Of a stretch of 64,000 bases of DNA, positions 1-64,000 are shown in pieces. The DNA is taken from positions 829,501 through 893,500 of the forward strand of contig NZ_CP020100.1 in NCBI RefSeq assembly GCF_002056295.1, written 5' to 3'. Made by a program: the position numbers and the translations under genes. Below the pieces are notes generated by a model. That model saw nothing but the letters and a program-made list of their open reading frames with translations, made no database searches and had not been told where the DNA came from. This DNA is from Halopseudomonas phragmitis (GTDB lineage: Bacteria; Pseudomonadota; Gammaproteobacteria; Pseudomonadales; Pseudomonadaceae). Numbering within the stretch: position 1 is the first letter of the stretch; the number at the start of each line of letters is the position of its first letter.

Positions 1-184
1 ACCGCCGGAAACCCGTGCAAACCCTGTTGCAGCGCGCCGTGCGCCGCTTTTGTGCAAGCGCCACCCAGGACCCAAACCGGACCTGCCTGGCAACTGTGCA
101 AATGCTTTGCAAGCCAATAGCGCAAACGCCCCTTATTGGTTCGCTTCTTGCATTTCTCTGCACAAACCGTGGATACCCTTAGCT
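1..184 (+). promoter_or_regulatory. ntrB leader with repeated GTGCAA motifs
   Basis: No gene is visible before ntrB. The stretch carries several copies of a GTGCAA-type word: at 15-20, 52-57 and 95-101 on the plus strand, TTTGCAAG near 107, and the inverted form TGCACAAA at 159-166. I found no good sigma-54 promoter match (GG-N10-GC) here and no obvious ribosome binding site before the chosen ntrB start. The repeats may be regulator sites or remnants of upstream sequence. The window edge prevents a judgement on whether ntrB belongs to a longer operon. Confidence 0.3.
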
Positions 185-1268
185 ATGCTGCCTGATCGCT
201 TTTTACGCCAGATTCTCGACAACCTGACCACAGCAGTGATCCTGCTGGATGCCCGCCTGTGCGTCAGCTACATGAACCCGGCCGCCGAAATGCTGCTGGC
301 CGTCAGCGGCCAACGAGTTCAGCAGCAACCAATCAGCGAACTGTTCACCGACAGCGTCAGCGCCCAGGACTCGATGCAGAACGCGGTCGACAACGCCCAC
401 CCGTTCACCAAGCGCGAAGCCCAGCTGCTGCTGAGCAATGGCAGCAGCCTGATGGTCGACTATTCGGTAACGCCGATCATGGCCTCCGAGCGCAACTGGG
501 TCTTGATGGAGTTGCAGCCGCGTGATCGCCTGCTGCGGATCACCAAGGAAGAAGCGCAACTATCCAAGCAGGAGGTCACCAAGGTGCTGGTGCGCGGCCT
601 GGCCCACGAGATCAAGAATCCGCTCGGCGGTATTCGCGGCGCCGCCCAGCTACTGGCCCGCGAACTGCCCGAAGACAATCTCAAGGATTACACCGACGTG
701 ATCATTGAGGAGGCAGACCGGCTGCGCAATCTGGTCGACCGCATGCTCGGCCCCTACCGCCCGCCGAACCTGCGACCGATCAACATCCACGAAATCACCG
801 AACGGGTCTGCAGCCTGATTGAGGCCGAAACCCAAGGCATCCTGCGCCTGCGCCGCGACTACGATCCGAGCATTCCGGAACTGATGGCCGACCGCGAGCA
901 ACTGATTCAGGCGGTGCTCAATATCGTGCGCAACGCCATGCAGGCCATCGCCGGATACAGCGGCCTGGAAGCCGGGCGCATCACCCTGCGCACCCGCACT
1001 CTGCGCCAGTTCACCATTGGCCAGACCCGACACCGGCTGGTCTGCAAACTGCAAGTCATCGACAACGGCCCGGGTATCCCGACCGAGATCGTCGACAGCA
1101 TCTTCTACCCCATGGTCAGTGGCCGGGCCGATGGCACCGGTCTGGGCCTGTCGATCACTCAGAACATCATCAGCCAGCATCATGGCCTGATCGAGTGCGA
1201 CAGCGAGCCTGGCCATACCGTATTCACTCTATTCCTGCCGCTGGAACAACACCCCGGAGATCAAACCC

Positions 1269-1282
<14 letters not shown>
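185..1282 (+). CDS. ntrB: NtrB nitrogen-regulation sensor kinase (GlnL)
   Basis: Cytoplasmic sensor histidine kinase/phosphatase of the nitrogen-limitation two-component system. In the family it is governed by PII and phosphorylates NtrC. The 365-residue protein has an N-terminal PAS domain (about 5-115), an HisKA segment with the phospho-accepting His141 in the motif AHEIKNPLGG, and a C-terminal HATPase with the DNGPGIP and GTGLGLS boxes. There is no membrane segment, as expected. The start at 185 gives a protein beginning MLPDRFLRQILDNLT, which aligns with the usual NtrB N-terminus. An upstream in-frame ATG at 50 would add 45 residues unlike the family. The stop overlaps ntrC by 14 bases, so the two are translationally coupled. 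Confidence 0.95.
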
Positions 1283-2699
<1,417 letters not shown>

Positions 2700-2717
2700 T
2701 CAGCCCCTGTAATCAAA

Positions 2718-2734
2718 TTGGCACAGTTGATGCT
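2718..2734 (+). promoter_or_regulatory. Candidate sigma-54 promoter downstream of ntrC
   Basis: The sequence TTGGCACAGTTGATGCT has the conserved GG (2720-2721) and GC (2732-2733) exactly ten bases apart. Its -24 half is a perfect TTGGCAC. The expected start of transcription is about 2744-2746. The only thing downstream on this strand is the hairpin terminator at 2759-2797, since the next gene is convergent. The sequence match is direct. The idea that NtrC itself activates the promoter is inferred from position. Confidence 0.6.
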
Positions 2735-2744
2735 TTAAATAACC

Positions 2745-2797
2745 TTGGGTGTATTTGAGGTGACTCAGGTTCAGGCAGGCTTGAGTCACCTTTTTTT
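2745..2797 (+). ncRNA. Candidate minimal NrsZ-like small RNA
   Basis: A transcript starting from the sigma-54 match and ending at the U-tract would be only about 53 nt. It would consist almost entirely of one stem-loop, with 9-bp arms GGTGACTCA and TGAGTCACC around a 14-nt loop. In Pseudomonas aeruginosa the NtrBC- and RpoN-dependent small RNA NrsZ lies directly downstream of ntrC and, as I recall, is built from repeated similar stem-loops. The location and promoter type match, but here there would be a single unit. The start point is inferred. The hairpin may instead be only the ntrBC terminator. Confidence 0.45.
2759..2797 (+). terminator. Rho-independent terminator after ntrC
   Basis: Perfect 9-bp stem GGTGACTCA / TGAGTCACC (2759-2767 and 2782-2790) with a 14-nt loop, followed by seven T residues (2791-2797). 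It lies between ntrC and the convergent MarR gene. On this strand it would end both ntrBC mRNA and any RNA from the sigma-54 site at 2718. Confidence 0.85.
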
Positions 2798-2812
2798 ATG
2801 CGCGGAAAAAAC

Positions 2813-3280
2813 TCAGGCCTCGAGCTTCACATCGAACAGCTCCGCCGGCCCCTGCTGACCTTCCTCCAACAACCCAGCCACCCGCTGCAGGCTGGCCAGC
2901 AACATCAACTGCTCCCAGTCGGGCAACTGCGCGTAGCGCTCAAGAAAGTCGCCGGGCAACAAGGCCGGCTCGGCCTGAATCGCTGCCAGGCCGCTTTCGG
3001 TCAGGGCCAGATGGACCTTGCGCTTGTCACTCTGACTGCGGATACGCTGCAGCAGCTCGCGCTTTTCCAGTCGGTCGATGATGGTGCTCAGGGTAGCCTG
3101 GGAGACACTGACTCGCCGGGCAAGATCGCCCAAGGTTCCCTCGCCCATGGCCTGAATACTGTGCAGGATCAGTAGCTGGATAGGGGTCAACCCGCTATGC
3201 CGACCCAGGCGCTTGGCGTGAATTTCGCTGGCCCGCTGCAGACGGCGCAGCGCCAGATACAAATCGTGCATCATGTGCAT
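2813..3280 (-). CDS. MarR family transcriptional regulator
   Basis: Winged-helix repressor of 155 residues. The recognition region reads LARRVSVSQATLSTIIDRLEKRELL and is followed by the wing segment RSQSDKRKVHLALTESG, both typical of MarR proteins. The start at 3280 is preceded by GGAG six bases upstream. An in-frame ATG at 3328 would add sixteen unsupported residues. The gene converges on ntrC and is divergent from a TonB receptor gene across an AT-rich 268-base gap, so autoregulation or control of that receptor is possible. The ligand cannot be read from the sequence. Confidence 0.88.
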   Translation of the reverse strand: MHMMHDLYLALRRLQRASEIHAKRLGRHSGLTPIQLLILHSIQAMGEGTLGDLARRVSVSQATLSTIIDRLEKRELLQRIRSQSDKRKVHLALTESGLAAIQAEPALLPGDFLERYAQLPDWEQLMLLASLQRVAGLLEEGQQGPAELFDVKLEA

Positions 3281-3548
3281 ATTCAACTCCAGACGGCACA
3301 CGGAATTATCCGTTATATTTTGCCACAAAGACTAAATATTTTAGCCGTAAATTTATTTTGACGAATAAAAATAAAAACCCCGGCAAAAATAGCGAAAATA
3401 GTAGAGTTTGCGCTCAAATGTTAGCTCAAATTTATTTATATATCAAAGAACATGCACAAAGTCACTCAATTACCCACCCGCCCGGGCCGGTCCTGGGCGC
3501 AAACCTTCGTATACTGCCTGCCGGAACCGCCAAACCTGACACCAGCCC
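3281..3548. promoter_or_regulatory. AT-rich divergent intergenic region (MarR / TonB receptor)
   Basis: This gap is far more AT-rich than its surroundings. It contains the inverted repeat CGGA-ATTA-TCCG at 3301-3312, which sits 21-32 bases before the MarR start and overlaps a plausible -10 hexamer on the minus strand, as expected for an autoregulatory MarR operator. It also has a direct repeat GCTCAAAT at 3412-3419 and 3424-3431, spaced 12 bases. No clear Fur box was found. These are visual matches only. Confidence 0.4.
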
Positions 3549-5612
3549 ATGCGCCTATTGACCTTACCGACTCTGAGCCTGCTGATCGCCTTGCCGGTCC
3601 AAGCCGTAGAACGCCCGCTCAGCCTGCCAGCCCAGGTGATCCTGGGCAGCCAGAGTGACGATCAGAATCAGCAGCCTCTGACCCGTAGCGTGCTGAGCGA
3701 CGCAGAGCTTTCGCGCCAGCAACTGGGTGCCAATGTTTCCGAACCACTGCAACGGCTACCGGGCATACTCGCGCTCAATCGCCAGAACTACGCCCAGGAC
3801 CTGCAGATTTCCTCACGCGGCTTCGGCGCCCGGGCCGCCTTCGGGGTGCGCGGCGTGCGCCTGGTGCAGGACGGTATTCCGCTGACCATGCCTGACGGTC
3901 AGGGCCAGCCAGCGCTGTTCGACCTTGACGCGCTGCAGCGCCTGGAAGTACTGCGCGGTCCGCTGACCACCCTGTACGGCAATGCCTCGGGCGGGATTAT
4001 CCAGGGCTTCAGCAGCGAGGCTCCATTCCATCCCACCCTGAACAGCCGCAGTGCGGTTGGCAGCGACGGGCTCTGGCGCTCGCGGCTGCGCTACGGTGCT
4101 CAACACGGCGACCTGAACATCAACGCCAACATTGCCCGCCTGCACACCGACGGCTACCGCGACCACAGCCAGACCCGCCGTGACAGCGCCAACCTGCGTC
4201 TGGGCTGGGATATCGATGACGTCTCCAGCCTGACGCTGCTGCTCAACAGCCTCGACCAACCGAACACCCGTGACCCGCTCGGGCTGAGCGCCGAACAGCT
4301 CAGGCAGGACCGGCGCCAGGCTGTCAGTCAGAGCCAGACATTCAACACCCGCAAAAGCGTGCGTCATCAGCAGGCCGGGCTGAACTACCAACGGCGTCTG
4401 GGCAACGATGATCAGTTGACTCTGATGGCCTACGGCGGCGAGCGCTTCGTCCAGCAGTATCTGGGCTTTGCCGGCGCAGGCGAATTTGCCGGTGGCGGCG
4501 TGGTCGAGCTGGATCGCCGGTTTGGCGGTGTCGAACTGGGCTGGCAGCGCAGCAGCCAAGTATTCGGTCGCCCGGTCGAGCTGGCCGCCGGGCTGACCTA
4601 CGACTACCAGGGTGAGCAACGCGACGGCTTCGTCAACGACAACGGCCATAAGGGCCAGCGCAAGCGCGACGAGTTCAACCGGGTCGACAGCCAGGAAGCC
4701 TATCTGATCAGTACCTGGCAACTGGCACCGCGCTGGCAACTGACCGCCGGCCTGCGCCACAGCCGGATCCAGTTCGACTCCGATGATGACTTCTTCGCCG
4801 ACGGTCAGGACGACAGTGGCAAGGTGCGCTATCAGCGCAGTAATCCGGCGGCCGGGCTGAGCTGGCAATGGACCCCGCAACTGAGCTTGTACGGTGCCTT
4901 GGGCCAAGGGTTTGAAACCCCGACCTTTCAGGAGCTGGCTTACCGCCCCAGCGGTAGCGGGCTGAACTTCGCGCTCAAGCCAAGCTTGTCACGCAATGCC
5001 GAGCTGGGCATGAAATGGCGCCACGCTAGCGGCTATCTGGACCTGGCCCTGTTCGAAAGCCGTGTGCGCGACGAGATCGTCCCGGGTGAGAATCAGGTCG
5101 GAACCGAGCGCAGCACCTTCACCAACGCCGGACGCTCGACCCGCCGCGGCCTGGAACTGGCGCTCGAGCAGCAGTTCGAGCATGGCTTGCGCGGCTATTT
5201 GGCTTACACCTGGCTGCAAGCCCGGTTCGATCGTTACCGGCGGACTGACGGCAGTGACCTGTCCGGTCGTGACCTGCCGGGCACCGCGCGCCAGAGCCTG
5301 TATGCCGAACTGGCCTGGCAACCGGCCGCGCAAGGCTTCTCCACAGCCGTGGAGCTGCAGGCACTGAGTCAGCGCTATGCCAGCGACGACAATCAGGCCA
5401 AGGCCCCAGGCTATGCAGTGTTCAACTGGCGCGCAGGCTATCGGCAGGCACTGGGTGGCTGGCTTCTGGAGCCGTTCCTGCGGATCGACAACCTCGCGGA
5501 CCGCGACTATATCGGCTCATTGATCATCAATGCCGCCGGCGCCCGTTACTACGAACCGGCACCGGGACGCCAGTGGCTGGCGGGGGTAGGGCTGGAGTAT
5601 CAGTGGCGCTAG
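3549..5612 (+). CDS. TonB-dependent outer-membrane receptor
   Basis: Outer-membrane beta-barrel receptor of 687 residues that would import a metal chelate or similar ligand using TonB energy. It has a cleavable signal peptide (about 1-20, ending PVQA) and a plug domain (about 45-165) with the segments LPGILALNRQN, ISSRGFGARAAFG and LEVLRGPLTTLYGNASGG. The rest is barrel, ending in an aromatic strand (EYQWR). The ligand is not evident. The next gene, on the opposite strand, is the siderophore reductase fhuF. The two stop codons overlap (5609-5612), which leaves no room for a terminator between them. Iron-siderophore uptake is the most economical guess. Confidence 0.85.
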   Translation: MRLLTLPTLSLLIALPVQAVERPLSLPAQVILGSQSDDQNQQPLTRSVLSDAELSRQQLGANVSEPLQRLPGILALNRQNYAQDLQISSRGFGARAAFGVRGVRLVQDGIPLTMPDGQGQPALFDLDALQRLEVLRGPLTTLYGNASGGIIQGFSSEAPFHPTLNSRSAVGSDGLWRSRLRYGAQHGDLNINANIARLHTDGYRDHSQTRRDSANLRLGWDIDDVSSLTLLLNSLDQPNTRDPLGLSAEQLRQDRRQAVSQSQTFNTRKSVRHQQAGLNYQRRLGNDDQLTLMAYGGERFVQQYLGFAGAGEFAGGGVVELDRRFGGVELGWQRSSQVFGRPVELAAGLTYDYQGEQRDGFVNDNGHKGQRKRDEFNRVDSQEAYLISTWQLAPRWQLTAGLRHSRIQFDSDDDFFADGQDDSGKVRYQRSNPAAGLSWQWTPQLSLYGALGQGFETPTFQELAYRPSGSGLNFALKPSLSRNAELGMKWRHASGYLDLALFESRVRDEIVPGENQVGTERSTFTNAGRSTRRGLELALEQQFEHGLRGYLAYTWLQARFDRYRRTDGSDLSGRDLPGTARQSLYAELAWQPAAQGFSTAVELQALSQRYASDDNQAKAPGYAVFNWRAGYRQALGGWLLEPFLRIDNLADRDYIGSLIINAAGARYYEPAPGRQWLAGVGLEYQWR

Positions 5613-6370
5613 GGAACGCTGGCCAAACTCACATCATAGCCTGCCGGCGGCTTATCAATATGCGGGCAGTTGCCGCACAGCGCCTTGCCCGGCAGCCGGT
5701 AGCGAATACAGCAATGCCGGCGTTGGCGATGCACCCCCTCCAGGCCCGGCCGGGCAACATAGCGAATGCTGTCATGCAGCGGGTTGCGAAAACCATCCGG
5801 ACGGCAGGACTGTTCCAGCCATTCGCGAGCCTGGGCCACACGCTGTACTGGCAAGTGCTGGCTGGCCAACTCGCCGACAATCCATTCGTAGTAGTGGCCA
5901 ACGCTGCTCCACAACACCTTGGGCGCCAGCTTGACCTGTGCGCACAGCGCCCGAATCAGCGGATCAATATGGCCGTCGAACAGTTCCTCGAAACGCTCGA
6001 AACCGTGCCGAGGCGCGTGCGCCCAAGGCTTGCCAGCGTCTGCCAGGCGGAAGGCCGCCGGCAGTCCGTCGTCCCCCAGAATCACCGCCACCTCACTGGC
6101 ACGCACCGGCAAACGCCAATCACTGCTCAGGCTGGCAGCGACCACCGCAGGCACCAGGCGCAGAAAGTGATACTTGGCCCACAGCGATACCCGCGCGCGC
6201 GGATCGCCCTCACCATGCTCGGGCAGAAACCGCAGCAGGTTGGCCTGTAGCCGCTCAGGCTCCAGATACTCATCCCAGCTTAGCGCCGGGCGCGGGTCAT
6301 CGGCCAGCACCAGGGCTTGCCCCAAAGGTGCCAGCGGCCCCGGAAACAACACGGCCAACGGCGAGTTCAC
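5609..6370 (-). CDS. fhuF: FhuF-type siderophore-iron reductase
   Basis: Cytoplasmic [2Fe-2S] protein of 253 residues that releases iron from imported hydroxamate siderophores by reduction. The diagnostic FhuF C-terminal cysteine cluster is present as C220-C221-x10-C232-x2-C235 (HCCIRYRLPGKALCGNCP). The start is GTG at 6370, close behind a GGTAGGG ribosome binding site and five bases after the stop of the upstream receptor gene, so the two are probably one transcription unit. Its stop codon overlaps that of the convergent TonB receptor. The pairing with a FhuA-like receptor supports a role in hydroxamate iron use. Confidence 0.88.
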   Translation of the reverse strand: MNSPLAVLFPGPLAPLGQALVLADDPRPALSWDEYLEPERLQANLLRFLPEHGEGDPRARVSLWAKYHFLRLVPAVVAASLSSDWRLPVRASEVAVILGDDGLPAAFRLADAGKPWAHAPRHGFERFEELFDGHIDPLIRALCAQVKLAPKVLWSSVGHYYEWIVGELASQHLPVQRVAQAREWLEQSCRPDGFRNPLHDSIRYVARPGLEGVHRQRRHCCIRYRLPGKALCGNCPHIDKPPAGYDVSLASVP

Positions 6371-6375
6371 CGGCC

Positions 6376-8553
6376 CTACCAGCGGTAGCTAAGGCTGGCA
6401 ACCAGATTGCGGCGGTTGCCATACCAGCAGTAATAGTCACAGGTCGCGACATATTTCTTGTCGCTCAGGTTGTTGCCATTGAGCTGCAAGCGCAGATTCT
6501 GCCAGTCGTAACTGAGCATGGCGTCGTAGAGCGTGTAGGAGGGCACCTTCAGGTCTTCGACATTATCACCGTAGCTGGCCCCGACATAGCGTGCCCCAGC
6601 ACCAAAGCCCAGGCCGTCGAGCACCCCGCCACGGACCTGATAATGCGCCCACAGCGAAGCCAGCTTGTCCGACACCTGCGAGGGCGTCTTGCCCTTTTCC
6701 GCCACGGCATTGCCCGTCTTGGTGGTTTCGGCATCGAGCAGCGTCAGGGCACCGACCAGACTCAGTGCCGGGGTGACATTGGCGGTGGCTTCCAGCTCCA
6801 GGCCACGCACCCGAACCTCACCAACCTGTTGGGTCACTGCCGGTGCACCAGCCGCCTTGCGCACGTTCTCCTGGGTCAACTCGAACAGCGCGGCATTGAA
6901 GCTGCCATTAAATCCGGGCGGCTGATATTTCAGGCCCAGTTCATACTGCTGGCCGGTTTCCGGCTTGAACGCCCGACCATCGGGGGCAACATCGGTGACT
7001 GGCAGAAAGAACTGCGAATAGCTGGCGTAGGGTGTCAGGCCATTGTTGAACAGATAGGCGACCCCGCCGTTCCAGGTGATCTCGTCGTCCTTGGCCTGAT
7101 TGCCAGCACCGGTGGTGCGATTATCGAAGTCGAACTTGGCCCGGTCGTGCCGAGCCCCCAGCAGGAACACCCAGCGCTGATCGTACTTGAGCTGATTCTG
7201 GGCATAGACCCCGACCTGATCGACCTTGCTGCGCTTGTCTTCCAGAGCAAAATCGAATGGTACCTGGGTATAACTGGGGTTGAAGATATTCAGCGTGGCC
7301 GGATACAGCGGCCAGCCGTTGGGACTGCTGTCCTTGACCTTGAGCCGCTGGTAGTCTGCTCCCAGCAGCAGCGTGCTTTCCCAGGCGCCGGACTGCCACT
7401 GACCAATCAGGCGATTGTCGACCGACAGATTGTCGGCCTCACCATCGGCATAACTCAAACCACGTACCAGCTCGCCGGCCGGCAAATCGGCCCAGAAGAA
7501 AAAGAACAGCTGGCGCAGATCAACATCGATATGCCCGTAACGCAGGTTCTGCTGAGCACTCCAAGTGTCGTTGAAGCGGTGATTGAACTCATAACCCAGG
7601 GTGTATTGGCTGCGCTCGAACTTTTCATAGTCGGGCAGGCCGACTGCGGTATCGGTATCGATCTTGCCCAGCGGATGACGCCGCACCGTGCCCTCGGTCG
7701 GTAGAAACTGCAGCATAGGGTCACCGCTGTCCTTCTGGAAACTGGCCAGCAGGGTCAGTTCGGTGGCCTCGCTCGGCTTGAGGGTCAACGACGGCGCGAT
7801 CAGCAAGCGATCGTTGTCGACGTCGTCAACCTGGGTGCCGCTTTCGCGCGCCAGCGCGGTGACCCGATACAACACCTGCGGGTTGTCGTTGAGCGGGCCG
7901 GTGACGTCCAGATTGAGCTGGCGCCGATCGAAGCTGCCGACCTGCATACCAACCTCGCCAAAAGCGCTCTCGCTCGGGCGCTTGCTGACCAGATTGATTA
8001 CCCCGCCCGGCGGCGTCTGGCCGTACAGCACCGAGGAAGCTCCGCGTAGCACCTCAACCCGCTCAAGCTGGTAGGGGTCGATCTGCCAGCTGTAGAAACC
8101 GCTGGAGTAAACCCGGGTACTGTCATGGAACAGGCCGAAGTTGGCCTGCTTGAAACCGCGAATGATGAACCAGTCCTGCTTGTTGTCCTCACCGAAGTAA
8201 CCAGCCTGTACGCCGGGGGTGTACTTGAGCGCATCGCTGATACTGAGGACGTTGCGATCCTCCATCTGCTGGCGAGTCACCACCGAGATCGAACGCGGAA
8301 TCTCGTTCAGCGGAGTATCGGTTTTGGTGCCGACCAGGGTATTGCTGGCGACATACCCGGTATCCGGACCGTGCGGATCGGCCTGTTCACCGATGACTGT
8401 CGTTGGCGCCAGGACCGCGCTGTCCTGAGCATTGGCGTTAAGCGCCAGACAGGCCAGCCCAACACCCAGCGCGATGGCCAGAGGGGACAACAGGTTGTTT
8501 TCAGCGACGACAGCAGCCGGCACAACAGGCCGGCACAGAACGGAACGGGACAT
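6376..8553 (-). CDS. TonB-dependent siderophore receptor (FhuA/FoxA-like)
   Basis: Outer-membrane receptor of 725 residues in the ferrichrome/ferrioxamine type of TonB receptors. The long N-terminal leader ends near ANAQ (about residue 42). The plug (about 75-215) shows EIPRSISVVTRQQMEDR, DALKYTPGVQAG, FIIRGFKQ and VEVLRGASSVLYGQTPPGGVI, all signatures of this subfamily. The C-terminus has the paired-cysteine segment CDYYC and ends in YRW, a usual barrel-assembly signal. Downstream fhuF and an upstream Fur-box match both argue for an iron-repressed hydroxamate uptake unit. The exact siderophore cannot be told from the sequence. Confidence 0.9.
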   Translation of the reverse strand: MSRSVLCRPVVPAAVVAENNLLSPLAIALGVGLACLALNANAQDSAVLAPTTVIGEQADPHGPDTGYVASNTLVGTKTDTPLNEIPRSISVVTRQQMEDRNVLSISDALKYTPGVQAGYFGEDNKQDWFIIRGFKQANFGLFHDSTRVYSSGFYSWQIDPYQLERVEVLRGASSVLYGQTPPGGVINLVSKRPSESAFGEVGMQVGSFDRRQLNLDVTGPLNDNPQVLYRVTALARESGTQVDDVDNDRLLIAPSLTLKPSEATELTLLASFQKDSGDPMLQFLPTEGTVRRHPLGKIDTDTAVGLPDYEKFERSQYTLGYEFNHRFNDTWSAQQNLRYGHIDVDLRQLFFFFWADLPAGELVRGLSYADGEADNLSVDNRLIGQWQSGAWESTLLLGADYQRLKVKDSSPNGWPLYPATLNIFNPSYTQVPFDFALEDKRSKVDQVGVYAQNQLKYDQRWVFLLGARHDRAKFDFDNRTTGAGNQAKDDEITWNGGVAYLFNNGLTPYASYSQFFLPVTDVAPDGRAFKPETGQQYELGLKYQPPGFNGSFNAALFELTQENVRKAAGAPAVTQQVGEVRVRGLELEATANVTPALSLVGALTLLDAETTKTGNAVAEKGKTPSQVSDKLASLWAHYQVRGGVLDGLGFGAGARYVGASYGDNVEDLKVPSYTLYDAMLSYDWQNLRLQLNGNNLSDKKYVATCDYYCWYGNRRNLVASLSYRW

Positions 8554-8592
8554 GAAAGGCGACCTCAGGGAGCTATTGCCGCCAATCTAAAC

Positions 8593-8611
8593 CATTATCA
8601 TTTAGATAATC
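8593..8611 (-). promoter_or_regulatory. Putative Fur box upstream of siderophore receptor
   Basis: The 19-base segment CATTATCATTTAGATAATC resembles the Fur consensus built from GATAAT/ATTATC units; I count 11 of 19 matches to the classic form. It lies 40-58 bases before the receptor start on the coding strand, a typical operator position. Iron repression of receptor and fhuF is the expected consequence. Confidence 0.6.
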
Positions 8612-8614
8612 AAA

Positions 8615-8701
8615 TCAATCTGCGACATTGGACAGCTTCTTCAGGGTTTCCGCCAGTTGATTGATCCGTGCCACTGTATCGGACAGCAGCCCATCGACAA
8701 C
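8615..8701 (-). other. Possible short coding remnant
   Basis: On the minus strand a 28-codon stretch reads as an amphipathic helix ending ARINQLAETLKKLSNVAD before a TGA stop. A TAG lies immediately upstream in frame and there is no start codon with a ribosome binding site. It looks like the tail of a lost protein rather than a gene, and its parent family is not recognised. It could also be chance. Confidence 0.15.
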
Positions 8702-8720
8702 CTACATTCACCCGGCGCAC

Positions 8721-9851
8721 TCAGTCCGGCTCTATCCCAATCCATTGGCGCAACTGGCGTAATTGACCGGGATCCTGGGCCAAACCAGCCTCCAGAGCTG
8801 CAATGCGCATGATGACCCGATCCTTGCGCAGGCTGCCAGCCGGTAGTTTGAACAGAGCACCGATAAGCTCACGCAACGGAAACGGCAAGCGCAGCCGGGT
8901 TTTCAGGGCATTGCCAAACCCTGGCCCGAAGCGCGTCAGCAAGGTTTCCAGACTGACACGGTCACAGACCATACCACCGTAGTTGAAGTAGTTCTGGATC
9001 GCGCACAGGACCGCCAGCTCACCCAGGCGACTGAGCTCCACTGCCGTGTGCATCTGCTCGGTAGCCAGCCCCTGCGGGCGGGCCAATGAATTCAGAATTT
9101 CACCGAGCCCACTTTGCTGCGCCAGCAACTGTCCGGCCAACTGCTGCAGATCGACGTGAGTCAGACCCGGCTGGGTATGTGCCAGTTGGTGGGCCAGCCG
9201 GACGCACTCGGCCGGGCCCAGGCGCTTGATCGCGGCCTCCAGACTCAGGCAGTCGAAGCCGCCGTCGGCGTGCTCATGGCGATTGGCCCGGCTCAACCAC
9301 TCAGCAGCCAGCAGCGGCTCCTGACGCGCCATGCGCCAAAGCTCCGAGGGCTCACAGCGCGCCGTCCAGTGCAGCACACTCTGGCGGTGAGCCGGCTCGC
9401 ACCAGGGGATGAACAGCGCCTGCTCCGGTCGCTGGGTGAGAAAGTGCTCCAGGCTGTCGAGCTGAATGGGCGCAGCCGTAGGCTGCCCGTGCCCCTGCAT
9501 AACCTTGCCCAGGCGCTCGATCAGCACCTCGACGCTGAAGGGCTTGGCAATGAAGTCGGTAATCCCGGCATCCCGAGCGGCCAGAACGGTAGCGCGGTCA
9601 ATGCTGGCGGTCAGTAACACCCGGCTGCTGGCCGGGCTGCGCTGGCGAGCCACCCGTATCGCCTCGAGCCCACTGGCATCGGGCAGGTGCAGGTCGGCCA
9701 GCAGCAGATCGACTGGCCGGGCCTTGAGCTGATTGAGGCAGTCGCGCACGTTGCCAAAGCGCAATACCCGCGCATCACTGGCAACATGTCCAATTACCTG
9801 CGCCAGCAATTCGGCAATCCACTCATCGTCCTCGACGATAATGACGTTCAA
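8721..9851 (-). CDS. Response regulator with HDOD output domain
   Basis: A 376-residue two-domain signalling protein. The N-terminal receiver (1-120) has acidic residues VEDDE, phospho-acceptor Asp53 in LLADLHLPD and the Lys in IAKPFS. The C-terminal half (about 150-370) resembles an HDOD domain, with a PLLAAEWLSRAN helix and an AAIKRLGPAECVRLAHQLA helix. HDOD domains are HD-related but lack phosphodiesterase metal ligands, and they often act as interaction modules. It is the last gene of a five-gene leftward island and its start overlaps the stop of the upstream cyclase by four bases. A regulatory role in the same phosphorelay is inferred. Confidence 0.82.
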   Translation of the reverse strand: MNVIIVEDDEWIAELLAQVIGHVASDARVLRFGNVRDCLNQLKARPVDLLLADLHLPDASGLEAIRVARQRSPASSRVLLTASIDRATVLAARDAGITDFIAKPFSVEVLIERLGKVMQGHGQPTAAPIQLDSLEHFLTQRPEQALFIPWCEPAHRQSVLHWTARCEPSELWRMARQEPLLAAEWLSRANRHEHADGGFDCLSLEAAIKRLGPAECVRLAHQLAHTQPGLTHVDLQQLAGQLLAQQSGLGEILNSLARPQGLATEQMHTAVELSRLGELAVLCAIQNYFNYGGMVCDRVSLETLLTRFGPGFGNALKTRLRLPFPLRELIGALFKLPAGSLRKDRVIMRIAALEAGLAQDPGQLRQLRQWIGIEPD

Positions 9852-11494
9852 GATAGCGACACTCCAATCACCCGGTTGCGGCCTTGCTGCTTGGCCTGAT
9901 ACAGATGCTGATCAGCCAGCTCCAGCGGCTCGTCCAGACACCAGTCCGGCGCCTCGCAGGCGCTGATACCGGCACTGAAGGTACATTGAAACAGCTTCGA
10001 GCCACTACTGAACTGCAACGCCGAGAAAGCCTCGCGGATGCTGTCCAGGATCGCTTTGGCATCAGCCGCTGCGCAGTTGGGCAGCACTGCGACAAACTCT
10101 TCACCGCCGTAGCGACCGATCCGGTCAATCCGCCGCAGGCGCTGGCGCAGCAGGTTGGCCAGCGCCCGAATCACGGTATCGCCCACCGCATGCCCATGGT
10201 TGTCGTTGACCGACTTGAAGTGGTCGATATCGATCATTGCGATACTCACCGGCTGCTGAGTGCGCAAGGCACGCTCGACCTCCAGTTCGACCTGTTCCTT
10301 GATGTCGGCATGCTTGAGCAGACCAGTCATGCTGTCGCGCGCCAGCGCCTGGCTCACCAGGCGGGCACGCTGGGCCCGGGCATAAACCGTGGTCAACAGT
10401 GCCGCATCACTGATCGGCTTGCTGACAAAGTCGTCGCCAGCCTTGAGCAGAGCTGCCATCTGCGCCACGGTATCGGTTTCCGCCGACAGATAAATGATCG
10501 GCACCCGCAGCCAGTTGTCGTTCAGCCGGATCATCTGCGCCAGCTCAATACCGCTGTAGTGGGGCATATTGATATCCATCAACACCACGTCCGGCTGAAA
10601 GGCGTTCATTCGCTTGATCAGTTGTGCCGGGTCGAGCACGGTCTCCACGCGCATCCCGGCGTTGTCGAGAATGGCCTTGAAGCGTTCCGCCAGTTCCTGA
10701 TCGTCATCCACCACCAGAACCCGGAACGGGTCGTCCTGCTGGACCTCAAAACTGCGCCGCAGGCGGTTTTCCAGCACGGTCAGGTCTACCGGTTTGGTGA
10801 AGAACCCGCGCGCACCGGCCCGCACCGCCTCGAGCCTGGCGGCAAATGCCGAGTCGGTACTAATGGCGATCACCGGCAGGGGGGGGACGCGGCCAGCCTG
10901 CCAGCGCTGCAGCGCGCCCAGGGCCTGATGGCCGGCCACCTCGGGGCTGATGTCGATGATCAATGCCGCGTATTGACCGCTGTCCAGCTGGGTAATCAGG
11001 CTGTCGGCCTGCTCCAGGATGGTGACCTGATAGCCGAAATTGCTCAGGGTCTGACTGGTCTGACGCGCCAGCTCGGGATCGTGTTCCAGCATGAGGATAT
11101 GCTGCTGCCCCTGCTCATCAGGGAGCGCCGATTCCAGCGGCTGGCTGTCCTGCGGTTCGGGCCGGCTCTGATTGAGCAACAGTGGTAACTGGCACAACCC
11201 CTCGCGCAGGCGCTTGCGGGCCTCATCGGCAGCCGCGGGGTCCGCCAGGCAGTGCTTGGCCAACTGCTCCAGCTCCCGGGCCCGCTCGCCCAGGGCTGTA
11301 TGGCCGAAGGTGCCTGCCGAGCCCGCCAGCTTGTGCAACTGGCCCTGCAACTGCTGCAGGGCGGGCTCGACCTGCTCGGTATTCTGTAGTTGTTCGGCCT
11401 GGCGCACCAGTTCCGGCAGTTCCTGCTCCAGCCGCTTGCGAAAAGCCTGGCCCAGCTCGGCCAGTTGAGCTTTCAACTGTTCAGTCTTCGGCAT
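9848..11494 (-). CDS. HPt-REC-REC-GGDEF diguanylate cyclase
   Basis: A 548-residue cytoplasmic protein predicted to make cyclic-di-GMP. Order of domains: a histidine-phosphotransfer domain (about 15-95, His54 in LHKLAGSAGTFG), a first receiver (about 125-240, candidate Asp in IIDISPE but an altered acidic pocket, LEHD), a second canonical receiver (about 250-370, LVVDDD, LMDINMPHYSG, SKP), and a GGDEF domain. The active-site loop is GGEEF at 463-467, preceded by an RxxD inhibitory-site motif (RRID) at 454-457. An HPt fused ahead of two receivers on a cyclase suggests phosphotransfer within or between partners. The start at 11494 follows GGGAG. A longer in-frame start at 11593 would lie inside the neighbouring gene. 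It overlaps that gene by 14 bases. Confidence 0.88.
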   Translation of the reverse strand: MPKTEQLKAQLAELGQAFRKRLEQELPELVRQAEQLQNTEQVEPALQQLQGQLHKLAGSAGTFGHTALGERARELEQLAKHCLADPAAADEARKRLREGLCQLPLLLNQSRPEPQDSQPLESALPDEQGQQHILMLEHDPELARQTSQTLSNFGYQVTILEQADSLITQLDSGQYAALIIDISPEVAGHQALGALQRWQAGRVPPLPVIAISTDSAFAARLEAVRAGARGFFTKPVDLTVLENRLRRSFEVQQDDPFRVLVVDDDQELAERFKAILDNAGMRVETVLDPAQLIKRMNAFQPDVVLMDINMPHYSGIELAQMIRLNDNWLRVPIIYLSAETDTVAQMAALLKAGDDFVSKPISDAALLTTVYARAQRARLVSQALARDSMTGLLKHADIKEQVELEVERALRTQQPVSIAMIDIDHFKSVNDNHGHAVGDTVIRALANLLRQRLRRIDRIGRYGGEEFVAVLPNCAAADAKAILDSIREAFSALQFSSGSKLFQCTFSAGISACEAPDWCLDEPLELADQHLYQAKQQGRNRVIGVSLS

Positions 11495-11873
11495 TCCATT
11501 GCTCCCAAAGGGCCCGAATCTCGGTAGCCAGTTGCATAGGGTCAAAGGGTTTAGTGATAACCCCGGCCGCCCCCAGGGCACGGTAGCCTTCAACTTCCTG
11601 GCTCTGGACCTTGGCGGTCATGAACACCACCGGGGTATACTGCAACCCGGGCAACTCCCGCAGCCGCTGCAGCGTTTGCGGTCCATCCATGCCCGGCATC
11701 ATCACATCCAGCAATACAAGATCGGGGGCGAAGGCTTCAGCGGCGGCCAGGCCGGCCGCGCCGCCATCACAGGTCTTGACCTCGAAACCACCCACCACTT
11801 CCAGGGCAATCCGGGCAATTTCCTGGATCGAAGGGTCGTCCTCGATATGCAAGATGCGCTGTAGCTGACTCAT
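11481..11873 (-). CDS. CheY-like single-domain response regulator
   Basis: A 130-residue stand-alone receiver with no output domain. The acidic pair is in HIEDDPS, the phospho-acceptor is Asp56 in LLDVMMPGMDG, and the conserved Thr/Lys positions are in FMTAK and ITKPFD. It lies between two histidine kinases upstream and the HPt-receiver cyclase downstream, and overlaps the cyclase by 14 bases. By analogy with other phosphorelays it could shuttle phosphate from a kinase to the HPt His54 of the cyclase. That link is inference from order and domain content. Confidence 0.88.
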   Translation of the reverse strand: MSQLQRILHIEDDPSIQEIARIALEVVGGFEVKTCDGGAAGLAAAEAFAPDLVLLDVMMPGMDGPQTLQRLRELPGLQYTPVVFMTAKVQSQEVEGYRALGAAGVITKPFDPMQLATEIRALWEQWNAED

Positions 11874-11906
11874 AGTTCTGATAATCCCCCCAATCAGTGA
11901 GACTCA

Positions 11907-13511
11907 TTATGGCATGCTCCTGTCCGGGGAGCCGGCCAATGGCAGGCGGAACCAGAAACAGGCACCCTGACCAGCTTGGGAGTCGACGCCAATGCTGCCG
12001 CCCATCCGCTCGACCAGTTCCTTGCTGATAGCCAGCCCCAACCCTGTGCCGCCACGCTTGCGGCTGGTGCTGTCGTCAACCTGGAAGAAGCGCTGGAACA
12101 GCCGGCTCTGCTGTTCGATGGCGATGCCAACCCCCTGATCGGTGACCTGCACCTGGACCTGATCATCGATCACCCGACAATCAACCACGATGCTATCCCC
12201 GGCATGGGAAAACTTGGCAGCATTGGACAACAGGTTGTCCATCACCTGGAGCAAGCGCTCGGCGTCGCAGATCAGGTGCAACTCGGCTGACAGCGGCTGT
12301 AGCACCAGGCTGACATTGAACCGTTCGGCATACGGCTGATTGGACTCAATGGCCCGCTGCAGCAACGGCAGCAGGGGTTGGACACCCAGTTTGAGCGGCA
12401 AAAGCCCGGACTCCAGGCGCTCGATATCCAGCAGGTCATTGATCAGCGCCTGCAAACGCTGGGTGTTGTCCTGGGCAATGCCCAGCATGCGCCGTCCAGC
12501 CTCGGGCATGTCACCGCCAGCACCACCCAGCAGCAAGGCGATGGCGCCGCTGATCGAGGTCAGCGGGGTGCGCAACTCATGACTGACGGTGGCGATGAAC
12601 CGGCCTTTCATCTGCTCGATCTGACGCCGCTCGGTGATATCGAGCATCGCAATCATGGCCCCCTTGAAGCGGCCTTCGGCATCGTACAGCGGCCCGCCGC
12701 TGGTCAGCAGATGGCGAACTGGCTGGCCGCGGGCAGCGATGCAAAAACTGACATTGCTCACCTGCTCGCCACTCAGGGCACGCCACAGTGGCACCTGATC
12801 GGCGGCCAGCGGGGTCACTTCATCACTGTGGTACAGATCGTAATAACGCCACCAGTGCTCGGGCGGTATATCTAGGATATCAACGCCATGCCAATCCCGC
12901 GCCGTACGATTGATCAGCGTTAGCTGGCCCTTGGCATCGCAGGCGACCACTCCGACCATCATAGACTCAAGCAGACTGGCGTTCAGGGCCTTCTGCTCAC
13001 TCAAGGCCATCTCGCGTTCCTGGGCCTCGAGCAGTTGCAAACGCAGACGCAACTGTTGCTCAACCAGTCCGGCCAGGCGGCTCAGCGTGTCGCGTTGCTG
13101 GACATCCAGCGTGCGTGGCTGGCGGTCGATCACGCAGAGCGTGCCCAGCGGATAGCCTTCGGCCGAGTGAACCGGCATACCGGCGTAGAAACGAATGTGC
13201 GGCTCACCGGTCACCAATGGGTTGTCACGGAACCTCGGATCTTCACTGGCATTTTCGACTACCAGCAGTTGGTCGGCCCGGATCGCATGGGCACAGAACG
13301 CCATATCGCGCGGCGTCTCGCAGACGTCCAGGCCCACCCGGCTTTTGAACCACTGACGCCGATCATCCAGCAGCGAAACCAGCGCTATCGGCGTTTGCAA
13401 ATATCGTGTCGCCAGAGTGGCGATATCGTCAAACGCCGCCTCGCCCGGGCTGTCCATGATCTGGTAACGAGCCAGGGCCGCAAGTCGGCGCTGTTCGGCG
13501 CTCGCGTTCAT
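11907..13511 (-). CDS. GAF-PAS sensor histidine kinase
   Basis: A soluble 534-residue kinase without membrane segments. The N-terminal GAF domain (about 20-160) is of the type found in many two-component kinases that begin with ARYQIMDSP and carry FCAHAI and CVIDRQPR. A PAS domain follows (about 175-295, VGVVACDAKGQLTLIN). Then come HisKA with His311 in TVSHELRTPLTSI and an HATPase with NLLSNAAKFS, DQGVGI and GGTGLGLAIS. There is no receiver of its own. Its start overlaps the upstream kinase stop by four bases (ATGA). Its kinase core closely resembles that of the upstream gene, which suggests duplication. Confidence 0.9.
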   Translation of the reverse strand: MNASAEQRRLAALARYQIMDSPGEAAFDDIATLATRYLQTPIALVSLLDDRRQWFKSRVGLDVCETPRDMAFCAHAIRADQLLVVENASEDPRFRDNPLVTGEPHIRFYAGMPVHSAEGYPLGTLCVIDRQPRTLDVQQRDTLSRLAGLVEQQLRLRLQLLEAQEREMALSEQKALNASLLESMMVGVVACDAKGQLTLINRTARDWHGVDILDIPPEHWWRYYDLYHSDEVTPLAADQVPLWRALSGEQVSNVSFCIAARGQPVRHLLTSGGPLYDAEGRFKGAMIAMLDITERRQIEQMKGRFIATVSHELRTPLTSISGAIALLLGGAGGDMPEAGRRMLGIAQDNTQRLQALINDLLDIERLESGLLPLKLGVQPLLPLLQRAIESNQPYAERFNVSLVLQPLSAELHLICDAERLLQVMDNLLSNAAKFSHAGDSIVVDCRVIDDQVQVQVTDQGVGIAIEQQSRLFQRFFQVDDSTSRKRGGTGLGLAISKELVERMGGSIGVDSQAGQGACFWFRLPLAGSPDRSMP

Positions 13512-16500
13512 GAGGGTTCTCCTGAATGATGTGCAGGCACACTACTGACCTCACTGACGGGCAGACGGAACCAGAAACACGAGCCCTGGCCTTCTTGCGA
13601 CTCAAAACCAACCTGGCCGCCCATGTGCTGTACCAGTTCCCGACTGATGGCCAGCCCCAGCCCTGTACCACCTCGCTGGCGCGCATCGCTGCCATCGGCC
13701 TGGCTGAATTTCTGGAAGATCTGCTCCTGAAAGTCGACAGGAATCCCGATACCCTGATCCGTCACGCTGACCGTCACCTGCCCTGCTTCGATGCAAGCCT
13801 CGAGCAGAACGTCACCTCCCGGATGGGAAAACTTGGCAGCATTGGACAGATAATTGGCCAGCACCTGTCCAATGCGTTTGGCGTCCACGATCACCCAGGC
13901 ATCATCGATCCTGCCCGCCTGCAAACGCACCTGATACTGCTCGGCATAGCCCTGATTCAGACTCAAGGCCTGTTCCAGCAGAGGCTTGAGCCGCTGACGC
14001 TCAAGCTCAAAATGCATCTTGCCTTCGCTGAGCTTGTCCATGTCGAGCAGGTCATTGATCAGCGCATGCAGGTTGTCGCTGTTCTGCTGGGCAATCCCCA
14101 GCAGCTTTGCCATCGGTTCCGGCACTTCGCCCATGGCCCCGCCCAGCACCAACCCCAGCGCGCCGGCAATTGCGGTCAGCGGCGTGCGCAGCTCATGGCT
14201 GACCGCCGAGACGAACTGGGTTTTGAGCTGCTCGACCCGATGCTGCTCGGTGATATCCCAGATAAAACCGTCGAGCCAGAGCAGTTGGTCCTGGCTGTCG
14301 TATTCGCCACGGCCCTTTTCCCGAACCCAGACATGGTGGCCATCGGCATGCACTATCCGGTAGGTCAGCTCAAAGCTCTCCCGACGCTCGATATGGACGA
14401 TGGTGGCATAGGTCAGGTGCAGGTCATCAGGATGCACGATGCTAGCGTAGCTGCGAACCCGATTGTCGATGAAGTCGCTGGCCGGATAGCCCGTGAGCCG
14501 GGCGATACCGTCACTCATGTAGGACATGGTCCAGTCGGCGTCGCTTCGACAGCGATACACCACACCCGGTAGGTTGCTGACCATGCTGCGGAACCGCGAC
14601 TCGCTTTTTTGCAGTGCCCGGGTCGCACGAACCTGTTCGCTGATATCTGTAATTACCCCGTGCCAGATAATGTCGCCGTTCTCCAGTGGCTCGGGGGAGG
14701 AGCGCCCGGCAACCCAGATCAAACCACGCTGAGGATGATGGATGCGATATTCGCAACGCCATTCGTTGAGCCCGGCTGCGGACTCTCGGATGCTGATCGC
14801 CACCCTTTGTCGGTCTTCCGGGTAAATTGCCTCGAAAGCCGCCATATCACTGGCCGCTGCCTGTTCCGGCGTGATGCCGTAGATATCGACAATTCCTTGA
14901 CTACTGTAGGGAAACCAGCCGCGGCCACTACAGTTGTACTGATATTGATAGACCATGCCGGGAAGATGCCGGGCCAGCTTGCTGAAACGGCTGAGCAGTG
15001 CTTCACGCTCCTGCTCGAACTTGCCCCGGGTCAGCACGGCCGCAATCCAGCGGCCGCACAGACGCATGAATTCCAGGTCGGTGTCCTCGAACGACTCGTG
15101 ACGCGCCTGCGCACTGGAAAAATTCAGTGTGCCAAAACGCTCGCCAGCCACCGTCAGCGGCATTCCGATATAGCTCTCCAGGCCAAAATGCTGATAGCAC
15201 GGATGGCCGCGGTGAATTGACTGGCCCATATTGTCAATCGCCAGCACGTCATCCTGGGCCAGAGTCAGGCTGCAGTAGGTCTGCCCCAGCGGGAAGTGCG
15301 TACCGTCCTCCAGGCCATCGTCCTTGGCATGATGGCTGAGTACCTGATAATCGTCATCCTTGATCCGACTGACAATCCCCATGTCCAGACGCAGATAGCC
15401 ACAGCCCAGCTCCAGCACCCGACGCAACCGCTCGTGCTGGCCCAGATGCTGCAAACTGGCGATTTCGTTGAGCGCCCGCAGCGCCTGACGCTGACGCTCC
15501 AGCCCTTGCCGGGTCTGCTCACGGGCCAGACTTTCCTGGATGATTGCCTGTTGGTGCTGCTCAGCCTGGCGCCGTACCGTGACCCGGGTCGCCAGCAGCA
15601 GCGCACTGAACAGGCCGGCCGCCGCCAGCAAAGCAATCAGCCAGCGGCCCAGCAGTTGCCGCTGCTCGGCGTTATGGCGCAGCAGTTCCGCGCCGATTTC
15701 ACGCCAGGCCAACACCGCCGCCAACGGCCGGCCAACTTCCTCGTATAGCGGAATGAAGGTCACTAAATAGCGCTGGTCGGAGGCTTCAACCAGGCGATAA
15801 CCGGCACTGTACTCTGGCTGTGGGAGCCTACCAGCTTCACGCCAGTCGAGAATTTCCGCTCGCGAGTACTGGGCTAACAGCCAATCCCCACTGTCGAGCC
15901 GGCTCAGTTCGTTCTGCTCCTGCTCGAGCATCACCCCCTCAAGGCTCGGCCGATAGAGCATCAGCGCCAGGCCGGCATCCAGTTCCAGATCAAGCTGACG
16001 CAGCTCCGGCAGCATCCCGTAGCCGACCTCGACACTGGCAATTACCGCGCTATCGGAATCTTCGCTAGCACGAATCGGCACAACCCCGCGAATACCCGAA
16101 CCATGCCGGCCCACTTCCATACCTTTGACGGACTGTCCCGTGCGTTGCACCCGGTCAACCAGATGACGAATGCCATCCAGCCGATCACCCCATTTATCCG
16201 GCTGGTGCATACGCAACAGACTGATCACCCCCGGTGCCAGGTGAATGTGCAGTTGACTGGCCCCGGACTCGGCCAGCACCATCCACAACCCCTGCAGATC
16301 GGCCTGGAGCTGAGCGCGCAACAACAGCACGCCATCGGAGTCCAGGCCATCACGCTCGGCCAGCACGGCGATGCGTCGTACCAGACGCAGCAGATCCGGG
16401 TTCTGGCTGACCTGGTTGGCAGCCAGCAGCACCTGGCGCTCCAGGCCGGCCCGGGCCTGCAGTACGGCCAGACGCTGAACCTCGGAGTGCATATCGAGCT

Positions 16501-16627
16501 CCTGCTGCCATTGCTGTTCACGTTGCTGCCAGCCCCACCAGGCCAGGAAGCTGAAGAACAGCGCCAGAGCCAGGGTACCCAGGCACAGGATCACATGTCC
16601 GGCGATGACGGTGCGGGATTTGGCCAT
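13508..16627 (-). CDS. Membrane dCache-GAF-PAS-PAS histidine kinase
   Basis: A 1039-residue inner-membrane sensor. TM1 (about 9-32) and TM2 (about 327-348) enclose a roughly 290-residue periplasmic region resembling the dCache_3 fold (HIHLAPGVISLLRMHQPDKWGD and GSGIRGVVPIRA are characteristic). Cytoplasmic parts are GAF (about 395-545), two PAS domains with PAC motifs (about 560-800), HisKA with the His near 811 in AVSHELRTPLTAI, and an HATPase with NYLSNAAKFS and GGTGLGLAIS. There is no receiver. I prefer ATG at 16627 over the in-frame TTG at 16642. It is the first gene of the five-gene island and probably supplies its extracellular input; the ligand is unknown. Confidence 0.9.
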   Translation of the reverse strand: MAKSRTVIAGHVILCLGTLALALFFSFLAWWGWQQREQQWQQELDMHSEVQRLAVLQARAGLERQVLLAANQVSQNPDLLRLVRRIAVLAERDGLDSDGVLLLRAQLQADLQGLWMVLAESGASQLHIHLAPGVISLLRMHQPDKWGDRLDGIRHLVDRVQRTGQSVKGMEVGRHGSGIRGVVPIRASEDSDSAVIASVEVGYGMLPELRQLDLELDAGLALMLYRPSLEGVMLEQEQNELSRLDSGDWLLAQYSRAEILDWREAGRLPQPEYSAGYRLVEASDQRYLVTFIPLYEEVGRPLAAVLAWREIGAELLRHNAEQRQLLGRWLIALLAAAGLFSALLLATRVTVRRQAEQHQQAIIQESLAREQTRQGLERQRQALRALNEIASLQHLGQHERLRRVLELGCGYLRLDMGIVSRIKDDDYQVLSHHAKDDGLEDGTHFPLGQTYCSLTLAQDDVLAIDNMGQSIHRGHPCYQHFGLESYIGMPLTVAGERFGTLNFSSAQARHESFEDTDLEFMRLCGRWIAAVLTRGKFEQEREALLSRFSKLARHLPGMVYQYQYNCSGRGWFPYSSQGIVDIYGITPEQAAASDMAAFEAIYPEDRQRVAISIRESAAGLNEWRCEYRIHHPQRGLIWVAGRSSPEPLENGDIIWHGVITDISEQVRATRALQKSESRFRSMVSNLPGVVYRCRSDADWTMSYMSDGIARLTGYPASDFIDNRVRSYASIVHPDDLHLTYATIVHIERRESFELTYRIVHADGHHVWVREKGRGEYDSQDQLLWLDGFIWDITEQHRVEQLKTQFVSAVSHELRTPLTAIAGALGLVLGGAMGEVPEPMAKLLGIAQQNSDNLHALINDLLDMDKLSEGKMHFELERQRLKPLLEQALSLNQGYAEQYQVRLQAGRIDDAWVIVDAKRIGQVLANYLSNAAKFSHPGGDVLLEACIEAGQVTVSVTDQGIGIPVDFQEQIFQKFSQADGSDARQRGGTGLGLAISRELVQHMGGQVGFESQEGQGSCFWFRLPVSEVSSVPAHHSGEPS

Positions 16628-16668
16628 AATTCTCACTAACAAACAGACAATGGCCAGACAATAGACAC

Positions 16669-16702
16669 TATCCCGGCACAGCGCCAGCCGCTGTCCGGGA
16701 TA
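16669..16702 (-). terminator. Stem-loop between SDR gene and kinase island
   Basis: A strong hairpin with arms TATCCCGG-x-ACAGCG and CGCTGT-CCGGGATA, one bulged base and a 5-nt loop. It begins about 20 bases after the stop of the leftward SDR gene and ends about 40 bases before the kinase start. There is no T-run after it, so it may be a weak terminator or an attenuating leader structure for the kinase island. Confidence 0.5.
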
Positions 16703-16722
16703 GGTCTGCTACCTCTAACGGA

Positions 16723-17496
16723 TTACAAGCTGTTGTTCAGGTGTCCACCGTCAACGTTGATAATGGTGCCGGTCATGAACGAGCCGGCCTCGCTGGCCAA
16801 CAGCAGCAACGGACCATCCAATTCCTGCAACTGCCCCAGACGGCGCATCGGCACCTTGCTGCGGATGTACTCTTGGCCTTTATCGGTGTCGAAGTAATCA
16901 CTGTTCATTTCGGTGCGGAAGTAGCCCGGTGCGATCGCATTGACCCGGATGTTGTCACGCGCGAGCTCCAGCGCCATGGCCTTGCTCAACTGCACCACGC
17001 CGGCCTTGGCGACTGCATAGTGACTGAGTGCAGTGCCAACCCGCAGGCCAAGAATCGAGGCGATATTGATGATGCTGCCGCCATTGCCGCTTCTGGCCAT
17101 GGCCTGGCTGGCCCGGTGGGCCACCCGCCAGGCACCATCCAGGTTGGTATCCAGGGTACTGCGCCAGTTGCCTTCGGTCATTTCCAGAAAGGCTGCCGGA
17201 TCAGCAATGCCGGCATTGTTGACCAGAATGTCGACCACGCCCCAGTTGGCTTCTGCCTGAGCAAAGCCGGCATCGACGCTGTCCGAATCGGTCACATCCA
17301 TGGTGACCGCCAGCGCTTGGCTACCCTGTTGTTGGAGCTCGTTAACCAGTGCCTGCAGCCGCTCGGCACGCCGGGCAGCGAGCACCACCCGAGCCCCAGC
17401 GCTGGCCAATACCCGGGCGAAATGTGCGCCCAGGCCACTGGATGCGCCGGTGATCAGCGCGGTTTTGCCGGTCAGGTCAAAGCGTTGGGTGGTCAT
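16723..17496 (-). CDS. SDR family oxidoreductase
   Basis: A 257-residue classical short-chain dehydrogenase. Visible are the NAD(P)-binding TGASSGLG motif (about 16-23), NNAG (about 95-98), the catalytic Ser before a YAVAK (YxxxK) pair, and the C-terminal INVDGG segment common in FabG-like members. The start at 17496 follows GGAGAG. It is divergent from gltS across 155 bases and not obviously part of an operon. The arginine in AARR after the second strand suggests NADP(H) preference, but substrate and cofactor are inference. Confidence 0.88.
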   Translation of the reverse strand: MTTQRFDLTGKTALITGASSGLGAHFARVLASAGARVVLAARRAERLQALVNELQQQGSQALAVTMDVTDSDSVDAGFAQAEANWGVVDILVNNAGIADPAAFLEMTEGNWRSTLDTNLDGAWRVAHRASQAMARSGNGGSIINIASILGLRVGTALSHYAVAKAGVVQLSKAMALELARDNIRVNAIAPGYFRTEMNSDYFDTDKGQEYIRSKVPMRRLGQLQELDGPLLLLASEAGSFMTGTIINVDGGHLNNSL

Positions 17497-17651
17497 CGAA
17501 ACTCTCCTCGGTCTGCAGGTGTTTGCGCCAGTATCAGACAAACCTCTGGCCGACTCCAGCATGCTCGATCCGGCTGATGATGCACCATGTCGGCAACCCT
17601 AGCCGGCGCTATGCGGCTAAACTTGCAGACTGGATTCTGTCAGGACTCGTC

Positions 17652-18866
17652 ATGGACGCAACTGCCGTTTTTCACATCAGTACCCCGACCACCCTGGCCC
17701 TGGCGATTATTGCCCTGTGGCTAGGCTACCGAATTAATCACTGGTTGCCGTTGCTGCACCGCTACAACATCCCCCCGGCAGTCAGCGGCGGTATTCCGAT
17801 CAGCGCACTGGTGGCGCTGACCGAACTGCTTTCAGGCTGGGAGTTGCGCTTCGAACTGGCCTTGCGCGATCTGCTGCTGATTGCTTTCTTCAGTACTATC
17901 GGGCTGTCTTCTCGGCTGCGGCAGATGCTCGAAGGCGGTCGGGCGCTGGCAATCATGCTGGGGCTGGCCGTGATCTTTCTGGTCTTTCAGAACCTGCTTG
18001 GCACTACGCTGGCACTGCTGGTCGGGGAAAGTCCGTTATATGGGCTGATTGGCGGCAGTATCTCGCTGGCCGGCGGGCATGGCACGGCACTGACCTGGGG
18101 ACAGTTGTTCGAAGAACATTTCGGCCTGGACAACGCCAGCACCCTGGGCCTGACCTTCGCCACGGCCGGGCTGATCACCGGCGGGCTGGTGGGCGGGCCG
18201 GTGGCGGCCTTCCTGATCCGCCGGCACAAGCTCTCGCCCGAGACCACCGAGCATGAACTGCCGCACATGGAGGCCAGCGGTAAAACCATCTATCAGATCG
18301 AGCTCAACAGTCTGTTGACCGCGGTACTGCTGATCGCTCTGTGCTTTGCCCTGGGCTCCAGTGTCTATGACTGGCTCTCGGATCTGGGCATGCGTCTGCC
18401 AGCGTTTCTGACCGCCATGTTTCTCGGCATTGTGCTGGCCAATCTGCTGGATCTGGCCAAGGTCTGGGTCGACCCACGGCCTATTCAGCTGATCGGTGAT
18501 CTGAGTCTGCAGCTGTTCCTGGGCATGAGTCTGATCAGCCTGCCACTGCTGTCGCTGCAGGGGGCGCTGGGGGCCATCAGCCTGGTGATGCTGATGCAGG
18601 CTCTGCTGATCGCCCTGTTCACGGTCTGGCTGGTATTCCCTTTACTGGGGCGCAATTACGACGCCGCCTGCATCGGGGCCGGGTTCATCGGCATGGGGCT
18701 GGGCGCTACACCAGTCGGCATCGCCAACATGAACGCCCTGACCAGCCGGTTCGGCCCTAGCCCCAAAGCCTACCTGGTGATTCCGCTGCTGGGCGCATTC
18801 TTCATCGACATCGCCAACGCCACCCTGGTGCAACTGTTGCTGGGCTTTGAAATGTTCAACCCTTGA
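17652..18866 (+). CDS. gltS: GltS sodium/glutamate symporter
   Basis: Inner-membrane Na+-coupled glutamate carrier of 404 residues, the normal length for GltS. It has about ten to twelve hydrophobic segments and the family's paired GGSISLAGGHGTA and GAGFIGMGLGATPVGIANM loops, which belong to the inverted-repeat core. The start at 17652 has an AGGA site seven bases upstream. Earlier in-frame codons would give a non-hydrophobic leader. The 3' end overlaps the convergent osmC-like gene by 11 bases. With ntrBC at the left end this adds a nitrogen-supply theme, but no direct regulatory link is seen. Confidence 0.93.
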   Translation: MDATAVFHISTPTTLALAIIALWLGYRINHWLPLLHRYNIPPAVSGGIPISALVALTELLSGWELRFELALRDLLLIAFFSTIGLSSRLRQMLEGGRALAIMLGLAVIFLVFQNLLGTTLALLVGESPLYGLIGGSISLAGGHGTALTWGQLFEEHFGLDNASTLGLTFATAGLITGGLVGGPVAAFLIRRHKLSPETTEHELPHMEASGKTIYQIELNSLLTAVLLIALCFALGSSVYDWLSDLGMRLPAFLTAMFLGIVLANLLDLAKVWVDPRPIQLIGDLSLQLFLGMSLISLPLLSLQGALGAISLVMLMQALLIALFTVWLVFPLLGRNYDAACIGAGFIGMGLGATPVGIANMNALTSRFGPSPKAYLVIPLLGAFFIDIANATLVQLLLGFEMFNP

Positions 18867-19305
18867 CCACCTCCCCGTCACTGTCGAGCACCTGCAAGCT
18901 GATCGGCAGACAGGCAGCGATACTCTGGGACACGGTACAGAACTGCTCGAATTGGCCGAGGATGCGCTCAAGCTTGTCATAGGCCGCCTGGGGATAGCCC
19001 AGATGCAGGGTGACCCTGGCCCCAACGATACGCAAACGGTTTTCGGCATTGCGCCCCAGCTCAGCGATGCCTTCGGCGCGCAGCCCATCGGCGGGCTGAC
19101 GGAATTTGCTCAGGGCGAAGTACAAACTGTCGCTCAGGCAGTTGGTCACTGCAGTGATCAGCAACTGGCTCGGGCTCGGACCAGCCGAACCACCCAGCGG
19201 GGCCGGTTCATCGACCACCAGTTCCGGGGTATCACCATCGTAACGGGCCAGAAACCGGAAGTTCTGTTGCTGTTCCAGGGTGACGCGAACGAAGTCATCA
19301 CTCAT
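18856..19305 (-). CDS. OsmC family protein
   Basis: A 149-residue OsmC/Ohr-type protein. The two cysteines of the family are in TNCLSDS and QFCTVSQS, and a further one is in AACLP. OsmC proteins reduce organic hydroperoxides or persulfides through a reactive cysteine. The start at 19305 follows AGGAG. The gene is divergent from a BigR-like sulfur-sensing repressor across only 89 bases. It may therefore share that repressor's operator and serve in reactive sulfur handling; this is inferred from context. Confidence 0.85.
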   Translation of the reverse strand: MSDDFVRVTLEQQQNFRFLARYDGDTPELVVDEPAPLGGSAGPSPSQLLITAVTNCLSDSLYFALSKFRQPADGLRAEGIAELGRNAENRLRIVGARVTLHLGYPQAAYDKLERILGQFEQFCTVSQSIAACLPISLQVLDSDGEVVKG

Positions 19306-19394
19306 GAGATGCTGCTCCTGCCATTAGTTAGCTTGAAGATAATCTATTTTTATATATATTGTTAGTCAGTGATCAGTCAATTATCAGAATAGCC
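19306..19394. promoter_or_regulatory. AT-rich divergent promoter of osmC-like gene and bigR
   Basis: An 89-base gap with a run of A and T bases (about 19336-19363) unlike the GC-rich genes around it. BigR/SqrR repressors bind AT-rich operators overlapping their own promoters, so this is the expected site. I could not identify a convincing perfect palindrome. Confidence 0.4.
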
Positions 19395-19724
19395 ATGCAT
19401 ACCACACCCATAGATCTGGAACGTTTACGCGGCGCTGCCGACCGTGCCCAGCAGTTGCTCAAGGCCCTGAGTAACCGCGACCGACTGATGCTGCTGTGCC
19501 AGCTGGCCGAAGGCGAGCTGAATGTCAGCGAGCTGGAGCAGCGTCTGGGCATCACCCAGCCGACCCTGTCACAACAGCTTGGGGTGCTGCGCCGTGAAGG
19601 GCTGGTGGAAACCCGCCGCGAGGGCAAACAGATTTTTTACCGGATCGCCAGCGCCGAGGCGCTGGCGCTGATCAACACGCTGTATCAACTGTACTGTGCT
19701 GAGGAGCCCACCGATGAGCATTGA
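19395..19724 (+). CDS. bigR: ArsR-family persulfide-responsive repressor (BigR/SqrR-like)
   Basis: A 109-residue winged-helix ArsR/SmtB-type regulator. Its recognition helix region is LNVSELEQRLGITQPTLSQQLGVLRREGLV. Two cysteines, C35 in LMLLCQLAEGEL and C101 in LYQLYCAEE, match the pair that forms a tetrasulfide link in SqrR and BigR on exposure to reactive sulfur. The metal ligands of ArsR or SmtB are absent. It heads an operon of YeeE/YedE-type carriers, a SulP permease, DUF2892 and cytochrome c', which fits sulfur sensing. ATG at 19395 is preferred over an upstream TTG. It overlaps the next gene by 11 bases. Confidence 0.82.
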   Translation: MHTTPIDLERLRGAADRAQQLLKALSNRDRLMLLCQLAEGELNVSELEQRLGITQPTLSQQLGVLRREGLVETRREGKQIFYRIASAEALALINTLYQLYCAEEPTDEH

Positions 19725-20148
19725 CTGGGCCAACTTTACCCCCTGGTCGGCCCTGGCCGGCGGTGTGATGATCGGGCTGGCCGCGTCTCTGCTGATGCTG
19801 TTCAACGGCCGTATCGCCGGCATCAGCGGGATTGTCGGCGCCTTGCTGAGCCCACGACAGGCCGGTAATGGCGAGCGCTGCCTGTTCGTGCTCGGCATCC
19901 TGCTGGCGCCGCTGCTTTATACCTTGCTGGTGGCACGCCCGACAATCGTGGTCGAGGCCGGGCCGCTGGCGCTGATCAGCGCCGGGTTGCTGGTCGGTTT
20001 TGGCTCGCGGCTAGGCTCGGGCTGCACCAGCGGTCACGGTGTCTGCGGCCTGTCGCGGCTGTCCTGGCGCGGACTGATAGCTACGCTGTCATTCATGGCT
20101 AGCGGCTTTCTGGCGGTCTACATCGTGCGCCATCTGTGGGGAGGCTGA
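19714..20148 (+). CDS. YeeE/YedE family half-transporter (PmpA-like)
   Basis: An inner-membrane protein of 144 residues with about four hydrophobic helices, one half of a YeeE/YedE-type sulfur-compound channel. The conserved signature GSGCTSGHGVCGLSRLS (about 97-113), including the cysteine thought to relay thiosulfate or sulfane sulfur, is intact. The start at 19714 follows GAGGAG and overlaps bigR. In other bacteria a BigR-controlled pair called PmpA/PmpB has this size and order. The transported species here is not proven. Confidence 0.85.
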   Translation: MSIDWANFTPWSALAGGVMIGLAASLLMLFNGRIAGISGIVGALLSPRQAGNGERCLFVLGILLAPLLYTLLVARPTIVVEAGPLALISAGLLVGFGSRLGSGCTSGHGVCGLSRLSWRGLIATLSFMASGFLAVYIVRHLWGG

Positions 20149-20151
20149 AGC

Positions 20152-20574
20152 ATGCGTAACCTGATTGCTCTGCTCAGTGGCCTGCTGTTCGGCCTCGGAC
20201 TGATCGTTGCCGGAATGGCCAACCCGGCCAAGGTGCTGGGTTTTCTCGACCTGTTCGGTGCCTGGGATCCGTCACTGGCGCTGGTCATGGCCGGCGCCAT
20301 CGCCACCGCGCTCTTGCCCATGCAATGGGCCAACCGGGCCAGTTGCACGCTGACCGGCGAGCCGCTGCAGTTACCTGACACTCGCCGCATCGACCGGCGT
20401 CTGGTGATCGGCAGCCTGATCTTCGGTGCCGGCTGGGGCCTGGCCGGGTTCTGCCCGGGCCCGGCGCTGGTCGGACTGGCGGCGGCGGTACCGCAGGCGG
20501 CGCTGTTTGTCGCCGCGATGCTGGCCGGCATGCTGCTGTTCAAGTGGTTTGACCAGCCCAGGGCGCGCCAGTGA
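20152..20574 (+). CDS. YeeE/YedE-type half-transporter (PmpB-like, DUF6691)
   Basis: A 140-residue membrane protein that complements the preceding gene. It carries GLIVAGMANPAKVLGFLDLFG near the N-terminus and the second conserved cysteine loop GAGWGLAGFCPGPA (about 90-103). Four hydrophobic segments are visible. Full-length YeeE proteins hold both halves in one chain; here they are separate genes three bases apart. The end overlaps the SulP start by four bases. Confidence 0.85.
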   Translation: MRNLIALLSGLLFGLGLIVAGMANPAKVLGFLDLFGAWDPSLALVMAGAIATALLPMQWANRASCTLTGEPLQLPDTRRIDRRLVIGSLIFGAGWGLAGFCPGPALVGLAAAVPQAALFVAAMLAGMLLFKWFDQPRARQ

Positions 20575-22316
20575 GTCGCAACCCGCGCCTGCAACCACCG
20601 GGCGGCAGCGGTCCGCTGGCCTGGCTGCGGCACTATCGCCGTGCCTGGCTCGGGGGCGATCTGGCCGCCGGTCTGGTGGTCGGGATCATGGTGATTCCGC
20701 AAAGCATGGCCTATGCCATGCTCGCCGGGTTGCCGGTCGAAGTTGGCCTGTATGCCAGCCTGCTGCCGGTGCTCGGCTATGCCCTGTTCGGCAGCAGCAT
20801 GAACCTGTCGGTCGGGCCGGTGGCGGTCACCGGGTTGATGACTGCGGCGCTGCTGGCTCCGCTGGCGCCCATCGGCAGCGGCCAGTATCTGCAACTGGCG
20901 ATCTGGCTGGCACTGCTGTCCGGGCTGATGCTGTTCGTCTTCGGTCTGCTGCGGCTCGGTTTTCTGGCCAACTTCCTCAGTCACCCAGTGATCAGCGGCT
21001 TCATCACTGGCGCGGCGATTCTGATTCTGCTCAGTCAGTTGCCACACCTGCTGGGCCTAAGTGGCTGGCCGGTCAGCCCGGCGGCGCTGCTGGACAGTTG
21101 GCAGGCCAGCAACAGCCTGGTGTTGGGCATGGGGCTACTGGCCCTGCTGTGGCTGCTTTACGCTCGCAGCCTGCTGGCCGCGCATTTGCGCTGGCTGGGC
21201 CTGAACGAGTCACTGGCCCTGTTACTGGCCCGACTGGCACCGATCCTGGTGGTGGTGCTGACCGTTCTGGCCTCACTGTACTGGGATCTGGCCGCACGTG
21301 GGGTGCCGGTGGTCGGCAGTCTGCCGGCCGGCCTGCCCTCGCTGGTCTGGAGCACGCCGGATCTGGCCAGTCTGCATAGTTTGCTGCTGCCGGCGGTGCT
21401 GGTCAGCCTGGTCGGCTTTGTCGAAAGCGTATCAATTGCTCAGTCACTGGCCCGGCGCAAGCGCCAGAGCATCGATGCCAATCAGGAACTGCTCGGCTTG
21501 GGCGCCGCCAATATCGGTTCGGGGCTGACCGGCGGTTTCGCCGTCTGTGGCGGCTTCTCGCGCTCGATGGTGAATATCGAGGCCGGGGCCAATACCCCGC
21601 TGGCTGGCGTGGTGGCGGTCGGCGTGATCGGCCTGATTCTGCTCACCATCGCCCCCTGGTTCGCCCATCTGCCTTTGGTGGTGTTGGCGGTAGTGATTCT
21701 GGTCGCGGTTACCCCGCTGATCGACCTGCTCAGCCTCAAACGGGCCTGGCGCTATGACCGGGCCGAAGGCCTGACTCTGCTGGCCACCGCCGCCGGGGTA
21801 CTGCTGCTGGGGATCGAAGGCGGCATCTTGCTCGGTATCAGCCTGGCGATTGCCGCACAGTTGTGGCGCGGCAGCCGCCCGCACGTGGCGGTGGTCGGCC
21901 GGGTGCCGGACACCCAGTACTTTCGCAACACCAAACGCCATCTGGTGGAAATCACTCCGCACCTGCTGGCACTGCGCATCGACGAAAACATCTTCTTCGC
22001 CAATACCAAGGCCATCGAGCAAGCGATCCATCAGGCCCTGAGCGACTATCCGGATACCCAAGAAGTGTTACTGATCTTGTCGGCAGTCAATCACATCGAC
22101 AGTACCGGGCTGGACATGCTTAGCGAGCTGACCGAAGGCCTGGCCGAGCGTGACATCCGCCTGCACCTCGCGGAAGTTAAGGGCCCGGTCATGGATCAAC
22201 TGGCCGAGACCGACTGGCTCAACCAGCAAGTGGGTGAAGTCTTTCCCAGCACCCACATTGCCTTCAACACCCTCGGCAGCCTGAAACGGCCGAGACAGAG
22301 CGACGCAGGAGAGTAA
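20571..22316 (+). CDS. SulP family anion permease with STAS domain
   Basis: Inner-membrane SLC26/SulP carrier of 581 residues, likely for sulfate, thiosulfate or another anion. The N-terminal part has the signature GIMVIPQSMAYAMLAGLPVEVGLYAS, and about 10-14 membrane segments extend to about residue 430. A cytoplasmic STAS domain follows (about 455-565, with VLLILSAVNHIDSTGLDML). It starts at GTG 20571 inside the previous stop codon (GTGA overlap), so it is co-translated with the YeeE/YedE pair. Operon position suggests control by the BigR-like repressor. Confidence 0.9.
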   Translation: MSRNPRLQPPGGSGPLAWLRHYRRAWLGGDLAAGLVVGIMVIPQSMAYAMLAGLPVEVGLYASLLPVLGYALFGSSMNLSVGPVAVTGLMTAALLAPLAPIGSGQYLQLAIWLALLSGLMLFVFGLLRLGFLANFLSHPVISGFITGAAILILLSQLPHLLGLSGWPVSPAALLDSWQASNSLVLGMGLLALLWLLYARSLLAAHLRWLGLNESLALLLARLAPILVVVLTVLASLYWDLAARGVPVVGSLPAGLPSLVWSTPDLASLHSLLLPAVLVSLVGFVESVSIAQSLARRKRQSIDANQELLGLGAANIGSGLTGGFAVCGGFSRSMVNIEAGANTPLAGVVAVGVIGLILLTIAPWFAHLPLVVLAVVILVAVTPLIDLLSLKRAWRYDRAEGLTLLATAAGVLLLGIEGGILLGISLAIAAQLWRGSRPHVAVVGRVPDTQYFRNTKRHLVEITPHLLALRIDENIFFANTKAIEQAIHQALSDYPDTQEVLLILSAVNHIDSTGLDMLSELTEGLAERDIRLHLAEVKGPVMDQLAETDWLNQQVGEVFPSTHIAFNTLGSLKRPRQSDAGE

Positions 22317-22318
22317 TC

Positions 22319-22507
22319 ATGCAAGCAAATGTAGGTAGTATTGATCGTGTTGTGCGTATCGTGGTCGGCCTGGTCCTGATTGCCCTGGCCGCAACCGGCA
22401 CCATTGGCCTGTGGGGCTGGATTGGCCTGCTGCCACTGGCCACCGGTATTTTCCGGTTTTGCCCGGCCTATCCGTTGCTGGGCATCAACACCTGCAAGAA
22501 GAAGTGA
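22319..22507 (+). CDS. DUF2892 small membrane protein
   Basis: A 62-residue protein of the YgaP-like inner-membrane DUF2892 family. It has the usual N-terminus NVGSIDRVVRIVVGLVLIALA, two hydrophobic stretches, and the conserved cysteine-containing end GIFRFCPAYPLLGINTCKKK. In YgaP this domain anchors a rhodanese. Here it stands alone, directly after the SulP gene with a strong AGGAGAG site. The two cysteines could take part in sulfur transfer, but no function is established. Confidence 0.85.
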   Translation: MQANVGSIDRVVRIVVGLVLIALAATGTIGLWGWIGLLPLATGIFRFCPAYPLLGINTCKKK

Positions 22508-22536
22508 AATAGCCTGAACCAAAAAAGGAGTTTTGT

Positions 22537-23004
22537 ATGAAATCCGTGATTGTCACCCTGCTGGGCGGCGCTGTGCTGGCCGCCAGCCTGTCGGCTGTTG
22601 CCCAGGTTGCGCCTGAAGATCAGATCAAGTTCCGCAAGGCTGGTTACAGCTACATGTCCTGGAACATGGGCAAGATCAAGGCCCAGGTGATCGACGGCGC
22701 CGTCGAGTACAACCAGCAGCAGGTTCTGGCCGCCGCCACTACCATCGACGCCATTGCCAACTCTGGCATGGGCGCCCTGTATGGCCCCGGCACCGAGCAG
22801 AATGTCGGCAACCAGACCACCCGCGCCAACCCGGAGCTGTTCAACAACTTTCCGGATGTGGCCGAGCTGTCAGGCAATCTGAACCAGGCCACGGCCAATC
22901 TGGTCGCTGCCGCCCAGGCTGATGACCAAGGCCAGATCCGTGCGGCCTTCGGCCAGGTCGGTCAGGCCTGCAAGGCCTGTCACGACAAGTACCGGATGGA
23001 CTGA
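22537..23004 (+). CDS. Cytochrome c' family protein
   Basis: Periplasmic c-type cytochrome of 155 residues with a Sec signal peptide (cleavage about after AVAQ, residue 23) and a single C-terminal heme site C145-K-A-C148-H149, the cytochrome c'/c556 arrangement. The mature part is predicted helical, as in the four-helix fold. It is the last gene of the bigR-led operon, with an AAGGAG site and a strong terminator behind it. It may pass electrons from sulfur oxidation or bind small ligands. A cytochrome b561-like gene converges on it. Confidence 0.9.
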   Translation: MKSVIVTLLGGAVLAASLSAVAQVAPEDQIKFRKAGYSYMSWNMGKIKAQVIDGAVEYNQQQVLAAATTIDAIANSGMGALYGPGTEQNVGNQTTRANPELFNNFPDVAELSGNLNQATANLVAAAQADDQGQIRAAFGQVGQACKACHDKYRMD

Positions 23005-23031
23005 ACGACGCTCCGAGTAGGACGCTTGATG

Positions 23032-23065
23032 CAATCAGGGGAGCCGAAGCTCCCCTGATTGTTTG
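23032..23065. terminator. Bidirectional terminator after cytochrome c'
   Basis: A perfect 13-bp stem CAATCAGGGGAGC / GCTCCCCTGATTG with a CGAA loop (23032-23061), then TTTG. It sits between the cytochrome c' gene and the convergent cytochrome b gene and could serve both. Confidence 0.85.
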
Positions 23066-23082
23066 CCTTCTCATTCGGCGCG

Positions 23083-23760
23083 TTACCAGGCCGGTACCGC
23101 CGGGGCCGGGGCGGGTGCCGGAATCCAGCTGCCGTTAGCAGCCCAGACCGCCAGCCCAGCCAATGCCAGAGCAATGATCAACGCCGGCCAGCGCCCACCA
23201 TTGGCCTGTTCGGTCGCTGGATGCGGAGCCTTTTTATAGCCATGAATCATCGGCCCCAGCAGGTTATGCCCACGCACCCGATAGATCACGATGGCCAGCA
23301 CATGCAGACCCACCAGCAGATACAACAGCTCCTCGGTACGCCGATGCCAGCCACTCATCAGGCTGCTGAAATCCGATGACACCACCCGGGTCAGCGGCCC
23401 GCTGAAGGCGATATCGTCAGTTGCCACCAAGCCGCTCAGCGCCTGAAAACCAAAGAGCCCGATCAGCGCGAACACCGACAGCGCTCCCAGCGGGTTATGG
23501 CCCAGACCTTCCCATTGGCCACGCAGATAACGGATTACCCGGCGTGGGGTCGGAAAGAAGCTGACGAACCGGGCATGGGTAGAGCCGGCGATCCCCCATA
23601 CCAGACGAAAGCTGAGCAGACCGATGATCGCCAGGCCAAAACGTCCGTGCCAGATCATCCAGGTGCCACCGAGCTTGATAGTGACCAGCGCCCCGATCAC
23701 ACAAATGACCAGCAACCAGTGAAACAGACGAAGGGGTAAGTCCCAGACTTTGACCGGCAT
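23083..23760 (-). CDS. Cytochrome b561-type membrane protein
   Basis: A 225-residue inner-membrane di-heme cytochrome b of the Ni/Fe-hydrogenase-b/cytochrome b561 superfamily. The N-terminus VKVWDLPLRLFHWLL has the typical heme-ligand His, and further histidines lie in WHGRFGL, GWHRRTEELLY and VGLHVLAIVIYRVRG. Four membrane segments are visible, and a proline/alanine-rich tail ends the protein. The start at 23760 follows GGGAG. It may deliver quinol electrons to the neighbouring cytochrome c', which is convergent and not in the same operon. Confidence 0.87.
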   Translation of the reverse strand: MPVKVWDLPLRLFHWLLVICVIGALVTIKLGGTWMIWHGRFGLAIIGLLSFRLVWGIAGSTHARFVSFFPTPRRVIRYLRGQWEGLGHNPLGALSVFALIGLFGFQALSGLVATDDIAFSGPLTRVVSSDFSSLMSGWHRRTEELLYLLVGLHVLAIVIYRVRGHNLLGPMIHGYKKAPHPATEQANGGRWPALIIALALAGLAVWAANGSWIPAPAPAPAVPAW

Positions 23761-23900
23761 GGCGTGAAGCTCCCTGATAGACAGGCCACAAAGGCTAACC
23801 GCAGTACTCAAAAGCGGCAATAAACCTACACATTAAGTGGCAATTACCGCGCAGTAAATGCGGCAAATGGTAGCCTGAGCCACCCCGCGGGAATCGTACC

Positions 23901-23993
23901 CCTGGGAGCCTTGAGCATCTGCTCAAGGCAGGGGGATGCACCACGCTCCGCTGCGGAACTCCGCACACGGCCCGCGATGCTCCCGCCTCTCAG
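23901..23993. repeat. Dispersed intergenic element, copy 1
   Basis: A roughly 90-base element found again at 47975-48051. The first 27 bases are identical in the two copies and include the hairpin CTTGAGCA-TC-TGCTCAAG. Both copies end with GATGCTCCCGCCTC-x-CAG. The middle is shared more loosely. It fills the gap between the cytochrome b and SDR genes and looks like a small non-coding palindromic element. Confidence 0.7.
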
Positions 23994-23995
23994 CT

Positions 23996-24775
23996 TTATC
24001 CCAAATTCCGCGCCAACTTGTCGCGCAGCCGCTCGGGGTCCAGGCCCGAGGCCTTGTCCAGCTCCGCCAACTCCTCGGGCACATACCAGTGCAGCTTGTC
24101 ACTGTGATAGGCCTGCCACACCGCCTTGGCCACCTCCACCGCCTCGATCAGCCGGAACGGCCCGGTATCGGGCGCCGCATCCATCAGCGTCTGATCCGGC
24201 ATGCCGGTCCGGATCAGCCCCGGCAGCACATCCGCCACGCGAATATCATGCCGACGAAACTCGTTGGCCAACGCCTCGGTCAGCCCCTTCACCGCATGCT
24301 TGGTGGCCGAATACACCGCAATCAGCGGCATGCCCATGGTCGCCGACGACGACGAGGTACTGAAGCACAGCGCATTGGGCGTGGCCTTGAGCAGCGGCAG
24401 CGCGGTGTGAATGCCGTTGAGCACCCCGACCAGATTGACATTGATCAGATTCAGTTGCTGCTCGAACGGCATCTCATCAAAGAATCCGCGCATGGCGATC
24501 CCGGCATTGTTGAACAGCACATCCATACGCCCGCCGGTCGCCTCAGCGAAGGCCGCTACCGCCGCCTCGAACTGCGCCCGATCACTGACATCCAGCAACC
24601 CGGTCAGGCAATTGTCCGCCCCCAGCTCGGCGCGCAGACTCTCCAGTCCCGCCCCGTTCAGATCAAAAGCGCCAACAAACCAGCCCTGCTGCTGAAACAA
24701 CCGCGCAGTTTCCCGGCCCATGCCAGACGCGGCCCCGGTAATGAAAATCGACTGACGACCTGCGGCCTGTGCCAT
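23996..24775 (-). CDS. SDR family oxidoreductase
   Basis: A 259-residue classical short-chain dehydrogenase. It has TGAASGMG (about 13-20), NNAG (about 89-92), catalytic Ser in SSSSATMGMP and YSATK (YxxxK). An Asp after the second strand (AFDLNG) suggests NAD(H). The start at 24775 follows GGAGGG. It is the most distal of a leftward group with a TSUP carrier, another SDR, an epimerase, a BASS carrier and a flavin monooxygenase. A role in oxidising an alcohol or ketone from that pathway is inferred. The substrate is unknown. Confidence 0.87.
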   Translation of the reverse strand: MAQAAGRQSIFITGAASGMGRETARLFQQQGWFVGAFDLNGAGLESLRAELGADNCLTGLLDVSDRAQFEAAVAAFAEATGGRMDVLFNNAGIAMRGFFDEMPFEQQLNLINVNLVGVLNGIHTALPLLKATPNALCFSTSSSSATMGMPLIAVYSATKHAVKGLTEALANEFRRHDIRVADVLPGLIRTGMPDQTLMDAAPDTGPFRLIEAVEVAKAVWQAYHSDKLHWYVPEELAELDKASGLDPERLRDKLARNLG

Positions 24776-24944
24776 TAACGCTGCCCTCCTGTGGGTATGA
24801 ATGCAGCGACGTTAGCACTGCTGGGCAAGGCTGGGAGCCAAAGCCCAGTCAGCGTGATTGAGCAGCAATCAGGGGGTTTATGGCTTGCACCCTCGGACCG
24901 GTCTGCTGACCAACGTATCCATGCGTGGAGCTCGGCTCAGGGCC

Positions 24945-25685
24945 CTACAACCCGGCCTTGACCACCAGCAATCCCCCGGTCACCACCAACAGGCTGTACA
25001 CCAATTGCCGAAAACGTTGCTCGTTGAGCCGGTGATGCAGGAATTCACCGAGCAGTACACCGATCACCAGCAGCGGCAGCAGGCTGGCGATACGCGGCAG
25101 GTTGGGCAGCAGGTGGCCGTCGAACAGGAACAGGGCGGTGAGGCTGGCGTTGAGGGTGAACCAGACGGTCAGCAGGGTCGCGCGCAACTGGCTTTTGTCC
25201 AGCGTGGTGCCGGCCAGGGCGTAGACCAGCAGCGGGCCGCCGGAAGCAAACAGGCCGTGGGTCAGGCCAGCGCCCAGAGTCAGGCCGCGGCTGAGCCAGC
25301 CCGGATGACGGACACTCAGGTGATTGCGAGCCAGACGCCAGAGTTCACGGGCGGCGAACCACAGCACCAGCAGGCCGAACATCAGCATCAACAGGTTGTC
25401 GCCCAACCAGGGCCGCAGCACATAGCCAAGCAGGGTGCCGGCCAGCATCAGCGGCAGGATCAGTCTGAGCAGGGTGGGGGCGTGGATGTGTCGGCGGTGG
25501 CGCCAGGCGAGAAAGCCACTCATGCAGATGTTCAGTGGCACCAGCACGTGCATCAGGTCCGGGATTGGCAGCAGCAGGGCGCCAAGCGACAGGGCAATGA
25601 CGATACTGCCGAAACCGGTGATCGCTTCGATGGTGTAGGCGATCAGGATGAACAGCGCGATCCAGAGCCAGGGGTCGATAAGCAT
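24945..25685 (-). CDS. TSUP (TauE/SafE) family transporter
   Basis: A 246-residue inner-membrane protein with about eight hydrophobic segments. The family core repeats EAITGFGSIVIALSLGA and GLTHGLFASGGPLLVYALAG are clear. TSUP proteins export or import sulfite, sulfoacetate and related anions. The start at 25685 follows AAGGA; earlier in-frame codons overlap the next gene. It lies between two SDR genes on the same strand. It might export an acidic end product of the flavin monooxygenase cluster; equally it could serve sulfite export. Confidence 0.85.
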   Translation of the reverse strand: MLIDPWLWIALFILIAYTIEAITGFGSIVIALSLGALLLPIPDLMHVLVPLNICMSGFLAWRHRRHIHAPTLLRLILPLMLAGTLLGYVLRPWLGDNLLMLMFGLLVLWFAARELWRLARNHLSVRHPGWLSRGLTLGAGLTHGLFASGGPLLVYALAGTTLDKSQLRATLLTVWFTLNASLTALFLFDGHLLPNLPRIASLLPLLVIGVLLGEFLHHRLNEQRFRQLVYSLLVVTGGLLVVKAGL

Positions 25686-25734
25686 GTGGGTCCTTGGTGG
25701 AAGAGGGTGCCTGCTGGTCAGGTTCGGTAGATGA

Positions 25735-26520
25735 TCAACGCAGTTCGCCGGCAAAGCGTTTGCGCACGCTGCGCAAGTATAATGCTGGGGCCAGGCGCCA
25801 GAGCAGGCTGCCGAACCTGGAGATGGGCTCTGGCAACAACCAGCGCTTGCGCTGTTGCAGGCTGCGGTCGATCAGGATGGCCATCCATTCCGGGCTTTTC
25901 ATGCTGCCGATCATTGAGCGTGGGTGTCGGGCGGTGCTGCCGTCCTTGCCCAGGGCGTGGTGTTCGATCGGCGTATCGAGAAAACTCGGGTAGGCCATGA
26001 GGATATGGATGCCGTCGGTTTCCAGCTCCAGGCGTAGCACCTCGAAAAACTGGGTCAGGGCGCTTTTCGCTGCACAGTAGGCGGCACGCCCGGGCACCGG
26101 CATCCAGCCGGCCATGGAGCCGATGCAGATGATGCTGCCGCGACTTTGGCGCAGTAGTGGCAGCGCCGCCAGGGTCAGCTCGACCGGGCCCTGCCAGTCC
26201 ACCGCCATGACCTTGCGGAACACCGCCGGGTCGGTCTGGTGGGCCGGCGAGCGGTGGGTGATGCCGGCGTTGTTAACCAGCAGATCGAGGCGGCCGAAAC
26301 GTTGCTCTGTGGCGTTGATCAGGCGCTGGATATCCTCGGCTCGGGCAATGTCGGCGCTGACCGTCAGCACCCGCTCGGGGCAGTTCAACTGGTCGGCGCG
26401 CTCGCTGAGCTGGGCGGCGTTGATGTCGGCCAGGACCAGCCGGTGACCGGCGGCATGCCAATGCTGGGCCATGGCCCAACCGAGGCCGGAGGCGGCACCA
26501 GTGATCAGGGTTACGCTCAT
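25735..26520 (-). CDS. SDR family oxidoreductase
   Basis: A 261-residue short-chain dehydrogenase beginning directly with the cofactor fold (VTLITGAASGLGWAMA). It shows LADIN (Asp favouring NAD), NNAG, catalytic Ser in CIGSMAGW and YCAAK (YxxxK), plus a basic C-terminal extension (WRLAPALYLRSVRKR) seen in membrane-associated or lipid-acting SDRs. The start at 26520 follows AAGGAT. It is separated from the upstream epimerase by a 372-base array of palindromic repeats and from the TSUP gene by 49 bases. Confidence 0.86.
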   Translation of the reverse strand: MSVTLITGAASGLGWAMAQHWHAAGHRLVLADINAAQLSERADQLNCPERVLTVSADIARAEDIQRLINATEQRFGRLDLLVNNAGITHRSPAHQTDPAVFRKVMAVDWQGPVELTLAALPLLRQSRGSIICIGSMAGWMPVPGRAAYCAAKSALTQFFEVLRLELETDGIHILMAYPSFLDTPIEHHALGKDGSTARHPRSMIGSMKSPEWMAILIDRSLQQRKRWLLPEPISRFGSLLWRLAPALYLRSVRKRFAGELR

Positions 26521-26556
26521 TGTGGGGCATCCTTGTGGGGTTGATGGAGTGTGCTG

Positions 26557-26857
26557 TGGATTGCCACGTTGCTGCGCTCCTCGCAATGACGGTGCGAGTA
26601 TGGGCTTTGAGGCTTGTGGATTACCACGTCGGCGGATGGCCGCCCCCTGCTCCTCGCAATGACGGCGAGCAGGTGCATTGGCTCAGCCGTCATTGCGAGG
26701 GCCACAGACCCGTGGCAATCCAGGTGTCGGGGGCCGCGGCGGCGAGGGTGTGAGCTCGGGGAGGTGCGTTGCCACGGCGCGGCGCTCCTTTTCATGACGG
26801 CGAGCGAATGCATTGACCCGGCCGTCATTGCGAGGGCCAAAGGCCCGTGGCAATCCA
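26557..26857. repeat. Array of five palindromic repeats in alternating orientation
   Basis: The 372-base gap between the epimerase and SDR genes holds five units that pair CCGTCATTGCGAGG with CGTGGCAATCCA or degenerate forms. Units are at 26557-26592, 26617-26665 and 26767-26800 in one orientation, and 26687-26722 and 26822-26857 in the other. Each unit is itself an imperfect palindrome, so the transcript would fold into several hairpins. Copies 3 and 5 are nearly identical, including flanking AGGTGTCGGG. No coding potential is credible here. Confidence 0.85.
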
Positions 26858-26892
26858 GGTGTCGGGATCCGCTTGGCACTGGGGGCCGGGGC

Positions 26893-27825
26893 TCAAGGTT
26901 GGCGCAGGTTGTTGTGCGTGGCAAACAGCTCGAACACTTCGGCCGAGGTCTTTGCCAGCGGGTAGCCGAACTCCTCCTTGAGCCGGCGGTTGCTGAGGAC
27001 CGGGCGGTAGCGCAGGAAGTTGACCTGCTCCGGGCCGGTGGGTTTGCCGCGCCATTTGGCGACTTGCAGTCCGGCCTTGACCAGCCACACCGGCAGGGTC
27101 AGCAGCGGTTTGTTCAGCCGCCGGGCGATCTCGGCCATGCTCAAGGCGCCGTCACCAGCCATGTTGTAGATGCCGGTCTTGCTCTGGCGGATGCCCATCT
27201 CCATGGCGCCGATCACATCCTGGTCCCAGATGAACACGAACGGCGAGTCGCTGCCCTTGAGGGCAAGAATCTTCGGCGCCATAAACAGCTCGGTGATCTG
27301 GTTTCGGGTGCTTTCACCCAGCACTGTGCCGGGACGGAAGATCAACTGCTGCAGCACCGGATGCCGGGCGCGGTAATCAGCTAACAGTTCCTCGATCTGG
27401 CGCTTGTGGTCGGAGTAGGCAAATTCCGGGTTGCCGCGCAGGGCGTCGGTCTCATCGATCCAGGCCGGGTTGTCCGGATGGTAGCCATAAGCGGCCCCGG
27501 AGCTGGTGACGGTCAGGTGCTGTACGCCAGCCTTGAGGCAGCAGTCGAGCACATTGCGGGTGCCGTTGACGTCGATGTCATAATCGCGGGCGCGGTCTTT
27601 CGAGGCCTGCAGCACCGAGGCCAGGTGCACCACATGGGTAATACCTTCTGCGCTCAGCAAGTCGGCCAGGGCCGGGGCGCGGATATCCAGCTGGCGCACC
27701 GGGAAGGCCAGATCGTCGCGGGCCCGGATGTCGGTCCCGATGACATGATGGTCGACGGCCAGGCGGTTGCCAAGCTGGTGACCGATATAGCCAGCAGCGC
27801 CGGTAATCAGAATGCGTGGGCTCAT
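26893..27825 (-). CDS. NAD-dependent epimerase/dehydratase family protein
   Basis: A 310-residue extended-SDR protein. It has the GxxGxxG cofactor motif TGAAGYIG (about 8-15), HLASVLQ, a catalytic Ser/Thr region TVTSSGAAYG and YSDHK (YxxxK). Members act on nucleotide sugars, sterol-type alcohols or other hydroxyl compounds. The context of a flavin monooxygenase, SDRs and a bile-acid-type carrier favours a catabolic substrate over a sugar nucleotide. It overlaps the upstream BASS gene by four bases (ATGA). Function beyond the fold is not assigned. Confidence 0.86.
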   Translation of the reverse strand: MSPRILITGAAGYIGHQLGNRLAVDHHVIGTDIRARDDLAFPVRQLDIRAPALADLLSAEGITHVVHLASVLQASKDRARDYDIDVNGTRNVLDCCLKAGVQHLTVTSSGAAYGYHPDNPAWIDETDALRGNPEFAYSDHKRQIEELLADYRARHPVLQQLIFRPGTVLGESTRNQITELFMAPKILALKGSDSPFVFIWDQDVIGAMEMGIRQSKTGIYNMAGDGALSMAEIARRLNKPLLTLPVWLVKAGLQVAKWRGKPTGPEQVNFLRYRPVLSNRRLKEEFGYPLAKTSAEVFELFATHNNLRQP

Positions 27826-28763
27826 GATTGTTGTACTTGTGTGGAATGAACTTTGGCCATGGGGTCGTTGGCCGGGATCGGCAACCGGGCCCAGATCTGC
27901 GACAGGGTCAGCCCGCTGACCAGATGCCAGACGCCCCAGAAAGCGGTGATCAGCATCATGCCGCCAGCTTCAGGGAAGAAGGTGAACAGGATCACCAGCC
28001 CCAGGCCGGAGTTCTGGATGCCGACTTCCATGGTCACCGCGCGGCGGTCGGTGACCGGCAGTTTCAGTAGCCGGCCCATACCATAGCCCAGCGCCAGCGC
28101 CAGCAGGTTGTGCAGCACCACCAGCCAGAAGAAGCTGTGAAAGCGCTCGATGAACAGGCCGACATTGTTGAAGAAAGCGATGCCGACAAAGCCGAGAAAC
28201 ACCAGCAGCGAGATGATCCGCAGCGGCTTTTCACTGCGCGCCACCAGGCCCGGCAGCTTGCGCCCGGTGGTCATGCCCAGCACCAGCGGCACGGCCAGCA
28301 CCAGCAGTACCAACAGCAGGATGCCGCCTGGCTCCAGGCTGATCTGGGTCAGGTAGTCGCGGGTGTGCGGGTTGAGCCAGCCGTAGAAGGCAAAATTCAG
28401 CGGCGTCATCACGGTGGCGGCCAGGCTTGAGACCGCAGTCATGCTGACCGATACCGCGACGTTGCCACGCCCCAGCCAGGTCATGATGTTGGAGAAGCTG
28501 CCGCCCGGGCAGGCAGCTACCAGCATCATGCCCAGCGCCAGCTCCGGCTCAATGGCAAAGGCCCAGGTGAACAGGCAGGTGGCCAGCGGCAACAGCAGAA
28601 ACTGCGCCAGCAGCCCGGCCAGCGGCGCGACCGGGGCCAAGGCGATGCGCTTGAAGTCTTCCAGGCGCAGGCTCAACGAGACGCCGAACATCATGCAGGC
28701 CATGATCAGGTTGAGGGCGATCAGGCTGGCCGGGTCGAACTGGATCGGCAGCGCGCCGCTCAT
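27822..28763 (-). CDS. Bile acid:sodium symporter (BASS) family protein
   Basis: A 313-residue inner-membrane carrier with about nine to ten hydrophobic segments. The BASS signatures AACPGGSFSNIMTWLGRGNVAVSV and VTMEVGIQNSGLGLVIL are intact. Such proteins import organic anions such as bile acids, pantoate or sulfonated steroids with sodium. It overlaps both neighbours by four bases, so it is translationally coupled to the flavin monooxygenase upstream and the epimerase downstream. This suggests uptake of the substrate of that enzyme set. Confidence 0.88.
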   Translation of the reverse strand: MSGALPIQFDPASLIALNLIMACMMFGVSLSLRLEDFKRIALAPVAPLAGLLAQFLLLPLATCLFTWAFAIEPELALGMMLVAACPGGSFSNIMTWLGRGNVAVSVSMTAVSSLAATVMTPLNFAFYGWLNPHTRDYLTQISLEPGGILLLVLLVLAVPLVLGMTTGRKLPGLVARSEKPLRIISLLVFLGFVGIAFFNNVGLFIERFHSFFWLVVLHNLLALALGYGMGRLLKLPVTDRRAVTMEVGIQNSGLGLVILFTFFPEAGGMMLITAFWGVWHLVSGLTLSQIWARLPIPANDPMAKVHSTQVQQS

Positions 28764-30085
28764 GCGTTCACCGGCTGCGGCTGTTCGACCGGCAACTGGC
28801 GCTCCAGCTCACCGATATGCTGCGCCAGAGTGTCGAGGTAGGCCTGCTTGTTAACGTAGTAAGCCATGCGCGCCAGTTTGATGTAGTTGTACCCACCATC
28901 CAGGTTGATACCTGCACGTTCGCGCTTTAACGCATTGAAGCGCTCGGCCGCTGGGGTGCCGGCCAACTGCTGGCGAATATACAGCGCCACCAGCCGCGCC
29001 TGCTGGTTGCGGCCTTCCCAGCCGAGCCCGGCGGCCTCGATCATGCCCATCATGAACAGGTTGTGGTGTTCGGGGTGGAATACGTTCATGTACAGCTGCG
29101 GGGCATCCAGCCCGGCCGGCCAGTTCAGCTGCTCGCGGGCGATGAACGGGTAGTCAAGCTGGTAACCGGTAGCCATCAGGATCAGGTCGTAGTCGGCGAC
29201 CTGGCCGTCACTGAAATGCACGCTGTGGCCGTCGACCCGCTGAATGTCGCGGCGCGCGGTAATATCGCCATGGCCCAGGTGGTGCAGGATCAGCGAGTTC
29301 ATCACCGGGTGCGATTCGTAGATCCGGTAGTCCGGGTCGGGCAGACCGTAGTCCGAGGGTTTGCCCATCAGCAGGCGGATCAGCGCACCATCGAGTTTCT
29401 GTTTCAGCGCGCGCGGCAGCTTGAGTTTGCCGCCAAGGGTGTCGGTGGGCCGGCCCTTGATGAATTTGGGGATGAAGTAGTAGCCACGGCGCAGGCTCAG
29501 ATCGACGCTGGCAGCCTGGTGCACAGCATCCACGGCGATGTCGGCGCCGGAGTTGCCGCAACCGACGATCAGTACGCGTTTGCCCTTGAACAGCTCGGGG
29601 CTGCGGTAGGCGGCCGAATGCATCAGCTCACCGGCGAACTTGCCGGGCAACGCCGGCATGTTCGGGGTGTGCAGAGTGCCGTTGGCAATCAGTACCCCAC
29701 TGAACAGCCTGCTCTGGCGCTGACCGTCGCGCTCGCTGGTCAGGCGCCAGCCGTCGCCTTCGGGGCTTAGATCAAGCACCCGGGTGTTGAATTCGTAGTA
29801 GCGCTTGAGGCCGAAATGTTCGGCATAGTCACGAAAATAGCGGCGCATTTCACTGTGGTGGGGGTAGGCCGCAACGTCATCACGCATGGGGAATTCGGCA
29901 AATTCGGTCATGCGCTTGGAGGAGATCAGGTGGGCGCTGTCGTACATGGTGCTGTGCGGGTTGTCGATGTCCCACAGGCCGCCGACGTCGCTGTGCAGCT
30001 CCAGCCCGATGAAGGGGATGCCGAGCTTCTGCAGATTGCGCGCTGCGGCCAGACCCATGGGGCCGGCGCCGATCACTGCGTACAT
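28760..30085 (-). CDS. Flavin-containing monooxygenase (FMO/BVMO-like)
   Basis: A 441-residue FAD/NADPH monooxygenase. The FAD-binding GAGPMG motif is at about 6-11, the NADPH-binding VGCGNSGADIAVDA at about 175-188, and a late ATGYQ motif is in LILMATGYQLDYPF. The subgroup includes class B monooxygenases that oxidise ketones, amines or sulfides; no full Baeyer-Villiger fingerprint is certain. The start at 30085 follows GAGGAA six bases upstream; an in-frame ATG at 30118 has no site. It is the first gene of a coupled leftward operon and is divergent from an AraC regulator. Confidence 0.88.
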   Translation of the reverse strand: MYAVIGAGPMGLAAARNLQKLGIPFIGLELHSDVGGLWDIDNPHSTMYDSAHLISSKRMTEFAEFPMRDDVAAYPHHSEMRRYFRDYAEHFGLKRYYEFNTRVLDLSPEGDGWRLTSERDGQRQSRLFSGVLIANGTLHTPNMPALPGKFAGELMHSAAYRSPELFKGKRVLIVGCGNSGADIAVDAVHQAASVDLSLRRGYYFIPKFIKGRPTDTLGGKLKLPRALKQKLDGALIRLLMGKPSDYGLPDPDYRIYESHPVMNSLILHHLGHGDITARRDIQRVDGHSVHFSDGQVADYDLILMATGYQLDYPFIAREQLNWPAGLDAPQLYMNVFHPEHHNLFMMGMIEAAGLGWEGRNQQARLVALYIRQQLAGTPAAERFNALKRERAGINLDGGYNYIKLARMAYYVNKQAYLDTLAQHIGELERQLPVEQPQPVNA

Positions 30086-30326
30086 GGGTGTTTCCTCTTT
30101 CTTGTTATCGGTATTCATCGTTGCTAGCTGTGTGCCTGAGGGCTTGGTGCTGGTGGCGCGATGCCGAAACTGGCCAGAGCAGTGCGATCTTCCAGGGCAG
30201 CTCACAACCTTCAGCTGCATCGGCTGGCGTTACAGCAGCACGGGTGCAAGGTTATGATCCCAGTCTAGCCAACCGTCTGCGCGCGGTATCGGGTCAAACA
30301 GGACACAAGGACCAGCAATTCAGGCC

Positions 30327-31298
30327 ATGCACGATTGCTCCGAACACAGCGTCACCCCGCGTTACAGCCAGGCCATCGTGCAGATGGCCGAACGCTTGGG
30401 TATTGCCCTGCCGGCGGCGCTGCTGGCGCGTCTGCGCGATGCCGAGCGGGTGCCAATCGGCTGGCAGGACCAGCTCTGGGAGGCGTTCTGTAGCGCCAGT
30501 GGCGATCCGTTGATCGGACTCAGATTGGGACTGGCGATCCAGGTCGGGCATCTGGACAGTGTCGGCATGCTGCTGGTGACCTGCGACACCTTTGGCGAAG
30601 CGCTGGAGGAGCTGATCGAATACGCCCCGGTGATTGGTGATGGCGGCGAGTTTCAACTGCACCGCGAAGCCGGGCAGGTGTTCATCGATTACCAGCCGCA
30701 CCTGCAAGTGCGCAGTGCCGAGCGGGTCGAGGCGGTGCTGGCGAGCATGCTCAGCCTGACCCGTTGGGCCACTGGCGGGCAGTTTCGGCCCAGCGGCATC
30801 TGGCTGGCACATGCGCCGCTGGCCCCCTTGGCCGATTACCAGGCACTGCTCGGTTGCCCGGTGCAGTTTGAGGCCGGCTGCAACCATCTGGGGTTCAGTG
30901 CCGAGCAACTGGCACTGGCGCAGATCCAGGCCAACAGTGCCTTGCGCGATCACCTGCGGCAGTTGGCCGATCACACCCTGGCCGAACTTGGCCAGCATAG
31001 CCTGAGCGCCGAGGTGCAACGACTGGTGCGCGCCAACCCGCGCTGGGGCAAGGAGCGTATTGCCGAGCAGTTGAATCTTAGTGGCCGACATCTGAACCGT
31101 CGGCTGGCTGAGGACGGGCTGTCATTCAAGAGCCTGCGCGAGAGTGTGCTGCAGCAAATGGCTAACCAGGCACTGCGCGGCGATCAGCGCATCAGCGAGA
31201 TCGCCGAACAGTTGGGTTTTTCCGACGAAAATGCCTTTGTGCGCGCCTTCCGCCGCTGGCAGGGGCTGACGCCGGCGCGGTTTCGCGCTGGCGACTGA
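30327..31298 (+). CDS. AraC family transcriptional regulator
   Basis: A 323-residue regulator with an N-terminal Arabinose-binding-like domain (about 20-200) and a C-terminal pair of helix-turn-helix motifs (about 225-320), ending DENAFVRAFRRWQGLTPARFR, the classic AraC signature. It is divergent from the flavin monooxygenase gene across 241 bases and is probably its activator. An AraC-FMO-SDR neighbourhood also occurs in P. aeruginosa (the PA2096-PA2099 area, from memory). The effector is unknown. Confidence 0.88.
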   Translation: MHDCSEHSVTPRYSQAIVQMAERLGIALPAALLARLRDAERVPIGWQDQLWEAFCSASGDPLIGLRLGLAIQVGHLDSVGMLLVTCDTFGEALEELIEYAPVIGDGGEFQLHREAGQVFIDYQPHLQVRSAERVEAVLASMLSLTRWATGGQFRPSGIWLAHAPLAPLADYQALLGCPVQFEAGCNHLGFSAEQLALAQIQANSALRDHLRQLADHTLAELGQHSLSAEVQRLVRANPRWGKERIAEQLNLSGRHLNRRLAEDGLSFKSLRESVLQQMANQALRGDQRISEIAEQLGFSDENAFVRAFRRWQGLTPARFRAGD

Positions 31299-31301
31299 AG
31301 C

Positions 31302-32345
31302 TCAGCCCTTGAGCCTGAGCAACCCACCGCGCAGGCTGGCGACCCGCTCAAAGCCCTGCTCCTTGAGAATGCTGACCGCCAGCGCCGAACGCCGGCCGGA
31401 GCGACACAGGGTAACCACCGGTTTGTCTCTGGGCACCTCGGCGACTCGCTGATGCAGTTGATCAAGCGGAATGTGCAACGCCAGATCGAGCCCGGCCGGC
31501 CGCTCGCCGTCGACAATTTCATCGTCATGGCGCACATCCAGCACAGTCACCGATGGCTGGTTGTGAATCAGCCATTCCGGTTCAACCTCCGGCACCCCGG
31601 CATAGGTGATACGCAGGTCAGCCCAGCGCGGCTCGTCCGGCAGCCTGCCGTCTTCCGGGCAACCGCTGCGCAGGTTGGCTGGCACGGCGGCATCAATCAG
31701 CTTGGGATGCGGCAAACGCATGGCTTGCATGTAGCCAACGAAGTCGGTTTCGTTGGCATCACCGCCAACCCGGGCGTTGAACTGTCGCTCTTCACCAATG
31801 GTGCTCTGGGTACGGCCATGGTAGTCGTGGGCCGGATAGACACTGCAGCTGTCTGGCAGGCTAAACAGCTGCTCGGTGATCGAACGGTACAGGGTGTGAG
31901 CGTTGCCTTGCTGAAAATCGCTACGGCCGCAGCCACGGATCAGTAGCGCATCACCGGTGAACACCATCGACTGGTCGGCCAGCACATAGCTCATGCAGCC
32001 GTCGGTATGGCCGGGCGTAGCGCGGGCCTCAAGCTCGATACCGGCCACCCCAAAGCGTTGGCCGTGTTCCAGCGCCAGGTCGACATGCGCGGCATTGATC
32101 ACCTTGGCCGAGGCAATCGCGCACCCGGTTTTCTGCTTGAGCAGCCAGGCAGCGGTAATGTGGTCGGCATGCGCATGGGTATCGACCACCAGCTTAAGGT
32201 GCAGACCCAGTTCATCGAGCAGCGCCAGGTCGCGCTGGACCTGCTCGAATACCGGGTCGATCAGCAATGCCTCACGGCTGTGCTCATCGCCCAGCAGGTA
32301 AGTATACGTTGATGAGGTGGAGTCATAGAGCTGGCGAAAGATCAT
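31302..32345 (-). CDS. Persulfide dioxygenase-rhodanese fusion
   Basis: A 347-residue cytoplasmic protein. The metallo-beta-lactamase part (1-240) has THAHADH at 56-62, a further metal His in ATPGHTDG, and RGCGRSDFQQG, a signature of ETHE1-type persulfide dioxygenases. The rhodanese domain (about 255-345) has active-site Cys314 in CRSGRRS. The pair oxidises glutathione persulfide to sulfite and transfers sulfane sulfur. The start at 32345 follows GAGGAA. It is not in an operon with the bigR cluster but belongs to the same reactive-sulfur theme. A CsoR/CstR-like palindrome lies upstream. Confidence 0.9.
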   Translation of the reverse strand: MIFRQLYDSTSSTYTYLLGDEHSREALLIDPVFEQVQRDLALLDELGLHLKLVVDTHAHADHITAAWLLKQKTGCAIASAKVINAAHVDLALEHGQRFGVAGIELEARATPGHTDGCMSYVLADQSMVFTGDALLIRGCGRSDFQQGNAHTLYRSITEQLFSLPDSCSVYPAHDYHGRTQSTIGEERQFNARVGGDANETDFVGYMQAMRLPHPKLIDAAVPANLRSGCPEDGRLPDEPRWADLRITYAGVPEVEPEWLIHNQPSVTVLDVRHDDEIVDGERPAGLDLALHIPLDQLHQRVAEVPRDKPVVTLCRSGRRSALAVSILKEQGFERVASLRGGLLRLKG

Positions 32346-32631
32346 GCGAATTTCCTCGCAAATACGGGCCATATAGTGAGTGTAGCTGGCCCTGAAAGCC
32401 AACCTTACATACCCCTTGGGGTATTATGTGAACACCAGCATAATATACTCCAAAGATCTATGCATAGATCAATAATGCATATAAAACTAAAGCACCCTGT
32501 ATCCGCTGCAGTTGCCTGTACAAGGCCGGAACGAACCCTGCATTTGGCGACAAACTGTTGCCAGTTCAGCTCATGTTCATTTTTCACGCCTATAATCGCG
32601 GCATTAGTTTTCTGTTACTGAAGTCAGGTCC
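32346..32631. promoter_or_regulatory. Divergent region between sulfur dioxygenase and RND operon
   Basis: A 286-base region, AT-rich at its left end. It holds two palindromes: ATACCCC-TT-GGGGTAT at 32409-32424 and the perfect 16-mer GATCTATGCATAGATC at 32455-32470. Another AT-rich segment (TATAATCGCGGC, about 32590-32602) is a plausible -10 for the RND operon. No gene is visible. Confidence 0.5.
32409..32424. promoter_or_regulatory. CsoR/CstR-like operator palindrome
   Basis: Seven-base arms ATACCCC and GGGGTAT around TT, 64-79 bases upstream of the persulfide dioxygenase start. G/C-rich arms flanked by AT are characteristic of CsoR-family sites, including the persulfide sensor CstR. No CsoR-family gene is present in this window, so the regulator would have to be encoded elsewhere. 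Confidence 0.5.
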
Positions 32632-33738
32632 ATGATGCCTCTAGCCCGCCTTGTCCCGTCCCTTGCCCTGTTGTTGGCAACCTTACCGTTGCTGTCTGCC
32701 TGTTCCGGCAACGACGCTCCTGCTGCCGATACCGTCCGCCCGGTCAAGCTTTTTACCGTGCTTGATCCACTGGCCCAGCACCTGCGTGAATTTCCGGGCC
32801 GGCTCAAGGCGCCGGAAGAAGCCGAGCTGTCCTTCAGGTTGGGGGGCGAGTTGAAGGAGCTGCGGGTGCGCGAAGGGCAGTTGCTGCAACCGGGCGAGAC
32901 GATCGCCGAACTGGACGATACCGACGTCAGGCTGCGCCTGAATGACCGTCAGGCCAGCTACGACCTGACTCGCAGCCAGCTTGAACGGATGCAGCAGTTG
33001 ATTGAACGGCAAATGGTCTCGCAGGCCGAGCTGGACGAACGACGGGCTCAATTCAATCAGGCCGAGGCCGCACTTAATCTGGCACGCCAGGAGTTGGCCT
33101 ACACCCGTCTGAGCGCGCCATTCGCCGGACGGGTAGCACGTACCCATGTCGAACGGTTCCAGATCGTGCAACCCAATCAGCCAATCGTGACCCTGTATGC
33201 CGGCGACAGCATGGATGTGGTGTTTCAGGTTCCGGAAAGCCTGCTGTCGGGCCTGCGGGCCGATATCGACCCGGGTGATATCCGCCCAAGAGTGCGCATC
33301 GACAGCCTGCCGGGAATCGAGATCGAGGCGCTCTACAAGGAGCATGCCAGCCAGCCAGACCCCAAAAGCCTGACCTATCAGGTAACCCTGGCCATGCAAC
33401 CGCCCCAGGGACTGGTACTGCTGCCCGGCATGAGCGCCACGGTGTTGCTGGATGTCGCCCAGGTCAGCCAGCAGGCCGGCATGCCGTTACTGGTGCCGGT
33501 CGAGGCGGTGTTCAGTCCCGATGCGGCGGGACCGGAAGTACGCCAGGTCTGGGTTGTCAGCAAGCATGAGGGCGGCCTCCAGGTACACGCCCGGGAAGTA
33601 CAGGTCGGGCAACTGACCCAGAACGCGATTGAAATCCTTGCCGGGCTGGAGCCGGGTGAGCAGATCGTCGCCGCGGGCGGCGCGGAACTGGCCGAGGGCC
33701 AGCGCGTGAGGGAGTGGACTCGCGAGCGGGGGCTGTAA
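32632..33738 (+). CDS. RND efflux periplasmic adaptor (lipoprotein)
   Basis: Membrane fusion protein of 368 residues that links an RND pump to an outer-membrane channel. It has a lipoprotein signal with lipobox LLSAC (Cys about 23), two lipoyl half-motifs around a coiled-coil hairpin (about 75-160) and a beta-barrel/membrane-proximal C-terminal part. It overlaps the pump gene by one base. No outer-membrane factor follows, so a shared TolC-type channel is likely. The substrate is not evident. Confidence 0.88.
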   Translation: MMPLARLVPSLALLLATLPLLSACSGNDAPAADTVRPVKLFTVLDPLAQHLREFPGRLKAPEEAELSFRLGGELKELRVREGQLLQPGETIAELDDTDVRLRLNDRQASYDLTRSQLERMQQLIERQMVSQAELDERRAQFNQAEAALNLARQELAYTRLSAPFAGRVARTHVERFQIVQPNQPIVTLYAGDSMDVVFQVPESLLSGLRADIDPGDIRPRVRIDSLPGIEIEALYKEHASQPDPKSLTYQVTLAMQPPQGLVLLPGMSATVLLDVAQVSQQAGMPLLVPVEAVFSPDAAGPEVRQVWVVSKHEGGLQVHAREVQVGQLTQNAIEILAGLEPGEQIVAAGGAELAEGQRVREWTRERGL

Positions 33739-36700
33739 TGGACATCGCCGGTTATTTCATCCAGCGTCGGGTCACCAGCTGGCTGGTGGCACTGATTCTC
33801 GGGTTTGGCGGGCTGGTCGCCTTTCTTGGGCTGGGGCGCCTGGAGGACCCGGCTTTTACCCTGAAGATGGCCATGGTGGTCACACCCTATCCCGGCGCCT
33901 CGCCGCAGCAGGTCGAGGAAGAAGTTACCTACCCGCTGGAAAACGCCATCCAGCAACTGCCCTACATTGACAAGATCACCTCGATCAGCAGCGCCGGGCT
34001 GTCGCAGATCACCATCGAGGTACAGAGCCAGTACGGCCCGAATGATCTGCCGCAGATCTGGGACGAGATGCGCCGGCGTATCAACGATCTGCGTCCGTTC
34101 CTGCCACCAGGGGTCGATGAGCCGCGTATTCGCGATGATTTCGGCGATGTTTATGGCATTTTCCTGATGCTCAGTGGTGACGGCTACAGCTACCGCGAAC
34201 TGCGCGACTTTGCCGACTACCTGCGCCGCGAACTGGTGCTGGTCAAGGGCGTGGGTAAGGTCAGCCTGGCCGGTCTGCCGCAGGAGGAAGTCTATGTGGA
34301 AATTTCCCGGGCGCGCATGACCAGCCTGGGTATTTCCCCGCTGCGCCTGCAACAGGTGCTGAGCAACCAGAACGTGGTATCCGATGCCGGGCGCATGCTG
34401 GTCGGCAGCGAGTCGATCCGCCTGCACCCGACCGGTGAATTCGAGGATATCAGCGAGTTGGAACGCCTGATCATCAGCGAGCCGGGCAGCGCCCAGCGTG
34501 TCTACCTGGGTGATATCGCCACCCTGCGCCGGGGCTTCAGCGAGCAGCCGGACAACCTCTACCGGGCCCAGGGTGAGCGCGCACTGGGGCTGGGCGTATC
34601 GTTCGCCGCCCATGTCAATGTGGTCGATGTCGGCCAGGCGGTCAGCCAGCGGCTGGCCGAACTGGATAGCCAACGCCCAGCCGGGATGCGCATCGAGCAG
34701 TTCTACAATCAGGCCGATGAAGTTCAGGGTTCGGTCCGCGGTTTCGTACTCAACTTCGTCATGGCGGTGGTCATCGTTATCGGTGTACTGCTGCTGTTCA
34801 TGGGCCTGCGCAGCGGCCTGCTGATCGGTCTGGTACTGGCTCTGACGGTACTGGGCACCTTCATTTTCATGAAGCTGCTGGGGATCGAGTTGCAACGCAT
34901 CTCGCTCGGGGCGCTGGTGATCGCCCTGGGGATGCTGGTGGACAATGCCATCGTCATTGTCGAGGGCATCCTGGTCGGCCGTCAGCGCGGTCAGAGCACG
35001 CTGGAGGCGGCCCGCTCGATCGTGCGCCAGACCAAGCTGCCGCTGCTCGGCGCTACCGCCATCGCAATCATCGCCTTCGCCCCCATCGGGCTGTCAGAAG
35101 ACGCCACCGGCGAATACTGTCTGTCGCTGTTTCAAGTGTTGCTGATTTCCCTGCTGCTGAGCTGGGTCACCGCCATCACCCTGACGCCGTTCTTTGCCAG
35201 CCTGTTCTTCAAGGATGGCCAGCCCCTGAGCGGCGGCGATAGCCAGGAGCCGTATCAGGGCATCATTTTCAGCAGCTATCGACGGCTGCTCGGCTTTGCC
35301 CTGCACCATCGGGTCGCGGTCAGTGCCCTGCTGGTGGTGTTGCTGGTGGTCTCTGTGGCCGGCTTTGGCAAGGTACGCCAGAGCTTTTTCCCGCCGTCCA
35401 ACACGCCGATGTTCTTTATCGATCTGTGGCTGCCCAAGGGCAGCGACATCCGCTACACCGAGGAAGTCGTCAGTGAAATTGACCGCCATGTACTGGCTCA
35501 GGAGGGCGTGACCTCAGTCACCTCTACCATTGGCCAGGGCGCACTGCGTTTCATCCTGACCTATTTCCCCCAGCGCCAGTACTCCAACTTCGCCCAGATT
35601 CTGGTGCGCACCGAGGACCGTGAACAGATCGAACCGCTGATCGCCAAGCTGGATCAACACCTGCGCGAGCACTACCCGGACGTTCAGGCCAAGCTCAAGC
35701 AGTTGATGCTCGGCCCCGGCTCAGACAGTAAGATCGAGGCTCGTTTCACCGGTGCCGATCCGCAAGTGCTGCGCCGGATCGGTGCCGAGGCGGCGGCGAT
35801 CATCCGCGCCGATGCGGTCTCCAGCGCAGTGATGCATGACTGGCGCGAACGCACCAAGTTGGTCCGGCCACAATTTGCCGAGGCCCGGGCCCGTGAAATC
35901 GGAGTCGACAAGAGCGATCTGGATGCACTGTTGAAGATGAACTTCAGCGGCATGACCGTTGGCCTGTACCGCGACGGCACCCGGCTGCTGCCGATCGTTG
36001 CCCGCACCCCGGATGACGAACGACTGAACGCCGCTACCCTCAATGACCTGCAGGTCTGGAGCAGCGCCCGCGCCACCTATGTGCCGATCGAGCAGGTGGT
36101 AAGCGGCTTTGTCACCAGTTGGGAAGACCCACTGATCATGCGTCTGGATCGCAAGCGCACCCTGACCGTACAGGCCGACCCGAGCATTCTCAGCGGCCAG
36201 ACCGCCGCCCAATTGTTCCAGCGCCTGCGCCCGCAGATCGAGGCCATCGAGCTGCCGCCGGGGTACAGCCTGGAATGGGGTGGTGAATACGAAAGCTCGC
36301 GCGACGCCCGCCGGGCGGTATTCGGCAGTCTGCCGCTGGGTTATCTGGTGATGTTCCTGATCACCATCCTGTTGTTTGACTCGTTCAAACGAGCTACGGT
36401 GATCTGGCTGACCGTGCCGCTGGCAATCATCGGCGTGACCTTTGGCTTCCTGCTGACCGGCATACCGTTCGGTTTCATGGCTCTGCTCGGCTTTCTCAGC
36501 CTCAGCGGCATGCTGGTCAAGAACGGTATCGTGCTGGTCGATGAGATCCGGCTGCAGCTGGATAGCGGCAAGGCCGCCTATGAGGCGCTGGTCGATGCCT
36601 CGATCAGCCGGGTCCGACCGGTATCGATGGCAGCTCTGACCACCATTCTCGGCATGGCCCCGCTGCTGACCGATGCGTTCTTCCAGAGCATGGCGGTAGT

Positions 36701-36797
36701 GATCATGTTTGGTCTGGGCTTCGCCACCGTGTTGACCCTGGTGGTATTGCCGATGCTCTACAGCCTGTTCTTGCGTATTGCCATTCCCCGGGCCTGA
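33738..36797 (+). CDS. RND efflux transporter permease
   Basis: Inner-membrane proton-driven pump of 1019 residues with the AcrB-type layout: TM1, large periplasmic loop, TM2-6, TM7, second loop, TM8-12. The TM4 motif reads GMLVDNAIVIVEG, so the acidic pair of AcrB (Asp-Asp) is Asp402-Asn403 here. The TM10 lysine is present in GMLVKNGIVLVDE. Such a pair occurs in a distinct RND subgroup and need not mean loss of function. The start at 33738 (TAATG overlap) gives the normal N-terminus; an in-frame start 24 bases earlier is inside the adaptor gene. Confidence 0.9.
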   Translation: MDIAGYFIQRRVTSWLVALILGFGGLVAFLGLGRLEDPAFTLKMAMVVTPYPGASPQQVEEEVTYPLENAIQQLPYIDKITSISSAGLSQITIEVQSQYGPNDLPQIWDEMRRRINDLRPFLPPGVDEPRIRDDFGDVYGIFLMLSGDGYSYRELRDFADYLRRELVLVKGVGKVSLAGLPQEEVYVEISRARMTSLGISPLRLQQVLSNQNVVSDAGRMLVGSESIRLHPTGEFEDISELERLIISEPGSAQRVYLGDIATLRRGFSEQPDNLYRAQGERALGLGVSFAAHVNVVDVGQAVSQRLAELDSQRPAGMRIEQFYNQADEVQGSVRGFVLNFVMAVVIVIGVLLLFMGLRSGLLIGLVLALTVLGTFIFMKLLGIELQRISLGALVIALGMLVDNAIVIVEGILVGRQRGQSTLEAARSIVRQTKLPLLGATAIAIIAFAPIGLSEDATGEYCLSLFQVLLISLLLSWVTAITLTPFFASLFFKDGQPLSGGDSQEPYQGIIFSSYRRLLGFALHHRVAVSALLVVLLVVSVAGFGKVRQSFFPPSNTPMFFIDLWLPKGSDIRYTEEVVSEIDRHVLAQEGVTSVTSTIGQGALRFILTYFPQRQYSNFAQILVRTEDREQIEPLIAKLDQHLREHYPDVQAKLKQLMLGPGSDSKIEARFTGADPQVLRRIGAEAAAIIRADAVSSAVMHDWRERTKLVRPQFAEARAREIGVDKSDLDALLKMNFSGMTVGLYRDGTRLLPIVARTPDDERLNAATLNDLQVWSSARATYVPIEQVVSGFVTSWEDPLIMRLDRKRTLTVQADPSILSGQTAAQLFQRLRPQIEAIELPPGYSLEWGGEYESSRDARRAVFGSLPLGYLVMFLITILLFDSFKRATVIWLTVPLAIIGVTFGFLLTGIPFGFMALLGFLSLSGMLVKNGIVLVDEIRLQLDSGKAAYEALVDASISRVRPVSMAALTTILGMAPLLTDAFFQSMAVVIMFGLGFATVLTLVVLPMLYSLFLRIAIPRA

Positions 36798-36805
36798 GCC
36801 CGGGG
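36786..36805. terminator. GC hairpin at the RND/DUF190 junction
   Basis: Perfect 8-bp stem CCCCGGGC / GCCCGGGG with loop CTGA, overlapping the stop codon of the RND gene. The DUF190 gene converges four bases beyond. There is no T-tract, so it may act as an mRNA end-stabiliser or weak terminator. Confidence 0.45.
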
Positions 36806-36809
36806 CGGT

Positions 36810-37142
36810 TCAGGCGTCACGGGCCACGCGCTTGCCAACATGCCCTAGCTCAGCCGGGGTCTTGACGTAGAACAGGTCAAAATCCTCCTGATCCAGCCGC
36901 TGAAACAGCCGCGCGCACTCGTCTTCGGTCGCAGCGATACGCACCACCAGCGGCTGCTGGGCGTGCTCGAAGAAACGCGCCGAGCGCAGCTCACCACTGT
37001 GCCCGAAACCTTCCAGCGCGGCTGACAGCGTTGCGCCACGCAGCTCCAGCTCCCGAGCCAGGCCAATCAGCCAGTGGCCCAATGGCTGGCCGCGGTGCTG
37101 ACGATCCTGTTGGGTATAGAAACTGATCAGATAACCGTTCAT
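36810..37142 (-). CDS. DUF190 domain protein
   Basis: A 110-residue cytoplasmic protein of the DUF190 family, which has a PII-like fold. The N-terminus GYLISFYTQQDRQHRGQPLGHWLI and the segment LRGATLSAALEGFGHSGELRSARFFEHAQQPLVV are typical. DUF190 genes are often paired with crcB, as here, where ATG at 37142 overlaps the crcB stop by one base. A regulatory role on the fluoride channel is suggested by this pairing but not demonstrated. Longer upstream in-frame starts fall inside crcB and are not credible. Confidence 0.85.
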   Translation of the reverse strand: MNGYLISFYTQQDRQHRGQPLGHWLIGLARELELRGATLSAALEGFGHSGELRSARFFEHAQQPLVVRIAATEDECARLFQRLDQEDFDLFYVKTPAELGHVGKRVARDA

Positions 37143-37540
37143 TACAGACCTCCTCCCATTTGCCCCTGAAGAAGCTGCATGCTGTAGAACCCGACCGCCA
37201 GCATCAGCAGCGAGCCCGTGACATGCAGGGCAATCGCTCCCAGCGCCATCAGCCCCCGACCATCCTGCAACAGCGCAAAGGTTTCGGCGGAGAAGGTCGA
37301 AAAGGTGGTCAGCCCGCCACAGAAACCGGTAATCAGCAGCAGCCGCCACTCCGGGCTGAGAGAGGGCATGTTGGCCAGCAGCGCAATGCCCAGTCCGGCG
37401 ATATAGCTACCAATAAGATTAGCAGTCAGGGTGCCCAGTGGAATGGCTGGAAACAATGTATTGAGCTTGAGCCCCAGCCACCAGCGGAAACTGGCACCGA
37501 CCGAGGCGCCCAGGGCGATAGCCAGCAAGGATTTCAACAT
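37142..37540 (-). CDS. crcB: Fluoride channel CrcB/Fluc
   Basis: A 132-residue four-helix membrane protein that exports fluoride as a dual-topology dimer. The family motif [15 protein letters not shown] (about 72-86), with the phenylalanine-box and sodium-site residues, is intact, as is the N-terminal [17 protein letters not shown] site precedes the start. I looked for a fluoride riboswitch in the short leader and did not find its conserved elements. It is co-transcribed with the DUF190 gene. Confidence 0.93.
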
Positions 37541-37603
37541 GGGGCACCCTCCCTAGGTTAGTTGCGGGCTACGTTAACAGCCTGGTTGCTATTGGCAAAG
37601 CCG

Positions 37604-38524
37604 TCACTGTGTGCAGGCCGGGATGAAGTCACTGTCACCGAAACGCTCCCCGAGAAAGTCCAGCAGCGTGCGGACCGAGGGCAGCAAGCCACGGCGACTG
37701 GGAAATACGGCATGAATGATGCCACCCCGTGGACGCCAGTCCGGCAGCACCGCCTGCAAACGCCCGGCCTGTAAATCATGCCCGGCAACCAGCAGCGGCA
37801 ATTGCACAATCCCCACGCCATCCAGCGCCGCCTGGCGCAGCAGGCCCATGTCGTCGCTGACCAGTCTGGGCCGGTGGGTTATCTGGCAATCATGGCCGCT
37901 GACATGTTCCAGGCACCAGAGATGCTCCTTGTAGGGCCGCTCCCAGTCCAGGCTGGGTAGCCGCTGCAAATGCTCGGGGCTCTCCAGAATGCCGGTTTCG
38001 GCCAGCAGGCCCGGTGCAGCCACCAGTTGCTGCGGACTTTGGGCCAGCACTTTCATCGTCAGATCGCTGTCTTCCAAGGGAGGAAAACGGACCCGCAGGG
38101 CGATGTCCAGCCCTTCATGCACAACATCAACCCGCCGGTTGCTGGCCTCTATCTGCAACTCGATCTGCGGGTAGAGACGCATGAACTCGGACAGCATGGG
38201 CGCCACCCGAAACTGCAGCAACGCCGTTGGACAGCTCAGGCGCACCAACCCCCGCGGCTCGGCATGGGCCCGGTCGATCAACTCCTGGGCCGCCTCGGCC
38301 TCGGTCAACATGGCCTTGCAATGGCGGTAGTACTCCTGTCCCAGCTCAGTCACGCTGAAACGTCGACTGGAGCGGTTGATCAGCCGGGCATTGAGCCGTT
38401 CTTCCAGTTGCGCGATACGCCGGCTCAGCCGGGATTTGGGCATGCCCAGCGCCCGCCCGGCGGCAGAGAAGCCCGAGTATTCGACTACCTGAACATAGAA
38501 ATAGAGGTCGTTGAGATCCTGCAT
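37604..38524 (-). CDS. LysR family transcriptional regulator
   Basis: A 306-residue LysR protein. The N-terminal winged helix (1-60) shows FVQVVEYSGFSAAGRALGMPKSRLSRRIAQLEERL, of the AaeR/PA-type subgroup with an SRRIAQLE recognition helix. The rest is the effector-binding domain. It is divergent from ycaC and pirin across 132 bases that include a candidate operator at 38545-38560. LysR-isochorismatase-pirin groups are common in proteobacteria, which supports local control. Confidence 0.9.
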   Translation of the reverse strand: MQDLNDLYFYVQVVEYSGFSAAGRALGMPKSRLSRRIAQLEERLNARLINRSSRRFSVTELGQEYYRHCKAMLTEAEAAQELIDRAHAEPRGLVRLSCPTALLQFRVAPMLSEFMRLYPQIELQIEASNRRVDVVHEGLDIALRVRFPPLEDSDLTMKVLAQSPQQLVAAPGLLAETGILESPEHLQRLPSLDWERPYKEHLWCLEHVSGHDCQITHRPRLVSDDMGLLRQAALDGVGIVQLPLLVAGHDLQAGRLQAVLPDWRPRGGIIHAVFPSRRGLLPSVRTLLDFLGERFGDSDFIPACTQ

Positions 38525-38544
38525 AGCATCGTCCTGCGAGTAGA

Positions 38545-38560
38545 ACGATGAGTATCGTTT
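38545..38560. promoter_or_regulatory. Candidate LysR operator
   Basis: Inverted repeat AACGAT-GAGT-ATCGTT lying 20-36 bases before the LysR start and about 100 bases before ycaC. A further CATCGT half-site occurs at 38528-38533, close to the LysR start. The position and dyad suit a LysR site, but the T-N11-A fit is only approximate. Confidence 0.45.
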
Positions 38561-38656
38561 ATAGAGGCTATTTCTTCCACCGTTCCATGTCTAGGCTTGA
38601 ACAACCCGTTGCCTGCGCGCGATGGGCAAACTCAGCAAACTCGACAGGAGAATCCC

Positions 38657-39277
38657 ATGGCCTTCACCTACAACCGCCTGGACAAGAACAACGCCGCTGT
38701 CCTGCTGGTCGACCATCAGGCCGGCCTGCTGTCTCTGGTCCGCGATTTCAGCCCGGATGATTTCAAAAACAATGTACTGGCCCTGGCCGATATCGCCAAG
38801 TTCTTCGGTCTGCCAACCATTCTGACCACCAGTTTCGAAGACGGGCCGAACGGCCCCATGGTGCCCGAGCTCAAGGCCATGTTCCCGGACGCCCCGTACT
38901 TCGCTCGGCCAGGCCAGATCAATGCCTGGGACAACGAAGAGTTTCTGGCCGCGGTCAAGGCCACCGGCAAGAAGCAGTTGATCATTGCCGGGGTAGTGAC
39001 CGAGGTATGTGTGGCATTTCCGGTACTGTCCGCGCTGGAAGCGGGCTACGAGGTGTTCGTCTGTACCGATGCCTCCGGCACCTTCAATCAGACTACTCGT
39101 GAGGCATCCTGGAGCCGTATGGAGCAGGCTGGCGCGCAACTGATGACCTGGTTTGCCATCGGCTGCGAGCTGCATCGTGACTGGCGCAATGATGTCGAAG
39201 GATTTGGCGGCCTGCTGGCCGGACATTTGCCGCAATACGCCAATCTGATCCAGAGCTACAGCGTGCAGAAAGGCTGA
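38657..39277 (+). CDS. ycaC: YcaC-type isochorismatase-family hydrolase
   Basis: A 206-residue cysteine hydrolase closely resembling E. coli YcaC along its length (for example RLDKNNAAVLLVDHQAGLL and ATGKKQLIIAGVVTEVCV). Asp19, Arg84 and nucleophile Cys118 occupy the catalytic positions. The physiological substrate of YcaC is not established. The start at 38657 follows AGGAG; an upstream in-frame codon at 38597 adds an unsupported leader. It is followed by the pirin gene in the same direction. Confidence 0.9.
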   Translation: MAFTYNRLDKNNAAVLLVDHQAGLLSLVRDFSPDDFKNNVLALADIAKFFGLPTILTTSFEDGPNGPMVPELKAMFPDAPYFARPGQINAWDNEEFLAAVKATGKKQLIIAGVVTEVCVAFPVLSALEAGYEVFVCTDASGTFNQTTREASWSRMEQAGAQLMTWFAIGCELHRDWRNDVEGFGGLLAGHLPQYANLIQSYSVQKG

Positions 39278-39291
39278 CCAACTCACTACAT

Positions 39292-39311
39292 GCTTTAATA
39301 GAGTTAGTGAG
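39292..39311 (+). other. Inverted repeat between ycaC and pirin genes
   Basis: Arms CTCACTA and TAGTGAG, seven bases each and six apart, end 22 bases before the pirin GTG start. There is no T-run. It may be a hairpin modulating pirin expression, or an operator. Confidence 0.35.
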
Positions 39312-39333
39312 AGCCTGAAAAAAGGGGGTAGTT

Positions 39334-40287
39334 GTGAGCAATCACGAATCCGACTGCCAGTTATCCGATTCACGCGACTGCCCGTCTGCCGCCGAGATTC
39401 CGGAGGTTGAACTGATCAGTGCGCGCACCGCCGAAATTGGCGGCAGCCTGCCGGTCAGCCGGGTACTGCCGACGCGCCAGCGCCGGCTGATCGGGGCCTG
39501 GTGCTTTCTCGATCATGCCGGGCCGGCGCACTTTGGCCCGGATGAGGGCATGCACGTTGGTGCCCATCCGCATACCTGCCTGCAGACCTTTACCTGGATG
39601 ATCGAAGGTGAGGTGCTGCACCGTGACAGCCTGGGCAATGAACAGGTGATCCGGCCGGGGCAGGTCAATCTGATGAGTGCCGGGCGCGGTATCGTGCATA
39701 CCGAAGACTCCCTGCCTGACAGCGGGGTATTACATGCTGCGCAGTTGTGGATCGCCCTGCCCGAGGCGCTGGCCGACAGTGACCCGGCCTTTGAGCACTA
39801 TCCGAACCTGCCATGCTGGGAGGAGCAAGGCTGTGAGCTGACCCTGCTGGTGGGCGAACTGCTGGGCCGGCAATCACCGGTGCGGGTACACACCCCGCTG
39901 TTTGCCGCCGACCTGGCCAGCGTCAGCGCCTGCCAGGTGATTCTGCCGATCCGCGAGGATTTCGAGTATGGTCTGCTGGTACTCGAAGGCGAGGCCTGGA
40001 TTGGCCATGAAAACGTGGAGGTCAATGAGCTGGCCTATCTGGGGCCCGGTCACAGTGGCATGCAACTGCATCTGTCGATGCATAGCCGGGCGCTGCTGGT
40101 CGGCGGCGCGCCCTTTGGCGAAGACATCCTGATGTGGTGGAACTTCGTAGGTCACAGCAAGGACTACATCATCCAGGCTCAGCATGATTGGGAAAGCGGA
40201 CAAGCTCGCTTTGGCGAGGTGCCGGGCAGCGACGGCCAGCACCTGACTGCCCCCAAACTGCCATGGAAGAACAACGGTCCGGACTGA
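39334..40287 (+). CDS. Pirin family protein
   Basis: A 317-residue bicupin. The N-terminal cupin keeps the pirin metal ligands His78 and His80 (HPHTCLQ), His122 and Glu124 (VHTED). Some bacterial pirins have quercetinase activity, others are regulators. The C-terminal cupin segment with GGAPFGEDILMWWNFVG is typical. The start is GTG at 39334 behind a GGGGG-rich site. The stop abuts, without a gap, the stop of the convergent pxpC gene. Confidence 0.9.
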   Translation: MSNHESDCQLSDSRDCPSAAEIPEVELISARTAEIGGSLPVSRVLPTRQRRLIGAWCFLDHAGPAHFGPDEGMHVGAHPHTCLQTFTWMIEGEVLHRDSLGNEQVIRPGQVNLMSAGRGIVHTEDSLPDSGVLHAAQLWIALPEALADSDPAFEHYPNLPCWEEQGCELTLLVGELLGRQSPVRVHTPLFAADLASVSACQVILPIREDFEYGLLVLEGEAWIGHENVEVNELAYLGPGHSGMQLHLSMHSRALLVGGAPFGEDILMWWNFVGHSKDYIIQAQHDWESGQARFGEVPGSDGQHLTAPKLPWKNNGPD

Positions 40288-41244
40288 TCAGCCGCGGTGA
40301 ACCGGCGGGTAGTGATCGTTGCGCCCGTCGATCAGTTCCAGCCAGTGCAGATAGCGTTCGCGGGCCTGACTGTGACTGCTGATGCGCAGCCTGACCGGTT
40401 CGCCAACGCCACACTGGGCCAGCCGGGCGACCGCTACCGGGCTCAGGGCGCCCAGCCGTGGGTAGCCGCCGATGGTCTGCCGGTCGTTGAGCAGGATGAT
40501 CGGCTGGCCATCGGGCGGCACCTGGATCGCACCCAGCGCAATCCCTTCGGACACCAACGCCTCACCCTGGTAATGCAGCACCGGGCCCTGCAAGCGCACC
40601 CCCATGCGATCAGCCCGGGCATCCACCCGCCACACCTGATTGAACGCCTGGAACAAACTGACTCCGCTGAACCGGGCAATCTGGGCACCCGGCACCAGCT
40701 CCAGCTGGGCCGGGCGGCGAAGATCCGGACGCAGTTGCTCCGGCAGACTCACCGGCTTCGGTCTTCGGGCCGCAGCATCCAGTTGATCACCTGTCTGCAG
40801 AGCGGCACCGTTACCCTGCAGGCCACCCAACCGGTCCCGTACCACGGTCGCGCAGGAGCCCAGAACCTGCGGCGCACGGAAGCCATCGGGGGCCGCCAGA
40901 TAGGCGCGCACACCATACAGCGGAGTGTTGAAGACCAGCCGCTGGCCGGCCTTGACGGCAAAGCTGCACCAAGGGGCCAGTGGCTGATCGTCCAGCCGGG
41001 CTTGCAGATCGGCTCCGGTCAGCGCCAGGGTGGTATCCTGCTCACAGCGCAGCGTCAGTCCGCCAAGCGGGATTTCCAGAACCGGGCAGTCGGCGCTGTT
41101 GCCCAGCAGGTGATTGGCCAGTCCGGCACTGATCCAGTCCAGTGCTCCGCCCTGGGTCACCCCCAGATGGCGCACACCGAAGCGGCCGTGATCCTGAAGC
41201 TGGGCCAGGCCCAGGGTCTGCTCCACCCGCAGGCTCATGGGCAT
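40288..41244 (-). CDS. pxpC: 5-oxoprolinase subunit C
   Basis: A 318-residue protein (KipA/biotin-dependent carboxyltransferase-like fold) forming the ATP-dependent 5-oxoprolinase with PxpA and PxpB, which opens pyroglutamate to glutamate. Family segments are DHGRFGVRHLGVTQGGALDW near the N-terminus, LTGADLQA, and LLNDRQTIGGYPRLG near the C-terminus. The start at 41244 overlaps the pxpB end by ten bases. Gene order pxpA-pxpB-pxpC is conserved. Confidence 0.93.
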   Translation of the reverse strand: MPMSLRVEQTLGLAQLQDHGRFGVRHLGVTQGGALDWISAGLANHLLGNSADCPVLEIPLGGLTLRCEQDTTLALTGADLQARLDDQPLAPWCSFAVKAGQRLVFNTPLYGVRAYLAAPDGFRAPQVLGSCATVVRDRLGGLQGNGAALQTGDQLDAAARRPKPVSLPEQLRPDLRRPAQLELVPGAQIARFSGVSLFQAFNQVWRVDARADRMGVRLQGPVLHYQGEALVSEGIALGAIQVPPDGQPIILLNDRQTIGGYPRLGALSPVAVARLAQCGVGEPVRLRISSHSQARERYLHWLELIDGRNDHYPPVHRG

Positions 41245-41939
41245 TCCTCCAGCGGGCTGTCATCGCCACCCAGACGCAGAAACTCGCCATGACTGATCGC
41301 CACGAAGCGCACCCGGTCGCCAGGTTGCAGCAGGCTGTAACCCTGATATTTGGGATCGAACAGCGCCACCGGGGTACGCCCGAGCAGGTTCCAGCCGCCG
41401 GGCGACTCCAGCGGATAGATCGCGGTCTGGCGTTCGGCAATCCCGACGCTGCCGGCAGCCACCCGCCGGCGCGGGGTGGCCAGCCGCGGCGCCATCAGTT
41501 GTGGCTCGACCAGACCCAAATAGGCAAAGCCGGGAGCAAAACCCAGGGCGAACACGCTGTAGTCACGGCTGCAGTGGCGCAGAATCAGCTCATTCGGGCT
41601 CAGGCCACTGTGCCGGGCCAGCGGCTCCAGGTCAGGGCCAACACTGGGGTGATACCAGACCGGCAGTTCATGGCGTTGGCCGCCCAGATGTTCCAGCGGC
41701 TGCAGATCGGTCAGCGCCTGCTCGATCAACTCGCGGGCCTGCCACTCGTCCAAGGCCCGCACATCATAGTGCAGCATCAGGGTGGTGTAGGACGGTACCA
41801 GATCGACCAATAGCGCACCAAAGCTGTCGCGCAGCCGCTGAGCGGCGGCCAACAACCAGGGCATGTTGTGCTCGTCGATACGCTCGAACAATCGGATTAT
41901 CAGACTGTCGAGGCTGGCGGTCTCGACCTGCGGGTTCAT
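41235..41939 (-). CDS. pxpB: 5-oxoprolinase subunit B
   Basis: A 234-residue KipI-like subunit of 5-oxoprolinase. It has the segments [42 protein letters not shown] and [16 protein letters not shown] that mark this family. It is coupled to pxpA by a four-base overlap and to pxpC by ten bases. It acts in the cytoplasm in the enzyme complex. Confidence 0.93.
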
Positions 41940-42688
41940 GACGGGTCCAGCGCCTCTAGCGCCTCACGGATGCGGCGGACCACTGCGACCGATTCGGGGT
42001 TGTCGCCGTGCACGCACAGCGAGTCGATCCGCAGGTGCAGGGCGCTGCCATCGCTGGCGATCAGCGGCTCGCCGCGGGCCAATGTCAGGGCCTGATCAAG
42101 GATCCGCTGCGGGTCATGGTGCACAGCACCTGGAAGTGTGCGGGGCAGCAGTTGGCCATTGGCATCGTAACCCCGGTCAGCGAACCCCTCCAGCCACAGC
42201 ACGATGCCATACTCCTGGGCCAGGGCCTCGGTCTGACGGTTGTCGGCCTGGCCCAGCAGCATCAGTGGCAGGCTGCGGTCATAGCGGGCAATGGTGCGGA
42301 TCACCGTGGCCAGCAAGTCGGGCTGGCGCATCATGTCGTTGTACAGTGCGCCGTGCGGCTTGATGTAGCTGACCCAGGTACCCTCGGCACGGCAGATCGC
42401 TTCCAGCGCGCCGATCTGGTACAGCAGCAGGTCTTCGACTTCCTGGGCACTGCAGGCCATTGAGCGGCGGCCAAAACCGACCAGATCCGGATAGGCCGGA
42501 TGAGCCCCGATACGCACCTCGTGTTCGACCGCCAGACGCACGGTGCGGCGCATGGTGCCAGGGTCGGAGGCATGGAAGCCACAGGCGATATTAGCGCAAT
42601 CGACCCAGGGCATGACCTGCTCGTCCAGGCCCATGCGCCAGGCACCGAAGCTTTCACCCATATCGCAATTGAGTAACGGGGTAGCCAT
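41936..42688 (-). CDS. pxpA: 5-oxoprolinase subunit A
   Basis: A 250-residue LamB/YcsF family protein. The signatures [41 protein letters not shown] and [12 protein letters not shown] are all present. It is the first gene of the leftward pxpABC operon, with a GAGG site before ATG at 42688. The upstream region carries a promoter-like segment nearly identical to that of the neighbouring solute-binding gene. Confidence 0.93.
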
Positions 42689-42710
42689 GGTGGACCTCGG
42701 AGTACAGCAT

Positions 42711-42740
42711 GTGTGCCCGACATTATCGCACGTCGGACGG
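42711..42740 (-). promoter_or_regulatory. pxpA promoter with duplicated core
   Basis: On the minus strand the core TGCGATAATGTC offers an extended -10 (GATAAT preceded by TGC), with a weak TTCGTG -35 at 17-base spacing. The same core with flanks recurs at 43711-43742 before the solute-binding-protein gene, at a similar distance from its start. On the plus strand CCGAC and GTCGG flank the core as an inverted repeat. Confidence 0.55.
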
Positions 42741-42776
42741 ACAACACGAACAGCCCTGCTGCGCAGGCGCGACCAA

Positions 42777-43682
42777 TCAAGGTAGAGCGGTAGGCTCACC
42801 GGCGCGCTGCAGATAGTAGGCGCGCAGTTCATCGGCGAACGCCTGGTAGGTTTCCTCCGGAACCCAGCGCTCATAAAGCGCCAGCAACGCATCAGGTTCG
42901 GCGGCAATCTGGCGCACGGCCAGGTCCAGCCGGGTGGCTATCGCCCGGCCCCAGTCGCTGCGGGTACAGTAGATGCCGGTTTCCACCAGTTCGCGATGCT
43001 CCTGAATCGGCAGGCTCAACAGCGGGGCCTGAACAGCCAGGCGTCGGGTAATAGCCCGGGTAACGGTGGCAAACTCGAAGGTGAAGTCCAGCCGCCCGTG
43101 ACTGACCATCAGCAACAGATTTTCACCGCTCAGGGCGCCGGTTACAGACTCCAGCCGCCCGACGGCCTGGGCTTCGCCGAACCAAGCGACAAGTGCTGGT
43201 GGGTAGGTGCGAAAACCTGATAGGCCACCGCGCAGATCGGTGTCGGCCAATAACCGGCTCAGCGACAGGCTGCCGTTCTCGAGCGGGAAGCGCTCGCGGT
43301 CGTCCTGGCGGATCACCGCCTGGATCGGCGTGCTGGCCATGAACGGGATGAAATAACCGATTTGATCGCTGTCAGCACGGCGCAGCAGCGGCATCGAGCA
43401 GAACGCCAGGCCCTGTTCCATGTCGTACTGCTGGCGCGGGCGGTTGGCCAGACGGTAACGTGGCTGCAGTTCCGGCAGCCGGGCCATCAGCAATTCCAGG
43501 GCTTCCATGGCAATACCGTCGCGCGGCTGGCCATCGACCAGATTGACCGCCCCGGGAATAGGCCAGAGGGCCCAGTCGAGTACCGCATCGGCCTCCTCGG
43601 CCTGGGTGCCGGCAACCACCCACATCAGCAGTGCCAAGATGATGGTCTTGTAAACAGGGAGCTTGAGACGCGGCATCGTCAT
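42777..43682 (-). CDS. Periplasmic solute-binding-like protein (SBP_bac_3 type)
   Basis: A 301-residue secreted protein with a signal peptide (hydrophobic stretch about 10-25, ending AGTQA). Its mature fold resembles amino-acid-type ABC substrate-binding proteins, but no ABC transporter genes are nearby. Such orphan proteins in Pseudomonas are usually annotated as hypothetical periplasmic binding proteins. ATG at 43682 is chosen; ATG at 43676, two codons later, is an alternative. Sharing a promoter core with pxpABC hints at joint expression, but no function can be assigned. Confidence 0.75.
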
Positions 43683-43710
43683 TCCGACTACTGGATAGCT
43701 GCATACAACG

Positions 43711-43742
43711 GGTGCACCTGACATTATCGCACGCCGGGCGGG
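43711..43742 (-). promoter_or_regulatory. Second copy of the duplicated promoter core
   Basis: The segment around GCGTGCGATAATGTC matches the pxpA promoter copy almost base for base. A possible -35 is ACATTG, 17 bases upstream of GATAAT. It lies about 30-60 bases before the solute-binding-protein gene. Confidence 0.55.
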
Positions 43743-43806
43743 CCGCAATGTACAAACCGTGACACGCTGATTGGCGAACCGGCGTTGGCTTGCTAAATTT
43801 GCCAAC

Positions 43807-44187
43807 ATGCCCCTGAGCAAACAACAGCGCACCCATATCGCCCTGCTACTGTATCTGAGCATTCTGCTCAGCGGCTTTTCCTGTGCGCTCACCCACAGCG
43901 CCCATCTGGCACTGGGGTTGGCTCTGGGGCAGGTAGCGTTCTGTTCGCTGGGCGAGGGCCTGTCTGACGGCAGCCTGGTCGCCGATCCCATGCTCAAGGA
44001 GCACTCCGGCTCACCGAGCCTGCCCTTCAATTGCCCGCTATGCCAGCTCACGACCCTGAGCCTGACCCTGGTTCTGGCCTTGATCTGCCTGCTACGGCGG
44101 CGCCCGGCGCTGGTTCCGGCCTGGCCGCCGCTGCAGCCTCTGTCACCCCGCCAGGCCTGGCCGCCGGCCAATCCCCGAGCCCCCTAG
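43807..44187 (+). CDS. DUF2946 family protein
   Basis: A 126-residue protein with a hydrophobic N-terminal segment (about 10-35), a histidine/cysteine-containing middle and the DUF2946 hallmark FNCPLCQL (about 78-85) before a second hydrophobic segment. DUF2946 genes are often found next to TonB receptors and PepSY proteins, and sometimes copper genes, as here. ATG at 43807 is preferred to an in-frame TTG at 43771. The CPxC motif suggests metal binding. Function is unknown. Confidence 0.75.
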   Translation: MPLSKQQRTHIALLLYLSILLSGFSCALTHSAHLALGLALGQVAFCSLGEGLSDGSLVADPMLKEHSGSPSLPFNCPLCQLTTLSLTLVLALICLLRRRPALVPAWPPLQPLSPRQAWPPANPRAP

Positions 44188-44264
44188 TTTCGCCTGTTCC
44201 AACACCTTGATTGGCACCCGCAATGCGCGGGCGCCGCTCCGTGTCTGATACAGGATAACCATCA

Positions 44265-46427
44265 ATGAAGCCCGAGTATTTCGCCATACTGCTGGCCAGC
44301 GCCAGCGGCCTCGCCCTGGCCGACCATGCCCCGCTGGAGCTACCCAGCAGCACCATCACCGGCACCGAAGCACAGTCTTCGGGGCTTAATCTGGACCAGC
44401 CGATCAGCACCGGCTCGCGGCTGGGGTTAACCCCACGGGAAAACCCGGCCTCGGTCAGCGTGGCCGACAGCGTCAAGATCGAGCGCATCGGCGCCCGTGA
44501 CTTTCAGGAAATCGCCAACAGCCTGCCCGGCGTGAATGCCGCCGCACCGCCCGGGCATGGCGGCAACGTCGCCTATCGCGGCTTCAATGGCTCGCAGGTC
44601 AACCAGTTGTTCAACGGCATCAGCCTGCAGTACAACAGCGCCAATCGCCCGGTCGACAGCTGGATTTATGATCGCGCCGAACTGATCGGCGGACCCTCGT
44701 CCTTCGCCCACGGCAGCGGTTCGGTCGGCGGCACTCTGAACTACGTGACCAAGCTGGCCAACCGCGGCGCCAACACCAGCGAAACGCGCCTGCGCTATGC
44801 CCGCTTCGACCGCCACGAACTGGCCGTGGGTAGTAACCAGGCGCTCAATGACGACCCCGGCGCGCGGCACTACCTGCGCCTGGATGCCAGCCGTAGCGCC
44901 AGCAATGGCTATATCGACCGCCAGGAACGCGAGGCCAACAGCCTGGCGTTCTCGTTGCTCAGCGACCTGACCCCGCAGCTTTCGCACACCCTGGCTCTCG
45001 AGTATCTGGAGGAATGGGAGGACAGCCCCTACTGGGGCACCCCGACGCTCAACCCGCGCCAGGGCAAGCTGCGCATCGACCGCCGCACCCGGTTCAACAA
45101 CTACAACGTCGCCGATGGCCGCTACGAGCAGCGCGTGCGCTGGCTACGCTCAATCACCGAGTATCAGCTGGCCCCCGGCAGCAGCCTGCGCAACACCTTT
45201 TACCACTACCGTGGCCAGCGTGATTACCGCAACCTCGAGGTCTACCGCTATACCCCCGACAACAGCGCGGTAGAGCGCTCGGCCGCCTACATGCAGCGGC
45301 ACAGCCAGGAACTCACCGGCAACCGCCTGGAATGGCTGACCCATAGCCATCTGGGCCCGCTACCGAGTGACTGGGCACTGGGTGCCGACTTCAGCCGCAA
45401 TCGCCAGACCCGTTTCCCGCTGTCGGTCAACGCACTGCTCGATAGCGTCGACCCCAACGGCTTTGATCCCGGCTCCTTCGATGATATTCCCGGCATCAGT
45501 CGTGGCTGGAACAAGGACCGCAGCAACCGGGTCGAGACCCGCGCGCTGTTCGCCGAAAACCGCCTGCAACTGCGCCCCGACCTGGCCCTGGTCAGCGGCC
45601 TGCGCTACGACCACATCGACCTGCGGGTGATCAACCACCGCACCGTCAGCGCCACCGACCCGGCTCGCTTCAACCGTCGCTGGGACGCCTTCACCGGGCG
45701 CCTGGGCCTGGTCTGGGACCTGACCGATCAGGCTATGCTCTACGTCCAGTACAGCACCTCGGCCGAACCACCCGGCGGCACCCTGACCAGTGCCAGCTTC
45801 ACCCAGGTAAGCGATTTCGATCTGAGCACCGGTGAACAATGGGAAGTCGGCAGCAAGCTGGACTTTCTTGATGGTCGCGCCAGCGCCACCGTCGCGCTGT
45901 ACCGGATCGTGCGTCGGGACTTCCCGGTCGCCGACCCGAACAACCCTGGCAGCACTGTACCGGTCGGCCAGCAGACCTCCGAGGGGATAGAGCTCGGCGC
46001 CTCGTTCAAACTGACCGAGCGCCTGCTGCTCGAAGGCAATCTGGGCTGGGTCGATGCGCGCTTCGATGATTTCAACGAGCGCAGCGGCAGCGACATCATC
46101 TCGCGCAAGGGCAAGACCCCCAGCAACATTCCCAAACAGGTCGCCAACCTGTGGCTGACCCAGGACTTCAACCGCCATTGGCAGGGCGGCCTGGATGCCC
46201 GCTACGTCTCCTCGGTTTACGCCAACCATGCCAATACCCAGTGGGTACCCTCCTATACCTTGTACGGCGCCTTCCTGCGCTACCGCTTCGACAGCGGCAG
46301 CGATCTGACCCTGCGCGCCCGCAACCTGACCGACGAGCAGTACGCCCGCTTCATTCACCAGAGCAACGGCCAGTACTACCTGGGCGAGCCACGCGACCTG
46401 GAGCTGACAGCGCATGTACGGTTCTGA
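44265..46427 (+). CDS. TonB-dependent receptor (siderophore/metal type)
   Basis: Outer-membrane receptor of 720 residues. Signal peptide about 1-19 (ending ALA). The plug (about 50-170) has ENPASVSVADSVKIERIG, IANSLPGVNAA and FAHGSGSVGGTLNYVTK. The barrel ends in the canonical terminal phenylalanine (TAHVRF). It lies between a DUF2946 gene and a PepSY gene, a combination seen in metal or siderophore acquisition loci. No Fur box was recognised just upstream. The ligand is not evident. Confidence 0.87.
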   Translation: MKPEYFAILLASASGLALADHAPLELPSSTITGTEAQSSGLNLDQPISTGSRLGLTPRENPASVSVADSVKIERIGARDFQEIANSLPGVNAAAPPGHGGNVAYRGFNGSQVNQLFNGISLQYNSANRPVDSWIYDRAELIGGPSSFAHGSGSVGGTLNYVTKLANRGANTSETRLRYARFDRHELAVGSNQALNDDPGARHYLRLDASRSASNGYIDRQEREANSLAFSLLSDLTPQLSHTLALEYLEEWEDSPYWGTPTLNPRQGKLRIDRRTRFNNYNVADGRYEQRVRWLRSITEYQLAPGSSLRNTFYHYRGQRDYRNLEVYRYTPDNSAVERSAAYMQRHSQELTGNRLEWLTHSHLGPLPSDWALGADFSRNRQTRFPLSVNALLDSVDPNGFDPGSFDDIPGISRGWNKDRSNRVETRALFAENRLQLRPDLALVSGLRYDHIDLRVINHRTVSATDPARFNRRWDAFTGRLGLVWDLTDQAMLYVQYSTSAEPPGGTLTSASFTQVSDFDLSTGEQWEVGSKLDFLDGRASATVALYRIVRRDFPVADPNNPGSTVPVGQQTSEGIELGASFKLTERLLLEGNLGWVDARFDDFNERSGSDIISRKGKTPSNIPKQVANLWLTQDFNRHWQGGLDARYVSSVYANHANTQWVPSYTLYGAFLRYRFDSGSDLTLRARNLTDEQYARFIHQSNGQYYLGEPRDLELTAHVRF

Positions 46428-46490
46428 ATCAAGGCTGCACGGCCCGATCAGCACGGGAGAAGGATTGGGACGAAGGGGGAATAGCTGCCC

Positions 46491-47963
46491 ATGAAACGCT
46501 ATCTGTATCTCTGGCATCGCTGGCTGGGTATTGGCCTGTGCCTGCTACTGGCGCTGTGGTTCGGCTCCGGGCTGGTGATGCTGTATGTCGGCTACCCCAA
46601 GCTGACCCCAACCGAGCACTGGGCGCGCCTGCCGGTACTGGCGCTGGACGACTGCTGCGTGGAGCCGGGCCGGCTGATCAACGGGCTGGCCGGACCGGTC
46701 AACAACCTGCGCCTGACCAGTATCGCCGGCAAACCGCACTACCTGCTGAGCCAGGCTACCCGGGTCCGCGCCTTCGACGCCCGAACCGGCCAGCCGGTCG
46801 CGGCGCTCGACGCCGAACTGGCACTGGCCAGTGCCGCCCAGTTCGCCCCGGGCGTGGCCTTGCACTACCACGGGCTGATCGACGAAGACCCCTGGACCCA
46901 TACCCGCAGCCTCGATCCGGACCGGCCGTTGCATCGGGTGCAGATCGCCGACGAACAGCGTCGCTGGTTATACATCTCCAGTGCCAGCGGCGCCGTGGTG
47001 CGCGATGTCACCGCGCTGGAGCGCGGCTGGAACTGGGTCGGCGCCTGGCTGCACTGGATCTACCCGCTGCGCGGCAACTGGCTGCAGCCGCTGTGGCACG
47101 ACGCGGTGGTGTATCTGTCCGTGGCCGCCACTCTGCTGGCCGTGCTGGGTATGGTTGTCGGCCTGCTGCGCTGGCGGTTCAGCAAGCCCTACCGTAGCGG
47201 CTCGCGTTCGCCTTACCCCGGCGGCTTTGCCCGTTGGCATCATATCGGCGGACTGCTGTTCGGGCTGGTGCTGGTGGCCTGGATCTTCAGCGGGCTCATG
47301 TCGATGCGGCCATGGAACCTGCTGGCCAGCCAGACGGCCTGGTCGCAGGGCGGCTATCAGGCTGGCAACCTGCAGCAGGCCGTGTTCGACCTGCCTCTGC
47401 CCACGGCGCTGGCACGGCTGAACGCCAATGGCCCGCCAGTGGTCGAGCTGGAATGGCGCATGCTCGGTGGCCAGAGCTGGCTGATCGGCTACGCCGCCAA
47501 TGGCCAGAGCCGGATCATCGCCCTTGAGCCTGAGGCCCAGGCCCGCACGCAACTGGATAGCAACGAATTGCTGGTCGCGGCTCAGGCCGGCCTGCCGGGG
47601 GTGGGCTGGCAGAGTGAATGGGTTGAGCGCTACGACCTCTACTATGTGGCTCGCGCCGAGCAAAGCATGTACGGCCACCGGCTGCGACCGCTGCCGATGC
47701 TGCGCATCCGCTTTGACGATGCGCCCGCCACTTGGCTGCAGCTCGACCCACACACCGGCGCGGTGCTGGATGTGCTGGACCGCAACCGCCGTCTGGCCCG
47801 CTGGCTGTTCAACCTGCTGCACAGCTGGGATCTGCCCTGGCTGCTGGAGCGCCCGCGCCTGCGCGAGGCAGTGCTGATCGGCTTCAGCCTCGGCGGGTTG
47901 CTGATCAGCCTCAGCGGTATAGTGCTCGGCTGGCGCCGGATCAGGCGCATAGCGCGGGCATGA
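46491..47963 (+). CDS. PepSY-associated membrane protein
   Basis: A 490-residue inner-membrane protein of the PepSY_TM type. It has an N-terminal membrane segment after LYLWHRWLGIGLCLLL, a periplasmic region, further segments near 205-225 and 255-280, another periplasmic region and a C-terminal segment with GFSLGGLLISLSGIVLGWRRI. Some members act as ferric-siderophore reductases. It follows the TonB receptor by 63 bases and is probably co-transcribed. A reductase role is inferred from family context. Confidence 0.83.
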   Translation: MKRYLYLWHRWLGIGLCLLLALWFGSGLVMLYVGYPKLTPTEHWARLPVLALDDCCVEPGRLINGLAGPVNNLRLTSIAGKPHYLLSQATRVRAFDARTGQPVAALDAELALASAAQFAPGVALHYHGLIDEDPWTHTRSLDPDRPLHRVQIADEQRRWLYISSASGAVVRDVTALERGWNWVGAWLHWIYPLRGNWLQPLWHDAVVYLSVAATLLAVLGMVVGLLRWRFSKPYRSGSRSPYPGGFARWHHIGGLLFGLVLVAWIFSGLMSMRPWNLLASQTAWSQGGYQAGNLQQAVFDLPLPTALARLNANGPPVVELEWRMLGGQSWLIGYAANGQSRIIALEPEAQARTQLDSNELLVAAQAGLPGVGWQSEWVERYDLYYVARAEQSMYGHRLRPLPMLRIRFDDAPATWLQLDPHTGAVLDVLDRNRRLARWLFNLLHSWDLPWLLERPRLREAVLIGFSLGGLLISLSGIVLGWRRIRRIARA

Positions 47964-47974
47964 CCTCGGGCTTT

Positions 47975-48051
47975 CCTGGGAGCCTTGAGCATCTGCTCAA
48001 GACCAGGGATGCACCAGCTGCGCTGCGGGAGCAGATGCTCCCGCCTCCCAG
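47975..48051. repeat. Dispersed intergenic element, copy 2
   Basis: Second copy of the element at 23901-23993. The first 27 bases are identical and contain the CTTGAGCA / TGCTCAAG hairpin. The ends CCTGGGAG and CTCCCAGG form terminal inverted repeats in this copy. It lies between the PepSY gene and a convergent gene and might also work as a terminator. Confidence 0.7.
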
Positions 48052-48058
48052 GCTCGCC

Positions 48059-48430
48059 TCAAGCCTGGGCGTCGATTACTTCCTGCGCGGCGCGGAAGGC
48101 GTCGATGGCCGCTGGCACACCGGCATAAACCGCGCAATGCAGCAATGCCTCACGGATTTCCTCGACCGTGCAGCCGTTATTCAGCGCACCACGCACATGG
48201 CCCTTGAGTTCCTGCGGGCATTTCAACGCAGTCAGCGCCGCCAGGGTGATCAGACTGCGGGTCTTGCGGTCCAGCCCTTCACGAGTCCAGACCCCGCCCC
48301 AGGCATGCTCATTGACAAACTCCTGCAGCGGCTGGCTGAACTCGGTGGCGTTGCCCAGGGCGCGGTCAACGAAGGCGTCGCCCATGACTTCGCGGCGAAC
48401 CTTGAGTCCGGGATTATCAGTATTGCTCAT
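48059..48430 (-). CDS. Carboxymuconolactone decarboxylase family protein
   Basis: A 123-residue CMD-family protein, close in length and motifs to gamma-carboxymuconolactone decarboxylase (PcaC): LITLAALTALKCPQELKGHVRGALNNGCT and EALLHCAVYAGVPAAIDA. No other pca gene is nearby; it lies downstream of the tripartite tricarboxylate transporter. It may decarboxylate a compound taken up by that system. Assignment to PcaC proper is uncertain. Confidence 0.8.
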   Translation of the reverse strand: MSNTDNPGLKVRREVMGDAFVDRALGNATEFSQPLQEFVNEHAWGGVWTREGLDRKTRSLITLAALTALKCPQELKGHVRGALNNGCTVEEIREALLHCAVYAGVPAAIDAFRAAQEVIDAQA

Positions 48431-48467
48431 GCTGTCTCCTTGGCGTGATCACACAAATCAGCACAGC

Positions 48468-49529
48468 TTAACCGCTTTTGTCCCGCGCTTTCTCTGCCCC
48501 CGGTGGCACCCAGCAGCGATACAGCGGCTCGGCCAGGAACATCACCAGAAACAGTCGCAACACCTGTAGCGCGGTGACTAAGGCTACCGACAGGTGCAGG
48601 GCTTCGGCGGTCAGGCACAGTTCGGTGATACCACCAGGCATCATGCCAAGCATCAGGCTCAGGTCGTCGACCTCGGCAAACCAGCTCAACCCCTCAGCGG
48701 CGCCAGCAGCCACCAGCATCGCCAGCAGAGTGAACAGCATGACCCGCAGCAAAAACCCCGGCGCCTTGCCAAAGAAGGATCGATCAAAGTGACAGCCCAG
48801 GGCGCAGCCAATCAGCCACTGGCCCAGCTCTCCGGCACCGGGCGGCAAGGCCAAATCCAGCTCGAAGACAATGCTGGCACTGGCGCATACCATTAGCGGC
48901 CCAAGCATCCAGGGATTGGGTTGTTGAAGGCGGCGCCAGAGCAGGGCGGCCAGCGCTCCCAGCGGCAGCAGCACAGCCAGCCAGGCCCAGTCGACCCGGC
49001 CCGGCGGCGGCGGCGCGGGACTGGGCAGCCCCCAGGTGAACAACGCCGGAATGATCAGCACGACCAACAACAGGCGCAGACTGTGGGCGGCGGCGACCCG
49101 GGCTGGATTGGCCTGATGCCGAAGCCCCAGCACCACCATTTCACTGGCGCCGCCGGGCATGCTGGCGAACCAGGCGGTGGGCCGGTCGACCCCGGCGCGC
49201 AGCAGGATGGCGATACCGATCAGGCTGAGCAGGAAGGTGCCCATGGCGCCGAGCACAATCACCGGCCAATGCGCCAACATCTGGGCGAATACCGGGGCAG
49301 TGAAATGCAGGCCAATGGCGCTGGCAACGATCCATTGCCCGGCCTGCCGACCACCCGGCAACGGTGTGGCCAGCCAACCACAGCAACGCACGGCAATCAC
49401 CGCCAGTAACGAGCCGACCATCCATGGCAACGGCCAGTCGGCGACACTGGCCAACCAGCCGCCGAGCAGACCGATCAGCGGCGTGGACCCGCGCTTGAGC
49501 AGGTCCACGCCGCTGATCGGATCAGGCAT
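48468..49529 (-). CDS. AbrB family putative ammonia monooxygenase-type permease
   Basis: A 353-residue membrane protein of PF05145 (AbrB; often misannotated as ammonia monooxygenase). It has two homologous halves, each with a motif of the form MPGG(A/I)(S/T)E: SMPGGASEMVVLGLRHQ and MMPGGITELCLTAEAL. About ten hydrophobic segments are visible. It overlaps tctA by eight bases. Such genes often trail tctCBA in Pseudomonas. The transported molecule is unknown. Confidence 0.83.
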   Translation of the reverse strand: MPDPISGVDLLKRGSTPLIGLLGGWLASVADWPLPWMVGSLLAVIAVRCCGWLATPLPGGRQAGQWIVASAIGLHFTAPVFAQMLAHWPVIVLGAMGTFLLSLIGIAILLRAGVDRPTAWFASMPGGASEMVVLGLRHQANPARVAAAHSLRLLLVVLIIPALFTWGLPSPAPPPPGRVDWAWLAVLLPLGALAALLWRRLQQPNPWMLGPLMVCASASIVFELDLALPPGAGELGQWLIGCALGCHFDRSFFGKAPGFLLRVMLFTLLAMLVAAGAAEGLSWFAEVDDLSLMLGMMPGGITELCLTAEALHLSVALVTALQVLRLFLVMFLAEPLYRCWVPPGAEKARDKSG

Positions 49530-51042
49530 TGGCTGCGTCAGCCAGCACCTGGCGGGCCTTGCGTGCCCGATAACCGCGCCAGAACGGCAACGCCACCATC
49601 AGCGCCACCAGCGCCCACAGGGCCAGGGTGATCGGGCTGCTCCAGAGAATCGCCAGATCGCCGTTGGAGATCGACAGTGCCCGGCGCAGGTTGCTCTCCA
49701 TCATGCCGCCAAGGATAAAGCCAAGCAGCAGCGCCGACAGCGGGAAGTCGAGCTTGCGCAGTACATAGCCAAACACCCCGATGGCGACCATCAGGAACAG
49801 GTCAAAGGTGGTGGCATGCACGGCGTAGACGCCGATCGAGGTGATGATCGCAATTGCCGGCACCAGTGCCCAGTTCGGCACCGCAAGGATGCGGGTGAAC
49901 ACCTTGATCATCGGCACATTCATGATGATCAGGATGACGTTGGCGACGAACAGCGAGGCGATCAGGCCCCAGACGATATCCGGCTGGTTCTGGAACAGCA
50001 GCGGACCGGGAGTGATGTTGTACAGGGTCAGGGCGCCGAGCATCACCGCGGTGGTGCCGGAACCGGGGATACCCAGGGTCAGCATCGGTACCATCGAACC
50101 GCAGGCCGAGGCACTGTTGGCGGTTTCCGGAGCAGCCAGGCCGCGCAGGTCGCCATTGCCAAAGTTGCCCTTGGGTCCAGCCAGGCGTTTTTCCGACATA
50201 TAGCTGACCGCACTGGCCAGGGTCGCGCCGGCGCCAGGCAGAATGCCGAAGATGAAACCGGTCAGACCGCTGCGGATATTGGTGGCAAATACCGAGGCGC
50301 CTTCCTTGAAGTTGAACAGCATCCGCCCGCTGGCCTTGACCGCCGCCTGGCCGTGATGGGTACGCTCCAGCAACATGAGGATTTCACTGACACTGAACAG
50401 CCCCAGCACCAGCACCACGAACTGAATGCCGTCGGCCAGCCCCAGACTGCCGAAGGTGAAGCGGTAGACGCCGCTGTTGGCGTCGATGCCGATACACGAC
50501 AGCAGTAGACCGATCACCACCGCCACGGCGGTCTTGACCGGCTTGTTGCCGGCCATCCCGGCCAGGCAGACGATGGCGAACACCATCAGCATGAAATATT
50601 CGGCCGGGCCAAAGGACACCGCCCACTGGGCCAGCAGCGGAGCAAAGGCAACTACCCCGAGGGTAGCGATCAGGCCACCGATAAATGAACTCCAGGCCGA
50701 GATCGACAGGGCGATACCGCCCTTGCCCTGACGCGCCAGCGGGTAACCGTCCAGGGTAGTCATCACCGCCGAAGCTTCGCCGGGAATATTGAGCAGGATT
50801 GAGGAAATCCGCCCGCCGTACTCGCAACCCAGATACACCGAGGCGAGCAGGATCAGCGCGGTTTCCGGTGGCAGACCGAGGGCAAAGGCCACCGGAATCA
50901 GCAGCGCCACCCCATTGATCGGGCCCAGACCCGGCAACAGACCGACCACGGTTCCGATCAGGGTGCCGGACAGGGCAGTGATCAGGTTGTTCGGGCTCAG
51001 GGCCACACCAAAGCCCTGGCTGAGATAACTGAGGGTATCCAT
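49522..51042 (-). CDS. tctA: TctA large membrane subunit, tricarboxylate transporter
   Basis: A 506-residue membrane protein with about twelve segments, the large permease subunit of the tripartite tricarboxylate transporter. TctA hallmarks are LIGTVVGLLPGLGPINGVALLIP, GCEYGGRISSILLNIPGEASA, and GSMVPMLTLGIPGSGTTAVMLGAL. The start at 51042 lies two bases after the tctB stop. An upstream in-frame codon lies within tctB. It imports citrate-like compounds with TctB and TctC. Confidence 0.93.
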   Translation of the reverse strand: MDTLSYLSQGFGVALSPNNLITALSGTLIGTVVGLLPGLGPINGVALLIPVAFALGLPPETALILLASVYLGCEYGGRISSILLNIPGEASAVMTTLDGYPLARQGKGGIALSISAWSSFIGGLIATLGVVAFAPLLAQWAVSFGPAEYFMLMVFAIVCLAGMAGNKPVKTAVAVVIGLLLSCIGIDANSGVYRFTFGSLGLADGIQFVVLVLGLFSVSEILMLLERTHHGQAAVKASGRMLFNFKEGASVFATNIRSGLTGFIFGILPGAGATLASAVSYMSEKRLAGPKGNFGNGDLRGLAAPETANSASACGSMVPMLTLGIPGSGTTAVMLGALTLYNITPGPLLFQNQPDIVWGLIASLFVANVILIIMNVPMIKVFTRILAVPNWALVPAIAIITSIGVYAVHATTFDLFLMVAIGVFGYVLRKLDFPLSALLLGFILGGMMESNLRRALSISNGDLAILWSSPITLALWALVALMVALPFWRGYRARKARQVLADAANA

Positions 51043-51044
51043 GA

Positions 51045-51500
51045 TCAGAACTCCAGCCCGGCCAGCACGCCGAGCGGCAAGGGAACATCGAGAATGCGGT
51101 CGAACAGCAAATACAGACCAATGCCGAGCACCACCGCGAGAATTGCCCCATGCAGCCAGCGACCGCCGAACAACCGGCACATGGCCAGGGCAAACAAGCT
51201 GCTGGTGACGATGAAGCCCAGCAGCTCGAACAGGGCCGCCATGGCCAACAGAAGCAGCAGACACAGACCGACCTTGCCAAGCACGGCCGGCGCCGACAGC
51301 GTCTCTTCATCCGCGCCACGCTCCAGCGTCGGCTTGCAGACAATCAGCAGAGCACCGGCCGCCAGCAGGCCGAGCAGCAACAACGGATAGGCGCGCGGCC
51401 CGACCGGCTCGTAGGAGAACGGGGCATGGTAGCCCCAGGCAATCCAGGCCAGGCAGGCGCTGACCAGCAGCAGGCACGCCGCGAACAGGCGATGGTACAT
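51045..51500 (-). CDS. tctB: TctB small membrane subunit
   Basis: A 151-residue membrane protein with four hydrophobic segments, the small subunit of the tripartite tricarboxylate transporter. YEPVGPRAYPLLLLGLL near the N-terminus is typical of TctB. It lies between tctC and tctA in the usual order. Confidence 0.9.
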   Translation of the reverse strand: MYHRLFAACLLLVSACLAWIAWGYHAPFSYEPVGPRAYPLLLLGLLAAGALLIVCKPTLERGADEETLSAPAVLGKVGLCLLLLLAMAALFELLGFIVTSSLFALAMCRLFGGRWLHGAILAVVLGIGLYLLFDRILDVPLPLGVLAGLEF

Positions 51501-51561
51501 GGCGGTATCCTCGCGGAAGCGGCCGGCGGGCAGCCGGCCTTAAGGGAACGTCAGGAGAGAA

Positions 51562-52542
51562 TTACTGGGTCAGACCGAACTCGGCGGCCAGTTGCTTGAG
51601 TTCGGCGACCCGCTGCTTGACGTAGCTATCGAGCTCGTCGCCGGTCAGCGCGAAGGGGAACAGCTCGCGCTGCTCACGCAGTTCGGCGAAGTCTTCGGAG
51701 GCCAGCAGGTCATCGAAGGTGTTCTTCCACCAGGCGTAGTCGGCGTCGCTGACCCGCGGGCCCATGTAGAAGCCACGGATTACCGGCCAGGTGACGTCAT
51801 AGCCCTGCTCTTTGGCGGTCGGAATGTCGGCGACAGACGCGCCCGGCAGACGCTCTTCGGACATGATCGCCAGAATCCGCATGCTACCGCTTTCAATATG
51901 CGGCACCGAGTCGGAGATGTCGGTACTGGCGACCTGGATATGACCACCGAGCAGCGCGGTGGCCAGTTCGCCACCACCTTCCATGGCTACATAACGCAGG
52001 CGGCTCGGATCAATCCCGGCGGCGCGGGCGATCAGCGCGGTTTGCATCCAGTCCTGGCCACCGACGGTACCACCAGAGCCAATCACTACCTTGCCCGGAT
52101 CAGCCTTGAGCGCGGCCACCAGATCATCCAGGGTCTGGAATTCGGAGTCGCTACGCACGGCGATGGCGCCATAGCTGGAGCCGATTGCGGCCAGCCACTT
52201 CACCGCATTTTCATCGAAACGGCCAAACTTGCCCTGGGCCAGATTGAGCAGCGACCCGGTCGAGAATGCGGTGATGGTGCCGCCCTCGGCTGCACGCTGG
52301 GCAACCACGGCATTGTAGGCCACTGCGCCGACGCCGCCGGGCATATAGGTGACGCGCATCGGCCGGCTGATCTTCTGGCTGTCGAGCAGCGCGCTCTGGG
52401 CCAGCTTGCAGGTCAGGTCAAAGCCGCCGCCGGGCGAGGCCGGGGCAATACATTCAGGACGTCGCGGCTCGTCGGCCAGGGTGTAGTTGGCCAGACACAG
52501 GCAGGCGGCCGCCATCAGGGTGGAACGCAGAACGGATTTCAT
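51562..52542 (-). CDS. tctC: TctC periplasmic substrate-binding protein
   Basis: A 326-residue secreted tricarboxylate-binding protein. The signal peptide (about 1-23) ends in TLADEP. The family motif CIAPASPGGGFDLTCKLAQSAL, the MPGGVGAVAYN loop and GSGGTVGGQDWMQTA match TctC proteins that bind citrate or cis-aconitate. It is encoded between opdH and tctB. Confidence 0.92.
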   Translation of the reverse strand: MKSVLRSTLMAAACLCLANYTLADEPRRPECIAPASPGGGFDLTCKLAQSALLDSQKISRPMRVTYMPGGVGAVAYNAVVAQRAAEGGTITAFSTGSLLNLAQGKFGRFDENAVKWLAAIGSSYGAIAVRSDSEFQTLDDLVAALKADPGKVVIGSGGTVGGQDWMQTALIARAAGIDPSRLRYVAMEGGGELATALLGGHIQVASTDISDSVPHIESGSMRILAIMSEERLPGASVADIPTAKEQGYDVTWPVIRGFYMGPRVSDADYAWWKNTFDDLLASEDFAELREQRELFPFALTGDELDSYVKQRVAELKQLAAEFGLTQ

Positions 52543-52569
52543 GGGAGTTCTCCTCTGTTCTTATTCTAG

Positions 52570-53829
52570 TTACCAGATCGGCAGCGTGTAGCTGACGATC
52601 AGGCGGTTCTCATCGGCATTACGGGCAAAGCTGGAACGGTAGCTCGCGTTGCGCCAGCGCAGCCCGACATTCTTCAGCGGACCGTCCTGGATTACGTATT
52701 GCAGCTCGCTGTTACGCTCCCATTCACGGCCTCGCTCGCCATTGACCAGACGTGCCTGATCGCCCTTGATGTAGCGGCTCATGAAGCTCAGGCCGGGGAT
52801 GCCAAGCTGCTTGAAGTCATAGTCGTAACGCAGTTGCCAGGAGCGCTCGCCGGCTTCGGCGAAGTCGTTGATCTGCACGAAGTTGACCAGGTAAGGGTTG
52901 CTGCCATCGATATAGGGGAAGGCGCTGTCACCACGCATTTTCTGCAAGGCCAGCATCAGCCGATGGCCATCCTGGGCGTAACCCAGAGTGCCCTGCCAGG
53001 CCTGGTTGTCGATCTTGCCGGCACGGGCCGAGCCCTGGTCGTCGGAGACCGCGACCCGCAGCTCGCCGCGCAGTTGGCCGGCAGCCAGCGGGCGCTGGTG
53101 GTTGAGCGAGAAAACCTGTTGGCGGTAGATATCATCCAGTTGTGCCAGATGGTAACTGCCCGCCAGGCCGGGCACGAACGTGTAGTTCAGCCCCACCCAA
53201 TCAAAGTGGTCGGCACTGAAACGGCCACCGAAGCGGCGGTTTTTGTTGTTCAGCGCAATGTCCTGGGCATCGGTCGAGTCACGATCCTTGGCCTTGGTCA
53301 GCCGTCCGAGGCTGATACCCAACTGGTCAATTTCATTGACGTTGACCATGCCACCCTCGAAGGTCTGCGGCAGGATGCGACTGTCGTTGGGCTGCAGGAC
53401 CGGCAGCTTGGGCATCAGGGTGCCCAGGCGCAACTCGGATTCGGAGATCCGCGCCTTGGCGGTCAGTCCCAGCTTGCTGTATTCGTCGGCGGCGCGCCCA
53501 TCGTCGTGGGTTGGCAACAAGCCGGTGCCGGTACGTCCGCGCCCGGAGTCCAGCTTGACTCCAAGCAGGCCCTGGGCATCAAGGCCGAAGCCGACCGGGC
53601 CCTGGGTATAACCGGACTGGATATTGAGTAGAAAGCCCTGGGCCCACTCCTCGCGCTTGGACTGGCCAGTGCCTTCACGGAAATCGCGGTTGAAATAGAT
53701 ATTGCGCAGTTCCAGATTGGCGCTGCTGCCTTCGATAAAGCCGTCGGCCAGAGCCAGCGGGCTGGCGATCAGACAGGACAGGGTAGCGGTACAGGCCAGG
53801 CGCCAACGCGCCAGCGGGATGCTTGTCAT
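52570..53829 (-). CDS. opdH: OprD-family porin (OpdH-like)
   Basis: Outer-membrane 18-stranded porin of 419 residues with signal peptide (about 1-28, ending LALA). OprD features are FIEGSSANLELRNIYFNRDFR at the mature N-terminus, the GRLTKAKDRD region, and the terminal strand SYTLPIW. Its place ahead of tctCBA and divergent from tctDE copies the P. aeruginosa opdH locus, where OpdH takes up cis-aconitate and tricarboxylates. Confidence 0.9.
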   Translation of the reverse strand: MTSIPLARWRLACTATLSCLIASPLALADGFIEGSSANLELRNIYFNRDFREGTGQSKREEWAQGFLLNIQSGYTQGPVGFGLDAQGLLGVKLDSGRGRTGTGLLPTHDDGRAADEYSKLGLTAKARISESELRLGTLMPKLPVLQPNDSRILPQTFEGGMVNVNEIDQLGISLGRLTKAKDRDSTDAQDIALNNKNRRFGGRFSADHFDWVGLNYTFVPGLAGSYHLAQLDDIYRQQVFSLNHQRPLAAGQLRGELRVAVSDDQGSARAGKIDNQAWQGTLGYAQDGHRLMLALQKMRGDSAFPYIDGSNPYLVNFVQINDFAEAGERSWQLRYDYDFKQLGIPGLSFMSRYIKGDQARLVNGERGREWERNSELQYVIQDGPLKNVGLRWRNASYRSSFARNADENRLIVSYTLPIW

Positions 53830-53977
53830 GGGGCGTGTTCTCCATTGTTTTTGTTGTCGGTCTACTCGACCGTGGAGTGATGCTATGCGCCCAACCTTTC
53901 ACCAACCTGTCATCATGCCGACGACTGATCTGCGGTGTACACTCAGGCCTGAACACAGAGCTACAGCGAGGATCACC
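53830..53977. promoter_or_regulatory. Divergent promoter region opdH / tctD
   Basis: A 148-base gap, the presumed TctD target for both opdH-tctCBA and tctDE. A GGTC-N5-GACC dyad lies at about 53859-53871. No stronger operator could be named by eye. Confidence 0.35.
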
Positions 53978-54646
53978 GTGCGTATTCTGCTGGTCGAAGA
54001 CGACCCCGAACTGGCCGATAGTCTGACCCGCGCACTCAAGGCGGCGGGCTGGACCGTGGACACCCTGCACGATGGCGTGGCCGCCGATCTGGCCCTGCGC
54101 AGTGAGGACTATGCGCTGGCGATTCTCGATGTCGGCCTGCCCAGGCTCGACGGTTTTGACGTGCTGCGGCAGTTGCGAGAGCGCGGTCAGACCCTGGCGG
54201 TGCTGATGCTCACGGCCCGCAGTGAGGTCAACGACCGGGTGCGCGGGCTGAATCTGGGCGCCGACGATTACCTGGCCAAACCCTTCGAACTCAGTGAACT
54301 CGAAGCCCGGGCCAAGGCGCTGCTGCGGCGCAGCCTGATGGGGGGTGAGCGCCAGCAGCACTGCGGCCCACTGATTTACGACCTCAACGACCGGCGCTTC
54401 AGCCTGGATGGCCAGCCACTGCAACTGCCATCACGTGAGCATGCGGTTCTCGAAGCCATGATCGCTCGCCCCGGACGGGTCATGAGCAAGGATCAACTGG
54501 CCGGCAAGGTGTTCGGTCTGGACCAGGACGCCAACCCCGAGGCGATTGAAATCTATATTTCCCGGCTGCGGCGTAAGCTCGACGGCAGCCCGGTGCGAAT
54601 CGTCACCTTCCGTGGCCTGGGTTATCTGCTCGAGGCCGCCACGTGA
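53978..54646 (+). CDS. tctD: TctD response regulator
   Basis: OmpR/PhoB-type regulator of 222 residues that activates tricarboxylate uptake genes. The receiver (1-120) has LVEDDPE, phospho-acceptor Asp51 in LAILDVGLPRLDG and LAKPFE. The winged-helix domain (about 128-220) ends IVTFRGLGYLLEA. The start is GTG at 53978 behind GAGGA, giving VRILLVEDD; upstream in-frame codons would add a non-family leader. It is coupled to tctE by a four-base overlap. Confidence 0.93.
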   Translation: MRILLVEDDPELADSLTRALKAAGWTVDTLHDGVAADLALRSEDYALAILDVGLPRLDGFDVLRQLRERGQTLAVLMLTARSEVNDRVRGLNLGADDYLAKPFELSELEARAKALLRRSLMGGERQQHCGPLIYDLNDRRFSLDGQPLQLPSREHAVLEAMIARPGRVMSKDQLAGKVFGLDQDANPEAIEIYISRLRRKLDGSPVRIVTFRGLGYLLEAAT

Positions 54647-56046
54647 GCAGTGCCGGCAGCCTGCGCTCCAGCTTGCTGCGCTGGCTGGCACTGATGTTGG
54701 CGATTCTGCTGGTGCTGGTGGGCGATCGCGGCTATCGCAATGCCCAGCGTGCGGCGGATACCGCCTACGATCGCTCGTTGTTGTCCTCGGCACGGGCAGT
54801 GGCCGAACGACTGTACGATGCCGACGGCGAACTGTTTGTCGACGTGCCCTATATCGCCCTGGACAACTTTGCCTACGACATCTCCGGCCGGCTGTACTAT
54901 CAGGTGCTCAACCCCCAGGGCCAGACCCTGTCGGGCTTCGAAGATCTGCCGGCGCCTCCCGAGGATGCCGAACTGACCCGCGATTACCCGGCACTGGCGC
55001 GTTTCTACACCAGCGACTATCGCGGCAACGGCGTACGGCTGGTCAGCTTATTGCAACCCGTCAGCACTGCCAGCGTCCAGGGTGTGGCGGAGATCCGGGT
55101 GGCCGAAACCCTGGGCGCGCGCGAACGCATGGCGCGCAACCTGCAGCGTCAATCGCTGATCAACCTTGGCGTGCTGGCCGCCAGCGCTCTGCTGCTGTCG
55201 TGGCTGGCGGTCAGCGCCGCACTGACACCGCTTCGCCGGCTGCGCGATCAGGTCGCCAGCCGACGCAGTGACGACCTGCGCCCGATCAGCACCGAAGGGT
55301 TGCAGCGCGAAGTCCAGCCACTGGTCGAGTCGATCAACCATTTCACCGGCCGGTTACGGGAAAACTTCGAGCGCCAGCGCGATTTCATCGCCGAAGCCTC
55401 GCACGAACTGCGGACCCCGCTGGCCGGGCTCAAGGCCCGACTGGAACTGGGTTTGCGCAGCGACGACCCGCAGGCCTGGCGCCAGGCGCTGGAAGAAGGC
55501 TTGCTCAGCACCGATCGGACCATCGGCCTGGCCAACCGCCTGCTGTCGATGGCCCGGATCGAGCGCGGCGCCCGCGCGGTAGCCGAAGGCAGCGCCGAAC
55601 GGGTCGCGCTGAGACCGCTGATCCAGGAGCTGGGCATGGCGCTGGCGCCATTGGCCCATCAGCGCGGGATCGAACTGGCGCTGGAAGCCGAGCACGATGC
55701 GCAGATCTGGGGTGAACCCACCCTGCTGCAGGAACTACTGAGCAACCTGATCGACAATGCCCTGGCCCATACCCCCACGGGCGGGCAGATTATTTTGCGC
55801 CTGGGCCCGGGCCCGAGCCTGGAAGTCGAAGACTCCGGCCCGGGCATTCCCGAAGCCGAGCGCGGCAAGGTCTTCGAACGCTTTTACCACCAGGGCGAGG
55901 GCACCGGTCTGGGGCTGTCGATCGTCGGCGAAATCTGCCGCGCCCACCGCGCCGAAATCAGCCTGCACAGTGGCACGATACTAGGCGGACTGCTGGTGCG
56001 GGTGGTGTTTGCCGAAGGCATGCTGGTCGAGCCAGTCAGGCCCTGA
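54643..56046 (+). CDS. tctE: TctE sensor histidine kinase
   Basis: A 467-residue membrane kinase for TctD. TM1 (about 8-25), a periplasmic sensor region (about 30-165) as in the 2CSK_N group, TM2 (about 172-192), HAMP, HisKA with the phospho-His in EASHELRTPLAGLKARLE, and HATPase with NLIDNALAHTP and GTGLGLSIVGEI. It starts at GTG 54643 within the tctD stop. Its end overlaps the convergent araC gene by 11 bases. It presumably senses tricarboxylates. Confidence 0.92.
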   Translation: MSSAGSLRSSLLRWLALMLAILLVLVGDRGYRNAQRAADTAYDRSLLSSARAVAERLYDADGELFVDVPYIALDNFAYDISGRLYYQVLNPQGQTLSGFEDLPAPPEDAELTRDYPALARFYTSDYRGNGVRLVSLLQPVSTASVQGVAEIRVAETLGARERMARNLQRQSLINLGVLAASALLLSWLAVSAALTPLRRLRDQVASRRSDDLRPISTEGLQREVQPLVESINHFTGRLRENFERQRDFIAEASHELRTPLAGLKARLELGLRSDDPQAWRQALEEGLLSTDRTIGLANRLLSMARIERGARAVAEGSAERVALRPLIQELGMALAPLAHQRGIELALEAEHDAQIWGEPTLLQELLSNLIDNALAHTPTGGQIILRLGPGPSLEVEDSGPGIPEAERGKVFERFYHQGEGTGLGLSIVGEICRAHRAEISLHSGTILGGLLVRVVFAEGMLVEPVRP

Positions 56047-56974
56047 CCTCCAGCCTCGGCTCACGGCGCAGCTTGTCGACATCGGCACGCGGTGGAGCGC
56101 CGAACAGGCGGCTGTATTCGCGACTGAACTGCGAAGGGCTTTCATAGCCGACCCGATAACTGGCGGTGGCGGCTTCCAGGCCTTCGCCGAGCATCAGTCG
56201 GCGCGCTTCATGCAACCGCAGCTTTTTCTGGAACTGCAATGGCGACATCCGGGTGACCTGCTTGAAACTGTGATACAGGGTCGACTCGCTCATGTTGACC
56301 TCGTCGGCCAGCTCGCGAATGCGCAGCGGTTCGCTGAAGCGCTCCTTGAGTCGGCTGATGACCCGCGCCACACGCTGGGCCTGGCTGTCGGCGCGCACGA
56401 ACTCCTGCATCCGCGGACCCATTTCACCAACCAGGGCGCGATAAATGATCTCGCGGCGAATCAGCGGTAACAGAATGCGTGCATCAGCGGGTGAGTCAAG
56501 CAGGGCCACCAGTCGGGTCATGGCATCGAGAATGGCAAAATCAGCCTGCCCAACGCACACCCCGCAGCCCATGCCCGGGCAGTCGCTGTCACTGCGTCGG
56601 GGCGGCAGGTCCTGGCCCAGCTCCATGACCAGCTCGGCGACCTCGGCCGGGTCGAAATCGAATTTGACCGCCAGATAGGGGGTTTCCGGACTGGCATCAA
56701 TGATCTGGCCGATTACCGGCAGATCGACGCTAGAGATCATGCAGCTCAGCGGTTCATAGATGATCTCGCGATCGCCAAAGCGCACGCTCTTGCGACCTTG
56801 GGCGATGACGCACAGTGAGGGCTGGTAGACGGCCGAACTGCAACTGCTCGGCCCATCACCTCGGAACAGCGCCAGACCGGGAATGGCGGTCTCGCTGAAG
56901 CCTTCTTCGGGCATGTGAGCCAATACCAGATCGGCCAGTTTGCGGCACAAAGGGTGGTTGGGCTGATCGCTCAT
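56036..56974 (-). CDS. AraC family regulator (AraC_N type)
   Basis: A 312-residue regulator with an AraC_N cupin-like sensor domain (about 20-180; YQPSLCVIAQGRKSVRFG is typical) and a C-terminal double helix-turn-helix (about 205-300; VNMSESTLYHSFKQVTRMSPLQFQKKLRL, then YESPSQFSREYSRLFGAPP). It is divergent from a MexEF-OprN-like efflux operon across 336 bases with three iterons, and is the likely regulator of that operon and of itself. Confidence 0.88.
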   Translation of the reverse strand: MSDQPNHPLCRKLADLVLAHMPEEGFSETAIPGLALFRGDGPSSCSSAVYQPSLCVIAQGRKSVRFGDREIIYEPLSCMISSVDLPVIGQIIDASPETPYLAVKFDFDPAEVAELVMELGQDLPPRRSDSDCPGMGCGVCVGQADFAILDAMTRLVALLDSPADARILLPLIRREIIYRALVGEMGPRMQEFVRADSQAQRVARVISRLKERFSEPLRIRELADEVNMSESTLYHSFKQVTRMSPLQFQKKLRLHEARRLMLGEGLEAATASYRVGYESPSQFSREYSRLFGAPPRADVDKLRREPRLEVRA

Positions 56975-57310
56975 CGGAGTGCTCCACAGGGTTCATCGCG
57001 AGTATACGCAGGATCAGACAATCGCTAATACCCTTCCGGCAGCTTTGCAGGATCAGGCAATAATTCGGCAGAAATACGCAAACCCTTGTCACACAGGCTT
57101 CATTTAAGCTCATAGAAACCATTCAATGCCCTCCCATGGGGCAAGCAGGAATGGTGCAAAAATAACGCACTGCAGAATCAGGCAATCAATTCGCAGTAAT
57201 CCGCTATCACCCCATCTGCCTCTAACCCTAAGGTAAGCCTCTCGGTTAGCCATCACCTTTACATGGTGCCGTTTCTTCACGATGAGCCCGACAAGGGAAG
57301 TGAGCAAGTC
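56975..57310. promoter_or_regulatory. Iteron-containing control region of efflux operon
   Basis: No gene is present in these 336 bases. Three direct repeats of GCAGRATCAGRCAAT occur at 57008-57022, 57047-57061 and 57172-57186. For copies 2 and 3 the likeness extends about 18 bases further, into ATTCGGCAG and ATTCGCAG. Direct repeats of this size are what AraC-family proteins bind. Copy 1 lies 34 bases from the araC start; copy 3 lies about 125 bases from the adaptor start. Confidence 0.7.
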
Positions 57311-58480
57311 ATGCATACCCGTATCATTCCATCCACCCTGGCATTGCTGGGTGCCGCCTGGTTGCTGTCTCAACTCTCCGGCTGCGATGCGCGCGGACAG
57401 GAAACAGCCATGGAGCCTGAGCCCGCCACAGTCCAGGTAGCTGAGGTCGAAATCCGCGACACTACTCTGTGGGGCAGCTTTACCGGCCGCCTGGTGGCGC
57501 CCCAAACGGTTGAACTGCGCCCACGGGTCAGCGGCTATATCGATCAGGTCCGTTTTGAGGAAGGCGAGCTGGTCAACCAGGGCGATGTGCTGTTCATCAT
57601 CGATCAGCGTCCCTACCAGGCCCGCGAGCGTGCGGCGGCTGCCGAGCTTGAGCGCTTGCGCAGCCAATTGGCGCTGAGTACCAGCGAGGCCAGGCGCGCC
57701 GAACTGCTGTGGGAACGCCGAGCCATTTCACGCGAGGAGTTCGAGCAGCGCAGCGCCGCCCAGTCCATGGCCCAGGCAGCGCTGAACGCAGCCCAGGCGG
57801 CGCTCGACAGCGTCCGGCTGGATCTGCACTACACCGAAGTGCGAGCGCCGATCAGCGGTCGAATCGGTCGTGCTCTGGTAACCCCGGGCAACCTGGCCAG
57901 CGCTGACACCACTGTGCTGACCACGCTGGTGTCGGTCGACCCGCTGCACGTCTATTTCGACGGCGATCAGCAAACCTCACAGACCAGCCAGGCGCTGCTG
58001 GCCACCCGGCCCCAGATGCCGGTACGCGTCAGCCTGCCGGGTGAGCGCAGCTATTCCCACTCTGGCCATCTGGACTTCATCGACAACCAGCTCAACAGCG
58101 CCACCGGCACCCTGCAGTTCCGTGCAGTTCTGGCCAACCCTGATGGTCTGTTGCGTCCAGGGCAGTTTGCCCGGGTGGAAATGCCCATCGCCGCACTGGA
58201 GCAGGCGATCCTGATCGACCAGAAGGCCATTCTGACTGACCAGGACCGGCGTTATGTCTATGTGCTGGATGACGACAACCGTGCGCAGCGGCGGACCGTG
58301 CAGACCGGCCAGCAGGTCGACGGTCAATTGCTGATCCGCAATGGCTTGCAGCCTGGCGATCGGGTCGTGGTCAACGGCCTGCAACGGATCATGTACCCCG
58401 GCATGCCGGTAACCCCCGAGCCGGTCGTTACCCCGGCCCCGACCCGGGTGGCCCAGTTGACCGAGCCGCTACAACTCTAA
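57311..58480 (+). CDS. RND efflux adaptor, MexE-like lipoprotein
   Basis: A 389-residue periplasmic adaptor of the MexE type. The lipobox is LSGC (Cys about 23). The conserved start of the mature part, SFTGRLVAPQTVELRPRVSGYIDQVRFEEGELV, is typical of MexE/OprN-linked adaptors, followed by a coiled-coil hairpin (about 100-170), lipoyl half and beta-barrel. The ATG at 57311 follows AAGTGAG; an earlier in-frame start at 57263 adds a hydrophilic leader that would spoil the signal. It is the first gene of a complete tripartite operon. Confidence 0.9.
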   Translation: MHTRIIPSTLALLGAAWLLSQLSGCDARGQETAMEPEPATVQVAEVEIRDTTLWGSFTGRLVAPQTVELRPRVSGYIDQVRFEEGELVNQGDVLFIIDQRPYQARERAAAAELERLRSQLALSTSEARRAELLWERRAISREEFEQRSAAQSMAQAALNAAQAALDSVRLDLHYTEVRAPISGRIGRALVTPGNLASADTTVLTTLVSVDPLHVYFDGDQQTSQTSQALLATRPQMPVRVSLPGERSYSHSGHLDFIDNQLNSATGTLQFRAVLANPDGLLRPGQFARVEMPIAALEQAILIDQKAILTDQDRRYVYVLDDDNRAQRRTVQTGQQVDGQLLIRNGLQPGDRVVVNGLQRIMYPGMPVTPEPVVTPAPTRVAQLTEPLQL

Positions 58481-58508
58481 TCCCAAAACCATTCCATGAT
58501 GTATGTAC

Positions 58509-58531
58509 GGGCGCGCCCAGAGGCGCGTCCC
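58509..58531 (+). other. Intercistronic hairpin before MexF-like gene
   Basis: Stem GGGCGCGCC / GGCGCG-T-CCC with a 4-nt loop and one bulge, just before the GGGAGGA ribosome binding site of the pump gene. It could tune translation or mRNA stability between adaptor and pump. It lacks a T-tract. Confidence 0.45.
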
Positions 58532-58545
58532 GGGAGGATTTTGCC

Positions 58546-61500
58546 GTGAATTTTTCACGCTTTTTCGTCGACCGGCCGATCTTTGCCTCGGTGCTGTCGA
58601 TCATCATTTTCGTGGTCGGCCTGATCAGCATTCCGCTGCTGCCGGTCAGCGAATACCCCGAGGTAGTACCGCCCAGCGTACTGGTCAGCGCCAGCTACCC
58701 CGGCGCCAACCCCAAGACCATCTCGGAGACTGTGGCCACCCCGCTGGAAGAAGCGATCAACGGGGTCGAGAACATGATCTATATGAAGTCGGTGGCCGGC
58801 AGCGACGGTAGCCTGGCGCTGAGTGTGACCTTTGCCCTGGGTACCGACCCGGATCAGGCCCAGGTGCAGGTTCAGAATCGGGTCTCGCAGGCGTTGCCAA
58901 GACTGCCCGAGGATGTGCGCCGGCTCGGGGTCACCACCCAGAAACAGTCGCCCAACCTGATGATGGCGGTGCACCTGATTTCGCCGGACGACAGCCTGGA
59001 CGCCACCTATATCCGCAATTACGCGGTGCTCAATATCCGCGATGAGCTGGCACGCATTCCCGGCGTCGGCGAAGCTGGGCTGTTCGGTGCCGGCGACTAT
59101 GCCATGCGCCTGTGGATCGACCCACAGCAGGCGGCCTCGCTGGGCGTGACTGCCAGCGACATCAGCAGCGCCGTGCAGGAGCAGAATATTCAGGTCTCGG
59201 CCGGCCAGATCGGCGCGCCGCCCATGCCGCAGGGCTCGGAACTGCTGATTGCGATCAATGCCCGGGGCCGGCTGGAAACGCCTGAAGAGTTCGGCGACAT
59301 CGTGCTCAAGACCGGGGCCAACGGCGAAATTACCCGCCTGCGCGATGTCGCACGGATCGAGCTGGCGGCTTCGCAGGACGCTCTGCGGGCCTTGCTCAAC
59401 GGCCGTCAGGCGGTGGCCATCCCGATTTTCCAGTCGCCCGGCTCCAATGCGCTGGAGGTCTCGGCGGCAGTGCGGGCAAAGATGGCCGAGTTGGCCGAAG
59501 CTTTCCCCGAAGGCCTAAGCTGGGAGGTCGCCTACGACCCGACAGTGTTCGTCAGTACCTCGATCAAGGCCGTGATCATGACCCTGCTCGAGGCGGTAGC
59601 ACTGGTGGTGCTGGTGGTGATCCTGTTCCTGCAGACCTGGCGCGCCTCGCTGATTCCACTGCTGGCGGTACCGGTCTCGATCATCGGTACCTTCGCCGTG
59701 TTGCTGCTGCTGGGCTTTTCGATCAACACCCTGACCCTGTTCGCCATGGTCCTGGCGATTGGCATCGTGGTCGATGATGCCATCGTCGTGGTCGAGAACG
59801 TCGAGCGCAACATCGAACAGGGTCTGGCACCCCTGGCAGCGGCGCACCAGGCCATGCGCGAAGTCAGCGGGCCGATTGTGGCCATCAGTCTGGTGTTGTG
59901 TGCAGTGTTCGTGCCGATGGCCTTTCTCGACGGCATCACCGGTCAGTTCTATCGTCAGTTCGCCATGACCATCGCCATCGCTACTGTGATCTCGGCGATC
60001 AATTCGCTGACCCTGTCGCCAGCATTGGCCGCCACCCTGCTGAAACCGCACGGCGCCGCCGCGGACCTGCCGGCGCGAGTGATCGACCGGCTGTTCGGCT
60101 GGATTTTCCGGCCGTTCAACCGCTTTTTCCTGCGCAATGCCGAACGTTACCAGCATCTGGTCGGGCGCAGCCTGAGCCGCCGCGGCTGGGTCTTCGGCGT
60201 CTATGTCCTGCTGCTGGCCGGTACCGCGCTGATGTTCAGCCAGGTGCCCGGCGGCTTCATTCCGACCCAGGACAAGACCTATCTGGTCGGCAGCATCAGC
60301 CTGCCGCCAGGCGCCACCCTGGACCGTACCGAAGCGGTAGCTCGCCAGGTCAGCGACATTGCCCTGGCAACTGAGGGGGTGGCGCATGCGGCAGCGTTTG
60401 TCGGCTTCAACGCACTGCAGGGGACCAACACACCGAATGTCGGCACCGTGTTCATCCTGTTCGACGACTTCAGTCAGCGCACGCGCAGCGCCGAACAGAT
60501 CAGCGAGGAACTCAACGGCAAGCTGGCAACCATCGACGAAGGCTTCGCGGTGACCTTTATGCCGCCGCCAGTGTTCGGCCTGGGCACCGGTTCAGGTTAT
60601 TCGCTGTATGTGCAGGACCGCCGCGGCGCCGGTTACGGTGAGCTGCAACAGGCCGTCGATGGCCTGGCATTGGGACTCAGCGAGGCTCCAGGCATGTTTT
60701 TCCCGTTCAGCTCCTACCAGTCCAACGTGCCGCAACTGGACGCCGAGGTTGACCGCCTGCAGGCCAAGGCCCAGGGGGTGCGGCTGGATGAACTGTACGC
60801 CACCCTGCAGTTGTATTTCGGCTCGCAGTACATCAACGACTTCAACCTGTTCGGCCACACCTATCGGGTCATGGCACAGGCCGATGCGCCGTTCCGCGAC
60901 CAGATCAGCGACCTCGACCATCTCTACACCCGTAACGCTCAGGGCGACATGGTGCCACTCAGCAGCATGGTCAGCCTGCATGAAAGCTTCGGCCCTGACC
61001 CGGTGATCCGCTATAACGGCTATCCGGCCGCCGATCTGCTGGGGCAATCCGATCCGGGCATACTGTCGTCGGCCCAGACCCTGGCCACGGTCACTGCGAT
61101 AGCCGCCGACACCCTGCCGCCGGGCATGACCCTGGAGTGGACCGACCTGAGCTTCCAGCAGGTCAATCAGGGCAATGCCGCGCTGGTGGTATTCCCGCTG
61201 GCAGTGCTGCTGGTGTTTCTGGTGCTGGCGGCACTCTACGAGAGCTGGGTCATGCCACTGGCGGTGATCCTGATCGTGCCCATGTGCCTGCTGGCGGCAT
61301 TGTTCGGGGTCTGGCTGAGCGGAGGCGACAACAACATCTTCGTTCAGGTCGGCCTGGTGGTACTGATGGGGCTGGCGTGCAAAAACGCCATCCTGATTGT
61401 CGAGTTCGCCCGGGATCTGGAGCAGCAGGGCCATGACACCCTGAGTGCAGCCCTGGAAGCCTGCCGTCTGCGCCTGCGGCCGATCATCATGACCTCGGTG

Positions 61501-61707
61501 GCCTTCATCGCCGGCGTGGTCCCGCTGGTATTGGCCAGCGGCGCCGGCAGTGAAGTGCGCAACGCCATGGGGATCACGGTCTTCACCGGCATGATCGGCG
61601 TGACCCTGTTCGGCCTGCTGCTGACCCCGGTGTTTTATGTCGCCCTGCGCCGGCTGGCGCAAAGGCGCAGCCAAACCGCAGCCCCGGAGCAAACGCACCA
61701 TGCATAA
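58546..61707 (+). CDS. RND efflux permease, MexF-like
   Basis: A 1053-residue proton/drug antiporter closely following the MexF pattern: MNFSRFFVDRPIFASVLSI, SEYPEVVPPSVLVSASYPGANPK, and the TM4 acidic pair Asp410-Asp411 in GIVVDDAIVVVENVERNI. TM10 has GLACKNAILIVEFARD and the end LLTPVFYVALRRLAQR. The start is GTG at 58546 with GGGAGGA seven bases upstream. It overlaps the outer-membrane factor gene by eight bases. MexEF-type pumps expel chloramphenicol, quinolones and quorum-signal precursors; the substrates here are unknown. Confidence 0.93.
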   Translation: MNFSRFFVDRPIFASVLSIIIFVVGLISIPLLPVSEYPEVVPPSVLVSASYPGANPKTISETVATPLEEAINGVENMIYMKSVAGSDGSLALSVTFALGTDPDQAQVQVQNRVSQALPRLPEDVRRLGVTTQKQSPNLMMAVHLISPDDSLDATYIRNYAVLNIRDELARIPGVGEAGLFGAGDYAMRLWIDPQQAASLGVTASDISSAVQEQNIQVSAGQIGAPPMPQGSELLIAINARGRLETPEEFGDIVLKTGANGEITRLRDVARIELAASQDALRALLNGRQAVAIPIFQSPGSNALEVSAAVRAKMAELAEAFPEGLSWEVAYDPTVFVSTSIKAVIMTLLEAVALVVLVVILFLQTWRASLIPLLAVPVSIIGTFAVLLLLGFSINTLTLFAMVLAIGIVVDDAIVVVENVERNIEQGLAPLAAAHQAMREVSGPIVAISLVLCAVFVPMAFLDGITGQFYRQFAMTIAIATVISAINSLTLSPALAATLLKPHGAAADLPARVIDRLFGWIFRPFNRFFLRNAERYQHLVGRSLSRRGWVFGVYVLLLAGTALMFSQVPGGFIPTQDKTYLVGSISLPPGATLDRTEAVARQVSDIALATEGVAHAAAFVGFNALQGTNTPNVGTVFILFDDFSQRTRSAEQISEELNGKLATIDEGFAVTFMPPPVFGLGTGSGYSLYVQDRRGAGYGELQQAVDGLALGLSEAPGMFFPFSSYQSNVPQLDAEVDRLQAKAQGVRLDELYATLQLYFGSQYINDFNLFGHTYRVMAQADAPFRDQISDLDHLYTRNAQGDMVPLSSMVSLHESFGPDPVIRYNGYPAADLLGQSDPGILSSAQTLATVTAIAADTLPPGMTLEWTDLSFQQVNQGNAALVVFPLAVLLVFLVLAALYESWVMPLAVILIVPMCLLAALFGVWLSGGDNNIFVQVGLVVLMGLACKNAILIVEFARDLEQQGHDTLSAALEACRLRLRPIIMTSVAFIAGVVPLVLASGAGSEVRNAMGITVFTGMIGVTLFGLLLTPVFYVALRRLAQRRSQTAAPEQTHHA

Positions 61708-63142
61708 ATCGCTCATCATCACTGGCGCATTGATCCTGGCCGGCTGCGCCGCCGGCCCCGACTATCAGCCGCCGGAGCTGCCGGCACTGACACACTTTGC
61801 CGAAGATCCGGGTGTGGCGGCGACCGACCCGGCTGTTGAACAGCACTTCTGGCGCGGCTTTGACGACCCGTTGCTCGATAGCCTGATCGCCCAGACCCTG
61901 GCCCACAATCAGGACCTGCAGGCCGGGCTGGCCCGTTACCAGCAGGCCCAGGCCCTGCTGCGCGGCGCCCGGCTCGAACAACTGCCCAGTGCGCGCCTGA
62001 ACGCCAGTGCCGGTGAGCAGTATCTGGCGGAACTGGAACGCCCAGTCAACGGTCGGGAGCGGGTCGAGCGGTACCAGGCCGGGCTGGCGCTGAGCTGGGA
62101 GCTGGACCTGTTCGGCCGCCTGAGTCGTCTGACGCAGGCGCAAGCTGCCGCGCTTGAGGCCAGCGAAGCCGATCTGGGCGCCCTGCAGGTTGCCCTGATT
62201 GGCCAGTTGGCCACCAGCTACTTCGAGCTGCGCGGTTTGCAGTTGCGTCATCAGGTAGCGCAGCAGAATGTCGAACTGCAACGGGCTTCGCTGGATCTGG
62301 TCAGCACCTGGCTGGAAGCCGGACGCGGCACTCTGCTCGATCAGGTACGCGCCGAAGCCCAGTTGCAGGCTCGCCAGGCCCTGCTGCCCGAACTCGAAGC
62401 CAGCATCCAGGTCAGCCTGCACCGCATCAGCGTGCTGACCGGCCAGCCACCCGGGAACTGGCCGCCAGCACTGCTTGCCTCCCAGCCATTGCCAGCCATG
62501 CCGATGCTGATCAGCCCTGGCACCCCTGGCGAACTGCTGCGCCGCCGACCTGACATTCGTGCCGCCGAGCGACGGCTGGCCAGCAGCAACGCCCTGATTG
62601 GGGTGGCCAGTGCCGACCTGTTCCCGCGCTTCAGTCTTGATGCATTGCTGGGCTCCGTAGCTGGCTCCGGTGCCGACCTGTTCAGTGCCGGCAGCAGTTC
62701 ACGCAGCCTGATGCTGGGGGTCGACTGGAGCTTTCTGGATCGCGGACGAGTCAATGCCCGGGTTGATGCCGCTCAAGCCAGTAGTGCCGAGGCCCTGGCT
62801 GACTATCGTCAGACCCTGCTACTGGCGCTGGAGGAGACCGAAACCTGGCTGGTCCGCTACCACCGAGGGCTGGATACCGACGCCCGGCTGCAACAGGCGG
62901 TGGCCGCCGCCGATATCGCCGTGGCACAGGCTCAGGACCGCTACCGCCAGGGCTATATCAACTACTTTGAAGTATTGACCGCCGAGCAGGAGCTCAGCGA
63001 TCTACGTGATCGTCTGGAGCAGAGCCGCACCACCACCGCGCTGGCGATGGTCAGCCTGTATCGCTCGCTGGCCGGAGCCCCAAGCCCGGAAACAGAGCTG
63101 TTGGCAGCTCGAACCAATGCAGGCTTAAGCGGTCTGAAATGA
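61700..63142 (+). CDS. Outer-membrane efflux factor, OprN/NodT-like
   Basis: A 480-residue TolC-family lipoprotein channel. The lipobox is LAGC (Cys about 15), followed by AAGPDYQPPELP, typical of NodT-type factors. Two repeats of the OEP domain are visible, with ELRGLQLRHQVAQQNVELQRASL and RYRQGYINYFEVLTAEQEL. The start at 61700 overlaps the pump stop; an earlier in-frame codon would lack a signal. It completes the tripartite pump. Confidence 0.92.
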   Translation: MHKSLIITGALILAGCAAGPDYQPPELPALTHFAEDPGVAATDPAVEQHFWRGFDDPLLDSLIAQTLAHNQDLQAGLARYQQAQALLRGARLEQLPSARLNASAGEQYLAELERPVNGRERVERYQAGLALSWELDLFGRLSRLTQAQAAALEASEADLGALQVALIGQLATSYFELRGLQLRHQVAQQNVELQRASLDLVSTWLEAGRGTLLDQVRAEAQLQARQALLPELEASIQVSLHRISVLTGQPPGNWPPALLASQPLPAMPMLISPGTPGELLRRRPDIRAAERRLASSNALIGVASADLFPRFSLDALLGSVAGSGADLFSAGSSSRSLMLGVDWSFLDRGRVNARVDAAQASSAEALADYRQTLLLALEETETWLVRYHRGLDTDARLQQAVAAADIAVAQAQDRYRQGYINYFEVLTAEQELSDLRDRLEQSRTTTALAMVSLYRSLAGAPSPETELLAARTNAGLSGLK

Positions 63143-63165
63143 GAGATATGCTCAGGGAGTTCGTC

Positions 63166-63726
63166 ATGTTTCGCTACTTGTCAGTGTTCCCGCTGTTCAT
63201 GCTTCTGGCTGCCTGCCAGAGCAGCCCGATACAACAGGATTATGACCCCAACCGCAGCTATACCCAGTACCGCAGTTGGGCCTGGGCCGAGCCGGCGGTC
63301 AGTTATGCCCCGGCCGACCCACGCCTCCAGAGCGACCTGACCACTCAGCGCATTCGTGAAGCGGTGGCCGGGCAGCTGGATGTGCGCGGCCTGCGCCCGG
63401 CCGTGGCCGGAGCCGAGCCAGACCTGACCGTGCGCGCTCATCTGGTGGTGGAAAATCGCCAGGATCAGGTCACCACCAGCTACGGTGGACATTGGGGAGG
63501 TTACTGGCGTGGCGGCTGGGGCGGCCCGGGCTATTATGAAACCCGCACGGTCGACTACCGGGTTGGCACCCTGCAGATCGACCTGTTCGATGCCCAGGAC
63601 AACCAGTTGGTCTGGCGCGGTAGTGCCAGCGAAGTTCTGCGCGACGGTGAACAGACACCCGCCGAGCGCAGCCGCAAGATGCACGAACTGGCCGCCAAGG
63701 TATTGAGTCGTTTCCCGCCGCAGTGA
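63166..63726 (+). CDS. DUF4136 lipoprotein
   Basis: A 186-residue lipoprotein with lipobox LLAAC (Cys about 18) and a DUF4136 domain (DYDPNRSYTQYRSWAW near the N-terminus, GTLQIDLFDAQDNQLVWRGSASEVL near the end). A glycine/tryptophan-rich insert GGHWGGYWRGGWGG lies in the middle. ATG at 63166 follows GGGAG; an in-frame codon at 63139 overlaps the efflux gene. It may be co-transcribed with the efflux operon. Function is unknown. Confidence 0.83.
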   Translation: MFRYLSVFPLFMLLAACQSSPIQQDYDPNRSYTQYRSWAWAEPAVSYAPADPRLQSDLTTQRIREAVAGQLDVRGLRPAVAGAEPDLTVRAHLVVENRQDQVTTSYGGHWGGYWRGGWGGPGYYETRTVDYRVGTLQIDLFDAQDNQLVWRGSASEVLRDGEQTPAERSRKMHELAAKVLSRFPPQ

Positions 63727-64000
63727 TCAGAAGTTTGCCGGGGTCGTGGCGCTGATCAGCACGCAGGCCGTTTCGAACGGGTTGCGGAAGCGGTGTGGCT
63801 GGTTACTTTCAAAGTAGTAACTGTCGCCGGTGTCGAGAATATAGATCTCGCTGCCAACAGTGAGCTCCAACTGGCCGCTAACCACGATACCGGCTTCTTC
63901 ACCTTCGTGGTTAAGCATATCCGGGCCGGTATCGGAGCCGGGCGGGTAGATTTCGTTGAGGAACGAGAAGGCCCGGTTCGGGTGACCCTTGCCGACCAGC
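63727..64000 (-). CDS. Cupin-domain regulator, C-terminal part (truncated by window)
   Basis: An open frame on the minus strand runs in from the right edge and stops at 63727. About 90 residues are visible, with a cupin domain (IYPPGSDTGPDMLNHEGEE, then GIVVSGQLELTVG and GDSYYFESNQPHRFRNP). This matches the effector half of XRE-cupin regulators of the PuuR/SutR type. The DNA-binding half and start lie outside the window, so regulator status is inferred. Confidence 0.75.
   Translation of the reverse strand, partial: LVGKGHPNRAFSFLNEIYPPGSDTGPDMLNHEGEEAGIVVSGQLELTVGSEIYILDTGDSYYFESNQPHRFRNPFETACVLISATTPANF

Follow-up and report, generated by a model that had tools for sequence, protein, structure and literature searches.

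Within the window (the whole 64,000-nucleotide stretch of Halopseudomonas phragmitis DNA that was analysed), five minus-strand genes lie tightly packed and specify a pair of histidine kinases that are not hybrids, a receiver with a single domain (R), a cyclase of HPt-REC-REC-GGDEF architecture and a REC-HDOD protein (Table 1), and we consider a phosphorelay from kinase to R to HPt to REC2 to GGDEF the best reading of this island, and a probable one. A sequence-only reading of the DNA had placed the five genes at this position and had proposed the same route, from kinase to CheY-like receiver to HPt to the second receiver of the cyclase; judged by the comparisons described below, this route appears to be the best supported. 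What we established concerns the genes and their domains, the conservation of residues, co-occurrence and predicted folds; among relatives, R and the cyclase form the part that stays constant, and the kinases vary.

Table 1. Genes of the island, in window coordinates.
Gene	Position	Strand	Product and domains
K1	13508..16627	-	membrane sensor kinase, 1039 aa, dCache_3-GAF-PAS-PAS-HisKA-HATPase_c, without own receiver
K2	11907..13511	-	soluble sensor kinase, 534 aa, GAF-PAS-HisKA-HATPase_c, without own receiver
R	11481..11873	-	single-domain receiver, 130 aa, Response_reg only; proposed phosphorelay intermediary
Cyclase	9848..11494	-	HPt-REC1-REC2-GGDEF, 548 aa
REC-HDOD protein	8721..9851	-	376 aa, TTG start

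All five leftward genes are present and are coupled as had been claimed, with overlaps of 4, 14 and 4 nt and a single gap of 33 nt. Scans for promoters and terminators gave no excess over shuffles (2 versus a mean of 2.3, and 4 versus 5.7). The dCache_3 domain of K1 was matched by Pfam at 9.5e-12, and when K2 was searched against the genome, the K1 kinase core ranked first after K2 itself (265 bits versus 147 for the next). Within the window, Pfam also bore out the claim that neither kinase has its own receiver. The claim that the sole HPt resides in the cyclase is correct for the island but not for the genome, where we found 10 HPt matches, one of them in a 118-aa open frame outside the island.

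In the cyclase, Pfam detected Hpt (1.1e-9), two Response_reg domains and GGDEF (7.4e-40). The HPt (residues 3-109) forms four helices in the predicted structure and has its histidine, His54; a PDB sequence search with the HPt alone found weak similarity to two chains, BRIC1 and sc-apCC-6-SLLA. All of D263, D264, D307, S337, F356 and K359 are intact in REC2, the second acidic residue of REC1 is replaced by H138, and the GGDEF domain carries a GGEEF motif and an I-site, R454xxD457. Intact phosphoacceptor sites are found in R, the HPt and REC2, the candidate intermediary, phosphotransferase and terminal receiver. Across the relatives, none of the 111 cyclase rows lacks any of the REC2 quintet or the REC2 aromatic switch. 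A complete REC1 quintet is seen in 31/87 rows that have the HPt His. The full REC1 quintet is found in 24/80 non-chemosensory HPt-bearing rows, in 11/37 rows of the window's Pseudomonadaceae clade, and in 7/7 loci that we classed as Halomonas cluster 2 (Che) type from their gene pattern and their place in the tree. Because 24/80 rows (11/37 in the window's clade) keep it, some relatives may use REC1 as a phosphorylated receiver.

R itself has E11, D12, D56, T86 and K108 intact and V105 at the aromatic switch position. The active site is kept in 69/69 rows of R and an aromatic residue occupies the switch position in none of them (0/69). CckA-type intermediary receivers are reported to vary at this position (PMC9981736). 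Among 48 receivers examined from the same genome, the switch residue is aromatic in 32/32 receivers of classical response regulators, in 3/5 single-domain receivers (R counted) and in 5/9 receivers in kinase ORFs, and because of this last figure the aromatic switch is a tendency only. R does not resemble Spo0F (68 bits) more closely than it resembles other receivers, the best of which scores 104 bits.

Across 198 Pseudomonadaceae genomes, R is found in 60/60 that have this type of cyclase and in 6/138 that do not. At the level of loci, a single-domain receiver (≤190 aa, within 6 kb of the cyclase) is present in 70/88 HPt-bearing loci, which is a lower bound because the length cut-off missed R in two loci where it lies in a longer open frame (L098 and L125), and in 0/24 loci without the HPt His. 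The genomes of nine of the 18 HPt-bearing loci lacking R by this rule were searched, and R was recovered in seven (in two cases inside the locus) and was absent from two, both Nitrosomonas. The 80 named loci come from a scan biased toward an intact HPt by its query and by one of its three patterns. The complete five-gene set was found again only in part, but the R-cyclase core is no chance arrangement, as it recurs in other genera and classes. We also looked for homologous islands lacking synteny, which by the sequence-only reading would have refuted its proposal, and found that kinases are replaced, multiplied or inverted but that R usually remains beside the cyclase.

A hybrid kinase lies near R in 21/88 HPt-bearing loci, and R is thus not always the sole receiver at hand. 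Since hybrid kinases are present in the genome and in related islands, and since six Pseudomonadaceae genomes keep R without this cyclase, one might suppose that there are two separate outputs, with the kinases phosphorylating R as a free-standing output (e.g., a regulator of the motor or of protein binding) and the cyclase being fed by other hybrid kinases. We regard this as quite improbable in view of the near-obligate co-occurrence of R and the cyclase, usually as neighbors, the covariation between HPt and R described below, and the missing switch aromatic of R, a position where Tyr is retained by 3 of the 4 further single-domain receivers looked at in this genome.

Residual covariation was calculated over 57 loci, with one-sided permutation p values. 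It was found between DHp and R (0.18, p 0.003), between HPt and R (0.20, p 0.001) and between HPt and REC2 (0.38, p 0.001), and over the same loci there was none between DHp and REC2 (-0.11) or between DHp and HPt (-0.03). DHp also covaries with REC1 (0.23, p 0.002), which is unexpected, as the relay model predicts none. These parts and their conserved residues would serve a reverse flow as well, in which REC2 receives the phosphoryl group straight from the kinases and the HPt moves it from REC2 to R, a phosphate sink, turning the cyclase off. A sink could do without the switch residue, and covariation of the HPt with both REC2 and R is consistent with this direction too; DHp, however, shows covariation with R but none with REC2, and R accompanies this type of cyclase in all 60 genomes, seemingly more than a drain needs. 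We therefore hold the drain to be unlikely, and favor forward flow through R.

In a tree built without the HPt, the His is present in 85/85 rows outside one clade of 24, and a single branch divides the His-plus rows from this His-minus clade (SH-aLRT 99 in a quick tree). The window cyclase falls outside the clade and sits in an island, not at an orphan locus. The clade seems to be that of Pseudomonas GcbA/AdcA (PA4843), apparently also the closest named homologue. Its HPt His position holds another residue in 21 members and lies outside the ORF in three, the REC1 Lys is absent in 24/24, and in the one GcbA-like locus checked in full, MCP-dsbD-aroQ-accB-accC lies downstream. The His-minus N-terminus still matches the HPt family (hhalign 94.7%, E 5.8e-8, compared with 0.6% for a REC1 control template), and 21 proteins match the HPt profile at 8.4-23 bits, with 420 shuffles reaching at most 5.6. 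The tree alone cannot give the direction of the change, but this match makes loss of the His the better reading than gain. As the HPt His changes once, its association with R on the tree amounts to one evolutionary observation, and an independent-pairs test had one pair and hence no power.

With the HPt His kept in all 85 rows outside this clade, and with REC1, the receiver that is phosphorylated in PleD, degenerate in the window, a PleD-like direct activation, where the kinases phosphorylate a cyclase receiver and the HPt is merely structural, strikes us as very improbable. It would fit the Foldseek result for the cyclase, whose top structural match is PleD, the covariation of DHp with REC1, and the GcbA-like homologues, which lack the HPt His and R, GcbA/AdcA having cyclase activity when overexpressed (PMC3946381). 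The same 2014 paper, which named AdcA, leaves the partner kinase to future studies in the part cited here (PMC3946381). If the N-terminus of GcbA/AdcA is a dead HPt, the search for that kinase ought to consider what led to abandonment of the relay and whether phosphorylation of REC2 persists.

Lastly, the REC-HDOD protein has a Response_reg match with the receiver quintet and aromatic switch intact, and its HDOD match (5.5e-4, 19.9 bits) falls below the Pfam cut-off of 22.9. Despite this score an HDOD domain is likely, judging from the 15/15 aligned members, the window protein included, that match the HDOD profile (E ≤0.1, best 2.4e-24). Foldseek with the predicted model gave only receiver-containing proteins among the 50 matches listed, and the HDOD assignment therefore rests on sequence. 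HDOD as a side output, as had been suggested, is plausible, but it is optional, with an HDOD protein in 17/88 HPt-bearing loci.

The relay that we favor, in which we infer all phosphotransfer steps, their direction and all effects on activity, would be a four-step His-Asp-His-Asp phosphorelay ending in a diguanylate cyclase. The two kinases, which are paralogues, one membrane-bound with a dCache sensor (K1) and one soluble (K2), would autophosphorylate and have a single diffusible carrier, R, in common. R would donate the phosphoryl group to the N-terminal HPt at His54, and from there it would reach Asp307 of REC2 in the same or the partner chain. Phosphorylated REC2, which has an intact switch residue and adjoins GGDEF, would promote the active GGDEF dimer and synthesis of the biofilm signal c-di-GMP, and the I-site would provide product inhibition. 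REC1 in the window lineage would be a degenerate receiver serving as a structural or docking module, and REC-HDOD an optional second terminal receiver.

The architecture itself is not new. The sequence-only reading did not recognize a named system, but an HPt-REC-REC-GGDEF protein beside CheY was described in 2018 in chemosensory cluster 2 of Halomonas titanicae KHS3, and its authors suggested a phosphorelay (PMC5907407). Halomonas cluster 2 ('DGC Ht' and CheY2) resembles the island in the domain order of the cyclase and in the neighboring single-domain receiver, and differs in REC1, which has phosphorylatable residues in DGC Ht and is degenerate in the window, and in its input, which in the sections cited consists of CheA2 with a receiver, a chemoreceptor, CheB, CheR and CheW, as opposed to two HisKA kinases (PMC5907407). 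Indeed, Pfam found no Che domains among the five island proteins, whose kinases are of the HisKA type. Of the Che-type loci, three (L101, L108, and L132 via its duplicate L146) were shown by Pfam to encode a CheA that ends in a receiver, and one to encode CheB. Later experimental work on the Halomonas pathway may exist. We found no literature account of a HisKA-fed version, of R as a constant carrier or of a dead HPt in GcbA, an absence that is weak because the string HPt-REC-REC-GGDEF matched no paper even though the Halomonas description exists.

The REC-REC-GGDEF core is shared with PleD of Caulobacter, which lacks an HPt and is phosphorylated on REC1, whereas the intact receiver of the window cyclase is REC2. 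In the Spo0 phosphorelay of Bacillus, non-hybrid kinases share one single-domain receiver that feeds a His phosphotransferase and then a terminal receiver; in the island a single protein combines the last two, and synthesis of c-di-GMP is the output. The Wsp system likewise places a receiver-GGDEF output (WspR) under a multi-component input, but with a CheA-type input, one receiver and a cyclase without HPt (see also PMC5907407). The Hmr pathway of Caulobacter was considered as a counterpart and dropped, its putative HPts being separate proteins in the part of the paper cited (PMC11481889). GcbA/AdcA, seemingly the nearest named homologue, shares REC-REC-GGDEF, an intact REC2, the I-site and GGEEF with the window cyclase, has an N-terminus recognizable as an HPt relic, and lacks the HPt His, the REC1 Lys and R within 6 kb. 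Tentatively, and with slightly less than even confidence, we propose that R and the cyclase form a portable output socket for HisKA kinases, hybrid kinases and, through a related receiver, CheA arrays, of which GcbA/AdcA, a widespread Pseudomonas cyclase, would be a copy taken out of service by loss of R and of the HPt His, and would therefore be activated by another route or be relay-free; the island would be a compact case, in which one carrier gathers several sensors into a single c-di-GMP enzyme.

The window corresponds to positions 829501-893500 of a single-contig genome of 4.04 Mb, and its island consists of two HisKA sensor kinases, a single-domain receiver (R), an HPt-REC1-REC2-GGDEF cyclase and a REC-HDOD protein. 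Pfam agrees with the domain list drawn up in the sequence-only reading; the HDOD domain of the window protein itself scores under the cut-off, and HDOD is matched by 15/15 aligned REC-HDOD members. The closest relative at the island locus is genome G105, with 97% cyclase identity. By eye, a short-chain dehydrogenase-like gene is also found upstream at the homologous loci L038 and L046.

Features of the island and its surroundings in the window
Feature	Position	Strand	Remarks
Five-gene island	16627-8721	minus	three overlaps (4, 14 and 4 nt), one gap (33 nt)
Probable short-chain dehydrogenase gene	16723-17562	minus	upstream of island; by eye
TonB-type receptor-like ORF	6376-8553		downstream of island; by eye
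AT-rich stretch with partial inverted repeat	8560-8640		upstream of receptor-like ORF; could be an iron-regulator site (candidate, by eye)

The island is a real, widely conserved signalling unit. Homologous loci were collected in three samples: 20 loci from Pseudomonadaceae genomes; 80 loci in named genomes, the best 80 of at least 536 relatives, spanning Pseudomonas, Stutzerimonas, Marinobacter, Salinicola, Cellvibrio, Rheinheimera, Nitrosomonas and others; and 20 stretches around weaker cyclase matches. The named-genome set favours HPt-bearing cyclases, because an HPt-bearing query was used and the HPt His is part of one of its three patterns. Together with the window, the 120 loci make 121 regions; the cyclase was located in 116 of them, and removal of four duplicates left 112 loci, 88 with the HPt His and 24 without (L146, a duplicate of L132, is counted within the 88 and was removed from residue counts and tree). 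A search for the island's gene order, as proposed in the sequence-only reading, bore out the pairing of R with the cyclase, since R adjoins it at all 18 of the 20 first-sample loci where the cyclase bears an HPt, but not a fixed arrangement: these 18 loci carry one to three kinases of varied architecture, and in Marinobacter the kinases are divergent with cyclase-HDOD-R downstream, so the order of these genes differs between lineages that have them. The remaining two first-sample loci are GcbA-like, that is, of the cyclase clade without the HPt His, and matches to R or a kinase were not found there. Within 6 kb, R is present at 70/88 HPt-His loci, a kinase at 69/88 and REC-HDOD at 17/88, as against 0/24, 2/24 and 0/24 at His-minus loci; for loci with at least 4 kb on each side, the figures for R are 55/65 versus 0/22. 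A hybrid kinase lies near, besides R, in 21 of the 88. Four Stutzerimonas-type loci (L053, L066, L069, L076) have two R copies, each near one of two kinases, with an extra kinase-receiver pair downstream of the cyclase.

A profile built from 14 R proteins separates R sharply, with scores of 158-213 bits in 13/18 genomes, and no other receiver in these 18 genomes scored above 86.5 bits. By this profile R is absent from five, two Nitrosomonas and three genomes reached via GcbA-like loci. The Nitrosomonas loci L096 and L103 keep the HPt-bearing cyclase, with R not found by the genome profile search; in a third Nitrosomonas (L095) R lies beside the cyclase. Among 198 Pseudomonadaceae genomes, the profile search found R in 66, and 60 have an island-type cyclase (best E <=1.2e-98; list sorted by eye); the weakest two of the 60 (G187 and G026), checked as L055 and L054, have the HPt His and R. 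R occurs in 60/60 genomes with the island-type cyclase versus 6/138 others (Fisher's p 2.6e-44, relatedness ignored), the 138 including some genomes of genus codes g6 and g18 in which an HPt-bearing cyclase lies beside another receiver (L143-L146). The island-type cyclase is patchy within genera (23/33 in g1, 28/31 in g15 and 8/32 in g14, counted by eye), and shared ancestry alone therefore explains the co-occurrence poorly. In the six R-only genomes, some with R alone and some with R and kinases, an HPt-REC-REC-GGDEF gene was not found in the stretches taken around R. L213 and L218 keep R (L218 with a kinase) and L217 has R with a REC-HDOD gene at a distance of a few kb, an island-type cyclase not being found in these stretches; the three read like decayed or partial islands.

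In a tree of 109 rows based on REC2-GGDEF only, the 24 His-minus cyclases form one side of a single branch (SH-aLRT 99; a quick tree with long branches, in which the clade's join to L099 is flagged doubtful). Because this tree was made without the HPt, the His/no-His split is not merely definitional. The His is replaced in 21 of the 24 and its position falls outside the ORF as found in 3, and an HPt profile made from the relay clade matches the His-minus N-termini, although they lack the His. These cyclases come from nine genus codes (g4, g5, g7, g8, g9, g11, g14, g15, g18), with six named records also among the sources. Downstream of the P. peli His-minus locus (L134) lie genes for an MCP, DsbD, class II dehydroquinase, AccB and AccC, and the genes beyond PA4844 near gcbA/adcA likewise run on to accC; at L137 the two neighbours checked, MCP and dehydroquinase, were confirmed. 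P. peli also has two relay-type cyclases, each adjoining an R. Published descriptions give PA4843 (gcbA/adcA) two receivers, an I-site and GGEEF, and call PA4844, the next locus number, a chemotaxis transducer (PMC3946381); GcbA is reported to be the P. aeruginosa c-di-GMP protein with two REC domains (PMC9355167). From the neighbours and the published PA4843/PA4844 description we therefore provisionally equate the His-minus clade with GcbA/AdcA. The GcbA-like cyclase of L136, a record named Pantoea sp. Ap-967, is placed by the tree next to the P. plecoglossicida one, and the organism name may be wrong; the cyclase of L127, a MAG named Robiginitomaculum, falls within the Marinobacter group, which suggests misbinning or transfer.

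Residues were counted over 111 non-duplicate cyclase rows, of which 87 have the HPt His and 24, all GcbA-like, do not. The REC2 active-site quintet and aromatic switch are intact in 111/111, the RxxD I-site in 110/111 and GG[DE]EF in 109/111. By comparison, the REC1 quintet is intact in 31/87 HPt-His rows (7/7 of those classed as chemosensory Che-type, 24/80 of the others, and 11/37 in the window's Pseudomonadaceae clade) versus 0/24 His-minus rows; in the window H138 replaces the second acidic residue, and in the Stutzerimonas rows the Asp of REC1 has been lost. Given this pattern, REC2, next to GGDEF, is probably the phosphorylated receiver. The AlphaFold2 cyclase model (mean pLDDT 86) has four helices at residues 3-109, and its best Foldseek matches are PleD entries. 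In PleD the phosphorylated receiver is REC1, the reverse of the arrangement presumed for the window cyclase. A similar cluster contains an 819-aa cyclase relative (L135:9089-11548) with SGDEF and H replacing the I-site Arg, possibly inactive judging by these motifs, and Geobacter sp. OR-1 has two REC-REC-GGDEF cyclases head to tail (L118:9712-13042).

The active site of R is intact in 69/69 loci, and every one of these R proteins carries V, L, I or C at the aromatic switch position. In REC-HDOD receivers the residue there is F or Y (17/17). Among 48 receivers in stretches around 43 matches in the window's own genome, the switch is aromatic in 32/32 response-regulator, 2/2 cyclase, 5/9 kinase-ORF and 3/5 single-domain receivers (R counted in). 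Bruderlin et al. (PMC9981736) report that the residue varies among CckA-type intermediary receivers, while terminal CtrA-type receivers keep Tyr; by this contrast R resembles an intermediary receiver and REC2 a terminal one.

Covariation of domain distance matrices was calculated for 57 loci that have both R and a kinase close by, with other domains held constant and one-sided permutation p. Values were 0.18 for the kinase His domain (DHp) and R (p 0.003), 0.20 for HPt-R (p 0.001) and 0.38 for HPt-REC2 (p 0.001); the last is least telling because HPt and REC2 share one chain. R-REC2 gave 0.09 (p 0.07), and DHp-REC2 (-0.11), DHp-HPt (-0.03), HPt-REC1 (0.03) and R-REC1 (-0.08) were near or below zero. 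Contrary to a simple relay model, DHp-REC1 reached 0.23 (p 0.002). All these effects are small, and the permutation corrects for relatedness only in part. On balance we consider it fairly likely that the island works by the predicted relay from kinase through R and HPt to REC2 and GGDEF. The HDOD protein may serve a second output, either reading it or passing it on; another HDOD protein, SadB, binds c-di-GMP (PMC6543031), which for REC-HDOD is a lead only.

The same cyclase domain order was reported in 2018 in Halomonas titanicae, beside CheY2 and a receiver-bearing CheA, by authors who state there that they were aware of no characterised cyclase with such architecture (PMC5907407). On gene pattern and position in the tree, we assign seven of our loci to this chemosensory type; Pfam found CheA with a C-terminal receiver in 3/3 checked (L101, L108 and L146, the last a duplicate of L132) and CheB in L146. 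The island shares that domain order and is a variant of the Halomonas titanicae architecture: its kinases are of the HisKA type, its R belongs to a different family and its REC1 is degenerate.
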